Source of the DNA: Fictibacillus solisalsi
Lineage (GTDB): Bacteria > Bacillota > Bacilli > Bacillales > Fictibacillaceae
Length of the DNA: 64,000 bases
Direction: 5' to 3'
NCBI RefSeq assembly: GCF_900103485.1
Contig: NZ_FNHW01000001.1
Span: 159,418-223,417 of the forward strand
This document shows positions 1 to 64,000 of this stretch, piece by piece (the first letter of the stretch is position 1; each line of letters starts with the position of its first letter). The translations under genes and the position numbers were made by a program. The notes under the pieces are model-generated. The model searched no databases. It worked only from the letters and a program-made list of their open reading frames with translations, and was not told where the DNA came from.

Positions 1-215
1 CCCTGTCCCTGCTGGGATTGTCCGCCTTGCTGCCCTTGCTGCTGTTGACTGCCAGGCATACCGGGAAAAAGCCCGGGAAATTGTGGCATCTGCTGCTGTC
101 CGCCCTGTCCTTGCGGGAAAAAACCATGAAACCCGGGCGTCTGCTGGCCAGAGCCCTGGCCAGGGAGTTGAGGGAACATTCGTGAGTTCGAATGCTTCCC
201 ATAATATTCATTCAT
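1..215 (-). CDS. Gln/Gly/Pro-rich protein, C-terminus beyond window
   Basis: The first 71 codons of a gene that runs off the left edge. Reading leftwards from ATG at 215, the product starts MNEYYGKHSNSRMFPQLPGQ and then becomes almost only Gln, Gly, Pro, Phe and Met, with runs such as QGQGGQQQMPQFPG. There is no signal peptide or membrane segment in the visible part. An AAGGAGG ribosome binding site lies 7 bases upstream. Low-complexity proteins like this occur among Bacillus spore coat/exosporium-associated and surface proteins, but I cannot name the family. A second frame starting at 211 is also open to the edge; I prefer the 215 frame because of RBS spacing and its coherent repetitive composition. 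Confidence 0.6.
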   Translation of the reverse strand, partial: MNEYYGKHSNSRMFPQLPGQGSGQQTPGFHGFFPQGQGGQQQMPQFPGLFPGMPGSQQQQGQQGGQSQQGQ

Positions 216-415
216 CTAAAAACCTCCTTATTTACATACAAAATATCCTATTCCTCCTTGCCACACTTGGACACTGATTCCAAAGGTACAGAAGAAAACA
301 GGGCATTGGTCTCAAGAAAGAAAGGGTTCAGTTTGCGAAAAGGGGGAATTTTTAGATGGAGGGAAAATTTGTAAGGGGTTTTGTTTGTACCAATCAACAA
401 AAGGGAGATGGCATT

Positions 416-901
416 GTGAAGAAAATAGTAGCAAGTATGGTAATTGTTCTTTTGGCTTGGGGAATTTCCTTTTCTCCCGCATCTGCCTCGGCACCTGGAT
501 TTCATCATCCGGCAGACTGGGATAAAAACTCGATTTTACGCAAAGATGCCCGCGGGGTTGAAGTTAAGAACATGCAGTATCTCATTAATGTTCTTCGATT
601 TTACACCGATTCTTCTGTCATTGATTCGGATGGAATTTTCGGTCCGAAAACCGAAGCTGCAGTAAAAAAATATCAAAAAACGCATAACTTAGTGGTTGAC
701 GGCGTTGTGGGTCCTAGAACATGGGACAGTTTTTCTCAATATATTGAAAAAAGAGGAACCAACACATACGGAGCAGGCGGATATATGGCGCTAAGGATTC
801 ATTGGAAGTACGACAGCAGCAATTTCTATGCCCCATCAAAGGCGTATATTTATGGTAACGGCGATACATTAACCGATTCGTATCGCTTATATGCCAATTA
901 A
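416..901 (+). CDS. exported peptidoglycan-binding domain protein
   Basis: A 161-residue exported protein. Residues 1-25 form a signal peptide (VKKIVASMVIVLLAWG core, cleavage near ASASA). A PG_binding_1 domain follows at about residues 45-105, with the typical D-x-D-G-I-F-G-x-K-T and V-D-G-V-V-G-P-R-T-W repeats. The C-terminal 50 residues have no recognised catalytic motif, so this is probably a cell-wall-targeted accessory protein rather than a complete hydrolase. The GTG at 416 is preferred over the upstream ATG at 356 because AAGGGAG precedes it at correct spacing and it places the basic residues directly before the hydrophobic core. The gene is monocistronic and followed by a terminator. 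Confidence 0.8.
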   Translation: MKKIVASMVIVLLAWGISFSPASASAPGFHHPADWDKNSILRKDARGVEVKNMQYLINVLRFYTDSSVIDSDGIFGPKTEAAVKKYQKTHNLVVDGVVGPRTWDSFSQYIEKRGTNTYGAGGYMALRIHWKYDSSNFYAPSKAYIYGNGDTLTDSYRLYAN

Positions 902-971
902 GGCAAACGCACATCCCCGGCATATTTTCCTTCACTTTGAAGATCTATGACTCTTCTAGCTGTTATCTATG

Positions 972-1020
972 AAAAGAGCTCTTCTTTCCCATTCGAAGGA
1001 ATGGCTCTTATTCTTTTTTT
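972..1020 (+). terminator. intrinsic terminator of the peptidoglycan-binding gene
   Basis: AAGAGC pairs with GCTCTT, with an inner TTCC/GGAA helix, followed by a run of T. It lies 70 bases after the stop at 901. Confidence 0.7.
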
Positions 1021-1156
1021 ACTAGCGTGAGGGCTTCACAATTTTTCAAATGTTGATGTAAGGTTTGCACGTTACATACCTCCAGTAAAACAATCTGCAC
1101 GGTAATTGAAAGCTATGATGTCTCTATATGCAGTAGCGCCCATTAGGTGCTTTTAC

Positions 1157-1191
1157 AAAAAATAGCCACCTCCAGCATGCTAAAGGCGGCT
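1157..1191 (-). terminator. intrinsic terminator of the HTH regulator gene
   Basis: On the minus strand AGCCGCC pairs with GGTGGCT (one G-U) and a T6 run follows, immediately after the stop codon at 1196. The 902-1195 gap holds only the two terminators and no supported ORF. Confidence 0.7.
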
Positions 1192-1195
1192 CTGT

Positions 1196-1849
1196 TCATT
1201 TCTCTTCCTCGTTTTCCGTTACAATTCCAAGTTCTTCTGCATCCTCAATCCGGTAACTGAGCAAAACGTACTGATAGGTACCAACTTTGTTCGCTTCTTC
1301 TTCAGAAGGATAAGAGCGTTCCGGCCAGTCATAGTCTTTTTTATCCTTTTTGCCAAGTGCTTTCATGATGACAGGAAAGGATTCACGCCACTCTTTGGCG
1401 GTCATGCGGTCACTGGAGGAATTGATAGTAACATGATACGGCATTTCATTGCGTACTACGCCATGTTTCTTTTCTTCCCTCAGCTTGGCAAGCGATTTTT
1501 CATATAACTTCAATGCCGGTTCGATGAGCCGGTACGTAAGGGAAAGAGCGACTTCAGGCTGTTCAGCCTGGGCCTGCAGATCTCCACGGTATAATACATC
1601 ATTCATATTGATAGTTTGATAATATTTTTCCACCAAATTCCCCAGTTGCTTTGTTTCAGCCACTTCCAAAAGCTCGGCATCCTCAAGCTTTTTTACATGG
1701 TAATAAAGCCTTGAAGGATGTTCGTTCAACTCAGCAGCCAGCTGTTTAACGGTAATCGGCTGTTCGGAAGCGAGATGAAGGATTCTCAGGCGTCTTGGAT
1801 CAGAAAAAATTTTCATTAAATCGATTGACTGTGTTTTCCATTGTGCCAC
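1196..1849 (-). CDS. ArsR-like winged-helix transcriptional regulator
   Basis: A 217-residue DNA-binding protein. Residues about 10-80 form an ArsR-type winged helix (DPRRLRILHLASEQPITVKQ, then a recognition helix around HPSRLYYHVKKLE). The C-terminal part is mixed alpha/beta with no known ligand motif. GTG at 1849 is chosen because AGGTGGG lies 7 bases upstream; the GTG at 1861 overlaps that site. It sits 61 bases downstream of the MFS gene on the same strand, so it is probably co-transcribed and likely controls the transporter and perhaps the divergent hydrolase. This regulatory role is inferred from position. Confidence 0.75.
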   Translation of the reverse strand: MAQWKTQSIDLMKIFSDPRRLRILHLASEQPITVKQLAAELNEHPSRLYYHVKKLEDAELLEVAETKQLGNLVEKYYQTINMNDVLYRGDLQAQAEQPEVALSLTYRLIEPALKLYEKSLAKLREEKKHGVVRNEMPYHVTINSSSDRMTAKEWRESFPVIMKALGKKDKKDYDWPERSYPSEEEANKVGTYQYVLLSYRIEDAEELGIVTENEEEK

Positions 1850-1910
1850 GTTGTATCCCACCTAAACATTGTGTTACTAAAAAGAATACCACAATTTAGA
1901 GAGTACGTGA

Positions 1911-3170
1911 TTAATCGATGGTACGTATGGTTTTGCTTCTCCAAAGAACAGTGAGGACAAACACGGTAAGGGCAATGCTTGAGTACAAAATAATTATGTC
2001 GATTGGAAGTCCGCTAGAGAGCAGAGCAGAAACAAGGGCGAAGGAAAGCGGTATAAATCCCATGGAGGCAGTAGACATCAAACTCTGAACTCTTCCCATC
2101 ATCCGTTTCTCCGTCATTTCCTGAACCAGAGAAGGAGCAATAATATTGGAAATGGACAAGCAGACGCCGGCAAGTGACAAAAGAATAATTCCATGCCAAA
2201 GGGCGGTCATCTGGCTCAGAAAGATATTTAAGAAAGAAAGGACGGCAATCAGTGAAAGGCTGATGATCGGCCGCTTTCTTTTGATATTCAAGATCCCGGT
2301 AAGAAAGGCACCCGCGACCATTCCAAGAGCGAGCGAGCTTTCCAAATAGCTAAGAGACAGAACATCCCCTTTCAAATGCTGATCCACCATCAAAGGAAGA
2401 CCGATATTCAGAGGCCCGACAAGAAGCAAATTAACGAAAATAGAGGTGGCCATGGTGAGCAGCAGGTAGGGTACTGTCTTGACGTAAACAATTCCTTCCT
2501 TAAGCTGCCGGAACACCGGTTCTTTCTGCTTATTGTCTGTTGATGGATGATCAGGATAACGGATTTGTTCGATTAGAATGCTGCTGCAGAAAAGTAAAAC
2601 AGAAGTACAAACAAAGACACCGAAAAACGAGCCGAACTTAATCATAAAACCTGCAATGACCGGTCCAGTCAATAATGAAAGCTGATTGGTCGTTTGCACG
2701 AGAGAGTTGGCACGGACGATCTGTTCTTTTTTTACAAGGGTGGGAAGCATAGACTGGTTAGCCGGCCAGAAAAAAGCGTCGAGAACTCCAAAAAGAAGAG
2801 CAAAAACACCAAGGAGATAGAGATTCATACTGCTGTTCAGGATGAGCAGGGCCAATCCAAGGACCAATAGTCCCCTGGTTGAATTTGTGATCATAATCAC
2901 GTGAGACCGTTTTATTCTGTCAGCCATTACTCCTCCAACCGACATGAGCAAAACGCGGGGTATGGTGGTTAGCATCATAATAATCCCAAGCTTGGAAGGA
3001 GCTTTTAGTGCCTGAAGAACAAACCATGTTTCTGAGATTAAGTAGATCGAGAAGGACAACCCTGTAAATATACTGGCTATCCATAAAAATAAAAATTGCC
3101 GGTTGGAGAGAAGCCCTCCAAATTTTTGTTTTCTTACCGTCTTTGGTTCATGTGCCAAACTGGTCCCCAT
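1911..3170 (-). CDS. MFS transporter (MFS_3-type exporter)
   Basis: A 419-residue integral membrane protein with about 12 hydrophobic segments and the TM2-TM3 loop motif G-G-V-M-A-D-R-I-K-R, typical of major facilitator drug or siderophore exporters. The substrate cannot be read from the sequence. Two adjacent ATGs (3173, 3170) follow an AAGGAG site; 3170 has the better 7-base spacing. It is first in a two-gene minus-strand operon with the ArsR-like regulator and is divergent from an alpha/beta hydrolase gene, with about 160 bases of shared upstream region. Confidence 0.8.
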   Translation of the reverse strand: MGTSLAHEPKTVRKQKFGGLLSNRQFLFLWIASIFTGLSFSIYLISETWFVLQALKAPSKLGIIMMLTTIPRVLLMSVGGVMADRIKRSHVIMITNSTRGLLVLGLALLILNSSMNLYLLGVFALLFGVLDAFFWPANQSMLPTLVKKEQIVRANSLVQTTNQLSLLTGPVIAGFMIKFGSFFGVFVCTSVLLFCSSILIEQIRYPDHPSTDNKQKEPVFRQLKEGIVYVKTVPYLLLTMATSIFVNLLLVGPLNIGLPLMVDQHLKGDVLSLSYLESSLALGMVAGAFLTGILNIKRKRPIISLSLIAVLSFLNIFLSQMTALWHGIILLSLAGVCLSISNIIAPSLVQEMTEKRMMGRVQSLMSTASMGFIPLSFALVSALLSSGLPIDIIILYSSIALTVFVLTVLWRSKTIRTID

Positions 3171-3336
3171 CATAATTCTCCTTCCAATCAAAATAACATT
3201 TATCGTTAAAATTTATTTTAATGGTAAAAAATATTTTAGTGAAGAAAAATCGTTCGACAAAATTTAGAAAGGAATTCAGTAAGGGAACAGAGAAGTTGCT
3301 TTTGTAATGAAATACCAGAGAACAGAGGGAAAGCAA

Positions 3337-4197
3337 ATGAAGAACTGGAAAACAATCATGGTCCCCACAGACCGGGGCGTATTTGAAGTGTTCACTAAGG
3401 GGAAGGGCGCGCCGCTTTGTGTGTCCCATCTTTATTCGGAATTCAATGAAACGGGAGACCATTTTGCGGACATGTTCACAGAGTCGCATCAAGTATTTTT
3501 GATTAACTTAAGAGAAGCGGGAAGGTCTGAAAAGGCGCACGAACCGCATCAGCTAAGCATGATCGAAACGGTGCTTGATCTTGAAGCTGTAAGAGACGAA
3601 CTCGGGTATCCGACATGGCATTTTGCCGGACATTCTACAGGAGGGATGCTAGGACTCGTGTATGGGATACGACATTCCAAATCCCTTGAAACGTTGATCA
3701 TAACCAGTGCTGCAGCAAGAGAGTATGCGTCCTCCTCCCCTTTTTGCATCTATCATCCAGACCATCCGAAATTTGAAAACATGCAGTCGCTAATCGAGCA
3801 GTTAAAAACAAATCTATCTGCGGAAGAAAGAAACGATATATCCAGAGAACGGGCAAAATTATCACTACGTGAGCCTGGAAGACATGATGAGTATTTTGCA
3901 GGGGATGTCCATAAATCCATGGCCGCGCGCCGGATGGAGTTTTTCTCAAGGGAGATTCTCCTTTTTGATGTGACAAGGCAGCTGCATAAAATCAGTACCC
4001 GAACGCTTGTCGCATGCGGACAGCACGATGTTCAGTGTCCGATCGGTTTTTCTGAAGAAATGGCGGAACTTATTCCCGATGTGCAGCTGGCTGCTTTTGA
4101 TAACAGCAATCATTATCCTTTTTTGGAGGAGAAAAAAGCCTTCCAAAAGGTGATCAACAAGTTCTATCAACAAATGACAGTGGGGCAAGACAGATGA
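3337..4197 (+). CDS. alpha/beta hydrolase (proline iminopeptidase-like fold)
   Basis: A 286-residue soluble hydrolase. The nucleophile elbow is G-H-S-T-G-G with Ser100. Asp231 (GQHD) and His259 (NSNHYPF) complete a plausible catalytic triad. No signal peptide is present. The substrate is unknown; the fold group includes proline iminopeptidases, epoxide hydrolases and small-ester hydrolases. The start at 3337 follows a GAGGG site, while the ATG at 3307 lacks one. The stop overlaps the start of the next gene by 4 bases, so the two are translationally coupled. Confidence 0.8.
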   Translation: MKNWKTIMVPTDRGVFEVFTKGKGAPLCVSHLYSEFNETGDHFADMFTESHQVFLINLREAGRSEKAHEPHQLSMIETVLDLEAVRDELGYPTWHFAGHSTGGMLGLVYGIRHSKSLETLIITSAAAREYASSSPFCIYHPDHPKFENMQSLIEQLKTNLSAEERNDISRERAKLSLREPGRHDEYFAGDVHKSMAARRMEFFSREILLFDVTRQLHKISTRTLVACGQHDVQCPIGFSEEMAELIPDVQLAAFDNSNHYPFLEEKKAFQKVINKFYQQMTVGQDR

Positions 4198-4907
4198 AAG
4201 TGATTGACGGAACCCCTGAATATATTCTTATTGAACCGACAGAAGGGATGTTGGACATTAACGAGTGGAAAAAGGGCATCTCAGCCATCATCCGAAAAGC
4301 TGAAATAGGGAAAGTCAAAAGAGTAGGCGTAACGCTTCACCGTAACCGGGATCATTATGAATCATGCTCCGATTACTTAATTTCTTCGGGTTTTGAGCAT
4401 TTTGCATCCAAAGTGAATGTATATCGGGACTTGAAAGAAATGGAAAGCTTTCATCCCTACACCTGGAGAACGCTTGAGGACAGGGGGACGACAGAGAAGG
4501 CGTTTATGGAGGTTTGGAGAATGTGCAGGCAGGGATCGGATAATGCAGCATCAACCTTGTCGATGGAGCAGCATCTTCAGTCAGTTAAGCAGGAGCTTGG
4601 CAGCGGATGGAAATATTCCTGCAGGATTTTTTATAAAGACCATCAGCCAATCGGAATCGCCATTCCCCATATTGAACCGGGTACAACAAATGAAGGGCGG
4701 TTGTTTTACTTTGGGGTCTTTCCCAGTGCCCGGTCAAAAGGAACAGGAAGCACACTGCACAGGCAGGCGCTGGGATGCCTAAAAGAAATGGGTGCAGACT
4801 ATTATATCGGAAGCACGCACCTCAATAATAAAAAGATGCAGCGTGTGTTTGAAAAAAACGGCTGTCACATACATGCCTATACGGAAAGCTATTATAAATA
4901 TTTTTAA
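4194..4907 (+). CDS. GNAT family N-acetyltransferase
   Basis: A 237-residue protein whose C-terminal half is a GNAT domain. The acetyl-CoA-binding stretch is at FGVFPSARSKGTGSTLH, followed by an N-x-K-M-Q-R-V-F-E-K-N-G helix typical of the family. The N-terminal 90 residues are less typical and may set substrate choice. It overlaps the preceding hydrolase by ATGA, indicating an operon and perhaps a shared small-molecule substrate, which is inferred only. A minus-strand terminator lies directly downstream, so the operon ends here. Confidence 0.8.
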   Translation: MKVIDGTPEYILIEPTEGMLDINEWKKGISAIIRKAEIGKVKRVGVTLHRNRDHYESCSDYLISSGFEHFASKVNVYRDLKEMESFHPYTWRTLEDRGTTEKAFMEVWRMCRQGSDNAASTLSMEQHLQSVKQELGSGWKYSCRIFYKDHQPIGIAIPHIEPGTTNEGRLFYFGVFPSARSKGTGSTLHRQALGCLKEMGADYYIGSTHLNNKKMQRVFEKNGCHIHAYTESYYKYF

Positions 4908-4939
4908 AAAACAGCCCTCCATAAAAGGTGGACTGCTGT
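4905..4939 (-). terminator. terminator of the M50-like gene
   Basis: ACAGC/GCTGT with inner CCA/TGG pairs. On the minus strand a T-run (plus-strand A at 4905-4911) follows. It separates two convergent genes. Confidence 0.6.
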
Positions 4940-4942
4940 ATG

Positions 4943-5425
4943 TTAGTCGGCAGGGTGGCTTTTTAACTGGATACCTTTGATTGTGTTCAGGGCAGCAAGG
5001 CCATCGCTTGGACAACCGCTTGACTGTTCCATCGGCATCAGAGAAAAGAATACATAATAAAACGAGAAGTACGTGAATTGGTAAAAGAAAAGATTCGCCT
5101 CGAAGATGCCTTTAAAGACAAAAAAGTTTAACAAGAGAATGGCTGCCAGATTAAAGAGAGAGCCGCCAAGATATACAAGAACTTTGGAATATTTGGCATC
5201 TTCTTTTAATGACACATACTCACACCAGCCATCATAAAAATAAAGTTTACGGATGCGCAGCGGGCCTATTTTCATAAGCACATTTCCTGTACCTACGTGC
5301 ACCCTGACTTTTCCTCCAAAAATACGGGCAAAAAAATAGTGACCGAATTCGTGAAGAAATGTGACGCCTGGTAATACCAAAAAAAACGAAAAGAAAAATT
5401 TCCAAATTTCTGTAAAGCCAAACAA
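4943..5425 (-). CDS. M50-like membrane protein with HExxH motif
   Basis: A membrane protein of about 160 residues. A transmembrane helix carries the zinc-protease signature L-H-E-F-G-H-Y-F-F-A-R. The second M50 motif, normally N/S-P-x-x-D-G, appears as C-P-S-D-G near the C-terminus after two more hydrophobic segments. This matches the site-2-protease/M50 metallopeptidase layout in a compact form; whether it cleaves membrane substrates is unknown. TTG at 5425 is preferred because AAGGGAG lies about 9 bases upstream, and that same site overlaps the ATG at 5434. The upstream ATGs at 5491 and 5482 lack a site. Confidence 0.6.
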   Translation of the reverse strand: MFGFTEIWKFFFSFFLVLPGVTFLHEFGHYFFARIFGGKVRVHVGTGNVLMKIGPLRIRKLYFYDGWCEYVSLKEDAKYSKVLVYLGGSLFNLAAILLLNFFVFKGIFEANLFFYQFTYFSFYYVFFSLMPMEQSSGCPSDGLAALNTIKGIQLKSHPAD

Positions 5426-5503
5426 AGCTGCCATCTCCCTTATCGTGTTACATGTTTTAACTTTTTTCCTAAAATGACTCATAGCAAACATGTAATTTCA
5501 TCC

Positions 5504-5550
5504 ATATGTGCAAAAGCCCGGCAAAACAGCTGCCGGGCTTTTGCACATAT
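5504..5550. terminator. 20-bp perfect inverted repeat terminator
   Basis: Left arm 5504-5523 pairs perfectly with right arm 5531-5550 around a 7-base loop. The core is A4-GCCCGGCA / TGCCGGGC-T4, an intrinsic terminator shape in both directions. It ends the small membrane gene at 5556. Confidence 0.8.
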
Positions 5551-5555
5551 ATTTA

Positions 5556-5834
5556 TTAACCTTGAAATAGGGCCGAATGAAGAACTTCATTGGCAGCCGA
5601 AATAATATTAAACATAAATGCGCCCCACCAAAGCATGCGGCCGCGGGAGGATATTTTGCTCCACCTTGCACCATTGCCATGCTCTTTAAAATAAATAAGG
5701 GCGGCTACTGCCGTAATATTAAAGAAAATCATGCTCCACCGGGCAACAGCCATGTATGCCGGGCTGACTAATCCGCCAGCAAGAAGCAATCCGTTGATTA
5801 GAAACAGCATATAGAAAAATGGAAGACTTTTCAT
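5556..5834 (-). CDS. small membrane protein of unknown function
   Basis: A 92-residue protein with three hydrophobic segments (residues about 5-25, 33-50 and 65-85) and a short basic loop KEHGNGARWSKISSRGR between the second and third. It has no known motif. A GGAGAG site precedes the ATG. It is followed by a very strong terminator, so it is probably monocistronic. I do not recognise the family. Confidence 0.6.
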   Translation of the reverse strand: MKSLPFFYMLFLINGLLLAGGLVSPAYMAVARWSMIFFNITAVAALIYFKEHGNGARWSKISSRGRMLWWGAFMFNIISAANEVLHSALFQG

Positions 5835-5953
5835 GTCATCACTCTCTCCAATTGATGATCAAATCCTCATTTATTCTATCACCCTTACCATCGATTTGGA
5901 ACGGGTTTGTGCAATGGTTAACAATGTTGACACAATTAATGGAGAGAGTGTGT

Positions 5954-6826
5954 TTACCCTTTTTTCTGAGGAAGATTAATCACGTCTGAGGAAGAAATCA
6001 TGACCATAATGCTTCCACCATAAGATTTTGCTCGGATCAGGATGGGCTGGTTAAAACGGTTCTGAAAACGGAAATCAGGGCCGTACCAGCTTACAGTTGC
6101 ATCCCTTCCTTTAGGAACATACGGAACTCTGCGGGTATGGGAATACCGCTGAACAACATGGAGTCCGGCACGGTCCACCGCATTAAAAAGGGTTGAAGAA
6201 ACCTGACAAATACCGCCGCCTACCCCTTCGGACAGTTCGCCACGGATAATCACCGGTGCCCGCATATATCCTTTTTCTTTTGTTCGGTTTCCAACAACCC
6301 TGTTAAAAGAAAAGGTTTCCCCGGGAAAAACCACATGGTTGTCAATAGCTTTGGCGGCCAATGATATATTATGAATCCGTGCGGTATTGGAGCGGTTGAA
6401 GTACGTCACATACTGGCCAAGGTGGTTCGTTCTTATGTTTCCGAGCAGCTCACTGTCTACCCGGGGATGGACCGTCAGACTTGGAATTTCTATCTTTGAT
6501 GGTCCCTTACTAAAGAAGTTTGCATAAAATTTTTCCCTGAACGCCTCCCGATAAAGCTTTGAACCATTTTGACCAGGAGATATTCCGCCAGTATCATTGA
6601 TTCGTGCGTTGACAGGCTGCCGGTATACCTGTCCTTCCAGCTTGTCCGTAAACTGCTTGAACTTTTCAGTATCAAGAACAGGGGTTCCTGGAATTGGCAC
6701 CATAAATTCCTCTCGCTGTATAATGGCGATCGTCTGGCCTTGCTGCATCAGTGAGATGCTGTCCGGGGTGTTGACAGGGACCGGCTGCACAAGCAGAAGC
6801 ATACTCGTTAACCAAGAAAGTAACAT
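5954..6826 (-). CDS. VanW family protein
   Basis: A 290-residue exported protein. The N-terminus has a hydrophobic signal sequence (MLLSWLTSMLLLVQPVPV). The C-terminal half is a VanW domain, recognisable by FPGETFSFN-x-x-V-G, the G-G-G-I-C-Q-V-S-S-T-L-F-N-A core and R-Y-S-H-T-R-R-V-P-Y-V-P-x-G-R-D-A-T-V. VanW proteins are found with vancomycin-resistance loci and in many spore formers; the biochemical role is unsettled, and a link to cell-wall metabolism is inferred. GGGAGG precedes the ATG. It is monocistronic and divergent from the sulfonate operon. Confidence 0.85.
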   Translation of the reverse strand: MLLSWLTSMLLLVQPVPVNTPDSISLMQQGQTIAIIQREEFMVPIPGTPVLDTEKFKQFTDKLEGQVYRQPVNARINDTGGISPGQNGSKLYREAFREKFYANFFSKGPSKIEIPSLTVHPRVDSELLGNIRTNHLGQYVTYFNRSNTARIHNISLAAKAIDNHVVFPGETFSFNRVVGNRTKEKGYMRAPVIIRGELSEGVGGGICQVSSTLFNAVDRAGLHVVQRYSHTRRVPYVPKGRDATVSWYGPDFRFQNRFNQPILIRAKSYGGSIMVMISSSDVINLPQKKG

Positions 6827-6956
6827 CGTAGAAAACCTCCCAATAATTAGTATGATTAGGGCAACTTTTATTTATGTAAGGGATAAAAAGAAGGAAGAAA
6901 TTGAAAGTTGGAAAATTATCATTTAAAAAGTTTTAATCTGTTTTTTCAGAAAGTTA

Positions 6957-6985
6957 TTGACATTCAAATGTATACCTGTTTTAAT
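6957..6985 (+). promoter_or_regulatory. sigma-A promoter of the sulfonate operon
   Basis: TTGACA (6957-6962), a 17-base spacer and TTTAAT (6980-6985) lie about 50 bases upstream of the SAM riboswitch. The transcription start is expected near 6992. Confidence 0.6.
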
Positions 6986-7032
6986 TACAAGTAATCCGAT
7001 AAGGATTCCCTTTTATCGAAAACTACATATTC

Positions 7033-7152
7033 TGTCTTATTAAGAGAGGTGGAGGGAATTGGCCCTATGAAACCTCGGCAGCGGACTCTTTCAATTGAGA
7101 ACTGTGCCAAATCCAACAAGCCGCAAGCTTGGATGATGAGAGAAGCATGAAC
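7033..7152 (+). promoter_or_regulatory. SAM-I (S-box) riboswitch
   Basis: The aptamer shows the conserved S-box blocks in order: TTAAGAGAGGTGGAGGGA, TGGCCC-ATGAAACC, CGGCAGC, TGTGCCAA-TCC-A and GGATGATGAGAG closing P1. In this class S-adenosylmethionine binding favours the downstream terminator, so genes for sulfur uptake are expressed when SAM is low. It sits 190 bases upstream of ssuB with a terminator in between. Confidence 0.93.
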
Positions 7153-7169
7153 AGTACTTCTTCTTTACG

Positions 7170-7199
7170 TCCTTCTGGCACGTTGGAAGGAGTTTTTTT
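7170..7199 (+). terminator. riboswitch expression-platform terminator
   Basis: TCCTTC pairs with GAAGGA and is followed by T7. It is placed directly after the SAM aptamer, as expected for a transcription-attenuating S-box. Confidence 0.8.
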
Positions 7200-7259
7200 A
7201 CGTTTATTCGATTGGAGGGGATTGAGCCGCTGTACAGGTACATTCATAAAGTCGACCGG

Positions 7260-7310
7260 ACAACCGGAGACCATTTTTATTTATTAAAATGGCTCCGGTT
7301 GTTTTTGTTT
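7260..7310 (+). terminator. second hairpin with T-run before ssuB
   Basis: ACAACCGGAG (7260-7269) pairs with CTCCGGTTGT (7293-7302), and CCATTTT pairs with AAAATGG, with one bulged A. The 17-bp stem is followed by TTTTGTTTT. It lies between the riboswitch terminator and the ssuB RBS, so all transcripts of the operon must pass it. Confidence 0.75.
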
Positions 7311-7343
7311 TGAAAGCTTTATTAAAAAAGGAGGATGGGGCGA

Positions 7344-8105
7344 GTGTCATTATTACAGGTCAATAAGGTTGAAAAAAGCTTTGAAACCGCCAATGGCAAG
7401 GTTAAAGCGCTGAAACAAATCCAGCTTGATGTGGAAAAAGGGGAATTTATTACGGTAATCGGGCCGAGCGGTTGCGGGAAAAGCACCCTTCTAAAAATCG
7501 TGGCTGGGCTGGATACGGCCCATGAAGGCTCAGTTTTGCTGGATAACCGGAAAGTTACTGGACCGAGTATTGAGAAAGGTTTTATTTTTCAGGAACCGAG
7601 GCTGTTTCCATGGCTGACCGTTGAGAAAAATATAGCCGCCAATCTGCCAGTTAAGAATAAGGAGACAAAGGAGAGCGTGAAGCAGCTCATCGAACTGGTC
7701 CGTTTGAAAGGATTTGAAAACGCCTTTCCAAAAGAGCTTTCCGGCGGGATGGCACAGCGGGTGGCCATTGCCAGAGCCCTTCTTCGAAATCCGAAGGTGC
7801 TCCTGCTAGATGAACCCTTCGGCGCACTTGATGCCTTTACCCGCTCTCATATGCAGGAGGTACTGCTCGATATTTGGCAGAAAAACCGTACGACCATGCT
7901 TTTTGTTACCCATGATATTGACGAAGCGATCTACCTGGCGACCAGGGTTGTCATCATGAATCCAAGACCGGGAACCATCCGGGAAGTGATTCCGGTTGAC
8001 CTTCCGTATCCGAGAAAGAAAACTGATGCGTCTTTTCAGGAAATCCGCCAGCGTGTGCTGAGTGAATTTGAAAAAGTAGAAGAACATCAGGCAGCAGCGA
8101 TTTGA
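7344..8105 (+). CDS. ssuB: aliphatic sulfonate ABC transporter ATP-binding protein
   Basis: The ATPase of the SsuABC importer, 253 residues. Walker A is GPSGCGKST, the Q-loop is FQEPRLFPW, the signature is LSGG(M)AQR, Walker B is [12 protein letters not shown] and the switch His is in [20 protein letters not shown] is typical of the nitrate/sulfonate/taurine ATPase family. GTG at 7344 is chosen because AAGGAGG ends 9 bases upstream; the ATG at 7335 touches that site with no spacing. It is first gene of a seven-gene operon under the SAM riboswitch and powers sulfonate uptake at the inner face of the membrane. Confidence 0.88.
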
Positions 8106-8127
8106 TGAATTAAAAGGAGATGAAAAA

Positions 8128-8979
8128 ATGAGCAATCAAACTGGAGTATTAACACGATCAGGTGTTGAACGCACCCCATCAGTAAAGGAAACGCCTGTTA
8201 AAAGAAATCGTAAAAAGTTACCTTTGATCAATTGGATGCGGGGGCTCGCACTTCCTGTTCTTGTCGTTCTGATTTGGGAAGCAGCTGGTGCCTATGGACT
8301 GATTTCGGCCACATTGCTTCCAAGGCCAAGTGAGATCCTGGTGGCATTTAAGGATTTAATTGTTTCGGGGGAATTATACGCTCACTTTAAAATCAGCCTT
8401 TTCCGGGCGATTCTGGGATTCTTGCTTGGCGGCGGGCTAGGACTTCTTGCAGGGCTGGCTGTAGGTTTTTCAAGCAAAACCGAACAAACATTTGATCCCA
8501 CGCTGCAGATGATGAGAACCATCCCCTCCTTGGCTGTGATTCCATTGTTTATCCTTTGGTTTGGTTTTGGCGAATTATCCAAAATCCTTCTCATTTCAAA
8601 AGCTGCCTTTTTCCCTTTGTATGTCAACGCGTTTCTTGGAATTCGGGGAGTGGATTCAAAATTGTTTGATGTTGCAAAAGTGCTTGAGTTTAGTAAATGG
8701 AAGCAGATTACAACGCTTATCCTGCCAGCTGCCTTGCCAAACATTCTTCTTGGACTGAGGCTGTCATTAGGAGCTGCGTGGCTGGCGTTGGTAGCAGCTG
8801 AGCTAATGGGTTCCAGTGAAGGGATCGGCTACTTGATCATGGATGCACGCCAGTTTTCCCAGACGTCCATTGTTTTTGTAGGAATTATTATTTTCGCTGT
8901 ATTTGGCAAAGCATCGGATTCACTGGTGCGATTCTTTGAGAAGAGACTCTTGAAATGGCGTGACAGCTTTATCGGCTGA
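8128..8979 (+). CDS. ssuC: aliphatic sulfonate ABC transporter permease
   Basis: A 283-residue membrane permease of the BPD_transp_1 family. A 35-residue cytoplasmic N-terminal tail rich in Lys and Arg is followed by about six transmembrane helices. The ATPase-contact EAA loop is near V-A-K-V-L-E-F-S-K-W-K-Q-I-T-T-L-I-L-P, and ISATLLPRPSEI near the N-terminus is typical of SsuC/TauC. A clear AAGGAG site precedes it. It lies 22 bases after ssuB and would form the translocation pore with SsuB, fed by the lipoprotein at 10376. Confidence 0.88.
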   Translation: MSNQTGVLTRSGVERTPSVKETPVKRNRKKLPLINWMRGLALPVLVVLIWEAAGAYGLISATLLPRPSEILVAFKDLIVSGELYAHFKISLFRAILGFLLGGGLGLLAGLAVGFSSKTEQTFDPTLQMMRTIPSLAVIPLFILWFGFGELSKILLISKAAFFPLYVNAFLGIRGVDSKLFDVAKVLEFSKWKQITTLILPAALPNILLGLRLSLGAAWLALVAAELMGSSEGIGYLIMDARQFSQTSIVFVGIIIFAVFGKASDSLVRFFEKRLLKWRDSFIG

Positions 8980-9009
8980 TTTAAAAAATAGTGATGGAGG
9001 TGCTGTATC

Positions 9010-10344
9010 ATGGCTCAATCGGAGGGACAGCTGCATCTTAATTTATTCCTGACAGGCATGGGACATCATAAAGCTTCATGGAGGCATCCACGATCAGAAA
9101 TCGGTAGTAATCTGAAGCTTTCCCACTATGTGAAACTTGCACGAAAAGCAGAGGAAGCCAAATTCGATTCTTTATTTCTGGCAGATAGATATGCAGTATC
9201 AAGACAAGGTGCCAAATATGGTGTACAGGGAGGCATCGAACCGCTGACACTGCTTTCCGCCCTCGCGGCTGTAACTGAAAACATTGGTTTGATCGCTACA
9301 GTTTCAACCAGCTTTAATGAACCTTATAATGTGGCCAGGCGATTTGCTTCGCTGGATCATATCAGCAATGGCAGAGCGGGATGGAATATCATAACCTCTG
9401 GAACAGATGGGGAAGCCCAGAATTTCAATTTCAAAAAGATTCCTTCCCATGGTCTCCGATATGAAAAGGCCCGTGAGTTTCTGGAAGTCACAAGCAAGTT
9501 ATGGGACAGCTGGAGAGATGATGCCATCATTGCAGATCAGGAAGCGGGAATTTTTGCGGATGATCAAAAAGTTCACGAAATCCACCATAAGGGGAACTTT
9601 TTCGCCGTTCGCGGTCCGCTGAATATCCCTCGTTCACCGCAAGGAAGACCGGTCCTTGTCCAGGCAGGATCTTCAGCCGATGGGATTGATTTTGCAGGAC
9701 AGTATGCCGAGGCAGTGTTCACCGCTCAGCAAACATTGGAAGATGCACAGCGCTTTTATCAGGAAATTAAAGCACGTGCCACTGCATTTGGGCGGTCGCC
9801 TGAATCGGTCAAGGTCCTGCCGGGGATATGCCCGATCATAGGAAAAACAGAAGAAGAAGCCAGAGAAAAAGAAGCACAGCTTCATCACTATACCAATACA
9901 GAGTTCAGTCTGCATCAGCTGTCAAACCGAGTCGGTGTGGATCTGTCAGCCTATCCGCTGGATGGACCGCTGCCTCCGCTCCCTGCAACAGATGGGCATC
10001 AAAGCAGAACAAAGCTGATTCAGGAACTCGCACGCCGTGAAAAGCTTACAATCAGACAGCTTCTGCTTCGTCTGGCTGGTGGAAGGGGCCATTACACCAT
10101 TGCAGGGACACCAACTCAAATCGCCGATCAATTGGAGAAATGGTACGAAAACAAAGCAGCAGACGGATTTAATATTATGCCGCAATTAATGAGCGAAGGG
10201 CTTGATGACTTTATTACGTATGTTATTCCGATCCTTCAGGAAAGAGGTTTGTTTCGAAAGGAATACGCCGGAACATGCTTACGGGAACACCTCGGGCTGA
10301 AACGTCCGGATACAGATACGATCAATCTTTCGGCACATGCATGA
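9010..10344 (+). CDS. flavin-dependent monooxygenase, NtaA/SnaA/DszA family
   Basis: A 444-residue bacterial luciferase-like monooxygenase. The N-terminal HLNLFLTGMGHHKASWR, EEAKFDSLFLADR, and S-N-G-R-A-G-W-N-I-I-T-S are hallmarks of the NtaA/SnaA/DszA (DmoA) group, which uses reduced FMN to oxidise chelates, sulfones or sulfides. It is distinct from the SsuD at 12367, so the operon carries two different monooxygenases served by one FMN reductase. Its placement between the permease and the binding protein argues for a sulfur substrate such as a sulfone or dialkyl sulfide; this is inferred. GGAGGTG precedes the ATG. Confidence 0.85.
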   Translation: MAQSEGQLHLNLFLTGMGHHKASWRHPRSEIGSNLKLSHYVKLARKAEEAKFDSLFLADRYAVSRQGAKYGVQGGIEPLTLLSALAAVTENIGLIATVSTSFNEPYNVARRFASLDHISNGRAGWNIITSGTDGEAQNFNFKKIPSHGLRYEKAREFLEVTSKLWDSWRDDAIIADQEAGIFADDQKVHEIHHKGNFFAVRGPLNIPRSPQGRPVLVQAGSSADGIDFAGQYAEAVFTAQQTLEDAQRFYQEIKARATAFGRSPESVKVLPGICPIIGKTEEEAREKEAQLHHYTNTEFSLHQLSNRVGVDLSAYPLDGPLPPLPATDGHQSRTKLIQELARREKLTIRQLLLRLAGGRGHYTIAGTPTQIADQLEKWYENKAADGFNIMPQLMSEGLDDFITYVIPILQERGLFRKEYAGTCLREHLGLKRPDTDTINLSAHA

Positions 10345-10375
10345 CAAAAAGGATGGGATAGGGAGAGGAGAAAAA

Positions 10376-11383
10376 ATGATGAAACTCAAAAGGAAAACGA
10401 TAGCAGCAGGACTTATGGCGCTTTTAACGATGATGATTGTGCTTTCGGGATGCAGCAGTGAGGAAAAAACAAACGCCCAACAAAAAAAGGGTGTAACGGT
10501 CAATATTGGCGTGCAGGGAAGTACAGGGGTACTCCCTTATGCAAGGGAAACCAAAGCCTTTGAGAGAGCCTTTAAAAAAGAGGGAGTGAAAGTCAAATGG
10601 AACGAGTTTTCGAGCGGACCCCCGCACTTTGAAGCACTGGCTTCCGGACGGCTGGACTTTGGCGCCACAGGTGGAACCCCATTGATCGCCGGACAGTCGG
10701 GCAATGTGGATTTTAAAGCGATCGCCGTAACCACGGATGGAAAAAAGGGAAATTCGATCATCATTCCTAAAGGAAGCAAAATCAAAGAGCTAAGGGATTT
10801 AAAAGGCAAGAAGATAGCGGTCGCAAAAGGAAGCAGTGCCTATAATTTCCTTTATATGGCACTCGATCAGGCGGGACTGTCCGACAAAGATATTAAAGTT
10901 GTTCAGCTGCAGCCTGATGAAGCACGGCCCGCGCTTGATAATGGATCAGTCGATGCCTGGTCCACTTGGGAACCTTATGCCACAACAGCCATTTTTCAAA
11001 CTGGCGCAAAATCCCTGGCTGACGGAGAGGACCTGAACATTAATGCACCGAGCTTTCTTGTTGCCAGAACCCAATTTACGAAAAATCACCCGGACTTAAC
11101 AGTGTTGTTTTTGAAAACCTATGAGAGAGTTATGAAGCAATTTATTGATAACCCTGACAAAGTATCTTCAGAAATTGCTAAAAGGGAAAAACTTGATCCC
11201 AAGATCGTCAGTACAGTTTTGAAGCGGTCGAACTTAATTCTTTCTCCAGCAACTCCGGAGTTTGCGAAAGCCCATCAGGAACAGGCAGATTTCCTTTATA
11301 AAGCAGGAGGCATCAAGAAAAAGCTTGATACTTCAAAAGTCATTGAAAACAAGTTTGTTGAAAAAGCGTTAGAAAAGGAATAA
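10376..11383 (+). CDS. ssuA: aliphatic sulfonate-binding lipoprotein
   Basis: The periplasmic-type binding protein of the importer, about 335 residues, anchored as a lipoprotein (hydrophobic stretch ending in lipobox V-L-S-G-C). The mature part carries GVQGSTGVLPYAR and ASGRLDFGATGGTPLIAGQ near the N-terminal lobe, and N-G-S-V-D-A-W-S-T-W-E-P-Y, the signature of SsuA/NrtA-like proteins. The start at 10376 (or the adjacent 10379) follows GGAGAGGAG; the in-frame ATG at 10337 lies inside the previous gene without a site. Confidence 0.88.
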   Translation: MMKLKRKTIAAGLMALLTMMIVLSGCSSEEKTNAQQKKGVTVNIGVQGSTGVLPYARETKAFERAFKKEGVKVKWNEFSSGPPHFEALASGRLDFGATGGTPLIAGQSGNVDFKAIAVTTDGKKGNSIIIPKGSKIKELRDLKGKKIAVAKGSSAYNFLYMALDQAGLSDKDIKVVQLQPDEARPALDNGSVDAWSTWEPYATTAIFQTGAKSLADGEDLNINAPSFLVARTQFTKNHPDLTVLFLKTYERVMKQFIDNPDKVSSEIAKREKLDPKIVSTVLKRSNLILSPATPEFAKAHQEQADFLYKAGGIKKKLDTSKVIENKFVEKALEKE

Positions 11384-11411
11384 TCCACAACAGTTCTCGG
11401 AGGGATAAAAA

Positions 11412-11756
11412 ATGGGTGAAGCATCATTAAAAGAATGGCATAAACCACAAAATTTTATAGCGTCAGCTACCCAAGAACAGCTGTATCTTGTCAATTTGAC
11501 CGACCTGGAGTTCAGCGGGGTCTGCAGAGAACGGTACGGTGTGAATAAAGGGCTGTATAACACGATAGAGGACTACTTTTCAAAGCAGGGAATCCGCAAT
11601 ATCCTCTACAGGAGGCTGTATATACTGGAGTTTTTAAATGATATCCAAAGCAGGTATACAGAAGGCAACCAGACGCATCTGACATTTGGCACAGGAGGGC
11701 TTGCCAGAGCGCTGCAAACCTTTTTTATCAACAGGCAAAGAAATACTTCACTATAA
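11412..11756 (+). CDS. unknown small protein in the sulfonate operon
   Basis: A 114-residue soluble protein with no signal peptide, no membrane segment and no motif I recognise. It is rich in aromatic and basic residues (for example GIRNILYRRLYILEFLND) and looks like a compact folded domain. A GGAGGGATAAAAA site precedes the ATG. It lies 28 bases after the binding protein and 26 before the FMN reductase in an unbroken operon, so a role in sulfonate metabolism, or as partner or regulator of the monooxygenases, is likely but unproven. Confidence 0.7.
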   Translation: MGEASLKEWHKPQNFIASATQEQLYLVNLTDLEFSGVCRERYGVNKGLYNTIEDYFSKQGIRNILYRRLYILEFLNDIQSRYTEGNQTHLTFGTGGLARALQTFFINRQRNTSL

Positions 11757-11782
11757 CCACTGAAGAAAAAGGAGGAGTTGTA

Positions 11783-12370
11783 ATGGCTGACATTGTTACA
11801 ATTTCAGGAAGCCCATCGGTAACGTCGAGGACGGGAATTGTCCTTCACCATTTAAGTGAGCTGGCGGAAAAAGCGGGCCTGGAAACTGAATCATATTCAG
11901 TGCTGGATATTCCACCAGAGGATTTGGTTCTGGGGAACTATAACAGCCCGGCCCTTAAGGCAATTGAAAAGAGTGTAAAACAGGCAAAAGCAGTGATCAT
12001 CGGAACACCAGTATATAAGGCCGCCTATTCGGGAGTTCTCAAATCCCTTTTGGATTTGCTGCCGCGTGATATTCTTTCCGGCAAAAGCGTGCTGCCCATC
12101 GCCACTGGCGGATCGTCTGCCCATTTGCTCAGCATTGATTATGCGCTTAAACCGGTTCTGTATGCAATCGGCTCAAGAAACATATTAAACGGTGTCTATT
12201 TGATCGATCAGCAGCTGCAGCAAAATAACGGGTCAGACATCAGATTTGATCCTGAAATCGAAAACCGGCTCTTTGTGTCGCTGAATGAGCTGATTGATGA
12301 GGTCAAGAAAGACATCTATATCAGAGAATTGGAACTCGATTCCACCAAAGGCAGGGGGACAGGTGCATGA
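11783..12370 (+). CDS. ssuE: NADPH-dependent FMN reductase
   Basis: A 195-residue flavodoxin-fold enzyme that supplies FMNH2 to the monooxygenases. The phosphate-binding loop is [10 protein letters not shown], followed by [15 protein letters not shown] and [10 protein letters not shown], all typical of SsuE. AAAAGGAGGAG precedes the ATG. The stop overlaps the ssuD start by 4 bases, giving coupled synthesis of reductase and monooxygenase. Confidence 0.9.
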
Positions 12371-13506
12371 ACGTTTACTGGTTTTTGCCCACACATGGAG
12401 ACAGCAGGTATTTAGGAACATCAAAGGGAGGGAGGCCGATTACGCTTTCTTATCTCCGCCAGATTGCACAGGCAGTGGATGGCCTGGGATTTAAAGGAGC
12501 ACTTCTTCCTACCGGACATTCATGCGAAGATGCATGGATCACCGCTTCTTCATTAATACAGGCAACAGAAAAAATGAAGTTTCTGGTGGCTGTAAGACCA
12601 GGATTGATTTCTCCTTCATTGGCTGCCCGGATGACTTCTACATTTGACCGATTATCCAATGGCAGACTATTAATCAATGTGGTGACAGGCGGTGATCCGG
12701 TGGAGCTTGCGGGTGACGGGCTCCATTTGTCCCATAGCGACCGCTACCGTTTGACCGATGAGTTTCTGGAGGTCTGGAGAAAAGAGCTGGCTGGTGAAAA
12801 AGTAGACTTTGAGGGGGAACATCTGAAAATTAAAGGAGCCAAGGTGTTACTGCCTTCGCAGCAAAAACCATATCCTCCGCTTTATTTTGGCGGTTCATCG
12901 GATGCAGCGCTGGAAGTAGCGGCTAAGCATATCGATGTCTACCTGACATGGGGCGAGCCTCCTGAGCAGGTGAAAGAGAAGGTTGAGAGAGTCAGAAAAC
13001 TTGCAGCAGCCCAGGGCAGGACTGTCAGCTTCGGAATCCGTCTACATGTCATTGTAAGAGAAACGGCAGAAGAAGCCTGGGCAGCCGCAGACTCATTGAT
13101 TCAATATGTAGATGAGGAAACGATTGCCGCTTCGCAAAAAATATTTTCAAGGTATGATTCTGTAGGGCAAAAACGAATGGCATCGCTTCATAACGGAAAA
13201 CGTGAGTCTTTGGAGATTAGCCCCAATCTCTGGGCTGGAATCGGTCTGGTTCGGGGAGGAGCGGGCACAGCCCTTGTCGGTGATCCGGATACTGTTGCCG
13301 AACGAATGAAAGAATACCAGTCCCTTGGCATCGATCATTTCATCTTTTCCGGATATCCTCATTTAGAAGAAGCCTATCGGGTAGCGGAACTGCTGTTTCC
13401 CAGATTGCCTCTCACACATGGAGAACAACAGGGTAACACCGCTGCTCACCCTGTTGGGGAATTTGTCGCCAACACCTATTTTCCGTTAAAAAGCAAAGCG
13501 GAGTAA
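12367..13506 (+). CDS. ssuD: FMNH2-dependent alkanesulfonate monooxygenase
   Basis: A 379-residue TIM-barrel luciferase-like enzyme that releases sulfite from alkanesulfonates using FMNH2 and O2. Characteristic stretches are [13 protein letters not shown] at the N-terminus, L-P-T-G-H-S-C-E-D (active-site Cys region), [20 protein letters not shown] and Y-F-G-G-S-S-D-A-A. Length matches SsuD. It is last gene of the operon, followed by a terminator, and completes uptake, reduction and desulfonation within one transcript. Confidence 0.93.
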
Positions 13507-13521
13507 AAAATTATTAATAAA

Positions 13522-13565
13522 ACAAAGGCAAACATTCATATTTTAGTATGAGTGTTTGCCTTTGT
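13522..13565 (+). terminator. terminator of the sulfonate operon
   Basis: A 19-bp stem (13522-13540 with 13547-13565, one G-U) whose right end is CCTTTGT. The T-tract is short, so termination strength is uncertain. Confidence 0.65.
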
Positions 13566-13600
13566 ACATAGAAAAACAGGGATATTTTTTATAATAGATA

Positions 13601-13629
13601 TTGACTTAATAAGTTCATTCTATTATATT
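13601..13629 (+). promoter_or_regulatory. sigma-A promoter of the DUF2325 gene
   Basis: TTGACT (13601-13606), exactly 17 bases, then TATATT (13624-13629). The predicted start near 13636 leaves an unusually long 170-base leader before the ATG at 13809. Confidence 0.7.
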
Positions 13630-13656
13630 GTTTTTAATCATTTGAATTTTCTGCTT

Positions 13657-13740
13657 TTATAGGTATCGCAACCTCTTTTTATTCGCAAAATGCTGTAGGA
13701 AGAGGTTTTTATTCAAAAATAAATCCGAGTAAACCTATAA
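13657..13740 (+). promoter_or_regulatory. nested stem structure in the DUF2325 leader
   Basis: TTATAGGT (13657-13664) pairs with ACCTATAA (13733-13740). Inside it AACCTCTT (13670-13677) pairs with AAGAGGTT (13700-13707), which is followed by T's and could act as a terminator. AGGTTT near 13703 can instead pair with AAACCT at 13731, giving mutually exclusive folds. It matches no riboswitch class I can name. Confidence 0.45.
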
Positions 13741-13808
13741 GAAATAAAAGAAACGGCGCCCTGTCAAAACCAATAAATAAACGGGAATGAGGAAGGGAGT
13801 ACTTTTTT

Positions 13809-14132
13809 ATGTCAGCATTATTGATCGTAGGTGGAGATCATCTTGGTAAAATTAAAAAGAAGCTCGAACATGAAGGAGTAAAGGAAATTATTCATGTAAG
13901 CGGGAGAAAGGCAAGAATGTCACAGAAGGAAATACCAAGCCATGTAGATCTGGTGTTGGTTCTGACAGACTACATCAATCATGAATTTTCGACGGCCATC
14001 AAGAAAAAAGCGAATAAGCAAGCGATTCCGGTATGCTATTCGAAACGATCATGGTGTTCGATCCATCAGTCTCTTGAAAAAGTCTACCTTCTTAAAAATA
14101 ATACAAAGGCAAAGATAAAAATAGCGAAATAA
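13809..14132 (+). CDS. DUF2325 domain protein
   Basis: A 107-residue protein matching the DUF2325 pattern: a short Rossmann-like start (SALLIVGGDHLGKI), the conserved H-V-S-G-R-K, then V-D-L-V-L-V-L-T-D-Y-I-N-H and a C-terminal basic segment. It is soluble and its function is unknown. AAGGGAG lies 9 bases upstream of the ATG. The gene is monocistronic behind a strong promoter and a structured leader, which suggests post-transcriptional control. Confidence 0.8.
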   Translation: MSALLIVGGDHLGKIKKKLEHEGVKEIIHVSGRKARMSQKEIPSHVDLVLVLTDYINHEFSTAIKKKANKQAIPVCYSKRSWCSIHQSLEKVYLLKNNTKAKIKIAK

Positions 14133-14159
14133 AACAGCCTGCCAGTAAGGCGGGCTGTT
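14133..14159. terminator. shared terminator between convergent small genes
   Basis: AACAGCC-TGCC pairs with GGC-GGCTGTT around a 5-base loop. It overlaps the stop codon of the minus-strand gene. Confidence 0.6.
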
Positions 14160-14328
14160 AGTCAGATGAATCTATTTTCACAATCTCAAGCTGGAAGGGG
14201 ACACATTCTTCCAGCTTTTCTTTTATGCGCTCTGCTTCTTCTAAGGATAAAGGCACATTGCTGTCCGGCAGTGTATCAAGACTGAACGTCCAGCGTCCGC
14301 TGGTTTCAATAATTTTGTACTCTTTCAT
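14158..14328 (-). CDS. small conserved-looking protein (56 aa)
   Basis: A 56-codon ORF with an AAAGGGG site 7 bases before ATG. The product begins MKEYKIIETSGRWTFSLDTL and ends in a charged helix (LEEAERIKEKLEECVPFQLE) and an acidic tail. Sensible codon use, RBS and a terminator overlapping its stop support a real gene. Function unknown; no membrane segment. Confidence 0.55.
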   Translation of the reverse strand: MKEYKIIETSGRWTFSLDTLPDSNVPLSLEEAERIKEKLEECVPFQLEIVKIDSSD

Positions 14329-14521
14329 TGAATTTTCCCCTTTCTATTTTATAGTTCAGTTCGTAAACTACTAACTGGTCTATATATTACTTCTACATAC
14401 CCTCTTTATTCCCTTTTTAGTATCTTTTGAAGATTTGTCATATGGGGATAATCTTGTTTTATATTTCATATACATCAATGATGGATCTCGATGGGGAATT
14501 CTTAGGATGGAGAGGATGTAT

Positions 14522-15448
14522 ATGGCTGTCAGACCACCAATTCTGCAAAGAGGGGACACCATCGGGATTGTGACGCTTGGAAGCCCGTTGGAGCCCGCAA
14601 GAATAAATGAAGGCATAAAAACCCTTCGGAGCCTTGGGTTCAATACGGTGCTGGGCAAAAACGTGTATACGAGTACGGGTTTTTTGGCAGGAACCGACCA
14701 GCAGCGGGCCGCTGATTTGATGGCGATGTTTTCCAATAAAAACGTGAAAATGATTCTCCCCACACGTGGAGGAGTGGGGGTAGCGGGAATCCTTCCGTTT
14801 CTGAATTTTAATGTCATCCGGCAAAATCCTAAGATTGTTTCCGGATACAGCGATATCACCATCCTGCTCAATGTTCTTTACCAGTACGCGGATTTGATTT
14901 CTTTCCAAAGCCTGCTGCTCCTCGACTTTAATCTGGAAACAGCGGCGTATAATTACGATCAGTTTTTTTTGGCAACGTCCACTTTTCAATCTCCCCGGCA
15001 GATTGTTAATCCCCCTGGTATCCCTCAAGTCAGCCGAGTGCGCGGAAATGTGACCGGAGAGGTGATTGGAGGCAATCTGACTTCGTTTGTTGATAATTTG
15101 GGAACCCCCTTTGAGATTGATACAACAGGGAAGATTCTAATCATTGAAGAAACTCATGAGCCGATAAATACCGTCTACCGGTATTTGAACCACCTTAAAA
15201 TCGCCGGTAAATTCGCAGATTGTGCCGGAATCGTGATGGGAGAATGCACCTCATGTGAACCTGCTTACGGAGTCAACTATGAGCAGTTAATCCGGGAATT
15301 CGTGATTCCGCTTGGGAAGCCGTTAATGACCAATGTAACAACGGCCCATGGTTTCTATAAAGCAGCGATTCCGATTGGTGCCAGGGCCAATTTGGATACG
15401 GTGAACAACCGGTTTACCATTCTTGAACCTTCAGTTGGCAATGCGTAA
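14522..15448 (+). CDS. S66 family LD-carboxypeptidase
   Basis: A 308-residue cytoplasmic peptidase of the LdcA/MccF family. The N-terminus RPPILQRGDTIGIVTLGSP is typical, followed by L-P-T-R-G-G-V-G-V, the nucleophile Ser in S-G-Y-S-D-I-T-I, then I-L-I-I-E-E-T-H-E (catalytic Glu) and a C-terminal T-A-H-G (His). Family members cut L-D bonds in murein peptides or inactivate peptide antibiotics. The ATG at 14522 follows GGAGAGG at 6 bases; upstream in-frame ATGs lack a site. Confidence 0.85.
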   Translation: MAVRPPILQRGDTIGIVTLGSPLEPARINEGIKTLRSLGFNTVLGKNVYTSTGFLAGTDQQRAADLMAMFSNKNVKMILPTRGGVGVAGILPFLNFNVIRQNPKIVSGYSDITILLNVLYQYADLISFQSLLLLDFNLETAAYNYDQFFLATSTFQSPRQIVNPPGIPQVSRVRGNVTGEVIGGNLTSFVDNLGTPFEIDTTGKILIIEETHEPINTVYRYLNHLKIAGKFADCAGIVMGECTSCEPAYGVNYEQLIREFVIPLGKPLMTNVTTAHGFYKAAIPIGARANLDTVNNRFTILEPSVGNA

Positions 15449-15522
15449 ATACAAAATCAACTGTACATTACGTTGAAATCAACGGTATCAACGGTTGGTT
15501 TTTTATTTTTGGGAGCAATTCC

Positions 15523-16893
15523 TTAAGACCCCATATGTTCAAAATCTTTTTCATGCCCGGTGGATTTGGCGATTTCAAAAAGCAGGTTGTTAAATTTTGC
15601 TCGATCGAGTCCAAATAGAAAATCCTTTTCAAACCCCTTAGTCGTATAAACTGCAAATTCCCATATCGCATCATAATCTCTTGGGTTCGCTGATTTGGCA
15701 ATCAAATCAAGCACATTCAAGATTTCTATACCGACAATGACGTTGTCCTCAGAATAATGCCGGATGTATCCAAGGCCGTTATACAGGTAATAGCTGAAAT
15801 CCTTTTCTTGAAGAATGACGCGCAAGTGTCCTTCACCATCTACCAGATAAGGATTAAGATTGCCTACACAGGATAGGTAGGATAAGAGTTCACCGAGTTG
15901 ATTGATGGCATTTGAGGCGGTTTTTGGATCATAATTTCCGACAGAGCGGATGGCAACCTCAACCAGTTTATTAATGCTGAACTCCACGTCCTGCACTTCC
16001 GTCTGCCGGTTTCCGAAGCTGAAAAGTGCCAAATATTTGGGTATGTCAATCTCCGTATCTTCTTTCGACCAATACGAAAGAATAGGGGTGGAGTTAAAAA
16101 CATAATCTCCAATGGTATATTCCAGTTTGATGATGATGTCATCTTTTTTTGCTTCTTCCATAATTTCAACAAAGTCAATCAACTGTATATAACCGGATTT
16201 GTTAGCTGTGATCTGCTTTCCTTCACGTTTTGTAAGCCGTTCTACATATTCCTTAAGTGGTGCTGTATCTTTTACCTTATAAGGATCAATCTCATTCTGA
16301 AGCGATCCTTTCACAATGGACATGGATTCTTTTTTCATTTCATTTGTCATTTTGTTCACCTGAAGCCAGGCTACTGCATGATTGATGAAAAAGATAAACG
16401 TTCCCATGGACAAGGATGCCAGAAGAACGGCCACCAAAGGGACGATGAAAAAATGATCGGCAAAGCGTTTGTTTAAAACCAAAAAGGAAAACAGCATGTA
16501 GAAAAAGCTGCCTGTGAAAATTCCCAGGATCCGCTGTGTTGCTTTACTTGCTATAAAGTTTTTTAATATCCTTGGTGAGAATTGGCCAGAAAAGGTTGTA
16601 AATACGACAAGAATTAAGTTGAAGGTAAATGTAGTTAATGTCAGGATCGCTGCTGTCAGTGTACTGACCAGTGCTTGGGTAAGATCATAATCTACTGCGA
16701 AGACATCCCACATTCTTTCACCCATTTGAAATTTATAATCTGCTGTGTAGGAAAGGGCGATCAATACAAACGAGAAGACGATATATAAAACGGGTGTAAA
16801 CCATAAGTTCGTTTGGAGCTGGTGGGACAATTCTCTCTCTGAAAGCTGGGTGTATCTCCTTAGATATTTATCAAGTAACCTGAATCTTGCCAT
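15523..16893 (-). CDS. DUF2254 membrane protein
   Basis: A 456-residue protein with four N-terminal transmembrane helices (about residues 30-50, 75-100, 120-140 and 145-170) and a cytoplasmic C-terminal region of about 280 residues. The segment TLTAAILTLTTFTFNLILVV, followed by a T-F-S-G-Q-F-S-P-R-I-L motif, is the conserved core of DUF2254. Function unknown. AGGAG precedes the ATG by 8 bases. It is convergent with the S66 peptidase gene and monocistronic. Confidence 0.85.
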   Translation of the reverse strand: MARFRLLDKYLRRYTQLSERELSHQLQTNLWFTPVLYIVFSFVLIALSYTADYKFQMGERMWDVFAVDYDLTQALVSTLTAAILTLTTFTFNLILVVFTTFSGQFSPRILKNFIASKATQRILGIFTGSFFYMLFSFLVLNKRFADHFFIVPLVAVLLASLSMGTFIFFINHAVAWLQVNKMTNEMKKESMSIVKGSLQNEIDPYKVKDTAPLKEYVERLTKREGKQITANKSGYIQLIDFVEIMEEAKKDDIIIKLEYTIGDYVFNSTPILSYWSKEDTEIDIPKYLALFSFGNRQTEVQDVEFSINKLVEVAIRSVGNYDPKTASNAINQLGELLSYLSCVGNLNPYLVDGEGHLRVILQEKDFSYYLYNGLGYIRHYSEDNVIVGIEILNVLDLIAKSANPRDYDAIWEFAVYTTKGFEKDFLFGLDRAKFNNLLFEIAKSTGHEKDFEHMGS

Positions 16894-17293
16894 TCAACAC
16901 ACTCCTATGGGATAAATGTCCCGTTTTTCTTTTGTAATCGATACGGAAACGAAAAAAGTATGTCTTTCGTTATGTATAGCAGGTATTGAACCCTAGTACA
17001 CTTTTACCTTTATCGATAGTTTTTACACTCCCAATTTATGTAATGCACACTTGGTATTTTGGCACGATGGCTATTAAAGGGTAAAATAGAGGGTATAAGA
17101 ACACAGTATTTTATTTTTAATGAGTTAGCTTAAAGGCAGGAGAGAAGGGAAAGGAGGTTTAATTGGCCCCTCTCTGCAAAAGGGTAAACCCCTAGAAAGA
17201 AAGGGAAGCAATCGATATTTATGTAGGAGCACACCTCAAGATGTGCATTTTACTGTTTCTTACAAATGACACACTTTTAGAAAGGACTACACT
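16894..17293. other. 400-base intergenic region
   Basis: Divergent upstream region for the genes on both sides. It holds small hairpins (AGAGA-GGG/CCC-TCTCT near 17140-17178; GCACA/TGTGC near 17229-17244). An AAAGGAGG site sits 5 bases before a ten-codon TTG ORF (17164-17196). No convincing larger gene is present. Confidence 0.4.
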
Positions 17294-18415
17294 ATGAATA
17301 AAAAGTTATCATCTTTTCTTGGGGGAAGCGGTGAAGCTTCCAAAAAGAGTGATCAGATTCAGAACCGGGAAAGCTGGTTGAAGGTTATTGTAATCGGAGC
17401 CTTTGCACTTTTACTTTTTTATAAGATTGCAACTTCGCCGTTTGTTTTCCGCTTCTCGGACTTTATCTCTCTGTTTGCTTCACTTTTTGCGTTAACCATT
17501 TCCGTCATGTACTATAAAAAATTCAACGATCTTGTCCGGAAGCTTGAAGAACGTACGACTACGGAACAAATGGGAGAACCAACAGTGGAAACACTTCCTG
17601 AAGGGATCGTAAACAAAAACAAGGAAGAACCGGCGGTAGAAACTGTTTTTCTGGAAGAAGAACAACTATCACAAAAAGACGATGAAACTGATGATCTACC
17701 AACGGAAGATAAACAATCGGTGGAGGTTCAGGCCGAGCAGGCAGAAGAACGTCAGGAAGCCCTTCATAATCCGGTAGAAGATACTTCGGAGCAGGAAATT
17801 TATGAATCCATTGAAAGGTCAGAAGCTCACCCGGTAGCGGAACCTGAACCATTACTCGAAGCAGATGAACCGGAAAGTGATGAGGTAAAAGAAGATTCAA
17901 CGGTCAATCGCATTGAAGACGAAGACAGGGATCATGACTGGACGTATTATGAGCCAAGTGAAGAGGATATGAAGACACAGATGCTGAAAGAGGAAGAATT
18001 GAAACAAATCGAGATGGACAAGACCCAGATTTATCAGCAGCTGTACACAAGGGCCAATCTAAATGAAGAGGAAAGAAAGTTCTTCCAGGAACAGCTTCAG
18101 GAGAAAGAAAAACAGGCGACCAACCTGAAGCAGGAACTGATTCAGTTCACAAGCCGGATTTCACAGGCCATTAACCGTACACCGCAGCTCTTCCAAAAAC
18201 GAGATTCACGAATTGAAGGAATTGTTCGTCTGCTGACTCCCGAATTTGTCAGCGATTCTTCGTTGGGGGAAATCAATGAAAAGCTTGATGAACTGGCAGC
18301 AACTATACCAGAGGAAACACTGAGTTCCCTTCAGCGTGAGGGTTATCTAGATGATCGCTTTCACTTCACGCGGTCAGGATACAGGGAAGCCATTAACGCC
18401 AGCAAGTTAATTTAA
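17294..18415 (+). CDS. acidic coiled-coil membrane protein, unknown
   Basis: A 373-residue protein with two transmembrane helices near the N-terminus (about residues 31-50 and 56-75). A Glu/Asp-rich low-complexity stretch (about 90-230) follows, then a Gln/Lys/Glu coiled coil (about 235-300) and a compact C-terminal domain ending HFTRSGYREAINASKLI. There is no catalytic motif. The arrangement suggests a cytoplasmic scaffold tethered to the membrane. AAAGGA precedes the ATG and a strong bidirectional terminator follows. Not recognised. Confidence 0.7.
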   Translation: MNKKLSSFLGGSGEASKKSDQIQNRESWLKVIVIGAFALLLFYKIATSPFVFRFSDFISLFASLFALTISVMYYKKFNDLVRKLEERTTTEQMGEPTVETLPEGIVNKNKEEPAVETVFLEEEQLSQKDDETDDLPTEDKQSVEVQAEQAEERQEALHNPVEDTSEQEIYESIERSEAHPVAEPEPLLEADEPESDEVKEDSTVNRIEDEDRDHDWTYYEPSEEDMKTQMLKEEELKQIEMDKTQIYQQLYTRANLNEEERKFFQEQLQEKEKQATNLKQELIQFTSRISQAINRTPQLFQKRDSRIEGIVRLLTPEFVSDSSLGEINEKLDELAATIPEETLSSLQREGYLDDRFHFTRSGYREAINASKLI

Positions 18416-18420
18416 GAATC

Positions 18421-18457
18421 AAAAAAGAAGTATCCATTTTGCGGATACTTCTTTTTT
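18421..18457. terminator. bidirectional terminator
   Basis: A6-GAAGTATCC (18421-18435) pairs perfectly with GGATACTTC-T6 (18443-18457), serving both convergent genes. Confidence 0.9.
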
Positions 18458-18466
18458 CTTTAAGGT

Positions 18467-19321
18467 CTAGTTGGTGGTTCGCTTGAAACCGAGGTGCTGC
18501 AGAGCGAGATGAAGGCTTGAAAAGGTCTTGATGCCACTAAACTCGACACCGAGAGACGTCATCGTAAGGGCAAGCTCAGGGCGCAAACCACTGATTTTGG
18601 TTTCAACACCAATAAGCTCCAACGCTTGAATCACCTGATAAATCTTTTGCGCCACCATCGTATCAATGATGGGTACTCCGGATAAATCCAGAATAAGGTT
18701 GTTTAATCCGAGATCCACCGAACTTTTTAAGGCATTGTCCATAAGAAACTGTGCTCGTTTGGTATCAATATCCCCAATCATGGGCAAGATGCCTATTCCG
18801 TCGCCAAGAAGAACCACTGGAACGGACAACTCGTCAATCTCCTCCTCAGCCGTTCTCAAGTTGGAAATGTATTTTTCCATATAAGATGTACTTACCATTT
18901 GTAACGCAGTATCCACAACCAGATCAAATCCGGAAATTAGCTCATAAAACGTATCGAGATCCAACTCTTCATTCTTTGCGGCTTTTTTTAGAATCAAACC
19001 GATTTTATTTCGATAAAAATGAACTTCTTCAATCGCATGATCAAGAGGGATGTTCAATGAAACAAAAATATCCGCATAATCCCTGCCCCAGTCTTTCAGT
19101 TTTTTAGCTGTTATGCTCAAAGGAAGTGGGATGGTTTCCCCATATAATTGGATTAGCTGAAACCGCAAATGCTGAAGTCGGTCTTTGTTGTTACCTGCAT
19201 GCTTATAATTAAAACGCTCATCCTCCAGAATGGAATTGGATAATGTTTCTTTTTGTTCTAAAATAAGCTGACTGATTTCTTGAAGATAAGTAGTTGGTGC
19301 ATTGTCAATCATTTTTGACAT
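18467..19321 (-). CDS. RsbR-type stressosome co-antagonist
   Basis: A 284-residue RsbR paralogue. An N-terminal four-helix, globin-like sensory domain (about 1-150) is joined by a short linker to a C-terminal STAS domain (about 160-275). The two threonines that RsbT phosphorylates in B. subtilis RsbRA (T171 and T205) have counterparts here, in I-D-T-K-R-A-Q and V-P-I-I-D-T-M-V-A. It would join RsbS and RsbT in the stressosome that controls sigma-B. No rsb partner genes are nearby. GGAGGAG precedes the ATG. Confidence 0.85.
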   Translation of the reverse strand: MSKMIDNAPTTYLQEISQLILEQKETLSNSILEDERFNYKHAGNNKDRLQHLRFQLIQLYGETIPLPLSITAKKLKDWGRDYADIFVSLNIPLDHAIEEVHFYRNKIGLILKKAAKNEELDLDTFYELISGFDLVVDTALQMVSTSYMEKYISNLRTAEEEIDELSVPVVLLGDGIGILPMIGDIDTKRAQFLMDNALKSSVDLGLNNLILDLSGVPIIDTMVAQKIYQVIQALELIGVETKISGLRPELALTMTSLGVEFSGIKTFSSLHLALQHLGFKRTTN

Positions 19322-19678
19322 ACAAGACTCCTCCTATAACCTACGCATAGTCTACCTTATACTGTTCGATCATTTTCCGTTTTTTGTAACGTATTGATGA
19401 ATAACCCCGTTCGTATGTCTAAGCGAGGAGAAAACCGTAATGACAAAAGTCCTGCAATCCATCTCACAATTCACATACAACACGTGATTTTAACTCTATT
19501 TTCCTACCGTTTATCCCTCAAAAGCCCCCATTTTTATCATGTCTCCAAAAAGGCTCCAAAGACGAAGTATATTGCTTATACCAATGGTCATGACTGATTA
19601 GAAAAGCCTCTCACTATTGTCATAAATTATGTATTTTCTCTCAAAGATAGCGCTTTCAGCTAAAATTTCCTTAATTAA

Positions 19679-19714
19679 ACTGTAACCGTACAGTGATACG
19701 TTACACTGTATAAT
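19679..19714 (+). promoter_or_regulatory. operator-like repeats over carbonic anhydrase promoter
   Basis: Three half-sites, ACTGTA (19679-19684), TACAGT (19689-19694) and ACTGTA (19705-19710), make two overlapping dyads. The last runs into an extended -10 box (TG-TATAAT, 19709-19714). This is a plausible repressor site. The rest of the 19322-19745 gap shows no other gene. Confidence 0.5.
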
Positions 19715-19745
19715 TAGCCCATCAAATAAAAAGGGAGAGATAAAC

Positions 19746-20321
19746 ATGTCAATTATTTCTGAGATTATGCAGCACAATCAAACCTTTGTAAAAGATGAAG
19801 TGTACAGAGATTTTGAAACAACAAAATTTCCCAATAAAAAGATGGTCATTTTAACATGTATGGATACAAGGCTTACAGAACTACTGCCTAAGGCGATCGG
19901 TTTTTGCAATGGTGATGCCAAAATCATAAAGAATGCCGGAGCTCTTATTTCTCACCCTTTTGGAAGCGTAATGAGGAGTATCCTGGTTGCTATCTATGAA
20001 TTGGGGGCCGAGGAAGTATGCGTAATCGGCCACAAGGATTGCGGCATGTCCGGGCTTCGCCATGATTCCTTCCTTGATAAGGTAAAGGAAAAAGGCATTG
20101 ATCAAAACCAGCTGGATTTCTTGAAAAGTGCAGGAATAGACCTTGAAAAGTGGCTGACCGGTTTTGACCGTGTAGATGATAGTGTGGCGCACAGTGTGAC
20201 GTTAATTAGAAATCATCCGCTGCTTCCTGAAGGAATAAAAGTACACGGGCTTGTGATTGACCCTCACACAGGTGGATTGACCACTGTTGAAATACAGGAA
20301 TCAGTAACTGTGCAGTTATAG
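19746..20321 (+). CDS. beta-class carbonic anhydrase
   Basis: A 191-residue beta-carbonic anhydrase that interconverts CO2 and bicarbonate. Zinc ligands are Cys38 in T-C-M-D-T-R (with the Asp40/Arg42 dyad) and His96 and Cys99 in G-H-K-D-C-G. It is of the short B. subtilis YvdA-like type. AAGGGAGAG precedes the ATG. The gene lies 29 bases before a SulP transporter, the same pairing as B. subtilis yvdA-yvdB, which points to joint bicarbonate transport and hydration. Confidence 0.92.
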   Translation: MSIISEIMQHNQTFVKDEVYRDFETTKFPNKKMVILTCMDTRLTELLPKAIGFCNGDAKIIKNAGALISHPFGSVMRSILVAIYELGAEEVCVIGHKDCGMSGLRHDSFLDKVKEKGIDQNQLDFLKSAGIDLEKWLTGFDRVDDSVAHSVTLIRNHPLLPEGIKVHGLVIDPHTGGLTTVEIQESVTVQL

Positions 20322-20350
20322 AAAATAGAGATAAGAGAGGGAGAGATTGA

Positions 20351-21988
20351 ATGGGTCTTGTTGATCGTTTTAAAGGCTATACACTGGCTGATTTGAGAAA
20401 GGATCTGGTGGCCGGTTTTATTGTAGGGATTGTGGCCATCCCCCTGGGAATGGCATTCGCCATTGCATCAGGCGTTCGTCCGGAAAATGGATTGTATACC
20501 GTCATCATCGCTGGTATATTAATCTCGCTTCTCGGCGGCTCCCGCTATCAAATCGGGGGTCCTACCGGCGCGTTTGTTCCAATACTGCTCGGGATCGTGA
20601 TGCAGTATGGTTTTCAAAACCTCCTGATTGCCGGTTTTATGGCTGGAATTATGCTCGTAATCATGGGGCTTTTGAAATGGGGTTCACTCATCAAATATAT
20701 ACCCAGGCCGGTCATTATTGGCTTTACGGCCGGGATTGCTGTCATCATTTTCTCAGGACAAATTTCTAATTTCCTCGGTCTGGAAGGTGTGGAAAAGCAT
20801 GAAGAATTTCATCTGAACATGATGGCGATCTGGGATAAGATTTCAACATTTAATGGAAAAAGTGTCCTTGTAGCACTCGTTTGCCTTGCTTTGTTGATTG
20901 CTGTTCCAAAAATCACGAGCAAGATCCCGCCGGCACTTATCGGACTTCTTGGATCCACCTTAATCGGATTTTTGTTTTTTTCGGGTCAGATTCCGACAAT
21001 TGGTACTGCTTTTGGTGATATTCCGAACAAGCTGCCAGAATTCCAGTTCTTTGATTTATCCCTTGAAAAGATTATTTACCTTCTTCCTCCTGCGATTGCC
21101 ATCGCCCTTCTTGGCGGGATTGAATCGTTGTTGTCAGCCATGGTGGCAGACGGCATGAAACAAGGCTACAAACATGACAGCAACAAAGAATTGGTGGGAC
21201 AAGGTATTGCAAACATGGTTGCTCCGCTGTTTGGGGGAATCCCGGCAACAGGTGCCATTGCAAGAACCGCAACTAACATTAGAAACGGAGCAGTTTCCAA
21301 AGTCTCGGGCGTTTTTCACGGGGTTGTGGTACTTCTCGTGCTGCTGCTATTTGCGCCTTATGCTTCACTAATTCCGCTAGCGAGCATGGCTCCCATCTTA
21401 ATGGTGGTCGCCTGGAATATGAGTGAAAAAAAGCAGTTCATGCATGTGCTGAAAACAAAAACAATGGATTCCGTCATTTTGCTGATCACCTTTTTGCTGA
21501 CGGTATTTACCGACCTGGCGACTGCGGTTATTGCAGGATTACTTCTTGCTTTTGTCATTTTTATTACGCGGATGAGCCGAGCTCTTCACATTAAGAAAGG
21601 AAAAACAGCACTTACCCACTTGGCAGAGCATGAGAAGGAAGGTATTGAAGTTATTACGCTGAATGGGCCGCTCTTTTTTGGTTCAACTGATGTGCTTGAA
21701 GAATCAGTCAGTGCGAAACAAAAAGAAAAGGTTGTCATCCTTAAGCTTCAGGATGTTCCCTATATCGATACCAGTGCAGAGGCTACCTTGTTGAACATTG
21801 TGAAGAAGGTGAACAGACAGGATGGAGAGCTGCTGATTGTGGGACTTCAGCCTGAGCCCATGCAGTTGTTGGAGAGGACAGGGCTGACACACGAAATCGG
21901 GCACCACCGGTTCTTTGAACGGATGGAAGAGGCCCTGGGCACCGCAAAACAACTGATGAAAACAAAAGTATCCAGCCAAATCTCCTGA
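20351..21988 (+). CDS. SulP/SLC26 family anion transporter with STAS domain
   Basis: A 545-residue membrane transporter. About 12-14 transmembrane segments start with D-L-V-A-G-F-I-V-G-I-V-A-I-P-L-G-M-A-F-A, the SulP signature, and the C-terminal 110 residues form a STAS domain (G-P-L-F-F-G-S-T-D and D-T-S-A-E-A). The family moves sulfate, bicarbonate or dicarboxylates. Co-transcription with carbonic anhydrase favours bicarbonate, although sulfate is possible. A GAGGGAGAG site precedes the ATG. Confidence 0.9.
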   Translation: MGLVDRFKGYTLADLRKDLVAGFIVGIVAIPLGMAFAIASGVRPENGLYTVIIAGILISLLGGSRYQIGGPTGAFVPILLGIVMQYGFQNLLIAGFMAGIMLVIMGLLKWGSLIKYIPRPVIIGFTAGIAVIIFSGQISNFLGLEGVEKHEEFHLNMMAIWDKISTFNGKSVLVALVCLALLIAVPKITSKIPPALIGLLGSTLIGFLFFSGQIPTIGTAFGDIPNKLPEFQFFDLSLEKIIYLLPPAIAIALLGGIESLLSAMVADGMKQGYKHDSNKELVGQGIANMVAPLFGGIPATGAIARTATNIRNGAVSKVSGVFHGVVVLLVLLLFAPYASLIPLASMAPILMVVAWNMSEKKQFMHVLKTKTMDSVILLITFLLTVFTDLATAVIAGLLLAFVIFITRMSRALHIKKGKTALTHLAEHEKEGIEVITLNGPLFFGSTDVLEESVSAKQKEKVVILKLQDVPYIDTSAEATLLNIVKKVNRQDGELLIVGLQPEPMQLLERTGLTHEIGHHRFFERMEEALGTAKQLMKTKVSSQIS

Positions 21989-21995
21989 TAGGTTT

Positions 21996-22035
21996 ACCGT
22001 CTTTTCCACTGATATGGAAGAGGCGGTTTTCTTTT
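21996..22035 (+). terminator. terminator of the carbonic anhydrase-SulP operon
   Basis: ACCGTCTTTTCC pairs with GGAAGAGGCGGT (with wobble or mismatch positions), followed by TTTTCTTTT. Confidence 0.7.
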
Positions 22036-22156
22036 GGGTTTAGTCTTAAGCCATAAAGATAATATTAAAACAATAGTTATTTTTTTTTATACATGGTAAA
22101 GTTCCATATAGTATTATTAATTTTTATACATAATCGTTGAAAAAGAAGGGTTGCGC

Positions 22157-23002
22157 ATGGTATTAGGTAACAAAATGGTCAGGATTGGTTTTGAAGTTTT
22201 ATGTATTATTTTTGGCAGCATGCTGGTCGCGGTTGGGGCGAATACCCTGCTTTTGCCGGCCCATTTGCTTTCAGGTGGTCTCATGGGGATATGTATGATT
22301 GTTTACAATGTGACGGGCTGGTCGGTAGGAACCCAATATTTCCTCTACAATATTCCATTGCTTATATTGGCTTATATCCACCTTGGCAGGAAGTTTATCG
22401 TGTATACCCTGCTTGCGGTGGGCTTTGACTCTTTGTTCTTGCATTTGGTCCCGATTAAAATGATGTGGACGCAGAACATCATCCTTGCAGCAATTTTCGG
22501 AGGGGTGGTTTCCTTCGCCGGAGGTGCGATTATGCTTCGTGCTGGCGGTTCAAATGGCGGCCTTGACGTCTTGGGAAGGGTGATTGCCAAATACAAAAAC
22601 TTGTCGATTGCACGGTTCGGTCTGATCATGAATTTTATCATCATTACGATTTCGGCTGTGATCTTCAACGTACAAGCGGCCATGTTCACCATTCTTTCCA
22701 TGTATGTAGGCGCCAAAACGTATGATACAATTCTCACGGTTGCGGAGAGAAGTTCTGTCATGATTGTTACGGACAAAGGAAGTGAAGTGTCAGCTGCTCT
22801 GAACGAGGCATTTAACCGGGGAGTCACATTTTGGGATGGGGAAGGTGCCTATTCACATACGAGTAAACAAGTCGTGTTTTGCGTTATTGTGAATATCCAA
22901 TGGTCCGACCTTGTGGATATTGTGAAAGAAGTGGATGATACAGCGTTCATTACTGCTGTTCCGGCTCATAAAATAATAGGTAACTTTAAAAATGTATGGT
23001 AA
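22157..23002 (+). CDS. YitT family membrane protein
   Basis: A 281-residue protein with five or six N-terminal transmembrane helices (G-A-N-T-L-L-L-P-A-H-L-L-S-G-G-L-M-G and M-L-R-A-G-G-S-N-G-G-L-D-V motifs) and a C-terminal DUF2179 domain (A-A-L-N-E-A-F-N-R-G-V-T, then D-T-A-F-I-T-A-V-P-A-H-K-I-I-G-N-F). YitT proteins are widespread in Bacillales and of uncertain function; transport is proposed. ATG at 22157 is spaced 6 bases from GAAGGG, while the TTG at 22151 touches it. Confidence 0.88.
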   Translation: MVLGNKMVRIGFEVLCIIFGSMLVAVGANTLLLPAHLLSGGLMGICMIVYNVTGWSVGTQYFLYNIPLLILAYIHLGRKFIVYTLLAVGFDSLFLHLVPIKMMWTQNIILAAIFGGVVSFAGGAIMLRAGGSNGGLDVLGRVIAKYKNLSIARFGLIMNFIIITISAVIFNVQAAMFTILSMYVGAKTYDTILTVAERSSVMIVTDKGSEVSAALNEAFNRGVTFWDGEGAYSHTSKQVVFCVIVNIQWSDLVDIVKEVDDTAFITAVPAHKIIGNFKNVW

Positions 23003-23060
23003 AAAACCCGCTGGGCTGATTTATTGCGTAATGATCGCAAAAAAACGGCTGGCGGGTTTT
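23003..23060. terminator. bidirectional terminator
   Basis: AAAACCCGC pairs with GCGGGTTTT and an inner GCG-TAATGAT-CGC hairpin is present. It lies between convergent genes. Confidence 0.8.
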
Positions 23061-23385
23061 AATTTTCTTTTTTTTCGGCAAGATGCTTTAGTCTCAACAT
23101 TTTATTTTGCCAGAACTGCTCAAAGTAGGAGAGCCATTGCTCCAGCTCTGAGAGTGGTTCGGCCTGAAGGGTATACCGCTTTTCTCTGCCTGTTTTCCTG
23201 CTTTGGACCAAACCTGCTTCATCCAAAATAAGCAGATGCTTCGAAACAGCTGTCCGGCTAATGGGGAACCTTTCAGCAAGTTCGGTAACCGCAAGTTCCC
23301 GTCCGGCCAGCAGTTTTAAAATTTCCCTTCTTGTGGGATCAGCAATGGCTTGGAAGACATCATGCTTTTTCGGTGAGGTGCTCAT
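23059..23385 (-). CDS. ArsR family repressor
   Basis: A 108-residue ArsR winged-helix repressor: V-F-Q-A-I-A-D-P-T-R-R-E-I-L-K-L-L at the N-terminus, recognition helix I-S-R-T-A-V-S-K-H-L-L-I-L, and a wing with G-R-E-K-R-Y. No cysteine pair for metal binding is seen, so it is of the SdpR/YxaD-like metal-independent type. The start overlaps the stop of the upstream SRPBCC gene by 4 bases, and paired operators in the promoter suggest autorepression of the two-gene operon. Confidence 0.88.
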   Translation of the reverse strand: MSTSPKKHDVFQAIADPTRREILKLLAGRELAVTELAERFPISRTAVSKHLLILDEAGLVQSRKTGREKRYTLQAEPLSELEQWLSYFEQFWQNKMLRLKHLAEKKEN

Positions 23386-23813
23386 TTCTTTTCGGCAGTA
23401 TCTTTAAAGGTTTGCATGATCTTTGCCCAGCCCCCGCTCATATTGTCACGGACAGCAGAAACTTTTTGCTGTGCCTTTGGCAGTATGGCATCCGGATGAC
23501 CCCAGCCGGAATGGGTAAGGGTAAAATGGGTTTTTCCTTCCTCTTCTTTCAGCTCAAATGTAACGACCCAGCCAAATTGGTCCCATGCGAAAGAAAGTTT
23601 ATTTGGCGGCTCCACCAGGAGAACCTTGCAAGGTGATGGACCGAATGGTGACTGGATATGAAATTCATGGCCGACATGGGGCTCAAAATCATTTGGCATA
23701 AACCAGCTGGAAATGCCCTCTGCTGTGGCTGCCAAGTTCCATACTTTTTCAATGGGAGCATCAATTACTTCTTCATACCGTATATCTTTTGCGCGTTCGG
23801 TTGATTCTGACAT
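23382..23813 (-). CDS. SRPBCC (AHSA1-like) domain protein
   Basis: A 143-residue START/SRPBCC-fold protein: V-I-D-A-P-I-E-K-V-W-N-L near the N-terminus, G-I-S-S-W-F-M-P and the C-terminal helix G-G-W-A-K-I-M-Q-T-F-K. This fold binds hydrophobic ligands; in many Bacillota it is encoded with an ArsR repressor, as here. The ligand is unknown. AAAAGGAG precedes the ATG. It is first gene of the operon; the promoter carries two operator copies. Confidence 0.85.
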   Translation of the reverse strand: MSESTERAKDIRYEEVIDAPIEKVWNLAATAEGISSWFMPNDFEPHVGHEFHIQSPFGPSPCKVLLVEPPNKLSFAWDQFGWVVTFELKEEEGKTHFTLTHSGWGHPDAILPKAQQKVSAVRDNMSGGWAKIMQTFKDTAEKK

Positions 23814-23842
23814 TATGGTTGTCTCCTTTTATTTAAATATGT

Positions 23843-23892
23843 AACCATTTGGTTTCGTATAAAGTATATACAACCAATTGGTTTCATGTCAA
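23843..23892 (-). promoter_or_regulatory. promoter with two ArsR-type operators
   Basis: On the minus strand TTGACA (plus 23887-23892) and TATACT (plus 23863-23868) are 18 bases apart. The perfect palindrome AACCAATTGGTT (23872-23883) lies in the spacer, and a near copy AACCATTTGGTT (23843-23854) lies just downstream of the -10. Binding would block polymerase. Confidence 0.7.
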
Positions 23893-23981
23893 CACATTTT
23901 AATTTTTTACAAAAATTTCATGGTATTGTTTTTCCCGTAAGAGAGAGAATTTAAATATACCAATTGAGGAGGTGAAAACAC

Positions 23982-24194
23982 ATGGCTCAACAAGGTGGAA
24001 ACAACAACGAACTATTGGTTCAAGGTGCTCAACAAGCAATCGACCAAATGAAGTACGAAATCGCTTCTGAATTTGGTGTACAACTTGGTGCTGACCAAAC
24101 TGCTCGTGCTAACGGATCTGTTGGTGGAGAAATCACTAAGCGTCTAGTTGCTCAAGCTCAATCTCAACTTTCTGGATTTGGTGGACAACGCTAA
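23982..24194 (+). CDS. alpha/beta-type small acid-soluble spore protein
   Basis: A 70-residue SASP that coats DNA in the dormant spore and protects it from UV and heat. The germination protease site region [10 protein letters not shown] and the second conserved block [15 protein letters not shown] are both present. The strong GAGGAGGTG site and T- or A-ending codons fit high expression in the forespore. It is monocistronic with a strong terminator. A sigma-G promoter is expected upstream but I could not place it with confidence. Confidence 0.95.
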
Positions 24195-24231
24195 TTTTAG
24201 CGAAAACGACAAAACAGAATACTCAATGGAC

Positions 24232-24265
24232 AAGAGCTGCCTATTATTATAGGCAGCTCTTATTT
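24232..24265 (+). terminator. terminator of the SASP gene
   Basis: A 13-bp perfect stem (24232-24244 with 24249-24261) with a 4-base loop, followed by TTATTTATTT. Confidence 0.85.
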
Positions 24266-24340
24266 ATTTCCAGTATGCTCTCATGGCTTATGTTGCATAA
24301 TACAGTTGTGGATAAGTTTACAATCGGAGGTTCAAACAAC

Positions 24341-25060
24341 ATGTGGTCACAGCAGAGAATAAATCATTTTAAAAATGTCTTGCTTCAAATGAAGGAGAGC
24401 CTGGACAACAGGCTGAATGACAATCGTCATTATGGTTCAGAATTAGAGCTGATTAAGGAATCGGTCAGTGAACTTTCCAACTATGACAACCATCCCGGTG
24501 ATACGGGAACCGAATTATTTGAGCGTCAAAAGGACATTGCGTTAAATGATCTGAATGAAACGGAGCTAAAGTCCATAAACGAAGCGCTCAAACGGATCGA
24601 CAACGGGGAGTATGGCTATTGTAAAACGTGTGGCCAGCCTATAGCTGCGGAGCGCCTGGAAGCTCTGCCTGCAACAGCGTATTGCAAAGAACACAGCCTG
24701 GAGCAGACTGGCTCTGACCGCCGGCCGATTGAAGAAGAAGTACTGATGCCTCCTTATGGGAAATTTGATAATGATGATAAGGATGCGACATTCTATGATG
24801 CCGAAGATTCTTGGCAGGATGTAGCGGTATATGGAACAAGTGAAACACCTTCCGATTTCTCCGAGAACGGAATGCTCAATTACAATGAAATGTTTGTAGA
24901 ATCGGAAGAGAATGTCGGGTATGTGGAAGACATTGAAGGGTTTATCGCGACCGACATGGATGGAAGTAATACCCGAATCATACCCAATAAGATGCATAAG
25001 GATTATGAACGGTTTTTAATGGATCAAGAACAAACCGATGAAGACTCTGATTATGTATAA
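24341..25060 (+). CDS. YteA-type TraR/DksA zinc-finger protein
   Basis: A 239-residue protein of the Bacillus YteA sporulation-associated family. The first 70 residues are helical. A DksA/TraR C4-like zinc finger follows (C-K-T-C-G then a Cys in T-A-Y-C-K-E-H, preceded by D-N-G-E-Y-G-Y). The C-terminal half is acidic. The N-terminal helices plus finger resemble secondary-channel RNA polymerase binders; the role here is unproven. ATG at 24341 follows GGAGG at 10 bases, while upstream ATG 24275 lacks a site. Confidence 0.85.
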   Translation: MWSQQRINHFKNVLLQMKESLDNRLNDNRHYGSELELIKESVSELSNYDNHPGDTGTELFERQKDIALNDLNETELKSINEALKRIDNGEYGYCKTCGQPIAAERLEALPATAYCKEHSLEQTGSDRRPIEEEVLMPPYGKFDNDDKDATFYDAEDSWQDVAVYGTSETPSDFSENGMLNYNEMFVESEENVGYVEDIEGFIATDMDGSNTRIIPNKMHKDYERFLMDQEQTDEDSDYV

Positions 25061-25066
25061 AACATG

Positions 25067-25103
25067 AAACTCCTTATCCTCCATTTAGAGGAAAGGAGTT
25101 TTT
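25067..25103 (+). terminator. terminator of the yteA-like gene
   Basis: AAACTCCTT pairs with AAGGAGTTT, with an inner CCTC/GAGG helix, then T's. Confidence 0.8.
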
Positions 25104-25104
25104 A

Positions 25105-25938
25105 TCAATGTGCCAGTTTTTTTATTTGATCGATCTCCTCAGCATGAAGGATGCCCGCATCTGACGGTGTTTCAAGAAGGAGAGGGATCTCTTGTAATAT
25201 GGGGGAACAGATGAAGGATTGAAACTGTTCGCTGGAGATATACCCATTTTTAAAAATATTCGCATGACGGTCTTTGCCTTCCGCGTAAGGATATTTGGAG
25301 TTATTAAGATGAATGGCTGTCAGGTGCTGAATATAACCGAGCTGTTCACCATGTTGCACAATTTCTTCCCAGTTGTCGCCGTTCCAAAGACCGCTGGCAA
25401 AAGCATGGCATGTGTCTAAGCAAAAGCCAATTTTTTCAGGATAATGAGTCAAATTGCGAACTTGAACGAGTTCCTCCAGTGTAGTGCCCATTGAACCAGG
25501 CCGTCCTGCGTTGTTTTCAAGCAAAACCTTACAGCTTCCTTCCCAATCGTTAAGGACCTCGTTCAGCATAGAAATCATGGTTTGGTACGCAGCAAGAGGA
25601 TCACTGCTAATCGCGCGATTTCCAAAATGAACGACAACCCCTACTGCACCGCAGGCCTCTGAAATTTCAAGGTCATTGGCAAGGGAGCGGATGATGAGTT
25701 CTTTTTTGTCAGTATGAGGAGTTAGGCTTGTTGGGTACGGAGTATGGGCGATGGAGAGGACATCATGCTGAGAGCAAAATTGTTTACATTGCTCGGCGTC
25801 ATCCCGGTTAAATTCTTTTATTGAAAGACTTCTGGGATTCTTCGGAAAAAATTGAAAGGCATTAGCCCCGATCGAAGCAGCGTGTTTGGCCGCCCCGTAA
25901 TATCCGTTTCGTATACTTACATGACAGCCTAATCTCAT
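25105..25938 (-). CDS. nfo: endonuclease IV (AP endonuclease)
   Basis: A 277-residue TIM-barrel DNA repair enzyme that cuts abasic sites. Family signatures are G-C-H-V-S-I at the N-terminus, A-H-T-P-Y-P-T-S-L, L-L-E-N-N-A-G (metal-binding Glu), G-F-C-L-D-T-C-H-A-F-A-S-G (AP endonuclease family 2 signature) and H-L-N-N-S-K with D-R-H-A-N-I. It is probably one of the spore-DNA repair enzymes, as B. subtilis Nfo is. It is monocistronic; the RBS is weak (AAAGG about 13 bases upstream). Confidence 0.93.
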   Translation of the reverse strand: MRLGCHVSIRNGYYGAAKHAASIGANAFQFFPKNPRSLSIKEFNRDDAEQCKQFCSQHDVLSIAHTPYPTSLTPHTDKKELIIRSLANDLEISEACGAVGVVVHFGNRAISSDPLAAYQTMISMLNEVLNDWEGSCKVLLENNAGRPGSMGTTLEELVQVRNLTHYPEKIGFCLDTCHAFASGLWNGDNWEEIVQHGEQLGYIQHLTAIHLNNSKYPYAEGKDRHANIFKNGYISSEQFQSFICSPILQEIPLLLETPSDAGILHAEEIDQIKKLAH

Positions 25939-26023
25939 GAGGACAACCAGCCTTTCAATCGTTTTTATTAGCGTGAACTACAGGTGATATTTCATTCTGT
26001 TTCGAGTTAAATTCATAATATTT

Positions 26024-26080
26024 CCTCTATGAAGAGATGCCCTGAAGCCTATCGGGTTCGGCCTGGCCCCGGACCAGAGG
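26024..26080 (+). other. GC-rich structured element upstream of the DUF2512 gene
   Basis: CCTCT (26024-26028) can close with AGAGG (26076-26080). Directly inside, GGTTCGG (26055-26061) pairs with CCGGACC (26069-26075). The block is far richer in G+C than the AT-rich sequence around it. Orientation is assumed from the downstream gene. It may be an aptamer or small RNA. Confidence 0.35.
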
Positions 26081-26104
26081 AAGACCAACCAGAAAGTAAG
26101 AATG

Positions 26105-26150
26105 AACCTCCTTTTTTTGTTGCAAACTAGGAACAGAAAAGGAGGTTTTT
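26105..26150 (+). promoter_or_regulatory. hairpin burying the RBS of the DUF2512 gene
   Basis: AACCTCCTTTT (26105-26115) pairs perfectly with AAAAGGAGGTT (26137-26147). The right arm is the ribosome binding site of the gene starting at 26154, and the T-run after it gives the shape of an intrinsic terminator. Either way the stem should reduce expression unless disrupted. Confidence 0.65.
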
Positions 26151-26153
26151 AAA

Positions 26154-26600
26154 GTGGAACAAGCAAAAGTGATTTTACTTAAATTTATTGTTTGCCTTAT
26201 TGCATTTTCAATTGGATTGGACTTGTTCTTTGATGCAACACTGACCGATATTATTTCCTTTAGCGTTACGACTACAGTCGCTACGTATATCCTCGCTGAC
26301 CGTATTCTTTTGCCGCGTATCGGCAAAGGCAATACCCTGCTGGCGGAATTTTTGCTGACATACACCATAGTATGGGTGTTTGGGTCCATCCTTTTGCATG
26401 GTTATCTTCAAATTGCCTGGGGCAGTGCCATTTCAGCAGTCATCATCACGGCAGGAGAGGTTTACATTCATAAATTTTTACTAAAGCACATGCCAAGCCC
26501 AAGCAAGAGGGAAGAATTACAGTCGCATCCAGGCACAACGCCAAAACTTCGGTTTGTTACAGAGTTTGCGGAGGATGATGATCCCACAAAACGAAAGTAG
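26154..26600 (+). CDS. YndM-like DUF2512 membrane protein
   Basis: A 148-residue protein with four transmembrane helices (about residues 5-25, 30-50, 62-82 and 86-106) and a charged cytoplasmic tail ending DDDPTKRK. The pattern matches DUF2512 (B. subtilis YndM), whose function is unknown. It starts at GTG, 6 bases after AAAGGAGG, which is itself inside a perfect hairpin. Monocistronic. Confidence 0.82.
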   Translation: MEQAKVILLKFIVCLIAFSIGLDLFFDATLTDIISFSVTTTVATYILADRILLPRIGKGNTLLAEFLLTYTIVWVFGSILLHGYLQIAWGSAISAVIITAGEVYIHKFLLKHMPSPSKREELQSHPGTTPKLRFVTEFAEDDDPTKRK

Positions 26601-26621
26601 AAAGAAGTGAGTAATTTGGAA

Positions 26622-26649
26622 GAGGAGCTCTGCTTAAGCTCTTCTTTTT
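26622..26649 (+). terminator. terminator of the DUF2512 gene
   Basis: GAGGAGCT pairs with AGCTCTTC (one G-U), loop of 7, then T5. Confidence 0.75.
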
Positions 26650-26740
26650 CTATGTGAATTGACACATATCCCTGGTAATTAACTGGTAGATATGTCATAA
26701 TTGGAAACTGTTGTAATAGTAGTATAGGGGAGGGAGAAAT

Positions 26741-26902
26741 ATGAAGGTACTGATTGGTTCGATCATTGTGGTTCTGGTGATCTGTTTTGGCGTATGGCTC
26801 ATTTTGTCTCCTTCATTTAAAAAAGTGGGCAATACCGCTCACAAGCTAAGAGAGAATGTACAGGGGGAAGAAAATGGAGAAGAAAAGCAAGAAAGGCAAT
26901 AA
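26741..26902 (+). CDS. small single-pass membrane protein (53 aa)
   Basis: A 53-codon ORF with GGGAGGGAG 7 bases before ATG. The product has one transmembrane helix (residues about 3-24: LIGSIIVVLVICFGVWLIL) and a charged tail rich in Glu and Lys. It overlaps the start of the SPFH gene by 29 bases in another frame, which indicates translational coupling. It may be a partner of the SPFH protein; this is inferred from position. Confidence 0.65.
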   Translation: MKVLIGSIIVVLVICFGVWLILSPSFKKVGNTAHKLRENVQGEENGEEKQERQ

Positions 26903-27698
26903 CCGCAAAGTACTTGGGGGAATTATCATCGGGGTTGCTTTAATCCTGGCAGTTGGTATTACTTCGTTGTTCATAGAAAAGGTGCCCAACGGCTATGTAG
27001 GGGTCGTGTACAGCCCGAATGGCGGGGTTCAAGATGATACATTAGGACAGGGATGGCACTTGGTCGGCTTGTTTGACAAGGTGACGATTTATCCGGTTCG
27101 CATGCAGACCGTTAATTACAGCAATATTCAAGTGGCAACGTCCGACGGTAAAAGTGTAACGATTGATTTTGCTTACAATTACAGCATCCAGCCTGATAAA
27201 GTGGTACAGGTGTTCAATAAGTTCGGTCCGGTGGAAATCGAAGAAATTGAAGGATCGTATTTGCGGACACGGCTGTGGGATGCAGGGCGAAAAGCCATTG
27301 CAAAATATTCGGTTATTGATACATACGGTGAGAAATCATCAGAAGCAGCAAGTAACGTGCAGAAAATTTTTGCCGAGGATGTTCGTCAGCTGGGCTTTAA
27401 CGTGAATAATTTGACACTTGGGGTGCCCAAGCCGGATAAATCCACTCAGGCCGCGATTGATAAAAGAGTGGAAGCCGCACAAGAGCTGGAACGAAAACAA
27501 ATTGAACTGAAAATCGCAAAAGCTGAGGCTGAAAAGAAGCAAATTGAAGCCAAAGGGATTGCTGATTATAACGCAATCATAAAAAAATCGATCTCCAAAG
27601 AAGTCATTCAAAACAAGTGGATCGAAAAATGGGATGGAAAGATGCCAAAAGCGACGGGAACAAACTCTTTAATTCAGATACCGGTTGACGAAAAATAA
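26874..27698 (+). CDS. SPFH/Band 7 (prohibitin-like) protein
   Basis: A 274-residue membrane-anchored protein: basic N-terminus, one transmembrane helix (about 14-36), then an SPFH domain starting I-E-K-V-P-N-G-Y-V-G-V-V-Y. It ends in an Ala/Glu/Lys/Gln coiled coil (A-A-I-D-K-R-V-E-A-A-Q-E-L-E-R-K-Q). Such proteins form membrane scaffolds or microdomains. ATG at 26874 follows AGGGGGAAG; the ATG at 26856 lies upstream of that site. It is coupled to the preceding 53-residue membrane protein. Confidence 0.85.
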   Translation: MEKKSKKGNNRKVLGGIIIGVALILAVGITSLFIEKVPNGYVGVVYSPNGGVQDDTLGQGWHLVGLFDKVTIYPVRMQTVNYSNIQVATSDGKSVTIDFAYNYSIQPDKVVQVFNKFGPVEIEEIEGSYLRTRLWDAGRKAIAKYSVIDTYGEKSSEAASNVQKIFAEDVRQLGFNVNNLTLGVPKPDKSTQAAIDKRVEAAQELERKQIELKIAKAEAEKKQIEAKGIADYNAIIKKSISKEVIQNKWIEKWDGKMPKATGTNSLIQIPVDEK

Positions 27699-27712
27699 GA
27701 CAGCACAAAATA

Positions 27713-27747
27713 AACAAGCCATTCGCCTCAATTGCGAATGGCTTGTT
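27713..27747. terminator. bidirectional terminator
   Basis: A 14-bp perfect stem (27713-27726 with 27734-27747) between the convergent SPFH and ppc genes. Confidence 0.85.
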
Positions 27748-27753
27748 GTTTGA

Positions 27754-30513
27754 TCAGCCCGTATTTCGGAGCCCTGCGGCAATGCCATTAATAGTAAGCA
27801 ATGCTTCTCTCAGGAGCTCTTCATCGATTTGTTCATTCTCCCGCAGCTTTGAAATCAGCTCAACCTGAAGGAAGCTGAGAGGATCGACATACGGATTTCG
27901 AAGACGGATCGACTCTTTAATATTCGGTACATGGTCCATAAGCTGTTCCTGGCGGGTGATGAGCAGGATCGCATCCTTTGTGCGGTTATACTCATTTTCA
28001 ATTTCCGAGAAAATACGCTGGGCCATATGCTGGTCATCCACCATTGCTGTATACTCTCTGGCAGCAGTCAGATCTGCTTTCATTAAGGCCATTTGGAGAT
28101 TATCGATGGTGGAACGGAAGAACGGCCATTCCTGATACATTTGCTGCAGCAGACGAAGCTGTTCATCTGCTTCTGTATACCGCTGAAGCCCTGTGCCGGC
28201 CGCATACCAGGCAGGCAATAGCTGGCGGCTCTGCGTCCATGCGAATACCCAAGGGATTGCCCGCAAGTCCTCAAACCGTTCGCTCCCTTTACGGCTCATC
28301 GGACGTGAACCGATGTTCAGGGAACCAAGTTCCGGAAGTGGAGTCGCTTGTTTGAAGTAGGTCAGGAAGTCGGGATCATTAAAGACAAGCTCCTGATACT
28401 TTTGAAGAGCAGCAGCAGACATCTCGTCCATCATCTTTTCCCATTCCTTGGAACGTATGTTGTTTTGTTCCGCTTCCGATGATACATTAGCAGCTGCCGA
28501 AAGAAGGGTGGATGTGGCCTGTTCGAGGCTTCGGTAAGAAATGTCATACAGGGAATAGCGTGAGGATAAAACCTCACCCTGCTCTGTAATCTTAAAGCCG
28601 TCACCCAGGGTCTCGGCTGGCTGAGAAAGGATGCTTCGATACAGCGGTCCGCCGCCGCGTCCAAGTGAGCCGCCTCGACCGTGGAAGAACTTAAGTCTCA
28701 CACCATATTTTTCCGCGACTCCATGAATTTCCTGCTGAGCTTTATATAATTTCCAGTTGGCAGTCAATGTCCCGCCATCTTTGCTTCCATCGGAATATCC
28801 CAGCATGATTTCCTGAACATTGCCATGCTTCTCCAGCTGTTTGCGATAGAAATCCATGGAAAACAGCTTTTCCATAATAGCGGGGCCGGCAATCAGATCA
28901 TCAATCGTTTCAAGCAGCGGGGCAACGTTCAACTTGCTTTCGATGCGGCCGTCCGCATGAAGCCGGTATACCCCTGCTTCTTTGGCGAGAACAAGCACTT
29001 CAAGGAGATCGCTGACGGATTCCGTCATACTGACAAGATAGACTTCAATCGCCCGGTCCCCAAACTCCCGGTGGGCTTCCTTGATCATTGTAAATACCTC
29101 AATCATTTGCCGGGTTTCCCCAGAATAATCTTCAGCGAATGGAAGCAGAAGAGGACGGGGATCTTCGAGTACCCCGGTCAATAATGCTACTTTTTCTTCT
29201 TCCTCCAAAGCAGAATAATTATCCGACAGACTTACCGAACGGAAGATTTCTGTAATGGCTGCTTCATGCTCGCCGCTATGATTGCGAATATCCAGTGTAG
29301 CCAAATGGAACCCGAACAGCTCTACCTGACGGATCAGCTGGTCAAGATTTTTTAATCGGCTGCCAGCCGGGGAATGCTGCTCAAAACTTCGCTTGATCTG
29401 CAGCAAATCTTCCAGAAACTCATTGGCATGCTGATAGCCTTGCGTATCTTTGCCAACAAGCTTCAATTTTTTCAGCATAATGGCGATTTTTACACGATAT
29501 GCCTCATGTTCAACTTTCCATTTTTCATCCTCTTGAAGAAATGCAGCGTCTTTTTTGTTGGCTGCTACAAGTTCTTCAGAAATCTGTACATGCTTTGTGG
29601 ACTGGCTCATCTGTTTCATCAGGCTGGTCAGCGCATGGTGATATTTTCGCAAAGCCAGTTTCCGGTGCTTCGTCAATGTCTCCCAAGTGAGGGAAGGGGT
29701 AACATTTGGATTCCCGTCACGGTCTCCGCCAATCCATGAACCAAAACGAAGAATGTTGGGCACATGCCACTCTTCTGAAGAATAATGCTTCTGAAGGGTT
29801 TCCTGGAGCTCCTCGTGAATTTGTGGAAGCACCTCAAAGAGTGTCTCATCAAAATAATAAAGGCCATTGGCCACCTCATCCATAACGGTTGGCTTGCGGT
29901 CACGAAGCTCATCGGTCTGCCACAGGATGGTAATCTCGTTAAACAGTTTTTCCTGCACCTCTTCACGTTCCCTGGAGGTAAGAACGGTTTGATCCAGCTG
30001 ATGCAGTAAAAGCGCGATCCGTTTATGGATTTCAAGTACACTTCTTCGTGTGGATTCTGTAGGATGTGCGGTAATAATCAATTCCATGGACAGCTTATCG
30101 ATCACGTTTTTTATAAGATCTGCTTCAACGCCATTTTCTTTAAACGAGCTAACGGTTGATTCAAGGGAACCCGGCTGGTTTCCGTCAAGAAGCTGATATT
30201 CTCTTCGGCGACGGATACGGTGATTTTGTTCTGCGATGTTAACCAGATGAAAATAAATGGCAAAAGCCCGAATGACCTGCTGTCTTTGCGGTAATTGCAG
30301 AGCAGCAATTTCATTTTTCAGCTCTTGATAGGATAATTGGTCATTGTTTCGAAGAGACTTGGTCATTTCTCTGATTTTTTCCACTTTATCCAATAAGTCC
30401 TGTCCGCCTTGCTGTACCAGGACATTTCCCAGCAGCTGTCCGAGGAATTTGACATCCCGGCGCAGCGGAGAGCTATTATTTTCAGCTTTTGCGGATTCTA
30501 AAGTTGTAGTCAT
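27754..30513 (-). CDS. ppc: phosphoenolpyruvate carboxylase
   Basis: A 919-residue enzyme that carboxylates PEP to oxaloacetate, an anaplerotic step. Signatures: I-T-A-H-P-T-E-S-T-R-R (catalytic His), G-S-W-I-G-G-D-R-D-G-N-P, M-L-G-Y-S-D-G-S-K-D-G-G and F-H-G-R-G-G-S-L-G-R-G-G-G-P, ending in the usual R-N-T-G. Full length for bacterial PEPC. AAGGAAGGTG precedes the ATG. The bicarbonate it uses could be supplied by the carbonic anhydrase 8 kb away, although no direct link is shown. Confidence 0.97.
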   Translation of the reverse strand: MTTTLESAKAENNSSPLRRDVKFLGQLLGNVLVQQGGQDLLDKVEKIREMTKSLRNNDQLSYQELKNEIAALQLPQRQQVIRAFAIYFHLVNIAEQNHRIRRRREYQLLDGNQPGSLESTVSSFKENGVEADLIKNVIDKLSMELIITAHPTESTRRSVLEIHKRIALLLHQLDQTVLTSREREEVQEKLFNEITILWQTDELRDRKPTVMDEVANGLYYFDETLFEVLPQIHEELQETLQKHYSSEEWHVPNILRFGSWIGGDRDGNPNVTPSLTWETLTKHRKLALRKYHHALTSLMKQMSQSTKHVQISEELVAANKKDAAFLQEDEKWKVEHEAYRVKIAIMLKKLKLVGKDTQGYQHANEFLEDLLQIKRSFEQHSPAGSRLKNLDQLIRQVELFGFHLATLDIRNHSGEHEAAITEIFRSVSLSDNYSALEEEEKVALLTGVLEDPRPLLLPFAEDYSGETRQMIEVFTMIKEAHREFGDRAIEVYLVSMTESVSDLLEVLVLAKEAGVYRLHADGRIESKLNVAPLLETIDDLIAGPAIMEKLFSMDFYRKQLEKHGNVQEIMLGYSDGSKDGGTLTANWKLYKAQQEIHGVAEKYGVRLKFFHGRGGSLGRGGGPLYRSILSQPAETLGDGFKITEQGEVLSSRYSLYDISYRSLEQATSTLLSAAANVSSEAEQNNIRSKEWEKMMDEMSAAALQKYQELVFNDPDFLTYFKQATPLPELGSLNIGSRPMSRKGSERFEDLRAIPWVFAWTQSRQLLPAWYAAGTGLQRYTEADEQLRLLQQMYQEWPFFRSTIDNLQMALMKADLTAAREYTAMVDDQHMAQRIFSEIENEYNRTKDAILLITRQEQLMDHVPNIKESIRLRNPYVDPLSFLQVELISKLRENEQIDEELLREALLTINGIAAGLRNTG

Positions 30514-30704
30514 GACTTCACCTTCCTTAACTGTAATCCCTTACTGTTGAATTCTGTTCCATTGTTTGAATATTTTGATTGTATGCATTGTACCATAAAA
30601 GCACTCTTCTTTCCCAGCGTAAAATAATTGGAAAAGATATCTGTGTGAGTAAAAAAAGCAAAAAAACTAATACAGTTGATGATGTAAGCGTATACACTTG
30701 AAAT

Positions 30705-30733
30705 AAAAAAATACCCGGCGGGACAGCCGGGCA
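30705..30733 (-). terminator. minus-strand terminator upstream of ppc
   Basis: On the minus strand TGCCCGGC pairs with GCCGGGTA and T7 follows. It lies about 190 bases upstream of ppc, and no recognised minus-strand gene ends here. It either insulates ppc or ends an unseen minus-strand RNA. Confidence 0.65.
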
Positions 30734-30764
30734 TCACGTCTAAATATGAAAAGGGGTTGTTGGG

Positions 30765-30902
30765 ATGTCTTTACTATATCAGCTCGTACATCACAATCAT
30801 GGAATGTGTGACATTTTAGACATTCAACAAAAAGATTCAACAGGTTGTAATAAGTTAGTGGGGATTCGAATGAACAGAAAATTTTGGTATGATAAAGAGT
30901 AA
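30765..30902 (+). CDS. possible small protein (45 aa)
   Basis: A 45-codon ORF with AAGGGG 8 bases before ATG. The product begins MSLLYQLVHHNHGMCDILDI and ends in the basic RMNRKFWYDKE. It has no motif or membrane segment. Support is limited to RBS and codon continuity, so it may be chance. Confidence 0.35.
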   Translation: MSLLYQLVHHNHGMCDILDIQQKDSTGCNKLVGIRMNRKFWYDKE

Positions 30903-31091
30903 AGGGGGTGCATCCGGTTGGAGAATCACATACGATTGTCCGGGACTTCTTTCACTCATGCAAAGCCTGATAGTAGAAAGGCGATCCTTTGCATGGGGTG
31001 AAACATCTAATTGATCGCAAAAAACAGCTTTTCTGGTATTTTGGCTTTGCACCTTATTTTGCTGGAATTCAAAAATAAGGGGCTGGCAAAA
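30903..31091. other. intergenic region with long hairpin
   Basis: CATGCAAAG (30957-30965) pairs with CTTTGCATG (30987-30995), with an inner GCCT/AGGC helix, upstream of the CD3324-type gene. A TTG ORF of 26 codons (30919-30999) behind AAAGGGGGTG crosses it. I see no firm gene. Confidence 0.35.
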
Positions 31092-31361
31092 ATGAAATAT
31101 AGTAATGCAGGTAAAGTGTTACCTGAGAATCTGATTCTGGAAATCCAAAAGTATGTTCAAGGGGAGACCCTTTATATTCCCAAACGGGAAGCGGAGCACC
31201 GGAAATGGGGAGTTTCGAGTGGCGGGAGGCGGCTGCTTGACCGGCGTAATGCCGGAATAAAAGCATCTTTTCGTAACGGAAGCAGCATCGAGCAGCTGGC
31301 CGAGGAACATTATCTTTCCACTGAAACCATTAAGAAGATTGTCTATTCTCGAAAAACGTAG
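31092..31361 (+). CDS. CD3324 family helix-turn-helix protein
   Basis: An 89-residue protein of the CD3324/Mor-like type: M-K-Y-x-N-A-x-x-V-L-P-E-N-L-I-L-E-I-Q-K-Y at the N-terminus, then the conserved Y-I-P-K-R-E-x-E-H-R-K-W-G. A C-terminal helix-turn-helix follows (S-I-E-Q-L-A-E-E-H-Y-L-S-T-E-T-I-K-K-I). It probably binds DNA; targets are unknown. The ATG at 31092 has AAGGGG upstream; the in-frame ATG at 31011 does not fit the family start. Confidence 0.8.
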   Translation: MKYSNAGKVLPENLILEIQKYVQGETLYIPKREAEHRKWGVSSGGRRLLDRRNAGIKASFRNGSSIEQLAEEHYLSTETIKKIVYSRKT

Positions 31362-31364
31362 TGC

Positions 31365-31399
31365 AAAGCACTGGTGCATACTTTCACCAGTGCTTTTTT
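31365..31399 (+). terminator. terminator of the CD3324-type gene
   Basis: AAAGCACTGGTG (31365-31376) pairs perfectly with CACCAGTGCTTT (31385-31396), then T's. Confidence 0.88.
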
Positions 31400-31499
31400 A
31401 TGTAAAAAACGGTTCTAAATCATTTTTTCCATTTTGGATGTGTGTTGCTTTTTTTATACTGGATATAAAAGGCACCAGTAATGATTGGAGAGATAACGG

Positions 31500-32150
31500 A
31501 TGACAGAAGGATTTATTAAAAATGAACAGTTAAATTTCATAAAGAAACAGATTGCTTTGATTAAGGACACGACTCAAAAACACGTGCCACCATCTGTTTT
31601 GAAGGCGACAATCGATATGGCCAATGCCAAAGTCCTTGACCTTTTTCCAAACGCATCATCAGATCAACGAGAAATGCTGGACCTTTCAAGACTGAAAACA
31701 GATGAGGAATTTGACCAGTATATTCAGCACCTTTCCGCTGTTTTGCTGCCTTTTTCAAGTGTGACAGAGCAGGAATTGAAAAAAATGTTTCCGAAAAATA
31801 AAAAGTTAAAGCTGCCGGATTTATCAATGATTGACTACAGAAAGCTGACGTACCTGAGCTGGAACGATCTCAGGTCCAATAAAAAGTTTATAGTATATGA
31901 ATTGGATGGGAAGTTGGTCGGCATTGAATGCAAGTTTGAGCCGGCGGGTAAGAAGAGCTTTTGCTCATTTTGTAAATGTGCGGGAGAGGTCGCTTATATT
32001 TCAACTGTAACCAAGGCAAAGAAATCCAAAAATCCGGATTACTACAAGGCCATTGGCAATCTGATCTGCGCTGACAACAGCGAGTGCAATAAAAAAATAA
32101 CCAACACCGGTTATTTAACATCCTTTTTAAAAGAATCATTGGGAATCTGA
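31500..32150 (+). CDS. FusB/Fbp-type EF-G-binding protein
   Basis: A 216-residue two-domain protein. The N-terminal half is helical, and the C-terminal half is the treble-clef zinc domain of the FusB family (C-S-F-C in F-C-S-F-C-K-C and C-A-D-N-S-E-C). FusB proteins bind elongation factor G and release it from ribosomes stalled by fusidic acid; chromosomal relatives (Fbp in Listeria) do the same at lower level. GGAGAG precedes the ATG. It is monocistronic, with a long hairpin terminator. Confidence 0.85.
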   Translation: MTEGFIKNEQLNFIKKQIALIKDTTQKHVPPSVLKATIDMANAKVLDLFPNASSDQREMLDLSRLKTDEEFDQYIQHLSAVLLPFSSVTEQELKKMFPKNKKLKLPDLSMIDYRKLTYLSWNDLRSNKKFIVYELDGKLVGIECKFEPAGKKSFCSFCKCAGEVAYISTVTKAKKSKNPDYYKAIGNLICADNSECNKKITNTGYLTSFLKESLGI

Positions 32151-32190
32151 ACTCATTTTGTAAAAAGAGGAATCTGTGCCGTTTTGTAGA

Positions 32191-32247
32191 AGGGCTTTAC
32201 TTGCGCAAGGCAGGGGAAACTTGTGCAGGTAGAGCCCTGTTTTTTTT
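32191..32247 (+). terminator. terminator of the FusB-type gene
   Basis: AGGGCT pairs with AGCCCT, continued by an imperfect ACTTGCGCAAG/CTTGTGCAGGT helix, then T8. Confidence 0.8.
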
Positions 32248-32352
32248 CCACGCCATGCGATCCATGTTTTAAATTCCTTTGCAGCGTGAAAATATAAAGG
32301 ATATGGTTATTTGCCAGAAGAGCCGCAGTAAACAAAAGTAAGGAGCAGGTGA

Positions 32353-33321
32353 ATGATTAGATTTGATAATGTTTCAAAAAAGTACAATGACGGGACCATG
32401 GCGGTAAAATCGCTGAACCTGGAGATCCGGGCAGGGGAATTCTTCGTTGTTATCGGGCCAAGCGGGTGCGGTAAAACGACTATGCTCAAAATGATCAACA
32501 GGCTGATTAAACTATCAGAAGGGACCCTCTTCATTGATGGGAAGAGAATCAGTGATTACGATATTCATGAACTGCGTTGGAATATTGGATATGTTCTTCA
32601 GCAGATCGCTTTGTTTCCCCATATGACCATCCAGGAAAATATCTCGGTCGTTCCTGAGCTCAGGGGATGGAGCAGAGAAAAAATAACAAAGCGAGTAGAT
32701 GAGTTATTGGATATGGTCGGTTTGCCTCCTGATACGTACCGCGGCAGGAAGCCAAAAGAACTTTCGGGCGGCCAGCAGCAACGCGTTGGCGTCATCCGGG
32801 CACTGGCTGCTGATCCGGAAATCATTCTCATGGACGAGCCATTTAGTGCACTTGATCCTATCAGCCGCGAAAAGCTGCAGGATGATCTTTACGATTTGCA
32901 GAGGCGTATCAAGAAGACGATTGTATTTGTAACGCATGATATGAAAGAAGCGCTAAAGCTGGGAGACCGCATTTGTATCATGAATGGTGGCGAAATTGTT
33001 CAAATTGGAACTCCGGAGGATCTCCTGCAGCATCCTGCTGATGATTTTGTTCGGGATTTTGTTGGCAGCAATGAAAAATCATATGAAGCAAAAGGGGACC
33101 TTTCACGTCTGGCTGCTCCTCTTCCAGCAGATGTAAGTTTTTCTGAATCATTGAAAATGATATCTGCGTCTGCTTCATTAAAAGATGCTCTGTTCCTTTT
33201 AAAGGATGAAGAAGAGTTGGGGGTTGAGGATGATGGAAAAGTGATCGGTACCCTCAGCAGACATGCCGTGATTCAGTACCTTTCGGATCATTTGGAGGAA
33301 AGGAGCAGCGGCTATGAATAA
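32353..33321 (+). CDS. glycine betaine/osmolyte-type ABC transporter ATPase
   Basis: A 322-residue ATPase of the OpuCA/ProV type. Walker A GPSGCGKTT, L-R-W-N-I-G-Y-V-L-Q-Q (Q-loop), L-S-G-G-Q-Q-Q-R, I-I-L-M-D-E-P and V-T-H-D-M-K-E-A-L are present. About 80 C-terminal residues resemble a single reduced CBS-like extension (V-I-G-T-L-S-R-H-A-V-I). MIRFDNVSKKY is the usual start of this family. It overlaps the fused permease gene by 8 bases, so both are one operon. Confidence 0.88.
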   Translation: MIRFDNVSKKYNDGTMAVKSLNLEIRAGEFFVVIGPSGCGKTTMLKMINRLIKLSEGTLFIDGKRISDYDIHELRWNIGYVLQQIALFPHMTIQENISVVPELRGWSREKITKRVDELLDMVGLPPDTYRGRKPKELSGGQQQRVGVIRALAADPEIILMDEPFSALDPISREKLQDDLYDLQRRIKKTIVFVTHDMKEALKLGDRICIMNGGEIVQIGTPEDLLQHPADDFVRDFVGSNEKSYEAKGDLSRLAAPLPADVSFSESLKMISASASLKDALFLLKDEEELGVEDDGKVIGTLSRHAVIQYLSDHLEERSSGYE

Positions 33322-34828
33322 TTTTTTAAATGTGTTTCAAGAAAGGAAGGGGGAACTGGCAAGTGCCCTTCTTCAGCATATCCAAATCTCTTTTATTGCA
33401 CTATTGTTTGCCGTCCTGATCTCCATACCGCTTGGAATCTATCTGACCAAAAAACCAAAAGCAGCTGAACCTATTATTGGAGTCACTGCGGTTTTGCAGA
33501 CCATTCCGTCCTTGGCACTCCTTGGGTTGTTAATCCCTTTGTTTGGAATCGGGAAAATTCCGGCCATCATCGCGCTGGTCGTGTATGCTTTACTTCCCAT
33601 TATAAGAAATACATATACCGGTATTAAAGAAGTCGATCCATCCCTGATTGAAGCCGCAAAAGCAATGGGCATGAACAGCGGAAAGCGACTCATAAAAGTG
33701 GAGCTGCCCCTGGCGATGCCTGTAATTATGGCAGGAATCCGCACGGCCATGGTTTTGATTATTGGTACAGCAACCCTTGCCGCGCTGATCGGTGCAGGCG
33801 GGCTTGGGGATATCATTCTGCTGGGTATTGACAGGAATAACTCCACACTTATCGTGCTGGGAGCTATTCCAGCCGCTTTACTGGCTATTTTGTTTGATGT
33901 TCTTCTTAGAAGAGTTGAGCTTCTTTCATTTAAACGGTCCATGATGACGTTTGGCATCTTGGGGCTGGTGATCCTCTTGGTTGCGATCGCTCCGTCCGCT
34001 TTACGGGGGGAACAGAAACAGATTGTCATTGCCGGTAAGCTGGGCTCCGAACCGGAAATACTCATTAATATGTACAAGCTGTTGATTGAGGAAGAAACAG
34101 ATTTGAAGGTTGAACTGAAACCGGGTCTTGGAAAAACATCCTTCGTCTTTAACGCATTGAAATCCGGCAGCATTGATGTTTACCCTGAATTTACAGGGAC
34201 GGCCATTACCGAATTTTTGAAAGAAACCGCATCCAGTACAGACAGAGGCAAGGTATATGAGCAGGCACGACAAGGGATGGATGAAAAGTTTGATATGCAG
34301 CTCCTTCGGCCGATGAAATATAACAACACCTATGCTCTCGCGGTTCCGGAGACAACGGCAAAACAATATGGGCTCACTACGATTTCCGATCTGAAAAAGG
34401 TCAGCCAAAATATGAACGCCGGGTTTACACTGGAATTTGCAGACAGGGAAGACGGATACCGCGGCATCCAGAAAATATATGATCTTACACTCGGAAATGT
34501 GAAGACGATGGAGCCAAAGCTGAGGTACAATGCCGTGAAAAAGGGCGACATCAACATCGTGGATGCCTATTCCACAGACAGTGAGCTGGAGCAATACCAC
34601 CTGAAAGTTCTTCAGGACGACAAGCACCTCTTTCCACCGTACCAGGGAGCACCGCTCCTGCGGAAAGAAACGGTTGAAAAGTACCCCGAAATTAAAAAGG
34701 CACTGAATAAGCTGGCTGGGAAAATTACAGACGATGACATGAGGGAGATGAACTATAAGGTAAATGTAAAAGGCATGTCACCGGGTAAGGTGGCAAAGGA
34801 ATTTTTAGAGGAAAAAAATATACGTTGA
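33314..34828 (+). CDS. fused permease and substrate-binding protein (OpuF/EgtU-like)
   Basis: A 504-residue fusion. Residues 1-205 are an OpuCB-type permease with about five or six helices and the T-I-P-S-L-A-L-L-G and E-A-A-K-A-M-G-M motifs. One more helix at about 213-230 leads to an extracytoplasmic OpuAC-type binding domain (I-V-I-A-G-K-L-G-S-E-P-E-I through V-D-A-Y-S-T-D-S-E-L). Such fusions import glycine betaine (OpuF), ergothioneine (EgtU) or bile-related compounds (BilE); which one applies cannot be settled here. Two genes thus make a complete importer. Confidence 0.88.
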   Translation: MNNFLNVFQERKGELASALLQHIQISFIALLFAVLISIPLGIYLTKKPKAAEPIIGVTAVLQTIPSLALLGLLIPLFGIGKIPAIIALVVYALLPIIRNTYTGIKEVDPSLIEAAKAMGMNSGKRLIKVELPLAMPVIMAGIRTAMVLIIGTATLAALIGAGGLGDIILLGIDRNNSTLIVLGAIPAALLAILFDVLLRRVELLSFKRSMMTFGILGLVILLVAIAPSALRGEQKQIVIAGKLGSEPEILINMYKLLIEEETDLKVELKPGLGKTSFVFNALKSGSIDVYPEFTGTAITEFLKETASSTDRGKVYEQARQGMDEKFDMQLLRPMKYNNTYALAVPETTAKQYGLTTISDLKKVSQNMNAGFTLEFADREDGYRGIQKIYDLTLGNVKTMEPKLRYNAVKKGDINIVDAYSTDSELEQYHLKVLQDDKHLFPPYQGAPLLRKETVEKYPEIKKALNKLAGKITDDDMREMNYKVNVKGMSPGKVAKEFLEEKNIR

Positions 34829-34833
34829 TGAAC

Positions 34834-34865
34834 AAAAAGACCGCTTTGTCAGGAGCGGTCTTTTT
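34834..34865. terminator. bidirectional terminator
   Basis: A5-GACCGCT pairs perfectly with AGCGGTC-T5. It overlaps the end of the minus-strand acetyltransferase gene. Confidence 0.88.
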
Positions 34866-35406
34866 AGATATCTTTATTGATGATGGCCATCATCTGGTGA
34901 TCTTCCCACTTCCCGTTGATCCTTACAGATTTTACTGCAATTCCTTCTTTATGGAACCCGGCTTTTTCCAGGACGCGAATGGAACCTTTATTGTGGGGCA
35001 TGGCACCGGCCTCGATACGATGCAGTTTAAGTTCATCAAAGGCATAGGAGACCATTTTTTGAACGATCGAGCTCATGTATCCTCTCCCGTTATAGGTCTG
35101 GTCCAGGCAGTAGCCAAGCATACAGCTTTGTACAGGTTCCCTTTCAATTTTAAACAGGGAAGCATCCCCGATTAAATCGCCGGTTTCCTTTGAAAAAATA
35201 CCAAACGTATATTGCTGCCCAAGTTCACGCATTCGCTCAATCATGTTCAGCCGTTCCTGCTGGCCTCCCAGCGTATAGAACTCAGGGTTTCTTAAGGGAG
35301 TGAATGTTTGAAAAAACTCCCGGTTCTTTATCTCGAGCTGAAGCATCTGTTCGGCATGGCCGGACTCCATCGGCTGTAAAAGGAAGGGTTCTGCTTTTTT
35401 ACTCAT
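34864..35406 (-). CDS. RimJ/RimL-type GNAT acetyltransferase
   Basis: A 180-residue GNAT of the Acetyltransf_3 group. Conserved parts are L-G-Y-C-L-D-Q-T-Y-N-G-R-G-Y-M (acetyl-CoA loop Q/R-x-x-G-x-G/A), L-H-R-I-E-A-G-A-M-P-H-N-K-G-S-I-R-V-L-E-K-A-G-F, and the C-terminal W-E-D-H. The family acetylates N-terminal residues of ribosomal proteins or small amines. The target is not evident. It is monocistronic. Confidence 0.87.
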   Translation of the reverse strand: MSKKAEPFLLQPMESGHAEQMLQLEIKNREFFQTFTPLRNPEFYTLGGQQERLNMIERMRELGQQYTFGIFSKETGDLIGDASLFKIEREPVQSCMLGYCLDQTYNGRGYMSSIVQKMVSYAFDELKLHRIEAGAMPHNKGSIRVLEKAGFHKEGIAVKSVRINGKWEDHQMMAIINKDI

Positions 35407-35579
35407 ATACTCACCTGCCTTTCTTATATCCTAGCACAGGTAAAAGATTTCATGATAGGTTACTAACAACTTTCTTCCTAATATGTCGAAATAAGCTATA
35501 ATAAGCTTATATTGTTTCGGTGCTTAACCATTAAAACACCTAACGGTTTAAACATGACTATCTTAATAGGAGAGTAACC

Positions 35580-36395
35580 ATGGAGTCTATCAATACCTTG
35601 GCAAATTATCTTACCAACCATTCAGCGTCCATTGCTTCAGAAGTCGTGGACGAGATCATCGGGCGGTTTGAATTTCATATTCCGGAAGAGGAAATTATAC
35701 AGGCGAAACAAATGTATAATGAATTTATTGTGTTTCTGGCAGATTCTTTCGATGATGAAGAAGGCTCTGTTCCCGAGGTTTTAATAGAGTGGAGCAAAAA
35801 GAATGGTGAGGCAGCTGCCAAAAGCGGGCTTGAGATTTCGAAAATTTTAAGGCGGTATCCAGATACAAGGATTGTTTTTGCTGATTACATGACCAAGCTG
35901 GGGATGGAATATCAGCTTGGCACTCAGGATGTCGTGATGATCATCAAGCGAGTGAATCGCATTTTGGACCTGAGTATTAATGAAACCGTTTTTGCTTTTG
36001 AAAGATATAAAGACCATCTCATTAATGCCGCGCAAGATGAAATCAAAGAATTATCCAATCCGGTTGTTCCGATTCAGGACAAGATTGCTATCCTTCCTCT
36101 GATTGGAAAGGTGGATGCCGACCGAACGGATCATTTGCTCAACCATGTGGTTCCAAGGATTCAGCAGCTGCAAATTCAGCATTTAATCATTGATTTTTCA
36201 GGAATCATGAACATTAATACAGAAGTAGCGATGTACATTTTTAATATTCACAGTGTTTTTCAGCTTCTTGGCACTGAAATCCTGGTAACGGGAATACGTC
36301 CGGAATTAGCCAGCCGAATTGTTCAGGCAGGCATTGATTTTACAACCATTAAGGTATTTGGCAATGTAAAGCAGGCCATTGAAAACATCCAATAA
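35580..36395 (+). CDS. RsbR paralogue lacking one phosphorylation site
   Basis: A 271-residue stressosome-type protein with an N-terminal helical sensor domain (about 1-150) and a C-terminal STAS domain (about 155-268). The residue matching RsbRA T205 is present (I-N-T-E-V-A), but the one matching T171 is Ala (V-D-A-D-R-T-D). That may change how RsbT controls it. GGAGAG precedes the ATG. It is a second, divergent member beside the gene at 18467. Confidence 0.82.
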   Translation: MESINTLANYLTNHSASIASEVVDEIIGRFEFHIPEEEIIQAKQMYNEFIVFLADSFDDEEGSVPEVLIEWSKKNGEAAAKSGLEISKILRRYPDTRIVFADYMTKLGMEYQLGTQDVVMIIKRVNRILDLSINETVFAFERYKDHLINAAQDEIKELSNPVVPIQDKIAILPLIGKVDADRTDHLLNHVVPRIQQLQIQHLIIDFSGIMNINTEVAMYIFNIHSVFQLLGTEILVTGIRPELASRIVQAGIDFTTIKVFGNVKQAIENIQ

Positions 36396-36432
36396 AAAAG
36401 GGGGACAATACTAAAGGTGTTGTCCCCTTTTT
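36394..36432 (+). terminator. terminator of the RsbR paralogue gene
   Basis: A6-GGGGGACA pairs with TGTCCCC-T5. Confidence 0.85.
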
Positions 36433-36445
36433 CTATGACATTCAT

Positions 36446-36787
36446 CTACTCCTCAGCTCTAGAAATGTCTTTAATCGCTATAGTACGCAAAATATGTAGA
36501 TGACCGTTTTCATCGATAACTCTCAGGTTGCGGTTCTTCTCATCCATATAATGCACCATTCCTTTGACTGTGCGCAGATGTCCCCTTTGATAAACGGTAA
36601 ACTGCAAGGCAAATGAAAATTCCAAGGCTTCAAGGACCAGCTGATCCATTTCCTCCAAATGCTGTTCATCCGGCTCCAGCTCTTCTTCTTCGTAATACTC
36701 CTTCAGAAAATAGTTCTTAAGATGTGTTACTGTCTCGGGGAGCATCAAGCTGGTTTTCCATTTTATGTTACCACGGTCCCGAATCAC
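36446..36787 (-). CDS. YolD-like family protein
   Basis: A 113-residue YolD-like protein. The N-terminal block I-R-D-R-G-N-I-K-W-K-T-S-L-M-L-P-E is the family hallmark. YolD-like genes often sit beside Y-family translesion polymerases (UvrX/YqjW); none is present here. GTG at 36787 is preferred: AAAGGAGG lies 9 bases upstream and the protein then begins VIRDRG like its relatives, while the ATG at 36796 abuts the site. A LexA box lies just upstream, so SOS induction is expected. Confidence 0.83.
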   Translation of the reverse strand: MIRDRGNIKWKTSLMLPETVTHLKNYFLKEYYEEEELEPDEQHLEEMDQLVLEALEFSFALQFTVYQRGHLRTVKGMVHYMDEKNRNLRVIDENGHLHILRTIAIKDISRAEE

Positions 36788-36818
36788 ATCACTCATCCTC
36801 CTTTCTACCTATAATAAC

Positions 36819-36832
36819 CGAACGTACGTTCT
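36819..36832 (-). promoter_or_regulatory. LexA (Cheo/SOS) box
   Basis: CGAACGTACGTTCT matches the Bacillus LexA consensus CGAACRNRYGTTYC at 13 of 14 positions and sits about 32 bases upstream of the YolD start, next to a TATTAT/TTATAG -10-like element. Confidence 0.85.
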
Positions 36833-36857
36833 TTTTAAACTGGAAAAAATGGACAGT

Positions 36858-36905
36858 CATGATATAAGGCTGATTTTTTGGAGAAAACTGCAGCCTTGTA
36901 TCATG
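36858..36905 (-). terminator. hairpin after cwlJ
   Basis: CATGATATAAGGCTG (36858-36872) pairs with CAGCCTTGTATCATG (36891-36905) with one G-U. It lies 10 bases after the cwlJ stop. The T-tract is poor, so it may mainly stabilise the mRNA end. Confidence 0.55.
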
Positions 36906-36914
36906 CCCATCCGA

Positions 36915-37343
36915 TTAAAAGGTACTGTATACATTGTCACATTCTTCAGCTGTCGGCTGATAAAAACAATGGAGCTTATATCGTGCAACAAATGGCTGGT
37001 CATACCAGGTCGGCGGGCAATCGCCCTGTGGCCTGAAATACCAAAGACTATATTTGGCCGGCCAAAAGCGTTCCCCATTAATCGCACGCCTTGCGAGCCG
37101 CTTTTCACTCGATCGGGCAGCCTGATAAAAATAACCATGGGTTACGGCTTCAAAAGCGTGCGGCTGGTAAATCATCTGAGGGATGGTCCTGAGGCCTTTA
37201 AAGTCGGAACAATTGGCCCGGATCCGGTTAATTCCCACGTTGCCAATCAACTGCATCCCGCGAACTCCTTCACCTTCACCTTCCGCTCTGAGCAAACGGG
37301 CTAGAAGATTAATATCTGAACTGCTGGCTTGCACAACTGCCAC
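36915..37343 (-). CDS. cwlJ: spore cortex-lytic cell wall hydrolase CwlJ
   Basis: A 142-residue enzyme that degrades spore cortex during calcium-dipicolinate germination. The sequence closely follows B. subtilis CwlJ as I recall it: L-L-A-R-L-L-R-A-E-G-E-G-E-G (catalytic Glu region), G-N-V-G-I-N-R-I, Y-Q-P-H-A-F-E-A-V-T-H-G-Y-F-Y-Q, R-R-A-I-N-G-E-R and W-Y-F-R-P-Q-G-D-C. GTG at 37343 is chosen since GGAGG is 7 bases upstream and the product has CwlJ length; an upstream extension to 37472 would be untypical. No gerQ is adjacent. Confidence 0.93.
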   Translation of the reverse strand: MAVVQASSSDINLLARLLRAEGEGEGVRGMQLIGNVGINRIRANCSDFKGLRTIPQMIYQPHAFEAVTHGYFYQAARSSEKRLARRAINGERFWPAKYSLWYFRPQGDCPPTWYDQPFVARYKLHCFYQPTAEECDNVYSTF

Positions 37344-37430
37344 CGTATCACCTCCATCTCGTTCTTTTCTAATATATATAAAAGAAGGTTGGGCCATAAC
37401 CACCAAGAGATGATTTTCCCAGGAAATCAA

Positions 37431-37463
37431 AAAAAGGCAAGGATGCAGCATCCTTGCCTTTTT
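37431..37463 (-). terminator. terminator of the namA gene
   Basis: A5-GGCAAGGAT pairs perfectly with ATCCTTGCC-T5 around 5 bases; A/T tracts on both sides make it bidirectional. Confidence 0.85.
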
Positions 37464-37465
37464 TT

Positions 37466-38545
37466 TTACCATCCCCGCTCATATTGAGGAGGAATATGAA
37501 GTTCGTTTTTCTTATGCACGGTTTCCGCAGCACGAAGCGGCCAGTATGGATCGCGTAGAAGCTCGCGGGCCAGCAGAACGAGATCTGCTCTTTCATTGCG
37601 GATGATTTCGTCTGCCTGCATGCCTTGTGTGATCATGCCGACAGCTGCCGTTGCAATATCCGCTTGATGGCGGATTTTTTCTGCAAAAAGGTTTTGGTAG
37701 CCGGCACCGACCGGGATCGGCGCTTTTGGAAGATTACCGCCGGAGCTGCAGTCGATAAGATCCACGCCTTCTTGTTTCAGGCGTTTGGATAGTTCAATGG
37801 ATTCTTCCAGTGTCCAGCCGTCGTCTACCCAGTCTGTAGATGAAATACGGACAGTAAACGGAAGATTTTCCGGCCATTCTTGGCGCATCACACGAACGGT
37901 TTCCAATACAAAGCGGATGCGGTTGTCAAAGCTTCCGCCATATTCATCTGTGCGCTTATTGGAAAGCGGGGAGTAAAAGCTGTGAGCCAGATATCCGTGT
38001 GCACCATGGAATTCCATCCACTCAAAACCGGCTTCCCGTGCCCTGATGGTAGCCTGCCGGAAGTTTTCCTGAATCTCCTTGATTTCTTCCACGCTCAGTT
38101 CTTTCGGTTCTTTGTATCCTTCATTAAATGGGATGGCACTCGGTCCGACCACATCCCAGCCGCCCTGGTCATTCGGAACTCCGGCAGCGGGTGCTTCTTT
38201 TTCCTTCCATGGGCTGTAGGTGGATGCTTTTCGTCCAGCATGGGCGAGCTGGATTCCTGGTACGGCACCATGCTCTTTCAAAAAGGCAGTGATGCGTTTG
38301 AAGGGTTCAATATGCTGATCCGTATAGATCCCCAGGTCTTCGGGTGAAATGCGCCCTCTTGGTTCTACAGCGGTAGCTTCCACGATCACCAGGCCGGCTC
38401 CACCGACTGCACGTGATCCCAAGTGTACGAAGTGCCAATCATTCGGCATTCCGTCTTCGGCACTATATTGGCACATGGGTGAGACACCAATGCGGTTTCG
38501 AAGTGTAATATCCTTAATGGTTAGTGGAGAAAAAAGATGTGGCAT
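37466..38545 (-). CDS. namA: NADPH dehydrogenase (old yellow enzyme, YqjM-like)
   Basis: A 359-residue FMN ene-reductase that reduces alpha,beta-unsaturated carbonyls and quinones. Signatures: F-S-P-L-T-I-K-D-I-T-L-R-N-R at the start, V-S-P-M-C-Q-Y-S (the redox-tuning Cys of the YqjM class), Q-L-A-H-A-G-R-K-A, F-H-G-A-H-G-Y-L (substrate His pair), and R-T-D-E-Y-G-G-S-F-D-N-R. ATG at 38545 follows GGAGGAG at 8 bases; the extension to 38599 is not needed. Monocistronic. Confidence 0.93.
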   Translation of the reverse strand: MPHLFSPLTIKDITLRNRIGVSPMCQYSAEDGMPNDWHFVHLGSRAVGGAGLVIVEATAVEPRGRISPEDLGIYTDQHIEPFKRITAFLKEHGAVPGIQLAHAGRKASTYSPWKEKEAPAAGVPNDQGGWDVVGPSAIPFNEGYKEPKELSVEEIKEIQENFRQATIRAREAGFEWMEFHGAHGYLAHSFYSPLSNKRTDEYGGSFDNRIRFVLETVRVMRQEWPENLPFTVRISSTDWVDDGWTLEESIELSKRLKQEGVDLIDCSSGGNLPKAPIPVGAGYQNLFAEKIRHQADIATAAVGMITQGMQADEIIRNERADLVLLARELLRDPYWPLRAAETVHKKNELHIPPQYERGW

Positions 38546-38787
38546 GGACAAGACTCCTCCTGTGGTATAAGAATTTAAATCAAAATCATGGTAACACAAT
38601 CCGAATTGTGCGATAAAACAATGTGCTTAAGATTCGTTCAAAACTCATTGTAGTCTACCCTTTTTACGGGGGATGTATAACATAGACATGAAATGACGCA
38701 AAAACAGAAAAATAGACAGAAACAGGAAGGGAAAGTTTGCATGATTATCGAATGTATTGCTTGAAAAGAAAAAGGCAGGTGCGATGT

Positions 38788-39195
38788 ATGTCATACTCAG
38801 AAAAACTCATTCAAAAGGTAAAGGAAATGTACATATTGGATCATAAAGCGCGTGTTCATATTGATAAAGCCCAGCATTCCATTAACGTTTTTTTTGGTGA
38901 TATGAAATTTAAATTACGACCTGTAGAAGAAAAAACGGATGAAATTAACATTGTGATTAACGAAGCTGTCCCCGGGGTTTTTGCCCAAATCATGATTAAA
39001 CAACGAGCGCTCTGCTTTGAAAGGTCACCAAATGGCATCATTTATATCCTGTTAAAAAACGAAGACAGTGAAACCAAGCTGGATACACTTCAATGGGATG
39101 GAAGGTGTGTGGCGTCTGAACGGTATAACAAAGAATTTACAATCCCCCTTATCAACAGCTATCTGAAAGAAGCATTTGATCCCGTTCTTTTTTAG
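38788..39195 (+). CDS. hypothetical protein (135 aa)
   Basis: A soluble 135-residue protein with alternating beta-strand and helix character (K-A-R-V-H-I-D-K-A-Q-H-S-I-N-V-F-F-G-D-M-K-F). It has no recognised domain, signal or membrane segment. ATG at 38788 is used because AGGTG precedes it; the in-frame ATG at 38737 lacks a site. It stands alone between namA and the azoreductase gene, with a terminator behind it. Confidence 0.6.
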   Translation: MSYSEKLIQKVKEMYILDHKARVHIDKAQHSINVFFGDMKFKLRPVEEKTDEINIVINEAVPGVFAQIMIKQRALCFERSPNGIIYILLKNEDSETKLDTLQWDGRCVASERYNKEFTIPLINSYLKEAFDPVLF

Positions 39196-39205
39196 TCAAC
39201 AAAAA

Positions 39206-39232
39206 AGGCAGATCTTAGTAAAAGATCTGCCT
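39206..39232. terminator. bidirectional terminator
   Basis: AGGCAGATCTT pairs perfectly with AAGATCTGCCT around a 5-base loop; an A6 run on the left serves as T-tract for the minus strand. Confidence 0.75.
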
Positions 39233-39250
39233 CGCTTGATTTTAAATTTA

Positions 39251-39886
39251 TTAGAAAGTTCGTGCTGCATCCTTAGCGCGTGCAACACCATTTTCTTTGA
39301 TTTCTTGTGCTTTTTCTGGCATTGCTGCATGTCCTTCGATAAATACGCCATCGAATGAAGGAACACCGAAGAAGTTCATCATGATGCCAAGGTAACGGTG
39401 ACCCATTTCAAGTTCTGCTGCAGGGCCTTCAGAGTAAATGCCGCCGCGAGCCTGAATGTGAATGGCTTTTTTGTCTGTTAAAAGACCAACAGGGCCAAGC
39501 TCTGTATACTTGAATGTTTTTCCTGCAACAGCAACGGAATCAAGATATGCTTTCATTACTGGCGGGAATGAGAAGTTCCAAAGCGGTGTTACGAATACAT
39601 ATTTGTCTGCATCAACGAATTGCTCGCTAAGCTGGCCTAAACGTTCAACTTTTTCCTTTTCGACAGCAGATAGTTCTTCAAAACCTTTGCCGCTTTGCAA
39701 TTTTCCCCAGCCGCTGAATACATCGGCGTCAATTTGCGGGATTTTTTCTTTATAAAGATCGATATGAACGATCTCATCTTCAGCATTCAAATTTTTATAT
39801 TCTTCGATAAATGCCTTTCCGGCAGCCATGCTAAAAGATTGGGCCTCATCATGAGGATGGGCAGTGATGTATAATACTTTTGCCAT
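39251..39886 (-). CDS. azoR: FMN-dependent NADH-azoreductase
   Basis: A 211-residue flavodoxin-like oxidoreductase that reduces azo compounds and quinones by two-electron transfer. Typical parts: V-L-Y-I-T-A-H-P at the N-terminus, [20 protein letters not shown], and [17 protein letters not shown] at 39886 follows AAGGTGG at 8 bases. It is divergent from an HxlR regulator, as in quinone-responsive systems (B. subtilis YodB and azoR1), with palindromes in the shared region. Confidence 0.92.
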
Positions 39887-39904
39887 TATTATTTCCACCT
39901 TTTC

Positions 39905-39968
39905 TTGTAAATTTACAACACACGACGTGTGCATGTGTTATTATCACTCTTAGGATTGAATTTGTGAA
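39905..39968 (-). promoter_or_regulatory. azoR promoter and HxlR operator palindromes
   Basis: Minus-strand TTCACA (plus 39963-39968) and GATAAT (plus 39940-39945) are 17 bases apart. Just downstream lie two adjacent palindromes, CACACGACGTGTG (39919-39931) and the perfect TTGTAAATTTACAA (39905-39918), placed to block transcription. Confidence 0.65.
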
Positions 39969-40028
39969 GTAGGCACATTTATGTGGTATAGTATAAAAAA
40001 AGGTACTGTAAAAGTGGGGGCAGCAAAA

Positions 40029-40391
40029 ATGAAGAAGAATCCCGAGCAATGCCAGGTCGTTGTGGCACTCGATATGATTGTTGGAAAGTGGAAACCGATT
40101 ATTATACAACATCTGCTGAATGGAGATGTGTTGCGTTTTAATGAACTTAGAAGATTAATGCCTGATATTACTCAGCGCATGCTTACTCTTCACCTTCGTG
40201 AACTGGAAGAGCAGGATATTGTCCAGCGAAAAGTTTATCCGCAGATCCCCCCAAAAGTGGAATATTCAATTACGGAATACGGAAAAAGTCTGGAGACCGT
40301 CATGGATGCCATGCACCAGTGGGGAGCTGCCCATGTGGAACATATGGAAATGAAAAAGAAAGAAGAAGCGTTGAGCGAGAAGGAAATCTGA
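40029..40391 (+). CDS. HxlR family transcriptional regulator
   Basis: A 120-residue winged-helix regulator of the HxlR/YodB family. K-W-K-P-I-I-I-Q-H-L-L-N-G-D-V-L-R-F-N-E-L-R-R-L and Q-R-M-L-T-L-H-L-R-E-L-E form the HTH; Y-S-I-T-E-Y-G-K-S-L is the usual C-terminal start. A single Cys at residue 8 corresponds in place to the redox-sensing N-terminal Cys of YodB. It probably represses the divergent azoR and itself in response to quinones or electrophiles. ATG at 40029 has GGGGG upstream. Confidence 0.87.
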   Translation: MKKNPEQCQVVVALDMIVGKWKPIIIQHLLNGDVLRFNELRRLMPDITQRMLTLHLRELEEQDIVQRKVYPQIPPKVEYSITEYGKSLETVMDAMHQWGAAHVEHMEMKKKEEALSEKEI

Positions 40392-40408
40392 AAAGATTTC
40401 CTTTTTTT
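40380..40408 (+). terminator. terminator of the hxlR-type gene
   Basis: AAGGAAATC pairs with GATTTCCTT, then T's; it overlaps the stop codon. Confidence 0.85.
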
Positions 40409-40547
40409 ATTAGAATCTATGATTTTCCTTAAATTGAAACCTCAAGGGTTTGACCGATACAGAAAATGGGGAGGTTTAATTGTAAAAAAATAGTGGATGA
40501 ATTTTTTTAATTTGTGGTTCATGATTAGAAGAAAAGGAGGAATAAGG

Positions 40548-42662
40548 TTGGACGCAGATTGGTTTTTTCAAGTATCCGAAGAAATATATATTGTTTGCAA
40601 TGAACAAGGCATGATCCAACAGACGAACTCAGCTTGGAATAACCTCACTGGCTATGAACAACAGGAAATCCTTCACCGGCCATTCATCAGTTTTCTTCCA
40701 CCTGAACAGCATGAGCAGTTTACACGCTGGAGCAGAGGGCTACGTTCTTCAGGGTATGCCCATTTTGATTGTAAGATTATGATCAAAACAGGAGATATTA
40801 GACATGTGAAATGGACCCATGGAGCCATCGTTAATAATCAATTGTTATATTTAAAAGGGATTCTCTCGCCGATAAGTTATGGAAAAGCCGCGATTGAACT
40901 CCACAAATCCGTCATTGAAAAGCAAGCAGATCCGGCGGTTTTGATCGATCTTGAAACCAATGTACTGGCTTTAAATCCAGCTTATGAAGAATTGTTTGGC
41001 TGGACACAAGATGAAATGATCGGACGGACTTTACCTAACATTCCCCCGTTGCTGTATCCCAGTTTCCTTCATTATTTGGAAGTGGCGAAAACCGGCCAGA
41101 GAATTACAAATCCTGAAACACAGAGACTTAAAAAGAATGGAGAATTGATTAATGTATGCGTTACCTTTTCCTCGGTTAAAGATGAAAATGGCAATGTGAT
41201 TGCACTAAGTTCCGTAACAAGAGATATCTCCAAACGTAAACAGATCGAGTGGGAATTGGGAAAAAAGACAGCGGAATTGAAAGAAGCCAATAAACGGTGT
41301 GAAACGATTCTTGAAAGCATCACGGATGGATTCTATATATTGGATGAAGAATTACGATTCACCTATATGAACAAACCGCTGCAGAAGATGTGGAAGATTC
41401 CTGCGGAAGAGCTGCTCGGCAAGGTGATAACGGATGCTTTCCCGGTTGTTCTGCAGCATCCATTTAAAGAGAATTTCAGAAAAACCATCGAACAACAAGT
41501 TCCATGCAATTTTCAAGTGTATTCAGACACGCTCGGTAAATATTTTGATATTCGAACCTATCCAACGGACAATGGCATAGCAGTGTTTTTAAAAGATTAC
41601 ACCGAGCTTCAGAACGTTCTCCAGAGACTGCAGGAAAGCCAGGAAATTCTCCGCGAAATAACGGAGAATGCAAAGGAAAGCTTTTGTATCCATTCCCCCG
41701 ACTTCTCCAAAATCTATTTTTTAAGCGCTGGCGGGGAAGATATTTTAGGCAAGCCCTCAGCTGAAATACTGAACAACCCGGTGCTCGCCTTGCATTGTAT
41801 TCATCCGGAGGATCAGGAAGCAATGCGCTTAACCGGCAGAAAACGTCCTGAAACGATTATTAATATGGACTACCGTCTGAATCATCCAAAACGGGGACAG
41901 CGCTGGATCCGCTGGAGGCGATATCCTGTATTTCCGGTCAAAGATAAGGTTTTCAAAAACGTCAGCATCTGGGAGGATATCACCGATCTGAAAGAAAATG
42001 AACAACAGATCCAAAAAGCAGAGAAATTTGAGATTGTCAGTCAGCTGGCTGCCGGGGTTGCGCATGAAATTAGAAATCCTCTAACGACAATTAAAGGGTT
42101 TATGCAAATAAACCAGCATACTGGAAATATTCGGTACGCAGGGATTATCATGTCTGAGCTTGAAACGATCGAGCAAGTTCTTCATGAATTCCTAATTCTT
42201 GCAAAGCCGCACCATGAAATAAATCTTGTAAAGAAAAATATATCCCTTATATTGAAGGACCTCCTGAGACAGATGAAGAAAGAGCCCTTTCTGCAAAACA
42301 TTACGATGATTCCAGACCTGAATTTTGATCTTCCTTTCATCAAATGCGATGAAAGACACATTCGCCAGCTTATGTTAAATTTGTTCAAAAATGCTGCAGA
42401 CGCCATGCCGAATGGCGGTAAACTTTGGATATCTTCCTTTGTGGATGAGCATCAAGTGAATATCACCATCAGAGATGATGGCCAGGGAATGCCGGCTGAA
42501 CGTCTCGACCGGGTGGGAGAACCCTTTTATTCCAATAAAGAAAAAGGAATTGGTCTCGGATTGATGGTATCCAGGAAAATTATGCAGATTCATGAGGGAA
42601 CCATTGATCTGAAGAGTGAAGAAGGAAAAGGGACGACCGTTACCCTGCGGTTTCCACTATAA
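40548..42662 (+). CDS. multi-PAS sensor histidine kinase
   Basis: A 704-residue cytoplasmic kinase with four PAS-type domains (about residues 5-105, 118-240, 255-365 and 375-490). A HisKA domain follows with the phospho-acceptor in A-A-G-V-A-H-E-I-R-N-P-L-T-T-I-K-G-F, then an ATPase domain (N-box L-F-K-N-A-A-D-A-M, G1 D-D-G-Q-G-M-P, G2 G-I-G-L-G-L-M-V). It resembles sporulation kinases (KinA/KinE group) that feed the phosphorelay. No response regulator lies next to it, which fits that role. TTG at 40548 is 7 bases from AAAAGGAGG. Confidence 0.87.
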   Translation: MDADWFFQVSEEIYIVCNEQGMIQQTNSAWNNLTGYEQQEILHRPFISFLPPEQHEQFTRWSRGLRSSGYAHFDCKIMIKTGDIRHVKWTHGAIVNNQLLYLKGILSPISYGKAAIELHKSVIEKQADPAVLIDLETNVLALNPAYEELFGWTQDEMIGRTLPNIPPLLYPSFLHYLEVAKTGQRITNPETQRLKKNGELINVCVTFSSVKDENGNVIALSSVTRDISKRKQIEWELGKKTAELKEANKRCETILESITDGFYILDEELRFTYMNKPLQKMWKIPAEELLGKVITDAFPVVLQHPFKENFRKTIEQQVPCNFQVYSDTLGKYFDIRTYPTDNGIAVFLKDYTELQNVLQRLQESQEILREITENAKESFCIHSPDFSKIYFLSAGGEDILGKPSAEILNNPVLALHCIHPEDQEAMRLTGRKRPETIINMDYRLNHPKRGQRWIRWRRYPVFPVKDKVFKNVSIWEDITDLKENEQQIQKAEKFEIVSQLAAGVAHEIRNPLTTIKGFMQINQHTGNIRYAGIIMSELETIEQVLHEFLILAKPHHEINLVKKNISLILKDLLRQMKKEPFLQNITMIPDLNFDLPFIKCDERHIRQLMLNLFKNAADAMPNGGKLWISSFVDEHQVNITIRDDGQGMPAERLDRVGEPFYSNKEKGIGLGLMVSRKIMQIHEGTIDLKSEEGKGTTVTLRFPL

Positions 42663-42716
42663 AAAAAGCTGCCGCTCAGGTCCGAAGAAGATCCAGGCTT
42701 TGAGCAGCAGCTTTTT
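42662..42716. terminator. bidirectional terminator
   Basis: AAAAAGCTGC pairs with GCAGCTTTTT, with an inner CTCA/TGAG helix, between the kinase gene and the convergent pseudogene. Confidence 0.82.
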
Positions 42717-43477
42717 GCAGGTGCCAGTCTTTCGTGTTATGAGCATAAAGAAGGAGTACCGCTGTGGTGTAAAGAGCTTTAAACCGGGCCAGTTCTTGCG
42801 TCTCGGGAGTGACTTCACCGTAAATTTGATAAAAACGGTCACGGCCTTCGGGAGGAAGAAAACTGTATACGAAAGATAAATCCACAGCAGGATGGCCGAC
42901 ATGAACGTCACCCCAGTCGATAATACCGGCTATTACTCCCTCATTATTAACAAGCGTGTTGCGAATATGCAGATCCCCGTGGACAAGGACGGTTTGTCCG
43001 CTAATGTCATGAGGAATGGTATGGTCTCTAAAAACTCGAGCAGCCCTGGCTTAACGCTTCTTCAACAGGAAACGAGTGGAGCACGCGCAGAAAATTTGCG
43101 AGACATGCCGCTGATTGCATCCGCTCTTCATAAGGTAAATTCCCTGGCGGGTCTCCGGGAAGAAGAGGATACCCCGTAAACAGCCAGGGGAACATACCCG
43201 GTTCTGGCCGGCCAAAAAAGCAAGGAGTAGCAATAGGAATATGCAATTTCTTTGCCAGTTGTGGCAGCAGGGCATTTTCTGTTTTCAAAAGCGGCACGGC
43301 AATGGAGCGGCGGGGAAACCGAAATACATATTGTCCATTTACGGCATATACCGTATTGTCAAATCCTCTGCCAAGCTCAGCCACAAGGGCAGGCGATAAT
43401 TGTGGGAACTGAGCTTCAATGAGCTGTTTGGCGAGCAAGGGGGTAACGATGACTTCAGCATCCCATAGATTTCCCAA
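42676..43477 (-). pseudogene. aminoglycoside phosphotransferase (APH) family, broken
   Basis: Two frames together spell an APH-family enzyme. The first (TTG 43477 down to a stop near 43028) covers the N-lobe (E-L-G-R-G-F-D-N-T-V-Y, V-F-R-F-P-R-R). The second (from about 43030 to 42676) covers the catalytic part (V-L-V-H-G-D-L-H-I-R-N, I-I-D-W-G-D-V). They join at a T5 run near 43030 with a one-base offset. The helical stretch normally found between S-Q-G and the H-G-D loop is missing, so an internal deletion plus frame change is likely. AGGAGG still precedes the start. Confidence 0.8.
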
Positions 43478-43501
43478 AATGATCCTCCTACTGCGATAAT
43501 T

Positions 43502-44140
43502 TCATAGAATTAAATTATATAATCGATAGGAAAAATGACAAGCGAAACCTAAAAGGCACAGCCCGGCTAATATCATGATGGTTCTCATCACTTTCACGCT
43601 CATCAGTCTTTTGGAAAAATGAATGGTGCACACCAGGTTAAGATTCCATAAAAATAAGCCCAGCAGAATCGCGAAACTGCAGAGTACCGAAAAAACAACG
43701 GAATGGGAAGCAGTGAGAACATGCAGTGAGGTACCAAACACACCAAACCAAAAAATCAGGCTGATTGGATTGGCAATGGAAATCATGAACCCTGTCATAT
43801 AGGCGCTCTTTGGGCTGATTTCTTTAAATACTATATCTTGTCTGTCTTTTGTTTGAAAAGCATGGTGGAAGCTTTGCCAGCCCAATATCGTTAAAAGAAC
43901 GATCCCGATTACATACATACCGATCTGTACACCTGAGATCCGCATGACATCCCCCAGGCCAAAATAAATGCCTAATAGCAACAGTACATCTCCTGTCAAT
44001 CCGCCGAGTCCCACACACCAAGAGGCTAAAAATCCTCCTGTTAATCCACGTCTCATAACTTCAATATTCATCGGACCGATCGGTGCGGCCAAACTTAACC
44101 CCAACACGATAAAATGAATAAATGTCACCCAATCCTTCAT
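43502..44140 (-). CDS. LysE family exporter
   Basis: A 212-residue LysE/RhtB-type amino acid or metabolite exporter with six transmembrane segments. The family motif A-A-P-I-G-P-M-N-I-E-V-M-R-R-G-L-T-G-G is in TM1-2 and I-S-I-A-N-P-I-S-L-I-F-W-F-G-V in TM4. The substrate is unknown. ATG at 44140 follows AAGGAG at 8 bases; the extension to 44230 lacks a site. It lies just upstream of the broken APH gene on the same strand. Confidence 0.87.
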   Translation of the reverse strand: MKDWVTFIHFIVLGLSLAAPIGPMNIEVMRRGLTGGFLASWCVGLGGLTGDVLLLLGIYFGLGDVMRISGVQIGMYVIGIVLLTILGWQSFHHAFQTKDRQDIVFKEISPKSAYMTGFMISIANPISLIFWFGVFGTSLHVLTASHSVVFSVLCSFAILLGLFLWNLNLVCTIHFSKRLMSVKVMRTIMILAGLCLLGFACHFSYRLYNLIL

Positions 44141-44296
44141 TCTCGCCACTCCTTCTTGTCCATTCACTAATTCTATGGTGTTGATGGACAAGACATGCCT
44201 GTCAGTCGCTGTATTCAAAACACCCATCATGTTTTATGATATCTAAAATGTGGAAGATAACGGATGTACTTAAAAGAAGTAAGGGAGGATTTTTTA

Positions 44297-45748
44297 GTGC
44301 AACCACATAAGCTTTACATTAATGGTGAATATGTACCTTCCACATCCGATGAGACGATTGATATCCTCAACCCGTCAACGGAAGAGGTGATCTCTTCTAT
44401 TTATAACGGGACTGAAGAAGATGTTGATAAAGCAATTAACGCGGCGTTTGAAGCCCAAAAGCAATGGGAGAAGGTTCCGAGCTTCAAACGGGGAAAAGCA
44501 GTCCGAAAGCTCGGGGACTTGATACAGGAGAAAAGAGAAACCTTCATTCAGCTGCTGTCTGAAGAACAGGGTAAGCCGTACGATGCGGCCAGCATGGAGG
44601 TTGATACAGCGATTGAGTATTTCCACTACATGTCTGAATGGGCGCGCCGCATTGAAGGGGAGATCATTCCCAGCGACCGGCCAAATGAAAATATATTCCT
44701 CTACCGCAAACCAATCGGTGTCGTGGCCGGTATTGTTCCATGGAATTTTCCAGTATTTATTTTAGCAAGAAAGGTTGCGACCGCGCTTATTACAGGGTGC
44801 TCCATAGTCCTGAAACCGAGCCAGCAGACTCCGAACACGGCAGTCGAGTTCACTAAGCTCATCGATAGCATGAAAGAGGAAATTCCGGCAGGCGTTTATA
44901 ATTTGGTTACCGGTAAAGGATCGGTAATCGGCAATGCGATGGCCTCCCATCCGAAAGTAGGCATCGTGACGATGACAGGCAGCATCGGTGCCGGCTCGAA
45001 AGTTATGGAAGCAGCCGCCAAAAATATCACAAAAGTGAACCTTGAACTTGGAGGCAAAGCACCGGCCATCGTCACTCAGCATGCGGATCTTGATTTGGCC
45101 GTGGAAAAAATTAAAACGTCAAGAATTACAAATGCCGGGCAGGCTTGTACGAACGCTGAACGTGTCTATGTTCATGAAAGTGTGGCTGATGCATTTGTCG
45201 ATAAAATGGTCAACGCAATGAGAGATACCACCATTGGCAAGGCATCGAAAGAACATACAGAAATGGGGCCGCTGGTCAGCCAGGACAGGCTGGAAACCGT
45301 TCATGAAATGGTGGAGAATGCCGTCAGCAGTGGAGCCAAGGTTGCAACAGGCGGCAAGCGTGCGGATATGGATAAGGGGTTCTTTTATGAACCGACGGTT
45401 ATTACGAATGTCACTCAGGATATGGAAATTATCCAGCAGGAGATCTTTGGACCTGTTTTGCCGGTTGTGACCTACAGCACTCTAGACCAGGCCATTGAAT
45501 GGGCAAATGATTCAGAGTATGGATTGTCTTCTTCCATCTATACAGAGAACGTACATGAAGCAATGAGAGCGGCCAACGAATTGAAATTTGGAGAAACGTT
45601 CGTGAACCGCGAAAACTTTGAAGCGATTCAGGGCTATCACGCCGGCCAGAGAAAGTCCGGACTGGGCGGTGCGGACGGCAAGCACGGCATCGAAGACTTC
45701 CTCGTCACCCAAGCAGTCTATATGGAATACAAGAATGATATTCAATAA
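44297..45748 (+). CDS. aldehyde dehydrogenase (AldA-like)
   Basis: A 483-residue NAD(P)-dependent aldehyde dehydrogenase. Catalytic Cys is in N-A-G-Q-A-C-T-N-A-E-R and the general base Glu in V-N-L-E-L-G-G-K-A-P. The C-terminal F-V-N-R-E-N-F-E-A-I-Q-G-Y-H-A-G-Q-R-K-S-G-L-G-G-A-D-G-K-H-G closely resembles lactaldehyde/glycolaldehyde dehydrogenase AldA. GTG at 44297 follows GGGAGG at 8 bases. It is monocistronic with a very strong terminator. Confidence 0.9.
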   Translation: MQPHKLYINGEYVPSTSDETIDILNPSTEEVISSIYNGTEEDVDKAINAAFEAQKQWEKVPSFKRGKAVRKLGDLIQEKRETFIQLLSEEQGKPYDAASMEVDTAIEYFHYMSEWARRIEGEIIPSDRPNENIFLYRKPIGVVAGIVPWNFPVFILARKVATALITGCSIVLKPSQQTPNTAVEFTKLIDSMKEEIPAGVYNLVTGKGSVIGNAMASHPKVGIVTMTGSIGAGSKVMEAAAKNITKVNLELGGKAPAIVTQHADLDLAVEKIKTSRITNAGQACTNAERVYVHESVADAFVDKMVNAMRDTTIGKASKEHTEMGPLVSQDRLETVHEMVENAVSSGAKVATGGKRADMDKGFFYEPTVITNVTQDMEIIQQEIFGPVLPVVTYSTLDQAIEWANDSEYGLSSSIYTENVHEAMRAANELKFGETFVNRENFEAIQGYHAGQRKSGLGGADGKHGIEDFLVTQAVYMEYKNDIQ

Positions 45749-45752
45749 GGAA

Positions 45753-45793
45753 ACCTGGAAGAGCCCGGCATGGGATGCCGGGCTCTTCCAGGT
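45753..45793 (+). terminator. 18-bp perfect stem terminator
   Basis: 45753-45770 pairs perfectly with 45776-45793 around TGGGA, directly after the aldehyde dehydrogenase gene. No strong T-tract follows, but the stem is exceptional. Confidence 0.75.
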
Positions 45794-45827
45794 ATTGTTA
45801 AGAGGTTCATGTTGTATAATAAAATAG

Positions 45828-45979
45828 AAAAAAGACGTCCATCAGGACGTCTTTTGGCGTTTTGCGGCGAGAGACAGCACTCCACATTGTGCATTGCCTT
45901 AATCGGCGGGTCAATCTCGTCTTATGCAAAATAAGCTCATCGCAAAAGTAAGTATATCATGATTAAATTGAAAAGAGAA
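45828..45979 (-). ncRNA. candidate small structured RNA
   Basis: Read on the minus strand, a TATACT -10 box (plus 45951-45956) with a weak -35 (plus 45974-45979) is followed by a transcript of about 118 bases. Its ends pair as TTTTGCG (plus 45947-45941) with CGCAAAA (plus 45866-45860), enclosing GAG/CTC, GCAC/GTGC and GCC/GGC helices. It ends in a perfect terminator (GGACGTC-type 11-bp stem and T6, plus 45855-45828). No ORF or downstream minus-strand gene exists, so a stand-alone RNA is the best reading. It matches no family I know. Confidence 0.5.
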
Positions 45980-46067
45980 GCACAACTTAGAAACAGTAAG
46001 TCATTGCCTCCTAGTATCGTGTATGATAGTATAAAACGATAAATTTACATAAAAAGGAATGTGGTGC

Positions 46068-47294
46068 ATGAGTAGGATTCCTTTTCTTAGTTTCTGGACA
46101 GCGCAAACGAGTATTTCCCTCGCTGATGCGGTCTATATCATGGTGATTACTACCTTTATCTTTCAAATGACAGGCTCGCCGCTTCTTTCCTCGCTTTTTC
46201 CTTTGTTTCAAGCAGTTTCCCGTCTTTCAGGAGGATTTACATCCCCCCTGCTTCTTCAAAGGTTTCCCTTCAACAAACTGCTTTTGATTCTAGAGGGATG
46301 CAAAGCCGTGCTCGTGGTCGTTCTTCTTGCCGGATTCGATTTCATTACCGGACATTTGCCAGTATTGTTTGCGTTCATTTTACTTATTTCCTGTACAGAA
46401 GGATGGGCGGATCCTCTTCTTAGTTCTGTCATCCCGAAAATTATGGAGACAGAGAAATTGGTTAAGGCTAACAGTGCTCTCGCCATTACGAATCAAGCCG
46501 TTCAGATCGCAGGATATACTTTCACTGGATATGCGGTGATACGCTTGGGACACCAGCCTGTTTTGATTGTTACTGTCATTTTGATGGTCCTTGCTGTGTG
46601 CTGCCTGCTCATTTGCAGCCGCTATCTGCCGGAAGTAGAAGGAAGAGCGCCGGCCACAAAAGCGAAATGGAACACGATCAAAGAGGGCTGGGTATTATTA
46701 TGGAGAGTTCCCACGCTTCGTACGGTCACCTTGATGGATGCCATCGAAGGAATGGCAGGTTCCATTTGGATTGGAGCCCTGACACTGGTCTATGTAAAAG
46801 AAGTGCTTCATGAGGGAGAGCAGTGGTGGGGATTCATCAATGCCAGCTATTATGCAGGTACCATTATCGGCGGACTTTGCACACTGTGGCTGGCTAACAA
46901 AATCCAAAAACATCTTATAGTAAGCATGGCCGCTGGCTCGTTTTTCTTTAGCCTCTTTACCCTTTTATACGGCCTGACAAGTGCTCCCTATTTTGCTCTG
47001 ATTCTATGTGTTGCGATGGGGCCTGTCTATCAAATCAGGGATGTCGCTCAGCAGACGGCTTTTCAGAGCAATATCGGAAGTGAGCATCTGCCCAAGGTAT
47101 ATGCCAGCCGCGGGACACTGCTGTCCATCATTTCCAGTCTCTCGATCTTTTTAATGGGATTGGTAGCCGAGCATCTAGGTATCCGTGCCGTTTATATTTT
47201 AGGAGCGGTACTCATTATGGGATCAGCCCTTTTATCCTTTTCTTTACTGCAGGTGAACAAACGGGAACGTACTGAAGTAAGCCGTACCTTATAA
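46068..47294 (+). CDS. MFS transporter
   Basis: A 408-residue major facilitator of about 12 transmembrane helices, of the MFS_3-like drug-exporter group (R-I-P-F-L-S-F-W-T-A-Q-T-S-I-S-L at the start, and A-L-A-I-T-N-Q-A-V-Q-I-A-G-Y mid-protein). The substrate is not known. ATG at 46068 is 9 bases from AAGGA, while the ATG at 46059 touches it. It is followed closely by a YbaK-type gene, 33 bases away, without an obvious terminator. Confidence 0.82.
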   Translation: MSRIPFLSFWTAQTSISLADAVYIMVITTFIFQMTGSPLLSSLFPLFQAVSRLSGGFTSPLLLQRFPFNKLLLILEGCKAVLVVVLLAGFDFITGHLPVLFAFILLISCTEGWADPLLSSVIPKIMETEKLVKANSALAITNQAVQIAGYTFTGYAVIRLGHQPVLIVTVILMVLAVCCLLICSRYLPEVEGRAPATKAKWNTIKEGWVLLWRVPTLRTVTLMDAIEGMAGSIWIGALTLVYVKEVLHEGEQWWGFINASYYAGTIIGGLCTLWLANKIQKHLIVSMAAGSFFFSLFTLLYGLTSAPYFALILCVAMGPVYQIRDVAQQTAFQSNIGSEHLPKVYASRGTLLSIISSLSIFLMGLVAEHLGIRAVYILGAVLIMGSALLSFSLLQVNKRERTEVSRTL

Positions 47295-47327
47295 GGGCAT
47301 AAAAAAAGCAAGTGAAGGAGTTTTTTT

Positions 47328-47804
47328 ATGAAAAAAGTAAAAACGAATGCGATGAGAATTCTGGACAAAGAAAAAATAGTCTATGAACCAATGAATTACA
47401 GTACGGATGACGGAAAAATAGATGGCGTGTCTGTTGCCCATAAAATCGGAAGAGAGCCGGGATCCGTATACAAGACACTGGTGGCGCAGGGGGCCGGAAA
47501 GGAATATTACGTTTTTGTAATCCCGGTGGAAGAGGAGCTGGATTTGAAAAAAGCAGCAAAGGCAGCTGGGGAGAAAAAAGTAGAGATGCTGGCGGTCAAA
47601 GAACTGCTTCCTGTCACAGGGTATGTCCGTGGCGGTTGTTCGCCGATCGGGATGAAAAAGCTTTATTTTACAATTGTCGAAGAGCAAGCAGCACAGCTGC
47701 AAACGGTCATTGTAAGCGCGGGGAAAATCGGTTATCAAGTAGAATTGTCTCCTCAAGATTTAATCAATGTAACAAAAGGCCGTTATGGGGATGTATCGAA
47801 ATAA
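47328..47804 (+). CDS. ybaK: Cys-tRNA(Pro) deacylase, YbaK type
   Basis: A 158-residue trans-editing enzyme that hydrolyses Cys-tRNA(Pro) mischarged by prolyl-tRNA synthetase. Typical features: K-T-N-A-M-R-I-L-D at the start, G-S-V-Y-K-T-L-V-A (catalytic Lys), V-I-P-V-E-E-E-L-D-L-K-K-A-A, and Y-V-R-G-G-C-S-P-I-G-M-K-K. AAGGAG precedes the ATG. It probably shares a transcript with the MFS gene. A second YbaK-domain protein is encoded at 50135. Confidence 0.9.
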   Translation: MKKVKTNAMRILDKEKIVYEPMNYSTDDGKIDGVSVAHKIGREPGSVYKTLVAQGAGKEYYVFVIPVEEELDLKKAAKAAGEKKVEMLAVKELLPVTGYVRGGCSPIGMKKLYFTIVEEQAAQLQTVIVSAGKIGYQVELSPQDLINVTKGRYGDVSK

Positions 47805-47818
47805 CTGGAAGGAAGACC

Positions 47819-47867
47819 TTACAACATTGTAAGAAAGTTGTAAGATGTCTCGATGTCGAATTATACA
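47819..47867 (+). promoter_or_regulatory. BceR-type box and promoter of the bcrC-like gene
   Basis: TTACA-ACAT-TGTAA (47819-47832) matches the TNACA-N4-TGTAA box of BceR-like response regulators. A further GTTGTAAG half-site (47837-47844) overlaps the -35 region and TATACA (47862-47867) is the -10. The box lies just upstream of the -35, where an activator would bind. Confidence 0.6.
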
Positions 47868-47931
47868 TTTTTCTTATAGATTAGAAAGAGAAAAAAGAAA
47901 AAGGATATTTTAAAATTACAGGGGGTATTAA

Positions 47932-48495
47932 ATGGATTTTACTCAATTTAATAATGAGACGTTTCGAAGCATTAATCAGTGGGCGGATCCCTCATCTGCT
48001 GTAAATCCCATTATGGTGTTTATGGCAGAGTATATGTTGTATATTTTGGTAATCGTGTTGATCGGTTATGCTTTGACCCGTTCCAAGCGCAATAGGCTGA
48101 TGGTGGTTTTCGCGATTGTAAGCTGTCTGGTGGCAGAGATCCTCGGGCGGCTGGCAGGGTTGTTCTATTCTCATCATCAACCGTTTTCCGTACTGCAGGA
48201 TGCGAACCAGTTAATTGAACACGCCATAGATAACTCCTTTCCAAGCGACCATTCAATTATTTTTTTCTCCGTCTGTACGGTTTTGTTGCTTTTCAAAAGG
48301 AAAACAGGAACCGTATGGATGTTCATAGCATGCTGTGTGGCCATCTCCCGTGTCTGGGTTGGAGTGCATTACCCGGTGGATGTGGTTACAGGCGGGATGC
48401 TCGGTATTTTTTCTGCGGTACTCGTAGTAAAAACTATGTCCGCTATGCCTTTTGCCAAAATGGATTCTTCAAAAAAGGGAGTCGAATATCTTTAA
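47932..48495 (+). CDS. bcrC: undecaprenyl-diphosphatase, BcrC-like PAP2 protein
   Basis: A 187-residue membrane phosphatase of the PAP2 superfamily that recycles undecaprenyl pyrophosphate and confers bacitracin tolerance. Five to six transmembrane helices carry the phosphatase motifs P-S-D-H (104-107) and S-R-V-W-V-G-V-H-Y-P-V-D (Arg140, His146, Asp150). The first motif appears as H-H-Q-P-F near residue 81. Overall layout and length match B. subtilis BcrC. AGGGGG precedes the ATG and a BceR-type box lies in the promoter. Confidence 0.85.
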   Translation: MDFTQFNNETFRSINQWADPSSAVNPIMVFMAEYMLYILVIVLIGYALTRSKRNRLMVVFAIVSCLVAEILGRLAGLFYSHHQPFSVLQDANQLIEHAIDNSFPSDHSIIFFSVCTVLLLFKRKTGTVWMFIACCVAISRVWVGVHYPVDVVTGGMLGIFSAVLVVKTMSAMPFAKMDSSKKGVEYL

Positions 48496-48502
48496 AATGT
48501 AT

Positions 48503-48534
48503 CGGTTCAGTTAAACAACTGGACCGTTTTTTTT
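48503..48534 (+). terminator. terminator of the bcrC-like gene
   Basis: CGGTTCAGTT pairs with AACTGGACCG (one G-U), 4-base loop, then T8. Confidence 0.87.
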
Positions 48535-48586
48535 GCTATAATAGACGGAATATTTCGCACTGTAAATAGAGAAAGGAAGAATTAAA

Positions 48587-49030
48587 GTGCCGCTCACCAC
48601 TGTTTTAATTACCAATGAGAATGTGGATGGCTGTGTTTCGCTTTATCAGCAGGTGTTCAACTGTGAACCCTGGAACGAGAGCTGGACGAACGAAACGGCA
48701 GGGGAAAGATTACGCGATCTTGTGTATACCCCGAAGTTTTTCGGAATTATGTTTTATGAAGGAGAAATGCTGGCGGGATTCATCGCAGGCAACTGCAAGA
48801 GAACCTACCAAGGACTTACCTACTATATCGCGGAATGCTGCGTGAACCCAGAGATTCAAGGTAAAGGCTATGGATCAAAAATGTTAAAGTTCCTGGAGAA
48901 AGAACTAAAAGGAAGAGGAGTACGGAGCATTTATTTGTTAACCGCAACAGAGGGGCTTGCTCAAACGTTTTATGAGAAAAACGGATACCTTGTGAACGAA
49001 AACCGAATGGTCATGAATAAAAGCCTTTAA
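48587..49030 (+). CDS. GNAT family acetyltransferase
   Basis: A 147-residue GNAT enzyme. Y-Y-I-A-E-C-C-V-N-P-E-I-Q-G-K-G-Y-G-S-K-M-L holds the acetyl-CoA loop (Q-G-K-G-Y-G), and L-T-A-T-E-G-L-A-Q-T-F-Y-E-K-N-G-Y is the usual C-terminal helix. It starts at GTG 48587, 7 bases after AAGGAAG. It precedes an MccF-like peptidase gene by 15 bases, so the two form an operon. In microcin C systems MccE acetyltransferase and MccF act together, which makes the pairing suggestive, though not proof. Confidence 0.85.
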   Translation: MPLTTVLITNENVDGCVSLYQQVFNCEPWNESWTNETAGERLRDLVYTPKFFGIMFYEGEMLAGFIAGNCKRTYQGLTYYIAECCVNPEIQGKGYGSKMLKFLEKELKGRGVRSIYLLTATEGLAQTFYEKNGYLVNENRMVMNKSL

Positions 49031-49045
49031 AAGGGGGAAACCGCA

Positions 49046-50062
49046 ATGATTATTTATCCATCTCTGGAAAAAGGGGCAACAATTGGTGTGACGGCGCCAT
49101 CCTCGGGTTTGTCTTCAGAGCTTCATCCCTTGCTGAAACAGGCAATTGAAAGAATGGAAAAAGCGGGTTACAAAGTGGTTTGCGGAGAAACGCCATGGAC
49201 ACAAAGCAAGGCAAAATCCGCGGATGCAACACTGAGAGCAGCAGAATTTAATGATATGATGAAAAGACAGGATATCGATCTCGTTTTCCCTCCATGGGGA
49301 GGGGAGCTGTTGATTGAAATGCTGCCTTTCGTTGAATATTCCATACAAAAACCAAAATGGATCCTCGGTTATTCGGACATAAGTGTGTTGCTGCTCGCGG
49401 TTACATTAACAACAGGAATAGCAACGGCGCACGGTACAAACCTGATCGATTTGCGGGGAGAAGAAACGGAAGCCACAACAGCCATGTGGGAAACGATATT
49501 GTCCGCATCAGAAGGTGATTCGGTGCTGCAACACTCCTCTGAGAAGTATCAGGAAAAATGGGATCACGAAAATCCTTCGCCTCATGTCTATCATCTGACA
49601 GAAAGGACCGAATGGAAAACGGTGTCCCGCCAAGCTGAACAAATCAAGGGCCGTCTATTGGGCGGATGTATTGATGTAATTCGTCATTTGATTGGCACTC
49701 CTTTTGGAAATGTCGCAAGCTTTAAAGAAGAACACATTCCCGGTGAACCGGTGATTTGGTATCTCGAAAATTGTGAGCTGAATACGGCTGATCTTCGGCG
49801 CTCATTGGTGCAAATGAAAATGGCGGGTTGGTTTAACGGGTGCTCTGGGATCTTGTTTGGCCGTAGTGCCGCCAATGAACCAGTGGGCGGATATACGGTT
49901 GAAGATGTTTATCATGATCTCGCCAAAGAGCTGCAGATCCCGGTCATCTATGACATCGATTGCGGACATGTTCCGCCACAGGTAACATTGATTAATGGTG
50001 CCTGGGCAGAAGTGGGAGTCGTTGAAGGAAGAGGAACGATTCTGCAACACTTTAAACGGTGA
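49046..50062 (+). CDS. S66 peptidase, MccF-like
   Basis: A 338-residue member of the S66 family. G-A-T-I-G-V-T-A-P-S-S-G at the start, D-L-V-F-P-P-W-G-G-E-L-L-I-E-M-L-P, and the nucleophile in L-G-Y-S-D-I-S-V are present, with the Glu in Y-L-E-N-C-E-L and the His in I-D-C-G-H-V-P-P. The P-P-W-G-G-E pattern is closer to MccF, which hydrolyses microcin C and other aminoacyl-sulfamoyl adenylates, than to LdcA. AAAGGGGG precedes the ATG. Operon with the acetyltransferase at 48587. Confidence 0.87.
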   Translation: MIIYPSLEKGATIGVTAPSSGLSSELHPLLKQAIERMEKAGYKVVCGETPWTQSKAKSADATLRAAEFNDMMKRQDIDLVFPPWGGELLIEMLPFVEYSIQKPKWILGYSDISVLLLAVTLTTGIATAHGTNLIDLRGEETEATTAMWETILSASEGDSVLQHSSEKYQEKWDHENPSPHVYHLTERTEWKTVSRQAEQIKGRLLGGCIDVIRHLIGTPFGNVASFKEEHIPGEPVIWYLENCELNTADLRRSLVQMKMAGWFNGCSGILFGRSAANEPVGGYTVEDVYHDLAKELQIPVIYDIDCGHVPPQVTLINGAWAEVGVVEGRGTILQHFKR

Positions 50063-50134
50063 TTCGATTTTTTTCGATATTTTTTACGAAACATGATAAG
50101 ATGCTAGAAATATCTGTTTGGAAGGATGAGAGAA

Positions 50135-50647
50135 ATGGCCATTGAAAGTGTTAGACAACATTTCAAACAATTCAACCGTGAACAAGATGTCAAGGAGTTT
50201 GACACATCCAGTGCAACGGTACAGGAGGCTGCTGATACGATTGGTGTTATTCCTGCACGGATTGCGAAAACCTTGTCGTTCAGGGGAGAGGGAGAACGGG
50301 CAATCCTTGTCGTGGCAGCAGGAGATGCCAAGATCGATAACAAGAAGTTCCGCCAACGATTTGGATTTAAGGCCCGGATGCTTTCACCCGAAGAGGTGCT
50401 TGACCAAACCGGACATGCGATTGGAGGAGTTTGTCCTTTCGGTTTGAAAAATGATCTCGATGTGTATCTCGATGAATCCATGAAGCGATTTGATACACTC
50501 TTTCCGGCCTGCGGCAGCTCAAACTCTGCCATCGAGCTGACCTGTGAGGAATTGTCTGCATACGCCTCGGCCAAAGAATGGGTGGACATCTGCAAAGGCT
50601 GGGAAAGCGAAGAAATCGAAGCAGAAAAAGTAAAAAGCCATTCTTAA
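50135..50647 (+). CDS. YbaK/prolyl-tRNA synthetase-associated domain protein
   Basis: A 170-residue trans-editing domain protein (YwhH/YeaK-like). A-A-D-T-I-G-V-I-P-A-R-I-A-K-T-L-S-F-R contains the catalytic Lys, followed by A-G-D-A-K-I-D-N-K-K-F-R-Q-R and I-G-G-V-C-P-F-G. Its exact mischarged tRNA substrate is unknown and differs from that of the YbaK at 47328. ATG at 50135 is used because the ATG at 50126 abuts the GGAAGG site. A terminator follows. Confidence 0.87.
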   Translation: MAIESVRQHFKQFNREQDVKEFDTSSATVQEAADTIGVIPARIAKTLSFRGEGERAILVVAAGDAKIDNKKFRQRFGFKARMLSPEEVLDQTGHAIGGVCPFGLKNDLDVYLDESMKRFDTLFPACGSSNSAIELTCEELSAYASAKEWVDICKGWESEEIEAEKVKSHS

Positions 50648-50652
50648 AAAGT

Positions 50653-50679
50653 AAGGATCCTGATCAGGGTCCTTTTTTT
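50653..50679 (+). terminator. terminator of the YbaK-domain gene
   Basis: AAGGATCC pairs with GGGTCCTT (one G-U), then T7. Confidence 0.82.
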
Positions 50680-50758
50680 GTTGGATTTCTCAAATTTGTT
50701 AACTTTTTCCAAATGTTCTTCGTCTATTGTTATAGAGAGGGGGAGAGGGAGTAAATTT

Positions 50759-50839
50759 GTGCATATACTGTCATTTGATAGAAAGCCAGACTTTACAGCA
50801 ACAATGAGAAAAGAAGAAATAATGGAACAAGTGATGTAA
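50759..50839 (+). CDS. possible micropeptide (26 aa)
   Basis: GTG ORF of 26 residues ending EEIMEQVM, with GGGAG 7 bases upstream. It has no motif and may be chance. The rest of 50680-51050 shows no supported gene; a weak CTGC/GCAG hairpin lies near 50938-50951. Confidence 0.3.
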   Translation: MHILSFDRKPDFTATMRKEEIMEQVM

Positions 50840-51107
50840 TTCCTTTTATACAGAGTTGGCTATACGATCTGCTCTGTCATTGCAACGGCAATATTTTACA
50901 GGAGATATTACCTATAGAAGGGATGTAAAACGTACTGCAACCCGCAGGGCTTTTCGTGTTTTTAATTCCGAATAAATATCTTGTAAAAGGTCTACTTAGC
51001 GACTTATAGAAAAAAGCAAGAAATAATTGGATTATTTTCCCTCAAACCATGATATAGTGGAAGGGGGTTTTCCCCGTTAACATTCATTTAAAGGAGGCTG
51101 CCACGTC

Positions 51108-51137
51108 ATGATTATCAAATGGATGAGAGTCAGATAA
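51108..51137 (+). CDS. leader peptide MIIKWMRVR
   Basis: A nine-residue ORF with the best ribosome binding site in its region (AAAGGAGG at 51090-51097, 10 bases from ATG). Its last four residues, Met-Arg-Val-Arg, fit the R/K-X-R/K macrolide-arrest motif known from ErmDL-type leader peptides. The stop lies 90 bases upstream of the hydrolase start. It probably serves as a drug-sensing leader, not as a functional peptide; this is inferred from the motif and the downstream hairpin. Confidence 0.6.
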   Translation: MIIKWMRVR

Positions 51138-51157
51138 TGATAGGTGCAGACCTGCTG

Positions 51158-51219
51158 CTCCGTTACGAGTAAAAGTTCTGCGCCTGATCGACCCGGCGTT
51201 GGATACCAAAAGTACGGAG
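51158..51219 (+). promoter_or_regulatory. hairpin sequestering the hydrolase RBS
   Basis: CTCCGTTAC (51158-51166) pairs with GTACGGAG (51212-51219), leaving one bulged T. GGAGG of the hydrolase lies in the right arm. An inner CGCC/GGCG helix extends it. Upstream, AGGCTGC (51095-51101) can pair with GCAG-A-CCT (51146-51153), which a ribosome stalled on the leader would disturb. Confidence 0.6.
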
Positions 51220-51227
51220 GGATCGTT

Positions 51228-52085
51228 ATGAAGGAAAAAATAATTTCATTTAATGGAATGGATATTTGTACAGAAAACGTTGGAAATCCGGAGGATCCGG
51301 CCATTTTACTCATCATGGGAGCCATGTCTTCGCTTGATTGGTGGGATGAAGACTTCTGCTCGGCCTTGGCTTCGAAAGGAAGGTATGTCATCCGGTACGA
51401 TCACCGTGATTTAGGCAAATCTGTTGTGTATGAACCGGGAAGTGCCAATTACACCATTACCGACCTGGCTGATGATGCGATCCGTGTGCTGGATGCCTAT
51501 TCGTTGGAAAAAGCTCATGTTGTCGGCATGTCCATGGGCGGAATGGTGGGTCAGATTCTTGCCATTCGGAATCCAGAGCGCATCCAAACACTGACGCTCA
51601 TTGCTTCAAGTGTGTTTGGAATGGAACAGGAAAAGCTTCCGCCAATGGATCAAAAAATTCTCGATTACCATGGAAAGAGTGCGACCTTAGACTGGTCCGA
51701 CCGGGAAGCGGTTGTTTCGTATCTGGCAGGAGGCTGGAAAACACTGGCCGGCTCAAAACCGTTTGAAGAAGAACGGATGAACCGGTTGGCAGAAAGAGAA
51801 ATGAACCGGGCCAAACAGCTGCAGAGCAGGTTTAATCACGCGTTTCTTGGTGGCGGAGAAGAGTTTTACGACCGAATGGGTGAGATTTCTGTTCCGGTCG
51901 TCGTGATTCATGGTACGGAGGATCCTGCTCTTCCCTTTGAGCACGGGAAGGCGCTTGCCAGGACCATTCCTCGTTCGCAATTGATTTCTCTCGAGGGCTC
52001 TGGTCATGAACTGCATCGTACAGATTGGGATACAATTATAGCTTCCCTCGTAAAAACAAGTTCTCTGGTAGAAAATAATAGATAA
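51228..52085 (+). CDS. alpha/beta hydrolase, RdmC/EstT-like esterase
   Basis: A 285-residue soluble hydrolase. The oxyanion region is L-L-I-M-G-A-M-S-S, followed by V-I-R-Y-D-H-R-D-L-G-K-S and the nucleophile elbow V-G-M-S-M-G-G (Ser102), with Asp232 (H-G-T-E-D-P) and His260 (G-S-G-H-E-L). The Y-D-H-R-D-x-G-x-S pattern groups it with RdmC-type methyl esterases of polyketides and with macrolide esterases such as EstT. ATG at 51228 follows GGAGGG; the ATG at 51144 would skip the attenuator. Its RBS is buried in a hairpin behind a leader ORF, the arrangement of inducible macrolide resistance. Confidence 0.82.
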   Translation: MKEKIISFNGMDICTENVGNPEDPAILLIMGAMSSLDWWDEDFCSALASKGRYVIRYDHRDLGKSVVYEPGSANYTITDLADDAIRVLDAYSLEKAHVVGMSMGGMVGQILAIRNPERIQTLTLIASSVFGMEQEKLPPMDQKILDYHGKSATLDWSDREAVVSYLAGGWKTLAGSKPFEEERMNRLAEREMNRAKQLQSRFNHAFLGGGEEFYDRMGEISVPVVVIHGTEDPALPFEHGKALARTIPRSQLISLEGSGHELHRTDWDTIIASLVKTSSLVENNR

Positions 52086-52097
52086 AAAAAGCAATGG

Positions 52098-52129
52098 GCA
52101 GCTGTCATTTTGACGGCTGCTTTTCTTTT
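52098..52129 (+). terminator. terminator of the hydrolase gene
   Basis: GCAGCTGTC pairs with GACGGCTGC (one G-U), then TTTTCTTTT. Confidence 0.82.
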
Positions 52130-52197
52130 GCCTGATGTTTAGAGTGAAGCGGACAGCGGGAAATAAAAAAGTAACCTAACAGAATCGGAGGAACCAC

Positions 52198-53049
52198 ATG
52201 TCTATCGCATTGAATCCCACCGAAAGCATCAGTTGCCGCAGCGAATATGCCCCCCTTGCCCGCGTCATTGTATGTGGACCACAGTACATGTCCATCTCAG
52301 AGGTTATCAATGAAACCCAACGGCATTATGCCCGCGAAAATATAAACAGACGCTTAGCCTCCGCACAGCATAAAGAGTTTGTACGTGTGCTTCGTAATCA
52401 GGGTGTAGAAGTTGTTGAATTGCCGCCAGATCAGCAATATCCGGAACAAGTGTTTACCAGGGATATCGGATTTACCATCGATTCTACTGTTTTTCTCTCT
52501 ACTATGGGAAGCGCCATCCGAAAAGGTGAAGAAGAAATATTGAAGAAATGGCTCATTTCCCAAAAGGCAATGATGCAGCAGCTGCCTGACACGAAAATTG
52601 AGGGCGGAGACGTGATCACTGACAGGGACAAGGTGTTTGTCGGGGTAAGCGGACGTACCTCGGATATTTCTATCCATACACTGCGCAACCATTTACCAGA
52701 AAAAAACGTGATGGGCATTCCTTTTGATAAAAAGTATTTGCATCTGGACTGTGTCTTCAATATTCTTTCCCCCCGGGAAGCACTGATTTACCCTCCTGCT
52801 TTTCAAAAAAAGGAACTCGACCTTCTATCCAAAATGTATGACACCATGGAAGTAAGCAAGGAAGAACAGTTCACCCTGGGTACCAATGTTCTTTCTATTG
52901 GGAATAAGAAGATATTCAGTCTGCCCTTCAACAAGAAGGTAAACAGCAAGCTTCGGGAAAGAGGCTATGAAGTAATTGAAGTAGATTTATCGGAGATTAT
53001 TAAATCCGGGGGTTCCTTCCGCTGCTGTACATTGCCTCTGGTAAGGTAA
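52198..53049 (+). CDS. dimethylarginine dimethylaminohydrolase-type amidinohydrolase
   Basis: A 283-residue pentein-fold enzyme (DDAH/amidinotransferase family, B. subtilis YkgA-like). Catalytic residues are visible: Asp89 in F-T-R-D-I-G-F, His182 in L-H-L-D-C-V-F-N, and a C-terminal Cys in G-G-S-F-R-C-C-T-L-P-L. K-I-E-G-G-D-V shapes the guanidinium site. It would hydrolyse methylated arginines or related guanidino compounds to citrulline and amine. CGGAGGA precedes the ATG. Monocistronic. Confidence 0.88.
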   Translation: MSIALNPTESISCRSEYAPLARVIVCGPQYMSISEVINETQRHYARENINRRLASAQHKEFVRVLRNQGVEVVELPPDQQYPEQVFTRDIGFTIDSTVFLSTMGSAIRKGEEEILKKWLISQKAMMQQLPDTKIEGGDVITDRDKVFVGVSGRTSDISIHTLRNHLPEKNVMGIPFDKKYLHLDCVFNILSPREALIYPPAFQKKELDLLSKMYDTMEVSKEEQFTLGTNVLSIGNKKIFSLPFNKKVNSKLRERGYEVIEVDLSEIIKSGGSFRCCTLPLVR

Positions 53050-53193
53050 TCCGCTTAACGTGCCTGCAGTTTAACTAACTGAGTATAAGGGGACGGGAAG
53101 AGCAATGGGACAACCTGCCAAAACATCGGCGAAGATGTCAAACCCAAGTGTCCTTTTTTCATAAATGAAAAGAAAATTAAATGTCAGCAACGC

Positions 53194-53239
53194 AATGGTG
53201 CCGGTTCGTCGAATTTCCAAGATGGCTGGCACCATTTTT
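53194..53239 (+). terminator. distal terminator downstream of the DDAH gene
   Basis: AATGGTGCC (53194-53202) pairs with GGCACCATT (53228-53236), then T's. It lies 145 bases after the stop. The remaining 53050-53429 gap shows no supported gene; a 118-codon minus-strand ORF there is discounted. Confidence 0.7.
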
Positions 53240-53429
53240 CTTATTTCATGGTACAATGGTAGAAGTTTTACCGCTGAATTTGAAGGTTGTGTGTAAATCA
53301 TTCGATAATGGGGGGATTTCTTCGGCTTTTTCGCTATGATGTAACGTATGTGAAGCAGCGTTTTCCTCTTTGAAATGACTATTTTATGTGATTCATTGAC
53401 AGATAAATGTGAAAGGTGAAGTTTCATTC

Positions 53430-54206
53430 ATGAGATTTTTTAGTTTACGATTTTTACTGCTGTTGGTTTGTGTCGCTGTCTTGGCAGTAATGCTGCTGTA
53501 TTATTTTACGAATATTACCATACCTGGGCAACGATCCGTTTTAGGAATTGTCCAAAATGTTAAAGACATGGCTTCCATTGAAAAAGAAAATAAAGTTTTA
53601 AAAGCCAAACTGGAGGAACAGGAAACTCTTTCTGTACAGCAATTGGAGTTAAAGCGGGAAAATAAAAACCTTCAGGCGGTTGTTGATAAAACGAAAGAAG
53701 TCGAGCAATATAATCCATTGCAGGCGAGTGTGATGCACCGGGAAGCAGATCCGGCAAACTGGTATGAAACGGTTATCGTTGACAAGGGAAGTAATGATGA
53801 CGTTCAGGAGAACATGGCCGTCATGACCAAGGATGGACTGATCGGCAAGATCACACAGGTCAAGCCGACATTTTCTGAAGTAAAACTGCTATCCAGTAAA
53901 GACAAGAGATACCGTATTTCCGCGGCCATACAAGGCAAAAAAAATGTGAACGGCATACTGAACGGCTTTGATCCGAGCAACAAGTATTTGATGGTCCGTG
54001 ACATTCTGAACAAGAATCTTAAAAAGGGTGAAAAGGTGGTCACTTCGGGTCTGGGGGAAATATTGCCTCCGAATCTGGATATCGGAACCGTTGTTAAAGT
54101 GAAGCCCGATCCCTACGGTTTGACAAGCATTGCCTATATTAAACCAACGGCCGACTTTTATGATATCAATCAGGTGATCATTCTTAGAACAGGTAAAAAA
54201 GCATAA
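53430..54206 (+). CDS. mreC: rod shape-determining protein MreC (orphan copy)
   Basis: A 258-residue MreC: short cytoplasmic start, one transmembrane helix (about 6-28), a coiled coil (about 45-95, E-K-E-N-K-V-L-K-A-K-L-E-E-Q) and the C-terminal beta-barrel domain (M-H-R-E-A-D-P-A-N-W-Y, V-I-V-D-K-G-S-N-D-D-V, V-T-S-G-L-G). MreC links cell-wall synthesis enzymes to MreB. It is not next to mreB or mreD, so it is probably a second copy. ATG at 53430 follows AAAGGTG at 8-10 bases. Confidence 0.88.
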   Translation: MRFFSLRFLLLLVCVAVLAVMLLYYFTNITIPGQRSVLGIVQNVKDMASIEKENKVLKAKLEEQETLSVQQLELKRENKNLQAVVDKTKEVEQYNPLQASVMHREADPANWYETVIVDKGSNDDVQENMAVMTKDGLIGKITQVKPTFSEVKLLSSKDKRYRISAAIQGKKNVNGILNGFDPSNKYLMVRDILNKNLKKGEKVVTSGLGEILPPNLDIGTVVKVKPDPYGLTSIAYIKPTADFYDINQVIILRTGKKA

Positions 54207-54343
54207 AATCATTTCCTGATAAATTAAAGGTACATACTTACAAATCCTTATTAACTAAAAATAGAGGTTTAAACTATTTTTAAAAGGTTATGTTAAAGAT
54301 AGTAAGAAAAGTAGTGTACTCTTTAAAAAAGGAGATGAATCGA

Positions 54344-54955
54344 ATGGCTGCAATTAATCTGGCTGTCATTTATTACAGCTCGACAGGAACGAACTATCAA
54401 CTTGCAAAATGGGCTGCTGAAAGTGGGAAAGAAGCAGGGGCTGAGGTCAAAGTATTAAAGGTTCCGGAACTGGCTCCGCCAGAAGCGATTGAATCCAATG
54501 CTGCCTGGAAAGCTCATGTCGAAGAAACTAAACATGTTCCGGAAGTATCGTTGAGCGATCTCGAGTGGGCGGATGCGATTATTTTCAGTGTTCCGACCCG
54601 TTTTGGAAACGTTCCGTCACAAGTAAAACAGTTTCTTGACACCACAGGAGGTCTTTGGTTCCAGGGCAAGCTGGTTAATAAGGTAGTCAGTGCCATGACT
54701 TCTGCTCAAAATCCCCACGGCGGACAGGAAGCCACTATACTGGCTTTATACACAACAATGTATCATTGGGGTGCGATTGTGGCTACACCGGGATATTCAG
54801 ATCCTGTACTCTATGGAGCCGGAGGAAATCCTTATGGCACAAGTGTTACCGTCGATCAGAGCGGCAATATGGTAGAAGACGTTCAGGGTGCGGTGAAGCA
54901 TCAAGCGAAACGTACTGTAAACGTAGCTCAGTGGGTCAAGCAGGGCAACCAATAA
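54344..54955 (+). CDS. wrbA: NAD(P)H:quinone oxidoreductase, WrbA type
   Basis: A 203-residue flavodoxin-fold enzyme that reduces quinones with NAD(P)H. The FMN loop Y-Y-S-S-T-G-T-N-Y-Q-L is followed by F-S-V-P-T-R-F-G-N-V-P-S-Q-V-K-Q-F-L-D and T-S-A-Q-N-P-H-G-G-Q-E-A-T, hallmarks of WrbA. ATG at 54344 follows AAGGAGATG; upstream in-frame starts are not needed. It is monocistronic, and the third quinone/azo reductase of the window after azoR and namA. Confidence 0.92.
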   Translation: MAAINLAVIYYSSTGTNYQLAKWAAESGKEAGAEVKVLKVPELAPPEAIESNAAWKAHVEETKHVPEVSLSDLEWADAIIFSVPTRFGNVPSQVKQFLDTTGGLWFQGKLVNKVVSAMTSAQNPHGGQEATILALYTTMYHWGAIVATPGYSDPVLYGAGGNPYGTSVTVDQSGNMVEDVQGAVKHQAKRTVNVAQWVKQGNQ

Positions 54956-54963
54956 TTGAAATG

Positions 54964-55013
54964 AAAAGATAAAAAGCCGGTTTCCATAGAAGGAGACCGG
55001 CTTTTATCTTTTT
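54964..55013. terminator. bidirectional terminator
   Basis: AAAAGATAAAAAGCCGGTTTCC pairs with GGAGACCGGCTTTTATCTTTT, with one bulge and one wobble. Confidence 0.85.
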
Positions 55014-55335
55014 ACGATCCGGCAGGAGCTCCGCCGCCGGCAGGTGGCGCAGGAGGGGCCGCTCCTCCCGATGGAGGAGTTGCTGCAGAAGGAGTGGCTG
55101 TCAATGGAACGGAAGCCCCTGTTTCAGGAGGTGCTGTGCTCTGACTGGCTGGCTCAAGTGTACCCTGAACGGGCACAAGAAGAGGGCCTACCACTAAAGA
55201 GGTGGGGGGCGTATCGAAGGCAGATCCGGCGGAGATGGATTGAGCATCTCCGATCAGTAAAACAGAAGATATGCTCACACCTATGATATTGAACTCATGA
55301 ACAGCCAGCTTTCGGTTGACAATTTTTACATTCAC
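55012..55335 (-). CDS. GerPD-like spore germination protein with Pro-rich tail
   Basis: A 107-residue protein. The first 60 residues match the GerPD/GerPB pattern (V-K-I-V-N-R-K-L-A-V, I-G-V-S-I-S-S-V-L-L-I-G-D-A-Q-S-I, F-D-T-P-P-T-S-L-V-V-G-P). GerP proteins help germinants cross the spore coat. The last 45 residues are a Pro/Ala/Gly/Thr low-complexity tail not typical of GerPD. The rest of gerPABCDEF is not in the window. GTG at 55335 is 8 bases from GAGAGG. Confidence 0.75.
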   Translation of the reverse strand: MNVKIVNRKLAVHEFNIIGVSISSVLLIGDAQSISAGSAFDTPPTSLVVGPLLVPVQGTLEPASQSTAPPETGASVPLTATPSAATPPSGGAAPPAPPAGGGAPAGS

Positions 55336-55412
55336 GGACGTCACCTCTCTAAGGAAAGCGTTCCCTATTGCCTATATGAGTATGGAGAGGACAGAAACTT
55401 TATGTATACCGG

Positions 55413-55446
55413 AAAAGACAGTTCACCCAATCGTGAACTGCTTTTT
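55413..55446. terminator. terminator of modA
   Basis: CAGTTCAC pairs perfectly with GTGAACTG; T-rich sequence flanks both sides. Confidence 0.75.
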
Positions 55447-55450
55447 GTTC

Positions 55451-56248
55451 TCAGCTGATTTTTTTGAAGCCGTAGTTTTCCAGGGTTTTTACGGTTGAAG
55501 GTTTTTGCAAGTAGTGGTAAAACGCTTTTGCTTCTTTTTTATGTTTGGTGTCATTAATGATGCCGAGGGGATAAACGATTGGACTGTGTGTCTTCGGATC
55601 AGCTGAAGCAACAATCTGTACTTTCTTTGAGATCAGGGCGTCTGTTTTGTACACAACCCCGGCATCAACATTTCCGGTTTCTACATAGGAAAGAACCTGG
55701 CGCACATCCTTGGCATAGACAAGCTTGGACTCCAGCGTATTCCAGAGCTTCATGTTTTTAAAGGATTCTTTGGCATAGGATCCGGCCGGCACGGCTTCAG
55801 GTGTTCCGATGGAAATCTTTTTTATGGAAGGCCTCGAAAGGTCGGTGAATGCCGAGATTTTTGTCTCTGAATCCTTGGGTACAACCAGTACAACTTCATT
55901 ACCGACAAGGTTGACTCCTTCGCTCTTTTTAATCATTCCTTCCTTCACCAGCATATCAAACTTATCTTCTGCTGCGGAAAAGAATAAATCTGCAGGAGCA
56001 CCTTGAGAAATCTGCTGCTGAAGGGTGCCGGAAGCTCCGAAATTAAAACGAAGCTTAACGTTTGGATGCTCTTTTTCATAGGTTTTCTGTATGCCGGTTA
56101 AGGCATCTTTAAGACTTGCGGCCGCAGAGATTGTCAGCTCTGTCGTTTTCTTGCTGCTTGCGTTTTTGTCGGGAGACTGATTCTCTCCGCAAGCAGACAA
56201 AATTGAAAATAAAAAGAGAAAGAGTACGAGATAAACCGTTTTTTTCAA
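55451..56248 (-). CDS. modA: molybdate-binding lipoprotein ModA
   Basis: A 265-residue substrate-binding lipoprotein (lipobox L-S-A-C at about residue 20). L-T-I-S-A-A-A-S-L-K-D-A-L, F-N-F-G-A-S-G-T-L-Q-Q-Q-I, G-A-P-A-D-L-F-F-S-A-A and V-D-A-G-V-V-Y-K-T-D-A are ModA hallmarks lining the oxyanion site. No modB or modC permease genes adjoin, so it is an orphan here. TTG at 56248 follows GAGGG at 8 bases; the ATG at 56263 lacks a site. It is divergent from a regulator with its own binding-protein domain. Confidence 0.88.
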   Translation of the reverse strand: MKKTVYLVLFLFLFSILSACGENQSPDKNASSKKTTELTISAAASLKDALTGIQKTYEKEHPNVKLRFNFGASGTLQQQISQGAPADLFFSAAEDKFDMLVKEGMIKKSEGVNLVGNEVVLVVPKDSETKISAFTDLSRPSIKKISIGTPEAVPAGSYAKESFKNMKLWNTLESKLVYAKDVRQVLSYVETGNVDAGVVYKTDALISKKVQIVASADPKTHSPIVYPLGIINDTKHKKEAKAFYHYLQKPSTVKTLENYGFKKIS

Positions 56249-56298
56249 ATCTATGTCCCTCATTTCAACTAAAGTAGGTTTATTATAACTTATTATAA

Positions 56299-56322
56299 TT
56301 AGTTATAATTAATTATAACTAA
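56299..56322. promoter_or_regulatory. 24-bp perfect palindrome, likely operator
   Basis: TTAGTTATAATT is followed directly by its exact reverse complement. It lies 50 bases upstream of modA and 68 upstream of the divergent regulator, in an A+T-rich stretch with further TTATAA repeats. Confidence 0.65.
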
Positions 56323-56389
56323 AATAATTAAGACGAGAGGGAATACATTTTTGTAAAAATTAGATACACTTATAACGTGGGGGGATCGT

Positions 56390-57295
56390 ATGGATAAACC
56401 AGTATCATATACCATAGAAGAAGTAGCCGACCGCTTGCGAGTTTCAAAGCTTACCATTTATGATCTGATCAAAAAGGGCGAGCTGCCGGCTTATCGGGTC
56501 GGCAGACAGATGCGAATTGATGACCAAGATCTTGAAGCATATAAAAACAGCTCAAAGACCGTGCAGAAGCAGCAAAAAAGCAACGAGCCTCCACCAAAAA
56601 GGGAACAGCTGGTCATCAGCGGACAGGATATGGTGCTTGATTTTCTTGGAAAGCATTTAGAGCCGAAGCTTGGCACGTCTCCTTTAAGGTGGTATATGGG
56701 CAGTCTGAACAGCTTAATGGCCATGTACCAGGGACAGTGCGATATTGTGAGCGTCCATTTGTTTGATGGTGAAAGCGGGACCTATAATGTGCCTTATGTG
56801 AAGCGCATTTTAATCAGCGAACCATTTGCCTTAATCAACCTGGTATGCAGGACAGCGGGCATTTATGTAAAAAAAGGAAATCCGCTCCAGATCAAAACCT
56901 GGAGTGATCTCACAAAACCGGGTGTGACGATTGTTAACCGTGAAAAGGGAGCAGGCGCAAGGGTGTTGCTGGATGAACAGCTGAAGCTCGCCGGGCTTTC
57001 CCGTGAGAATATTTCAGGATACAGCACCGTACACACCAGTCATTTTTCGATTGCATCTGCCGTAGCAGGCGGACAGGCAGATGCCGGGATAGGAATCGAG
57101 AACGTAGCCAAAATGGCTGAAGTGGATTTTATCCCCCTGATCAAGGAACAATATGACCTGGTGGTGCTAAAAGACAACCGAAACCTTCTTCAGCACGTGA
57201 AGGATACCATCACTTCACCCGATTTTCAAACCCAGCTCAGCCAGTTAAAAGGCTACGACCTTCACCTCTCAGGAAAAATCGTATATGAATCCTAA
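56390..57295 (+). CDS. HTH regulator with molybdate/substrate-binding-like domain
   Basis: A 301-residue two-domain protein. Residues 1-55 form an excisionase/MerR-type helix-turn-helix (T-I-E-E-V-A-D-R-L-R-V-S-K-L-T-I-Y-D-L-I-K-K-G-E-L-P-A-Y-R-V-G). A charged linker leads to a PBP_like_2 domain (about 75-295: A-G-I-Y-V-K-K-G-N-P-L, E-K-G-A-G-A-R-V-L-L-D-E-Q-L, G-Q-A-D-A-G-I-G-I-E). The family is linked with molybdate genes and may act like ModE. It is divergent from modA over a palindromic operator, so it is probably its regulator. Confidence 0.82.
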   Translation: MDKPVSYTIEEVADRLRVSKLTIYDLIKKGELPAYRVGRQMRIDDQDLEAYKNSSKTVQKQQKSNEPPPKREQLVISGQDMVLDFLGKHLEPKLGTSPLRWYMGSLNSLMAMYQGQCDIVSVHLFDGESGTYNVPYVKRILISEPFALINLVCRTAGIYVKKGNPLQIKTWSDLTKPGVTIVNREKGAGARVLLDEQLKLAGLSRENISGYSTVHTSHFSIASAVAGGQADAGIGIENVAKMAEVDFIPLIKEQYDLVVLKDNRNLLQHVKDTITSPDFQTQLSQLKGYDLHLSGKIVYES

Positions 57296-57300
57296 CCAAA

Positions 57301-57336
57301 ACCAGATCTCCGTTCAACGGAATTCTGGTTTTTTTG
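57301..57336 (+). terminator. terminator of the regulator gene
   Basis: ACCAGA pairs with TCTGGT, with an inner TCCG/CGGA helix, then T8. Confidence 0.78.
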
Positions 57337-57347
57337 TTTTGCTTAAT

Positions 57348-57389
57348 GTTAAGGAAGAGTTAAGCTTGCTTCTCTAAACTGACCATAAT
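57348..57389 (+). promoter_or_regulatory. direct repeats and promoter of the glycosylation operon
   Basis: GTTAAG-N5-GTTAAG (57348-57364) has the 11-base period of OmpR-family binding sites and ends at the expected -35 position for the -10 box CATAAT (57384-57389). Confidence 0.5.
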
Positions 57390-57435
57390 GGTTGTTCGAG
57401 CAGGAATGAATTTCTTGGAAAGGATGGAGATGTGA

Positions 57436-58419
57436 ATGGAAAGAGAGAGGAATTGTACCTATTCTGTTGTGGTTCCTGTGTTCAATGAGGAGGAAGTCAT
57501 TGAACAAACGTATCGCAGGTTGACAGCTGTGATGGACACAACGAAAGAATCCTATGAACTTCTCTTTGTGAATGATGGCAGCAGAGATTCAACGGTTGAA
57601 AAGCTGTTGAGAATCCGGCAGAAGGATTACAATGTGAAGCTGATTGACTTTTCGAGGAACTTTGGCCATCAGGTAGCGATTTCTGCAGGAATGGATTATG
57701 CGAAGGGAAAAGCGGTCATTGTCATTGATGCAGATCTGCAAGACCCCCCGGAACTGATGTTGAACATGATTGAAAAATGGAAAGCCGGCTATGACGTGGT
57801 ATATGCCAAGCGGACGGCAAGAAAGGGAGAGACCTTTTTTAAAAAACAGACGGCTTCCCTTTTTTACAGAACACTGCGCAGGATGACAGATATCGAAATT
57901 CCTGTGGATACGGGTGATTTTCGGCTCCTTGACCGAAAAGTCTGTGATGAGCTCAAGGGAATCCAGGAAAAAAACCGGTTCGTCCGCGGTTTAGTGAGCT
58001 GGGTGGGCTTCCGCCAAACCGCTATAGAGTACGGAAGGGACGAACGTGCAGCGGGTAAAACCAAATATCCATTAAAGAAAATGATCAAGCTTTCCGTTGA
58101 CGGACTTACGTCGTTTTCCTACAAGCCGTTAAAGCTGGCGAGCTATGGTGGAATGGCGCTTTCGGTTGTCGGCTTTGTCTATATGCTCGCTGTTTTGTTT
58201 CAAACGTTTTGTACCAAGACAACTGTCCCGGGCTGGTCTTCTCTAGTTGTCATTCAGCTGCTGTTCAGCGGTTTTGTGCTCATGATCCTAGGCATGATGG
58301 GAGAGTACATCGGGCGTATTTATGATGAAACGAAAGACAGGCCGCTCTATATTGTGAAAGAAACCTACGGGTTATCTGCCCATGAAATGACAGGGCCCCG
58401 TTCTTTGCGCCATGGGTAA
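57436..58419 (+). CDS. polyprenyl-phosphate sugar synthase (GT2, YkcC/GtrB-like)
   Basis: A 327-residue glycosyltransferase. A GT2 domain (V-V-V-P-V-F-N-E-E-E at the start, V-N-D-G-S-R-D, I-D-A-D-L-Q-D-P-P-E) is followed by two C-terminal transmembrane helices (about 230-250 and 265-290). Such enzymes move a sugar from a nucleotide donor to undecaprenyl phosphate on the cytoplasmic face. It is first gene of a four-gene overlapping operon with gtrA, galU and a GT39-type enzyme. GGAGATG precedes the ATG. Confidence 0.9.
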   Translation: MERERNCTYSVVVPVFNEEEVIEQTYRRLTAVMDTTKESYELLFVNDGSRDSTVEKLLRIRQKDYNVKLIDFSRNFGHQVAISAGMDYAKGKAVIVIDADLQDPPELMLNMIEKWKAGYDVVYAKRTARKGETFFKKQTASLFYRTLRRMTDIEIPVDTGDFRLLDRKVCDELKGIQEKNRFVRGLVSWVGFRQTAIEYGRDERAAGKTKYPLKKMIKLSVDGLTSFSYKPLKLASYGGMALSVVGFVYMLAVLFQTFCTKTTVPGWSSLVVIQLLFSGFVLMILGMMGEYIGRIYDETKDRPLYIVKETYGLSAHEMTGPRSLRHG

Positions 58420-58819
58420 GAAAACATCAGAAATCGCCAAGTTTGGCAGTGTCGGTGCGCTGAACACGCTGCTGGATTACGGTCTTTTCAGCCTTCTTGC
58501 CTGGTCGGGGCTGGCGTATATGGTGGCACAATGCATTTCATATAGTGCGGGTGTCCTAAACAGTTATTTTTTTAACCGGACATGGACATTCAAGCAAACA
58601 GAAAAAGCTGATTTTGCTGAGTTTTTCCGGTTTGCGCTCACCAATGGAGTCACCTTCCTGGTCACCGCGCTCCTCCTTTGGCTGTTCCATGAGCAGGCAA
58701 GCCTTGGAGTCTACAGCAGCAAACTCGGAGCTACCGTTGTGGGAACACTGATTAATTTTGCAGGCACAAAGCTATTGGTTTTTCCTGAAAAAGAGTGGAA
58801 AAGAGGAGAACATACATGA
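58412..58819 (+). CDS. GtrA-like flippase
   Basis: A 135-residue membrane protein with four transmembrane helices of the GtrA family (F-G-S-V-G-A-L-N-T-L-L-D-Y at the start, N-S-Y-F-F-N-R-T-W-T-F in the second loop, N-F-A-G-T-K-L-L-V-F at the end). GtrA proteins are thought to flip undecaprenyl-phosphate-linked sugars across the membrane. It overlaps the GT2 gene by 8 bases and has no own RBS, so it is translationally coupled. Confidence 0.9.
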   Translation: MGKKTSEIAKFGSVGALNTLLDYGLFSLLAWSGLAYMVAQCISYSAGVLNSYFFNRTWTFKQTEKADFAEFFRFALTNGVTFLVTALLLWLFHEQASLGVYSSKLGATVVGTLINFAGTKLLVFPEKEWKRGEHT

Positions 58820-59709
58820 AAATAAGAAAAGCAGTAATTCCTGTTGCGGGTCTTGGCACACGGTTTCTGCCGGCAACAAAAGCGCAGCCGAAAGAAATGC
58901 TGCCGATCGTGGATAAGCCCGCTGTACAATATATCGTTGAGGAAGCGGTACAATCTGGGATCGAAAGTATTTTGTTTGTCACAGGGAGAAACAAAAAAGG
59001 GATTGAGGACCATTTTGATAAGTCGGTTGAGCTTGAACAGCAGCTGTTGAAAAAAGAAAAATTTCGTGAACTGGGTGAGGTCCAGGCGATTTCCAACTTG
59101 GCCAACATCCATTTTATCCGGCAGAAGGAACCACTGGGACTGGGCCATGCTGTATTATGCGCCCGGGAATTTGTTGGAAATGAACCATTCGCAGTATTGC
59201 TCGGTGATGACATCATGATGTCCGAACCACCAGCTTTGCAGGAGTTGATTCAATGGCACAGGCAAACGGAAGCTTTTGCCATCGGTGTGCAGCCAGTGGA
59301 ACGGGAGGTTCTTCACAAGTACGGGGTGATTCACCCAGCCAAAGGAAAAGGGTCCGTCAGAAAAGTCATTGACCTGATAGAAAAACCGGCAGAGCATGAA
59401 GCACCTTCCAACCTTGCTGTTATGGGCAGGTATATATTAAAACCGTCCATCTTTCCTTTGCTGGAAAAACTTGAAAGAGGAGCAGGCAATGAAATCCAAC
59501 TCACTGATGCACTGAGGAAAATGTGCAGCACGGAGGACCTTTATGCCGTACAGCTTCAAGGAAGACGATTTGATATTGGAGACCATGTGGGTTATATGAA
59601 AGCGATGATCGAAATGGGTCTGCAGCGTGAACATATACGGAACGAGCTCTATCCGTTTCTGGAAACGATCATGCGTTCTGTGCCGGAAAGGAAGGGATCA
59701 GCGGTATGA
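58816..59709 (+). CDS. galU: UTP-glucose-1-phosphate uridylyltransferase
   Basis: A 297-residue nucleotidyltransferase that makes UDP-glucose. I-P-V-A-G-L-G-T-R-F-L-P-A-T-K-A-Q-P-K-E is the nucleotide-binding signature; V-D-K-P-A-V-Q-Y-I-V-E-E-A and V-L-L-G-D-D-I-M follow. GGAG precedes the ATG; it overlaps gtrA and the next gene by 4 bases each. Its place between flippase and transferase suggests the operon's sugar is glucose or is made from UDP-glucose. Confidence 0.93.
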   Translation: MKIRKAVIPVAGLGTRFLPATKAQPKEMLPIVDKPAVQYIVEEAVQSGIESILFVTGRNKKGIEDHFDKSVELEQQLLKKEKFRELGEVQAISNLANIHFIRQKEPLGLGHAVLCAREFVGNEPFAVLLGDDIMMSEPPALQELIQWHRQTEAFAIGVQPVEREVLHKYGVIHPAKGKGSVRKVIDLIEKPAEHEAPSNLAVMGRYILKPSIFPLLEKLERGAGNEIQLTDALRKMCSTEDLYAVQLQGRRFDIGDHVGYMKAMIEMGLQREHIRNELYPFLETIMRSVPERKGSAV

Positions 59710-61832
59710 TGAAACAGATCGGAAAATGGAAGATTGATTATTTACTAATCTTAATTGTCCTGTTTTCTGCCGTACTGAACTTTTACAGCCTAGGAGATGC
59801 GGGCTCCAATACGTATTACACGGCCGCCGTGAAAAGCATGCTGCAGAACTTTCACGCCTTCTTTTATGGGTCACTTGATTCAGCCGGCTTTATTACAGTG
59901 GATAAACCGCCAGTGGCTTTGTGGATACAGGCATCCAGCGCTTACCTGTTAGGTGTCAGTGATTTTAGCGTCCTTCTGCCGGAAGCTTTGGCTGGTGTTA
60001 TTTCAGTTACGTTGATGTATGTGTTGATCAAGCCCAAGTTTGGACGAAGTGCGGCTCTCCTATCCAGTCTTGTTCTTGCCTGTTCCCCCATTTTTGTCGG
60101 AGTGGTGCGTACAAACAACGTGGACAGTATTTTGATTTTAACATTGTTGATCGCCGCCTGGGCACTCATGAAATCGGTGGAGAAGCAGAAAGTTCGCTGG
60201 CTGATTCTGAGTGTGGTGCTCGTTGGAGTTGGCTTCAACATAAAGATGCTTCAGGCATACATGGTGTTACCGGCCTTTTATATATTTTACTTTTTAGCAC
60301 GTAAAGTAAATTGGAAAAAGCGAATTCTTCATCTGGTTATGGCATCTGTTGTATTGGCGGGGGTGTCCCTGTCCTGGGCGGTTGTTGTGGACTCTGTTCC
60401 GAAAGGCGAACGGCCGTATATTGGAAGCAGCCAAACGAACTCCGTTCTTGAACTGGCTCTCGGATATAACGGACTATCGCGCCTTACAGGAAACCAAGGT
60501 CAAGGGGCAAGAGGTGGAATGCTACAAGGAAACACGAATCAATACCAGAAACCGGGCCAGCAAAGCCAATCGGGCCCGGTTGCAACAAATGGTACTCAGA
60601 ATAATCCAGGAGCAGGAGCTCCTCCAAACATGAATGGCGAAATGAAAAAAATGACACAGAGTGGAGGAATGTTCGGTACAGGGACGCCTGGTATTCTGCG
60701 GCTTTTCTCCACTGAACTTTCGGGACAAATCAGCTGGCTCCTGCCATTTGTATTGTTCGGAGTCATTGGATCTCTCGTTCAGTTCAGGCGAACGATGGAA
60801 TTTACGATACAGCACAAACTTACGCTGTTCTGGCTGGCCTGGCTTCTTCCCATGATGGTGTTCTTCAGCGTAGCCGGATTCTTTCATCAGTATTATTTAA
60901 GCATGATGGGGCCTGCCATTGCAGCGCTCGTCGGAACCGGCTGGGTCTTGTTATGGCAGCAATATAAAGAGGGGGAAGGAGCAGGGAAATGGCTTCTGCC
61001 TGTTGGAATCCTGATAACTTTCCTTTTTGAAGCATTGATTGTTTACCAGAATAAAGAATCGGTTTCTCTTGGTTGGGCAGGTGGTGCTGTCTTGGCGGGA
61101 ATCCTGGCCGCCGTTGTGCTTATCTTACGAAAGATACCCACGTTTAAAGCCTCTCTTGCCGGATTGCTGCTCGCTTTGGTCTTACCGTTGTATTGGACTG
61201 TGCTGACGATTCAAGGCGGGAATTCGTCAATACCGGTTGCAGGACCTTCATCTCATGAAGTTGGCGGCAGTATGGGAGGGCCTCCAGGAATCTCAGCCAG
61301 AGGTGACTTGCCAGGCGGACCTTCAAACAGCAAAGGATCTGGAGTGAATGATGGGGGCAATACGGGAAGCAGTCAGAACATCCAGCGGTTCAATCGCGCG
61401 GCAATGCCTCAAATGAAAAAAGACAATCCCATGAATCAGCAAGTGAACAAAAAACTGATCAGCTATTTAAAGAAACATTATAACGGAGAAAAGTATTTGG
61501 TTGCCACAGAAAGTTCCCAATCCGCGGCTCCTATTATTTTAAACACAGATTATGCGGTAATGGCGATGGGGGGCTTTTCTGGAAGTGACCCTGCATTGAC
61601 GGCACAAAAACTTGAGAAGCTGGTCAAGGGGGGAGAGATTAAATATTTCTTAATTTCAGGGAGCAGCGATGGCCGAATGGGAGGCAGAGGAAATCAGGAG
61701 GTCAACGAGTGGATCAAGAAGAATTGCGAAAAAGTACCTTCCAGTGAATGGAGCTCCAACGATAATGAGAAGAAGAGCACTATATCTTTTGGGCCATCAC
61801 AAAATCAAACATTGTATGTCTATAAAGGTTGA
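59706..61832 (+). CDS. GT39/ArnT-like membrane glycosyltransferase (YkcB-like)
   Basis: A 708-residue GT-C enzyme with about 11-13 transmembrane segments. The first outer loop holds A-A-V-K-S-M-L-Q-N-F-H and V-D-K-P-P-V-A-L-W, typical of the ArnT/PMT superfamily in the YkcB subgroup. Two low-complexity inserts (about residues 255-320, Gly/Gln/Asn/Pro, and about 515-565, Gly/Ser/Pro) and a soluble C-terminal domain face outside. It would transfer the lipid-linked sugar to a surface polymer such as a teichoic acid; the acceptor is not known. Last gene of the operon. Confidence 0.88.
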   Translation: MMKQIGKWKIDYLLILIVLFSAVLNFYSLGDAGSNTYYTAAVKSMLQNFHAFFYGSLDSAGFITVDKPPVALWIQASSAYLLGVSDFSVLLPEALAGVISVTLMYVLIKPKFGRSAALLSSLVLACSPIFVGVVRTNNVDSILILTLLIAAWALMKSVEKQKVRWLILSVVLVGVGFNIKMLQAYMVLPAFYIFYFLARKVNWKKRILHLVMASVVLAGVSLSWAVVVDSVPKGERPYIGSSQTNSVLELALGYNGLSRLTGNQGQGARGGMLQGNTNQYQKPGQQSQSGPVATNGTQNNPGAGAPPNMNGEMKKMTQSGGMFGTGTPGILRLFSTELSGQISWLLPFVLFGVIGSLVQFRRTMEFTIQHKLTLFWLAWLLPMMVFFSVAGFFHQYYLSMMGPAIAALVGTGWVLLWQQYKEGEGAGKWLLPVGILITFLFEALIVYQNKESVSLGWAGGAVLAGILAAVVLILRKIPTFKASLAGLLLALVLPLYWTVLTIQGGNSSIPVAGPSSHEVGGSMGGPPGISARGDLPGGPSNSKGSGVNDGGNTGSSQNIQRFNRAAMPQMKKDNPMNQQVNKKLISYLKKHYNGEKYLVATESSQSAAPIILNTDYAVMAMGGFSGSDPALTAQKLEKLVKGGEIKYFLISGSSDGRMGGRGNQEVNEWIKKNCEKVPSSEWSSNDNEKKSTISFGPSQNQTLYVYKG

Positions 61833-61940
61833 TCAATCAGTGGCCGTTTCCTGGGAAACGAGTGAAATGAACGATTAAACTGCTATCAAAAGCTGTTTTA
61901 CAGCGAAGTTTTCATATAAAAATTTAATAATATCTATAGA

Positions 61941-61982
61941 ATAAAGGAGAAAAACAAACCTGTTTTTCTCCTTTATTTTTTA
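61941..61982. terminator. bidirectional terminator
   Basis: A 15-bp perfect stem (61941-61955 with 61962-61976) followed by T6, between convergent genes. Confidence 0.88.
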
Positions 61983-62630
61983 TACGGAAATGTTTGACTT
62001 TATGGTCCTTCTTTTTTTTCTCCGAAGGTGCCATTCCACCCATCCTAGATTAAGGGCCATTGAAAGATAGACTGACAGTGAGAACGATATAGAGAAAGGC
62101 AGGTTAGCCAGGGTAAGCAACGGAAGAAAAACACGGAATGTCACAAAGACAAGTGTGACTGCGTAACTGCGGAGCATCCATTCCTGATGGCTGGCCACCT
62201 TTTTTTCGCGGATACGCTTTAAGCCGATAAAAGCAGTCATGAACCAGGCCGCATCCAGAACAATAAATCCGATCGAAGAGGCAAGGCCACCTGTGGCATA
62301 CAACGCCAGATAAATGCCAGCAGGGACACTGATGAAAATAGATATCCCATAGATTCTTCCAATGATTCTGTGGACGGAAATCACCTTCCGGCTGGACCTT
62401 AAGAATTGAAAGGGACCGGTAAGGAGAGCAATTGCGCCAGTGGCGATGTGTACAAAGAAAAAGACCTGCCACGTGCTGTATGGAAATCCCGGGATCGAGA
62501 GTTTCCCGGAAACAATCCCTGCCTGTTTTGGCCCAAAGACCAGATATTGAACTACGATATACGCAATAAATAGAGCAACGATTACATAACAACCTGCTAC
62601 AGCATAATTCGTTCTCTTACGTCTAGCCAC
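61980..62630 (-). CDS. DUF2306 membrane protein
   Basis: A 216-residue protein with about six transmembrane helices. F-F-V-H-I-A-T-G-A-I-A-L-L-T-G-P-F-Q-F, V-H-R-I-I-G-R-I-Y and H-Q-E-W-M-L-R-S-Y-A are the conserved His-containing motifs of DUF2306, whose function is unknown; the spaced histidines could bind heme or metal, which is speculative. It starts at GTG after GGGAGGG and is monocistronic. Confidence 0.8.
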   Translation of the reverse strand: MARRKRTNYAVAGCYVIVALFIAYIVVQYLVFGPKQAGIVSGKLSIPGFPYSTWQVFFFVHIATGAIALLTGPFQFLRSSRKVISVHRIIGRIYGISIFISVPAGIYLALYATGGLASSIGFIVLDAAWFMTAFIGLKRIREKKVASHQEWMLRSYAVTLVFVTFRVFLPLLTLANLPFSISFSLSVYLSMALNLGWVEWHLRRKKRRTIKSNISV

Positions 62631-62690
62631 AATAGCCCTCCCTCTTTTTTGCTATAGATTACCATATAATGTATATAGGTGGAATATGCC

Positions 62691-62723
62691 AAAAAAAGAA
62701 AGCATTCAGCTTTGAATGCTTTC
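62691..62723 (-). terminator. terminator of the cupredoxin gene
   Basis: On the minus strand GAAAGCATTCA pairs with TGAATGCTTTC and T7 follows. Confidence 0.85.
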
Positions 62724-62730
62724 CATCGAA

Positions 62731-63177
62731 TCAATCAACGACCAGGTAGGCGATCATAGGACCGTTGTGGGAAATATCTGGATGTGTTTTACAGATCAGC
62801 CGGTAGATGCCCTCCTTTTTAAAGCGGAGATGCAGAACCGTTTCCCTGCCTTTCACCACGTTGCCCTTCACATTCGTTCCTTCGATGTAGAAGGGGTGTG
62901 CTTTGCCATTTACACCATAAATGCTCAAGGTCACCGGCTGATCGTGCGGGATATAAATCGTTCCCGGATCCCAGCGGTAGGCTTCAATTTCTTTTCCATT
63001 ATCCAGCGTGGATTTGAATTCCCCTGTGACCATGTTGATCGTCAGACGCTTTGCATTGGCCGGTGATCCTGTCGTTTCTACAGCATCGGGCTTTACAGCA
63101 TACCATGTGCCGAGTCCAATACAAATACATAAAATAAACAATAAAATCCATTTTCTAGGAACAAACCATATTTTCAA
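62731..63177 (-). CDS. membrane-anchored cupredoxin-domain protein
   Basis: A 148-residue protein with an N-terminal transmembrane anchor (about 10-30) and an external cupredoxin domain. The likely copper ligands are His in G-K-A-H-P-F, Cys and His in I-C-K-T-H, and Met in G-P-M-I-A, the order seen in blue copper proteins. A role in electron transfer or copper handling is inferred. TTG at 63177 lies 8 bases from GGAGG; the ATG at 63192 overlaps that site. Monocistronic. Confidence 0.78.
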   Translation of the reverse strand: MKIWFVPRKWILLFILCICIGLGTWYAVKPDAVETTGSPANAKRLTINMVTGEFKSTLDNGKEIEAYRWDPGTIYIPHDQPVTLSIYGVNGKAHPFYIEGTNVKGNVVKGRETVLHLRFKKEGIYRLICKTHPDISHNGPMIAYLVVD

Positions 63178-63318
63178 AAGTTCCACCTCCATCAGCTTGT
63201 CTTTACACTATATGTGGACAGGGAGGATTTCTTGTTAAAAAAATAAAGGGTAAGAGAAAAGGACAACCTTTATAAAAGAAGAATAGTTAAAGGAATACAG
63301 AATAAAGGAATGGGATAA

Positions 63319-63708
63319 ATGGAAGACGCGATGAAAGAACAGATGAGAGAGCTGGAGGAAAGCCATTTGCGGCCTGATGTGCGAACAACGACTGAAAAAC
63401 TGGATGAGCAGCTTGCTGATGATTTCCTGGAATTCGGCAGTTCCGGTTATCCAATACGAAAAGAGGATTGCATGACAGGGGACCTTGACGTGGATGATTT
63501 ATCGCTTTTAAATTTTGAAGTTCGGATGCTGGCATCTGACATCGTATTAACAACGTATATTATACGTAACCGGACAAAAGACCGAAACACATTGAGGAGT
63601 TCCATTTGGAAGCACATGGACGGGAGATGGCAGCTTTATTTTCACCAGGGGACCGTAACTCCGTTGGACCTTTCAGATTCAACTACCCATTCTCATTTAA
63701 GACCATAA
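63319..63708 (+). CDS. NTF2-like DUF4440 domain protein
   Basis: A 129-residue protein of the SnoaL/NTF2-like DUF4440 type: L-E-E-S-H-L-R-P-D-V-R at the start, L-D-E-Q-L-A-D-D-F-L-E-F-G-S-S-G, then R-S-S-I-W-K-H-M-D-G-R-W-Q-L-Y-F-H-Q-G-T. It is a small cone-shaped fold that can bind or convert small molecules; no specific function can be given. The RBS is weak (AAGGAATGGG). Monocistronic. Confidence 0.78.
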   Translation: MEDAMKEQMRELEESHLRPDVRTTTEKLDEQLADDFLEFGSSGYPIRKEDCMTGDLDVDDLSLLNFEVRMLASDIVLTTYIIRNRTKDRNTLRSSIWKHMDGRWQLYFHQGTVTPLDLSDSTTHSHLRP

Positions 63709-63709
63709 A

Positions 63710-63742
63710 AAAAGGATGGACCTCCAGGAGGCCATCCTTTTG
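63710..63742. terminator. bidirectional terminator
   Basis: AAAAGGATGG pairs perfectly with CCATCCTTTT between convergent genes. Confidence 0.82.
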
Positions 63743-63750
63743 TCGTGCAG

Positions 63751-64000
63751 TTAAATTTTTACATCAATTTTGGCGTTCTTTTTCAGATCTTGAACTTTTT
63801 TAACGAGTTTTTCCTGTTGCTTTTGCTGTTCGAGCTGTTGTTTGATCTGAGGTTTTACTTCTTCAAGTTTTGGCGCTTTTTGATCTTTTCCTGTACTTTG
63901 TTTGGCATATTTGTTGTAGTAATCCTGAATTTCCTTGTCTGATACTTTGTCAGCAGGAACTTCTTTTTCAATGTATTTTTGGGAGGCAATACCATCGGCA
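63751..64000 (-). CDS. SurA/PrsA-like lipoprotein, C-terminal part only
   Basis: The last 82 codons of a gene that begins beyond the right edge. The visible part reads A-D-G-I-A-S-Q-K-Y-I-E-K-E-V, K-V-S-D-K-E-I-Q-D-Y-Y-N-K-Y, then a Gln/Lys coiled segment (I-K-Q-Q-L-E-Q-Q-K-Q-Q-E-K-L) and ends N-A-K-I-D-V-K-I. This is the pattern of SurA N-terminal-domain (trigger-factor-like) lipoproteins related to PrsA but without visible PPIase. Start and lipobox are outside the window. Confidence 0.65.
   Translation of the reverse strand, partial: ADGIASQKYIEKEVPADKVSDKEIQDYYNKYAKQSTGKDQKAPKLEEVKPQIKQQLEQQKQQEKLVKKVQDLKKNAKIDVKI

Follow-up and report, generated by a model that had tools for sequence, protein, structure and literature searches.

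The closest described relative of the system reported here is the control region of the Bacillus subtilis RlmA-II gene yxjB (renamed tlrB), which is governed by a leader encoding the peptide MIIQFIRYR (PMC6851288). Tylosin, and not erythromycin, stalls the ribosome on this leader, while the P site holds Tyr and the A site the final Arg (PMC6851288). Changing RYR to AYA virtually abolishes tlrB induction, showing that the R-X-R end is needed, and the same study compared 180 leaders upstream of tlrB homologues (PMC6851288). In ermC/ermD-type attenuators, leader arrest frees the Shine-Dalgarno (SD) sequence of a macrolide resistance gene. The ErmDL peptide carries a +X+ end, Arg6-Leu7-Arg8 (PMC8298421). 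Outside the erm group, the Listeria resistance gene hflXr has a short leader with an RLR motif (rli80), which has 14 codons, acts by transcription attenuation and responds to lincomycin and erythromycin (PMC6310831).

Gram-positive macrolide esterases were reported as new in 2025, when six of them were expressed (PMC12704417). Their expression raised the MICs of 16-membered macrolides and not those of 14- or 15-membered ones, with effects that depended on host and promoter; these were small or absent for some enzymes in B. subtilis, in which the PBA-1 esterase caused no change (PMC12704417). The words "Leader" and "attenuat" are absent from the main text of that paper, as is the word "esterase" from the text of the tlrB paper. 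Leader attenuation is thought to control some macrolide-inactivating enzymes (PMC6851288, citing a review), so an inactivating enzyme under leader control would not be a new kind of arrangement. Here, we describe a tlrB-type leader in front of a macrolide esterase gene in the 4.8-Mb genome of Fictibacillus solisalsi, within a stretch of 64,000 nucleotides (contig NZ_FNHW01000001.1, positions 159,418 to 223,417) that we refer to as the window.

A tlrB-type leader peptide in front of an esterase gene

We confirmed that a short leader ORF precedes the EstT-type hydrolase gene (Table 1). The ORF is the one named in the initial annotation, with its own SD and the Arg-Val-Arg end described there. 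It reads ATG-ATT-ATC-AAA-TGG-ATG-AGA-GTC-AGA-TAA (ATGATTATCAAATGGATGAGAGTCAGATAA) and is followed in frame by TGA TAG; its SD, AAAGGAGG, stands 10 nt from the leader ATG, a slightly long spacing. A gap of 90 nt separates the leader stop from the esterase ATG. The putative -10 box was not reported by the consensus scan. Hairpins comparable to the small one near the inferred transcript start, with other letters, were seen by eye in orthologues.

Table 1. Features of the leader and esterase locus, in window coordinates
Feature	Position	Strand	Basis
Putative extended -10 promoter element TGATATAGT	51050..51058	+	sequence; similar boxes before orthologue leaders by eye
Small 5′ hairpin GGGG-TTTT-CCCC near inferred transcript start	51064..51075	+	sequence
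Leader SD AAAGGAGG	51090..51097	+	sequence, folding
Leader ORF MIIKWMRVR, tlrB-type, +X+ end (R7-V8-R9)	51108..51137	+	sequence; likeness to MIIQFIRYR (PMC6851288)
Segment S1 AGGTGCAG, 5′ arm of S1:S3 helix; can also pair with leader SD region	51142..51149	+	sequence, folding
Segment S2 CTCCGTTAC, anti-SD	51158..51166	+	sequence, folding
Segment S3 CTGCGCCT, partner of S1	51178..51185	+	sequence, folding
Segment S3′ GGCG, alternative S3 partner	51195..51198	+	sequence, folding
Segment S4, including esterase SD (GTACGGAGGG)	51212..51221	+	sequence
EstT-type alpha/beta-hydrolase macrolide esterase, 285 aa	51228..52085	+	profile, structure-chain alignment, sequence
Terminator-like hairpin and T-rich tail 3′ of esterase gene	52096..52132	+	consensus scan

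The window leader has the features of a tlrB-type peptide, namely nine residues, an MII start, a terminal +X+ and an immediate stop (TAA TGA TAG). MIIKWMRVR and the tlrB leader MIIQFIRYR are identical at 5 of 9 positions and similar at three others (K/Q, W/F and M/I). Given this likeness, our preferred reading of the window leader is that of a tlrB-type sensor of tylosin. The initial annotation had likened it to ErmD-type leaders; the Arg-X-Arg end on which that comparison was based is conserved, and the peptide as a whole resembles the tlrB leader. Outside the +X+ end, its residues are unlike those of ErmDL. Since the part of the peptide that precedes the +X+ end is a better match to the tlrB leader, ErmD was rejected as its closest relative.

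An ErmD-type attenuator, in which arrest is caused by erythromycin-like 14-membered macrolides or ketolides and the esterase belongs to a general macrolide response, seems improbable to us. The C-terminal Arg-X-Arg does match a general +X+ motif for telithromycin arrest that is enriched at erythromycin arrest sites (PMC8298421, PMC6238534) and that also serves in ErmDL (PMC8298421). However, the conserved MII[KQ][WF] start is common to the tlrB leader, which ignores erythromycin (PMC6851288), and relatives of the esterase brought no MIC rise for 14- and 15-membered macrolides (PMC12704417). As the tlrB leader stalls with tylosin and not with erythromycin, the expected inducers of a tlrB-type sensor here are tylosin-type 16-membered macrolides, and the predicted drug should belong to the class on which the esterase family acts.

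The hydrolase belongs to the macrolide esterase family

The hydrolase scored 448.6 bits against the NCBIfam model for alpha/beta fold macrolide esterases (NF052610, cut-off 420), in agreement with the family first proposed for it. It did not reach the cut-off of any narrower model (CBF, BCA and BRB groups, EstT and EstX); CBF (NF053693, mleCBF) came nearest, at 513.1 bits against a cut-off of 564.5. Residues 1-277 align to a PDB chain named EstT (best E 6e-97), and a chain named EstX also aligns end to end. S102 (in GMSMGG), D232 and H260 are present and probably form the catalytic triad. The PDB chains 11tu and 11tv have Ala where the hydrolase has its nucleophile Ser and are read here as crystal mutants. 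The window enzyme is thus of the same family as EstT, EstX and the Gram-positive esterases (CBF-1 of Cytobacillus firmus and others, PMC12704417) but differs from the CBF group in its score below the mleCBF cut-off. On the strength of its family, it would be expected to hydrolyze tylosin-type macrolides. Its best named relatives are from Fictibacillus enclensis (88% identity) and F. fluitans (82%).

The leader is conserved among close orthologues

One protein search matched 24 of 100 related genomes at E 1e-60 or better, and another gave 33 loci. We defined close orthologues by an identity of at least 64% and merged duplicates, which left 48 distinct ones found by protein search alone. The leader is present in 38 of these 48, and 10 are leaderless; the distance from leader to esterase start ranges from 87 to 127 nt among close orthologues. 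Only distinct loci with an esterase start were counted, leaving out L061 (partial) and L002-L007 (other hydrolases), and three distant loci without a leader (L031, L064 and L065, ~39% identity) were not counted as close orthologues. A leader-pattern search added 10 further distinct leader loci, which are excluded from the 38/48.

Among the distinct leader-bearing loci, the pattern MIIKW[IVM][RK]xR fits exactly in 44/48. The exceptions are L013 (14 codons), L048 (MMIKWVGLK), L055 (W5R) and L075 (R9 lost). L013 was omitted from the alignment and from the folding counts, giving 47 rows of the window type (class 1). Across these 47 leaders, codons 2, 3, 4, 7 and 9 vary mostly within the residue class: at residues 2, 3 and 4 the codons change and the residue is kept except for one Met2, five Arg codons are in use at Arg9 (45/47 rows), and residue 7 is Arg or Lys in 46 rows. 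Residue 8 is free and may be L, H, Q, V, I, F or E. Synonymous codon changes with the residues kept point to selection on the leader peptide. The conservation of MIIKW had suggested to us that 16-membered drugs cause arrest at codons 3-6, an idea we dropped because tlrB with tylosin stalls at the X codon (PMC6851288).

These data bear on whether the short ORF is simply translated constitutively, tuning esterase translation with no drug sensing, while the hydrolase acts on another ester. Some orthologues have degraded leaders (L013, L048, L055 and L075) or none (the ten leaderless loci), as this explanation would allow. We nevertheless consider it very improbable, as the peptide is constrained where tlrB-type arrest requires, and an enzyme type known to confer tylosin resistance has a similar peptide in front of it.

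When 397 genomes of the order were searched with the MIIKW pattern, 25 of 29 distinct places lay before an esterase gene; three of the others open a longer hydrophobic ORF and one (L093/L095) has no esterase. Named carriers of the leader include Fictibacillus, Cytobacillus, Neobacillus, Peribacillus, Rossellomorea, Priestia abyssalis and Sporosarcina globispora. A C. firmus orthologue, 68% identical, has the leader MIIKWIRHR (L051). The leader is retained where the esterase frame is broken (L030/L032, same genus) or truncated (L070).

Predicted alternative RNA pairings around the esterase ribosome binding site

Pairing of CUCCGUUAC with GUACGGAG can cover the ribosome site of the hydrolase. 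As the initial annotation had claimed for a site ninety bases on from the leader, S2 pairs with GTACGGAG of S4 (51212-51219) with one bulged U, and the latter overlaps the esterase SD GGAGGG (51216-51221). The alternative upstream helix it had noted also exists, formed by S1 and S3 with 8 pairs. Folding further predicts that the region from the leader SD to the leader ATG may pair alternatively with S1 and bases beyond it. The fold of the window stretch is mildly better than those of 200 shuffles (z -1.66, 7/200 as low).

As segment length and register differ between clades, we used per-sequence folding, clade-swapped duplex energies and shuffles after RNAalifold, which on the 47-row alignment returned eight pairs, none with a two-sided change. 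By manual count, one S1:S3 pair has a two-sided change (G-C in 22 and A-U in 12 of 47 rows). Conservation of leader and hairpin upstream of orthologues, proposed as a check in the initial annotation, was borne out for the leader and the pairing segments, but two-sided covariation is thin.

Folding, which covers pseudoknot-free structures, was averaged over the 47 loci with the RNA starting 28 nt before the leader ATG; by topology, S1:S3 and S2:S4 together would be a candidate pseudoknot OFF state. In the whole RNA, the leader SD region and the leader pair with S1, and S2 pairs with S4. Without the leader, S1:S3 emerges and S2:S4 declines. The mean unpaired fraction of the esterase SD is about 0.24 for the whole RNA compared to 0.41 in shuffles of the stretch from leader to SD. 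In a series by first free base, mean SD accessibility is 0.23 for the whole RNA, 0.43-0.44 when the first free base lies at +23 to +33 (S1 freed), 0.35 at +37, 0.27 at +39 and 0.21-0.22 at +41 to +49 (part of S1 removed). The drop between +37 and +39 places the expected stall site at the edge of the predicted ON range. The mean switch score is 0.20 compared to -0.08 in shuffles, and exceeds 0.15 in 18 of 47 loci versus 5% of shuffles; the loci are related, so these folding counts are not independent. At least three S1:S3 pairs form before S4 is made in 15/46 rows with a free leader, 29/46 at +37 and 27/46 at +39 (one of the 47 rows had no recognized S3).

The anti-SD segment S2 is conserved in nearly all of the 47 rows. 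At the three Fictibacillus loci, S1:S3 holds both with a free leader and with the first free base at +37 and +39. For the window alone, the SD is unpaired at 0.43 (RNA from 51064), 0.52 (+37) and 0.17 (+45), a weak contrast. When clades were swapped, the leader-S1 duplex went from -12.1 (native) to -10.6, and only the Fictibacillus S1 was clearly weakened (-15.3 when paired with its own leader, -7.1 and -9.8 with foreign ones). No clear difference was found by swapping for S1:S3 (native -10.9, swapped -10.6) or S2:S4 (native -9.1, swapped -9.3). A search of five loci against Rfam returned no match at gathering level. Our best reading for the window class is an ermC-like switch, an SD-covering S2:S4 helix with S1:S3 as its alternative; this model has support over the 47 loci that is weak in the window itself and thin in covariation.

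One leader type on two enzyme types

In genomes of the class outside the order, esterase orthologues (51-56% identity) have the leader MII[KQ]FIRLR or a close form. This distant esterase set comprised 35 places in 34 of 398 genomes, and we fetched 30 loci: 14 have a tlrB-like leader (with the divergent MNIHFIRLR in L105), one a degenerate leader, two a window-type leader and 13 none of the kind. A pattern search found 28 tlrB-like leaders in 28 of 398 Bacilli genomes, 13 before esterases and 15 before RlmA-type methyltransferases.

The genome of the window itself contains a second leader, MIIQFIRFR (L128; contig C4, 3251116-3251145, minus strand), which precedes an RlmA-type 23S methyltransferase gene in a locus with a tlrB-like RNA. 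The methyltransferase matches RlmA (1p91) at E 1.7e-32. Its best NCBIfam model is PRK11088 (173 bits, below the cut-off of 303), and it scores 78-86 bits, also below the cut-offs, against the G748 enzymes Erm(32), MyrA and ChrB. Together, these loci suggest a single drug sensor serving two resistance enzymes that are unrelated to each other. A Bacillus arachidis plasmid typed as mobilizable (NZ_CP127373.1; L126) carries an esterase gene (54% identity) preceded by MIIKFIRLR, so that the gene and its leader can be transferred jointly.

Separately, five genomes (G586, G611, G642, G666 and G673) have a tlrB-like leader on the methyltransferase gene and an esterase gene with a leaderless, terminator-like 5′ region; in them, the two genes are under two controls.

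The RNAs of the 28 tlrB-like leaders differ between the enzyme types. A U-run follows the S3 arm in 15/15 methyltransferase loci and 5/13 esterase loci, and S1:S3 pairing is stronger in the former (-10.5 to -16.4) than in the latter (-3.9 to -10.0). Beside the gene SD, CGAATGAA, the pairing partner of the leader's TTCATTCG, is exact in 23/28 of these loci and by eye off by about one base in the remaining five. Folds of 15 esterase loci with a tlrB-like leader have the CGAATGAA-TTCATTCG pairing in nearly all cases. In the averaged class-1 fold, we looked for the corresponding pairing between the leader arrest codons and a copy beside the SD and found no such pair above 0.22. In the window class, the S1:S3 stem is positioned as in the tlrB-like loci, at +35 relative to the start of the leader, but it has a different sequence and lacks a U-run: it is AGGTGCAG/CTGCGCCT in the window class and AGGTACAG/CTGTGCCT in the tlrB-like loci, with G-C for A-U at pair 5. 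The stem in L128 has U-A for C-G.

Alternatively, the leader and helices could exert most of their effect on transcript stability, pausing or termination, which is partly the case for tlrB, and not by uncovering the SD. In its spacing from the leader, the S1:S3 helix does match the base of the terminator-like stem of tlrB-type loci, and expression of ermB is also under mRNA stability control (PMC9178857). Against this, S2 is retained as an anti-SD, the window has CTGCGCCTGATCGACC and no U-tract after S3, the scan found no terminator between leader and esterase, and 8 of 13 tlrB-like esterase loci likewise lack the U-run. We regard control of this kind as unlikely for the window.

Leaderless loci

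In three leaderless close orthologues (L035, L037 and L052), the sequence that ends in the leader's GGAGG-like motif is joined directly to the stretch after the esterase's motif, as expected of a deletion between the two motifs. The deletion pattern is less clear in the remaining ones. Parsimony on the protein tree gives four changes in leader presence, of which well-supported branches force only one; the tree resolves poorly, with 30 of its 56 inner branches left open, and omits L070 (truncated) and L030 (broken). The predicted SD accessibility of the ten leaderless loci ranges from 0.02 to 0.80, with no sign of constitutive expression.

In the 13 distant esterase loci without a leader ORF of this kind (class 3: L109, L111, L112, L114, L116-L119 and L121-L125, of the 30 fetched), the 5′ region contains a terminator-like stem (ACAGGC...GCCTGTGTTTTTTT or one like it). 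We looked for a leader ORF before these terminators and found no convincing one, the only candidate being MCYFKFRLR in L109, which has no SD.

Neighboring genes in the window

Two proteins with YbaK-like aminoacyl-tRNA editing domains are encoded 2.3 kb apart (47328-47804 and 50126-50647), the second upstream of the esterase leader. Between them lies a gene for an S66 LD-carboxypeptidase family protein (49046-50062), a family in which some members confer microcin C resistance. On the 3′ side of the esterase, past the terminator-like site, are genes for a dimethylargininase or arginine deiminase-like protein (52198-53049) and an MreC-like protein (PF04085, 53409-54206).

Discussion

The initial annotation of this locus is partly supported. 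We think it likely that a tylosin-type macrolide-responsive attenuator controls the macrolide esterase and that the leader probably switches the esterase gene on. Within this mechanism, the component parts and how far they are conserved, the selection on the peptide, the family of the enzyme and the resemblance to tlrB leaders are shown here, and we infer the drug-dependent arrest, the induction, the hydrolysis and the exact ON and OFF folds. In the absence of drug, the leader would be translated and the ribosome released; the leader SD region would pair with S1 and S2 with the esterase SD (S4), giving poor esterase synthesis. With a tylosin-like 16-membered macrolide in the exit tunnel, the ribosome would stall when codon 8 occupies the P site and Arg9 the A site, as published for the similar tlrB leader. 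The stalled ribosome would disrupt the leader-S1 pairing, and S1, mainly its 3′ part, would pair with the emerging S3. S2 would then be trapped inside the S1:S3 hairpin, leaving the esterase SD free. The esterase made in this way would inactivate the macrolide, and the signal would drop.

The window locus and tlrB have in common a nine-codon leader of the pattern MII-[QK]-[FW]-[IVM]-[RK]-x-R with tandem stop codons, a structure able to cover the SD and a downstream gene directed against 16-membered macrolides. They differ in the downstream gene, which is RlmA-II in tlrB and an esterase in the window; in the terminator U-tract, which is absent in the window; and in what covers the SD, a pairing of leader codons in tlrB and S2 in the window. 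The freeing of the SD of a macrolide resistance gene by leader arrest, predicted for the window, is as in ermC/ermD-type systems, but the gene is one for an inactivating esterase. The Listeria hflXr leader is comparable as a short leader with an RLR motif on a resistance gene outside the erm group and differs in its length, its mode of attenuation and its inducers (PMC6310831).

In the open-access literature that we searched, we found no paper linking such leaders to esterases, and the remark in the initial annotation that this esterase type is not known to have them still stands. Within the reach of these searches, three things are new: a tlrB-type leader on Est-type esterases, the occurrence of this leader on two kinds of enzyme in one genome, and the RNA variant seen in the window class.

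We lean slightly toward a wider account in which a tylosin-sensing module is shared by the macrolide esterase and the RlmA-type 23S methyltransferase, coupling target protection with drug destruction; in this genome, each of the two genes has its own copy. The esterase copies would have shed the terminator, and the window class would have been rewired to an ermC-like translational switch with the sensor peptide kept. Deletions between GGAGG motifs would have given leaderless, perhaps constitutive, alleles in some orthologues.

The basis of tylosin-specific arrest was left open by the authors of the tlrB study (PMC6851288). The leaders described here offer a natural series of arrest peptides for probing this specificity, differing at position 5 (F or W), position 4 (Q or K) and position 8 (several residues). 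If the leader does sense tylosin, it would be a native control of Gram-positive macrolide esterases. Ancient chromosomal copies of these esterases would then be explained as inducible defenses, whose inducer range is directly testable.
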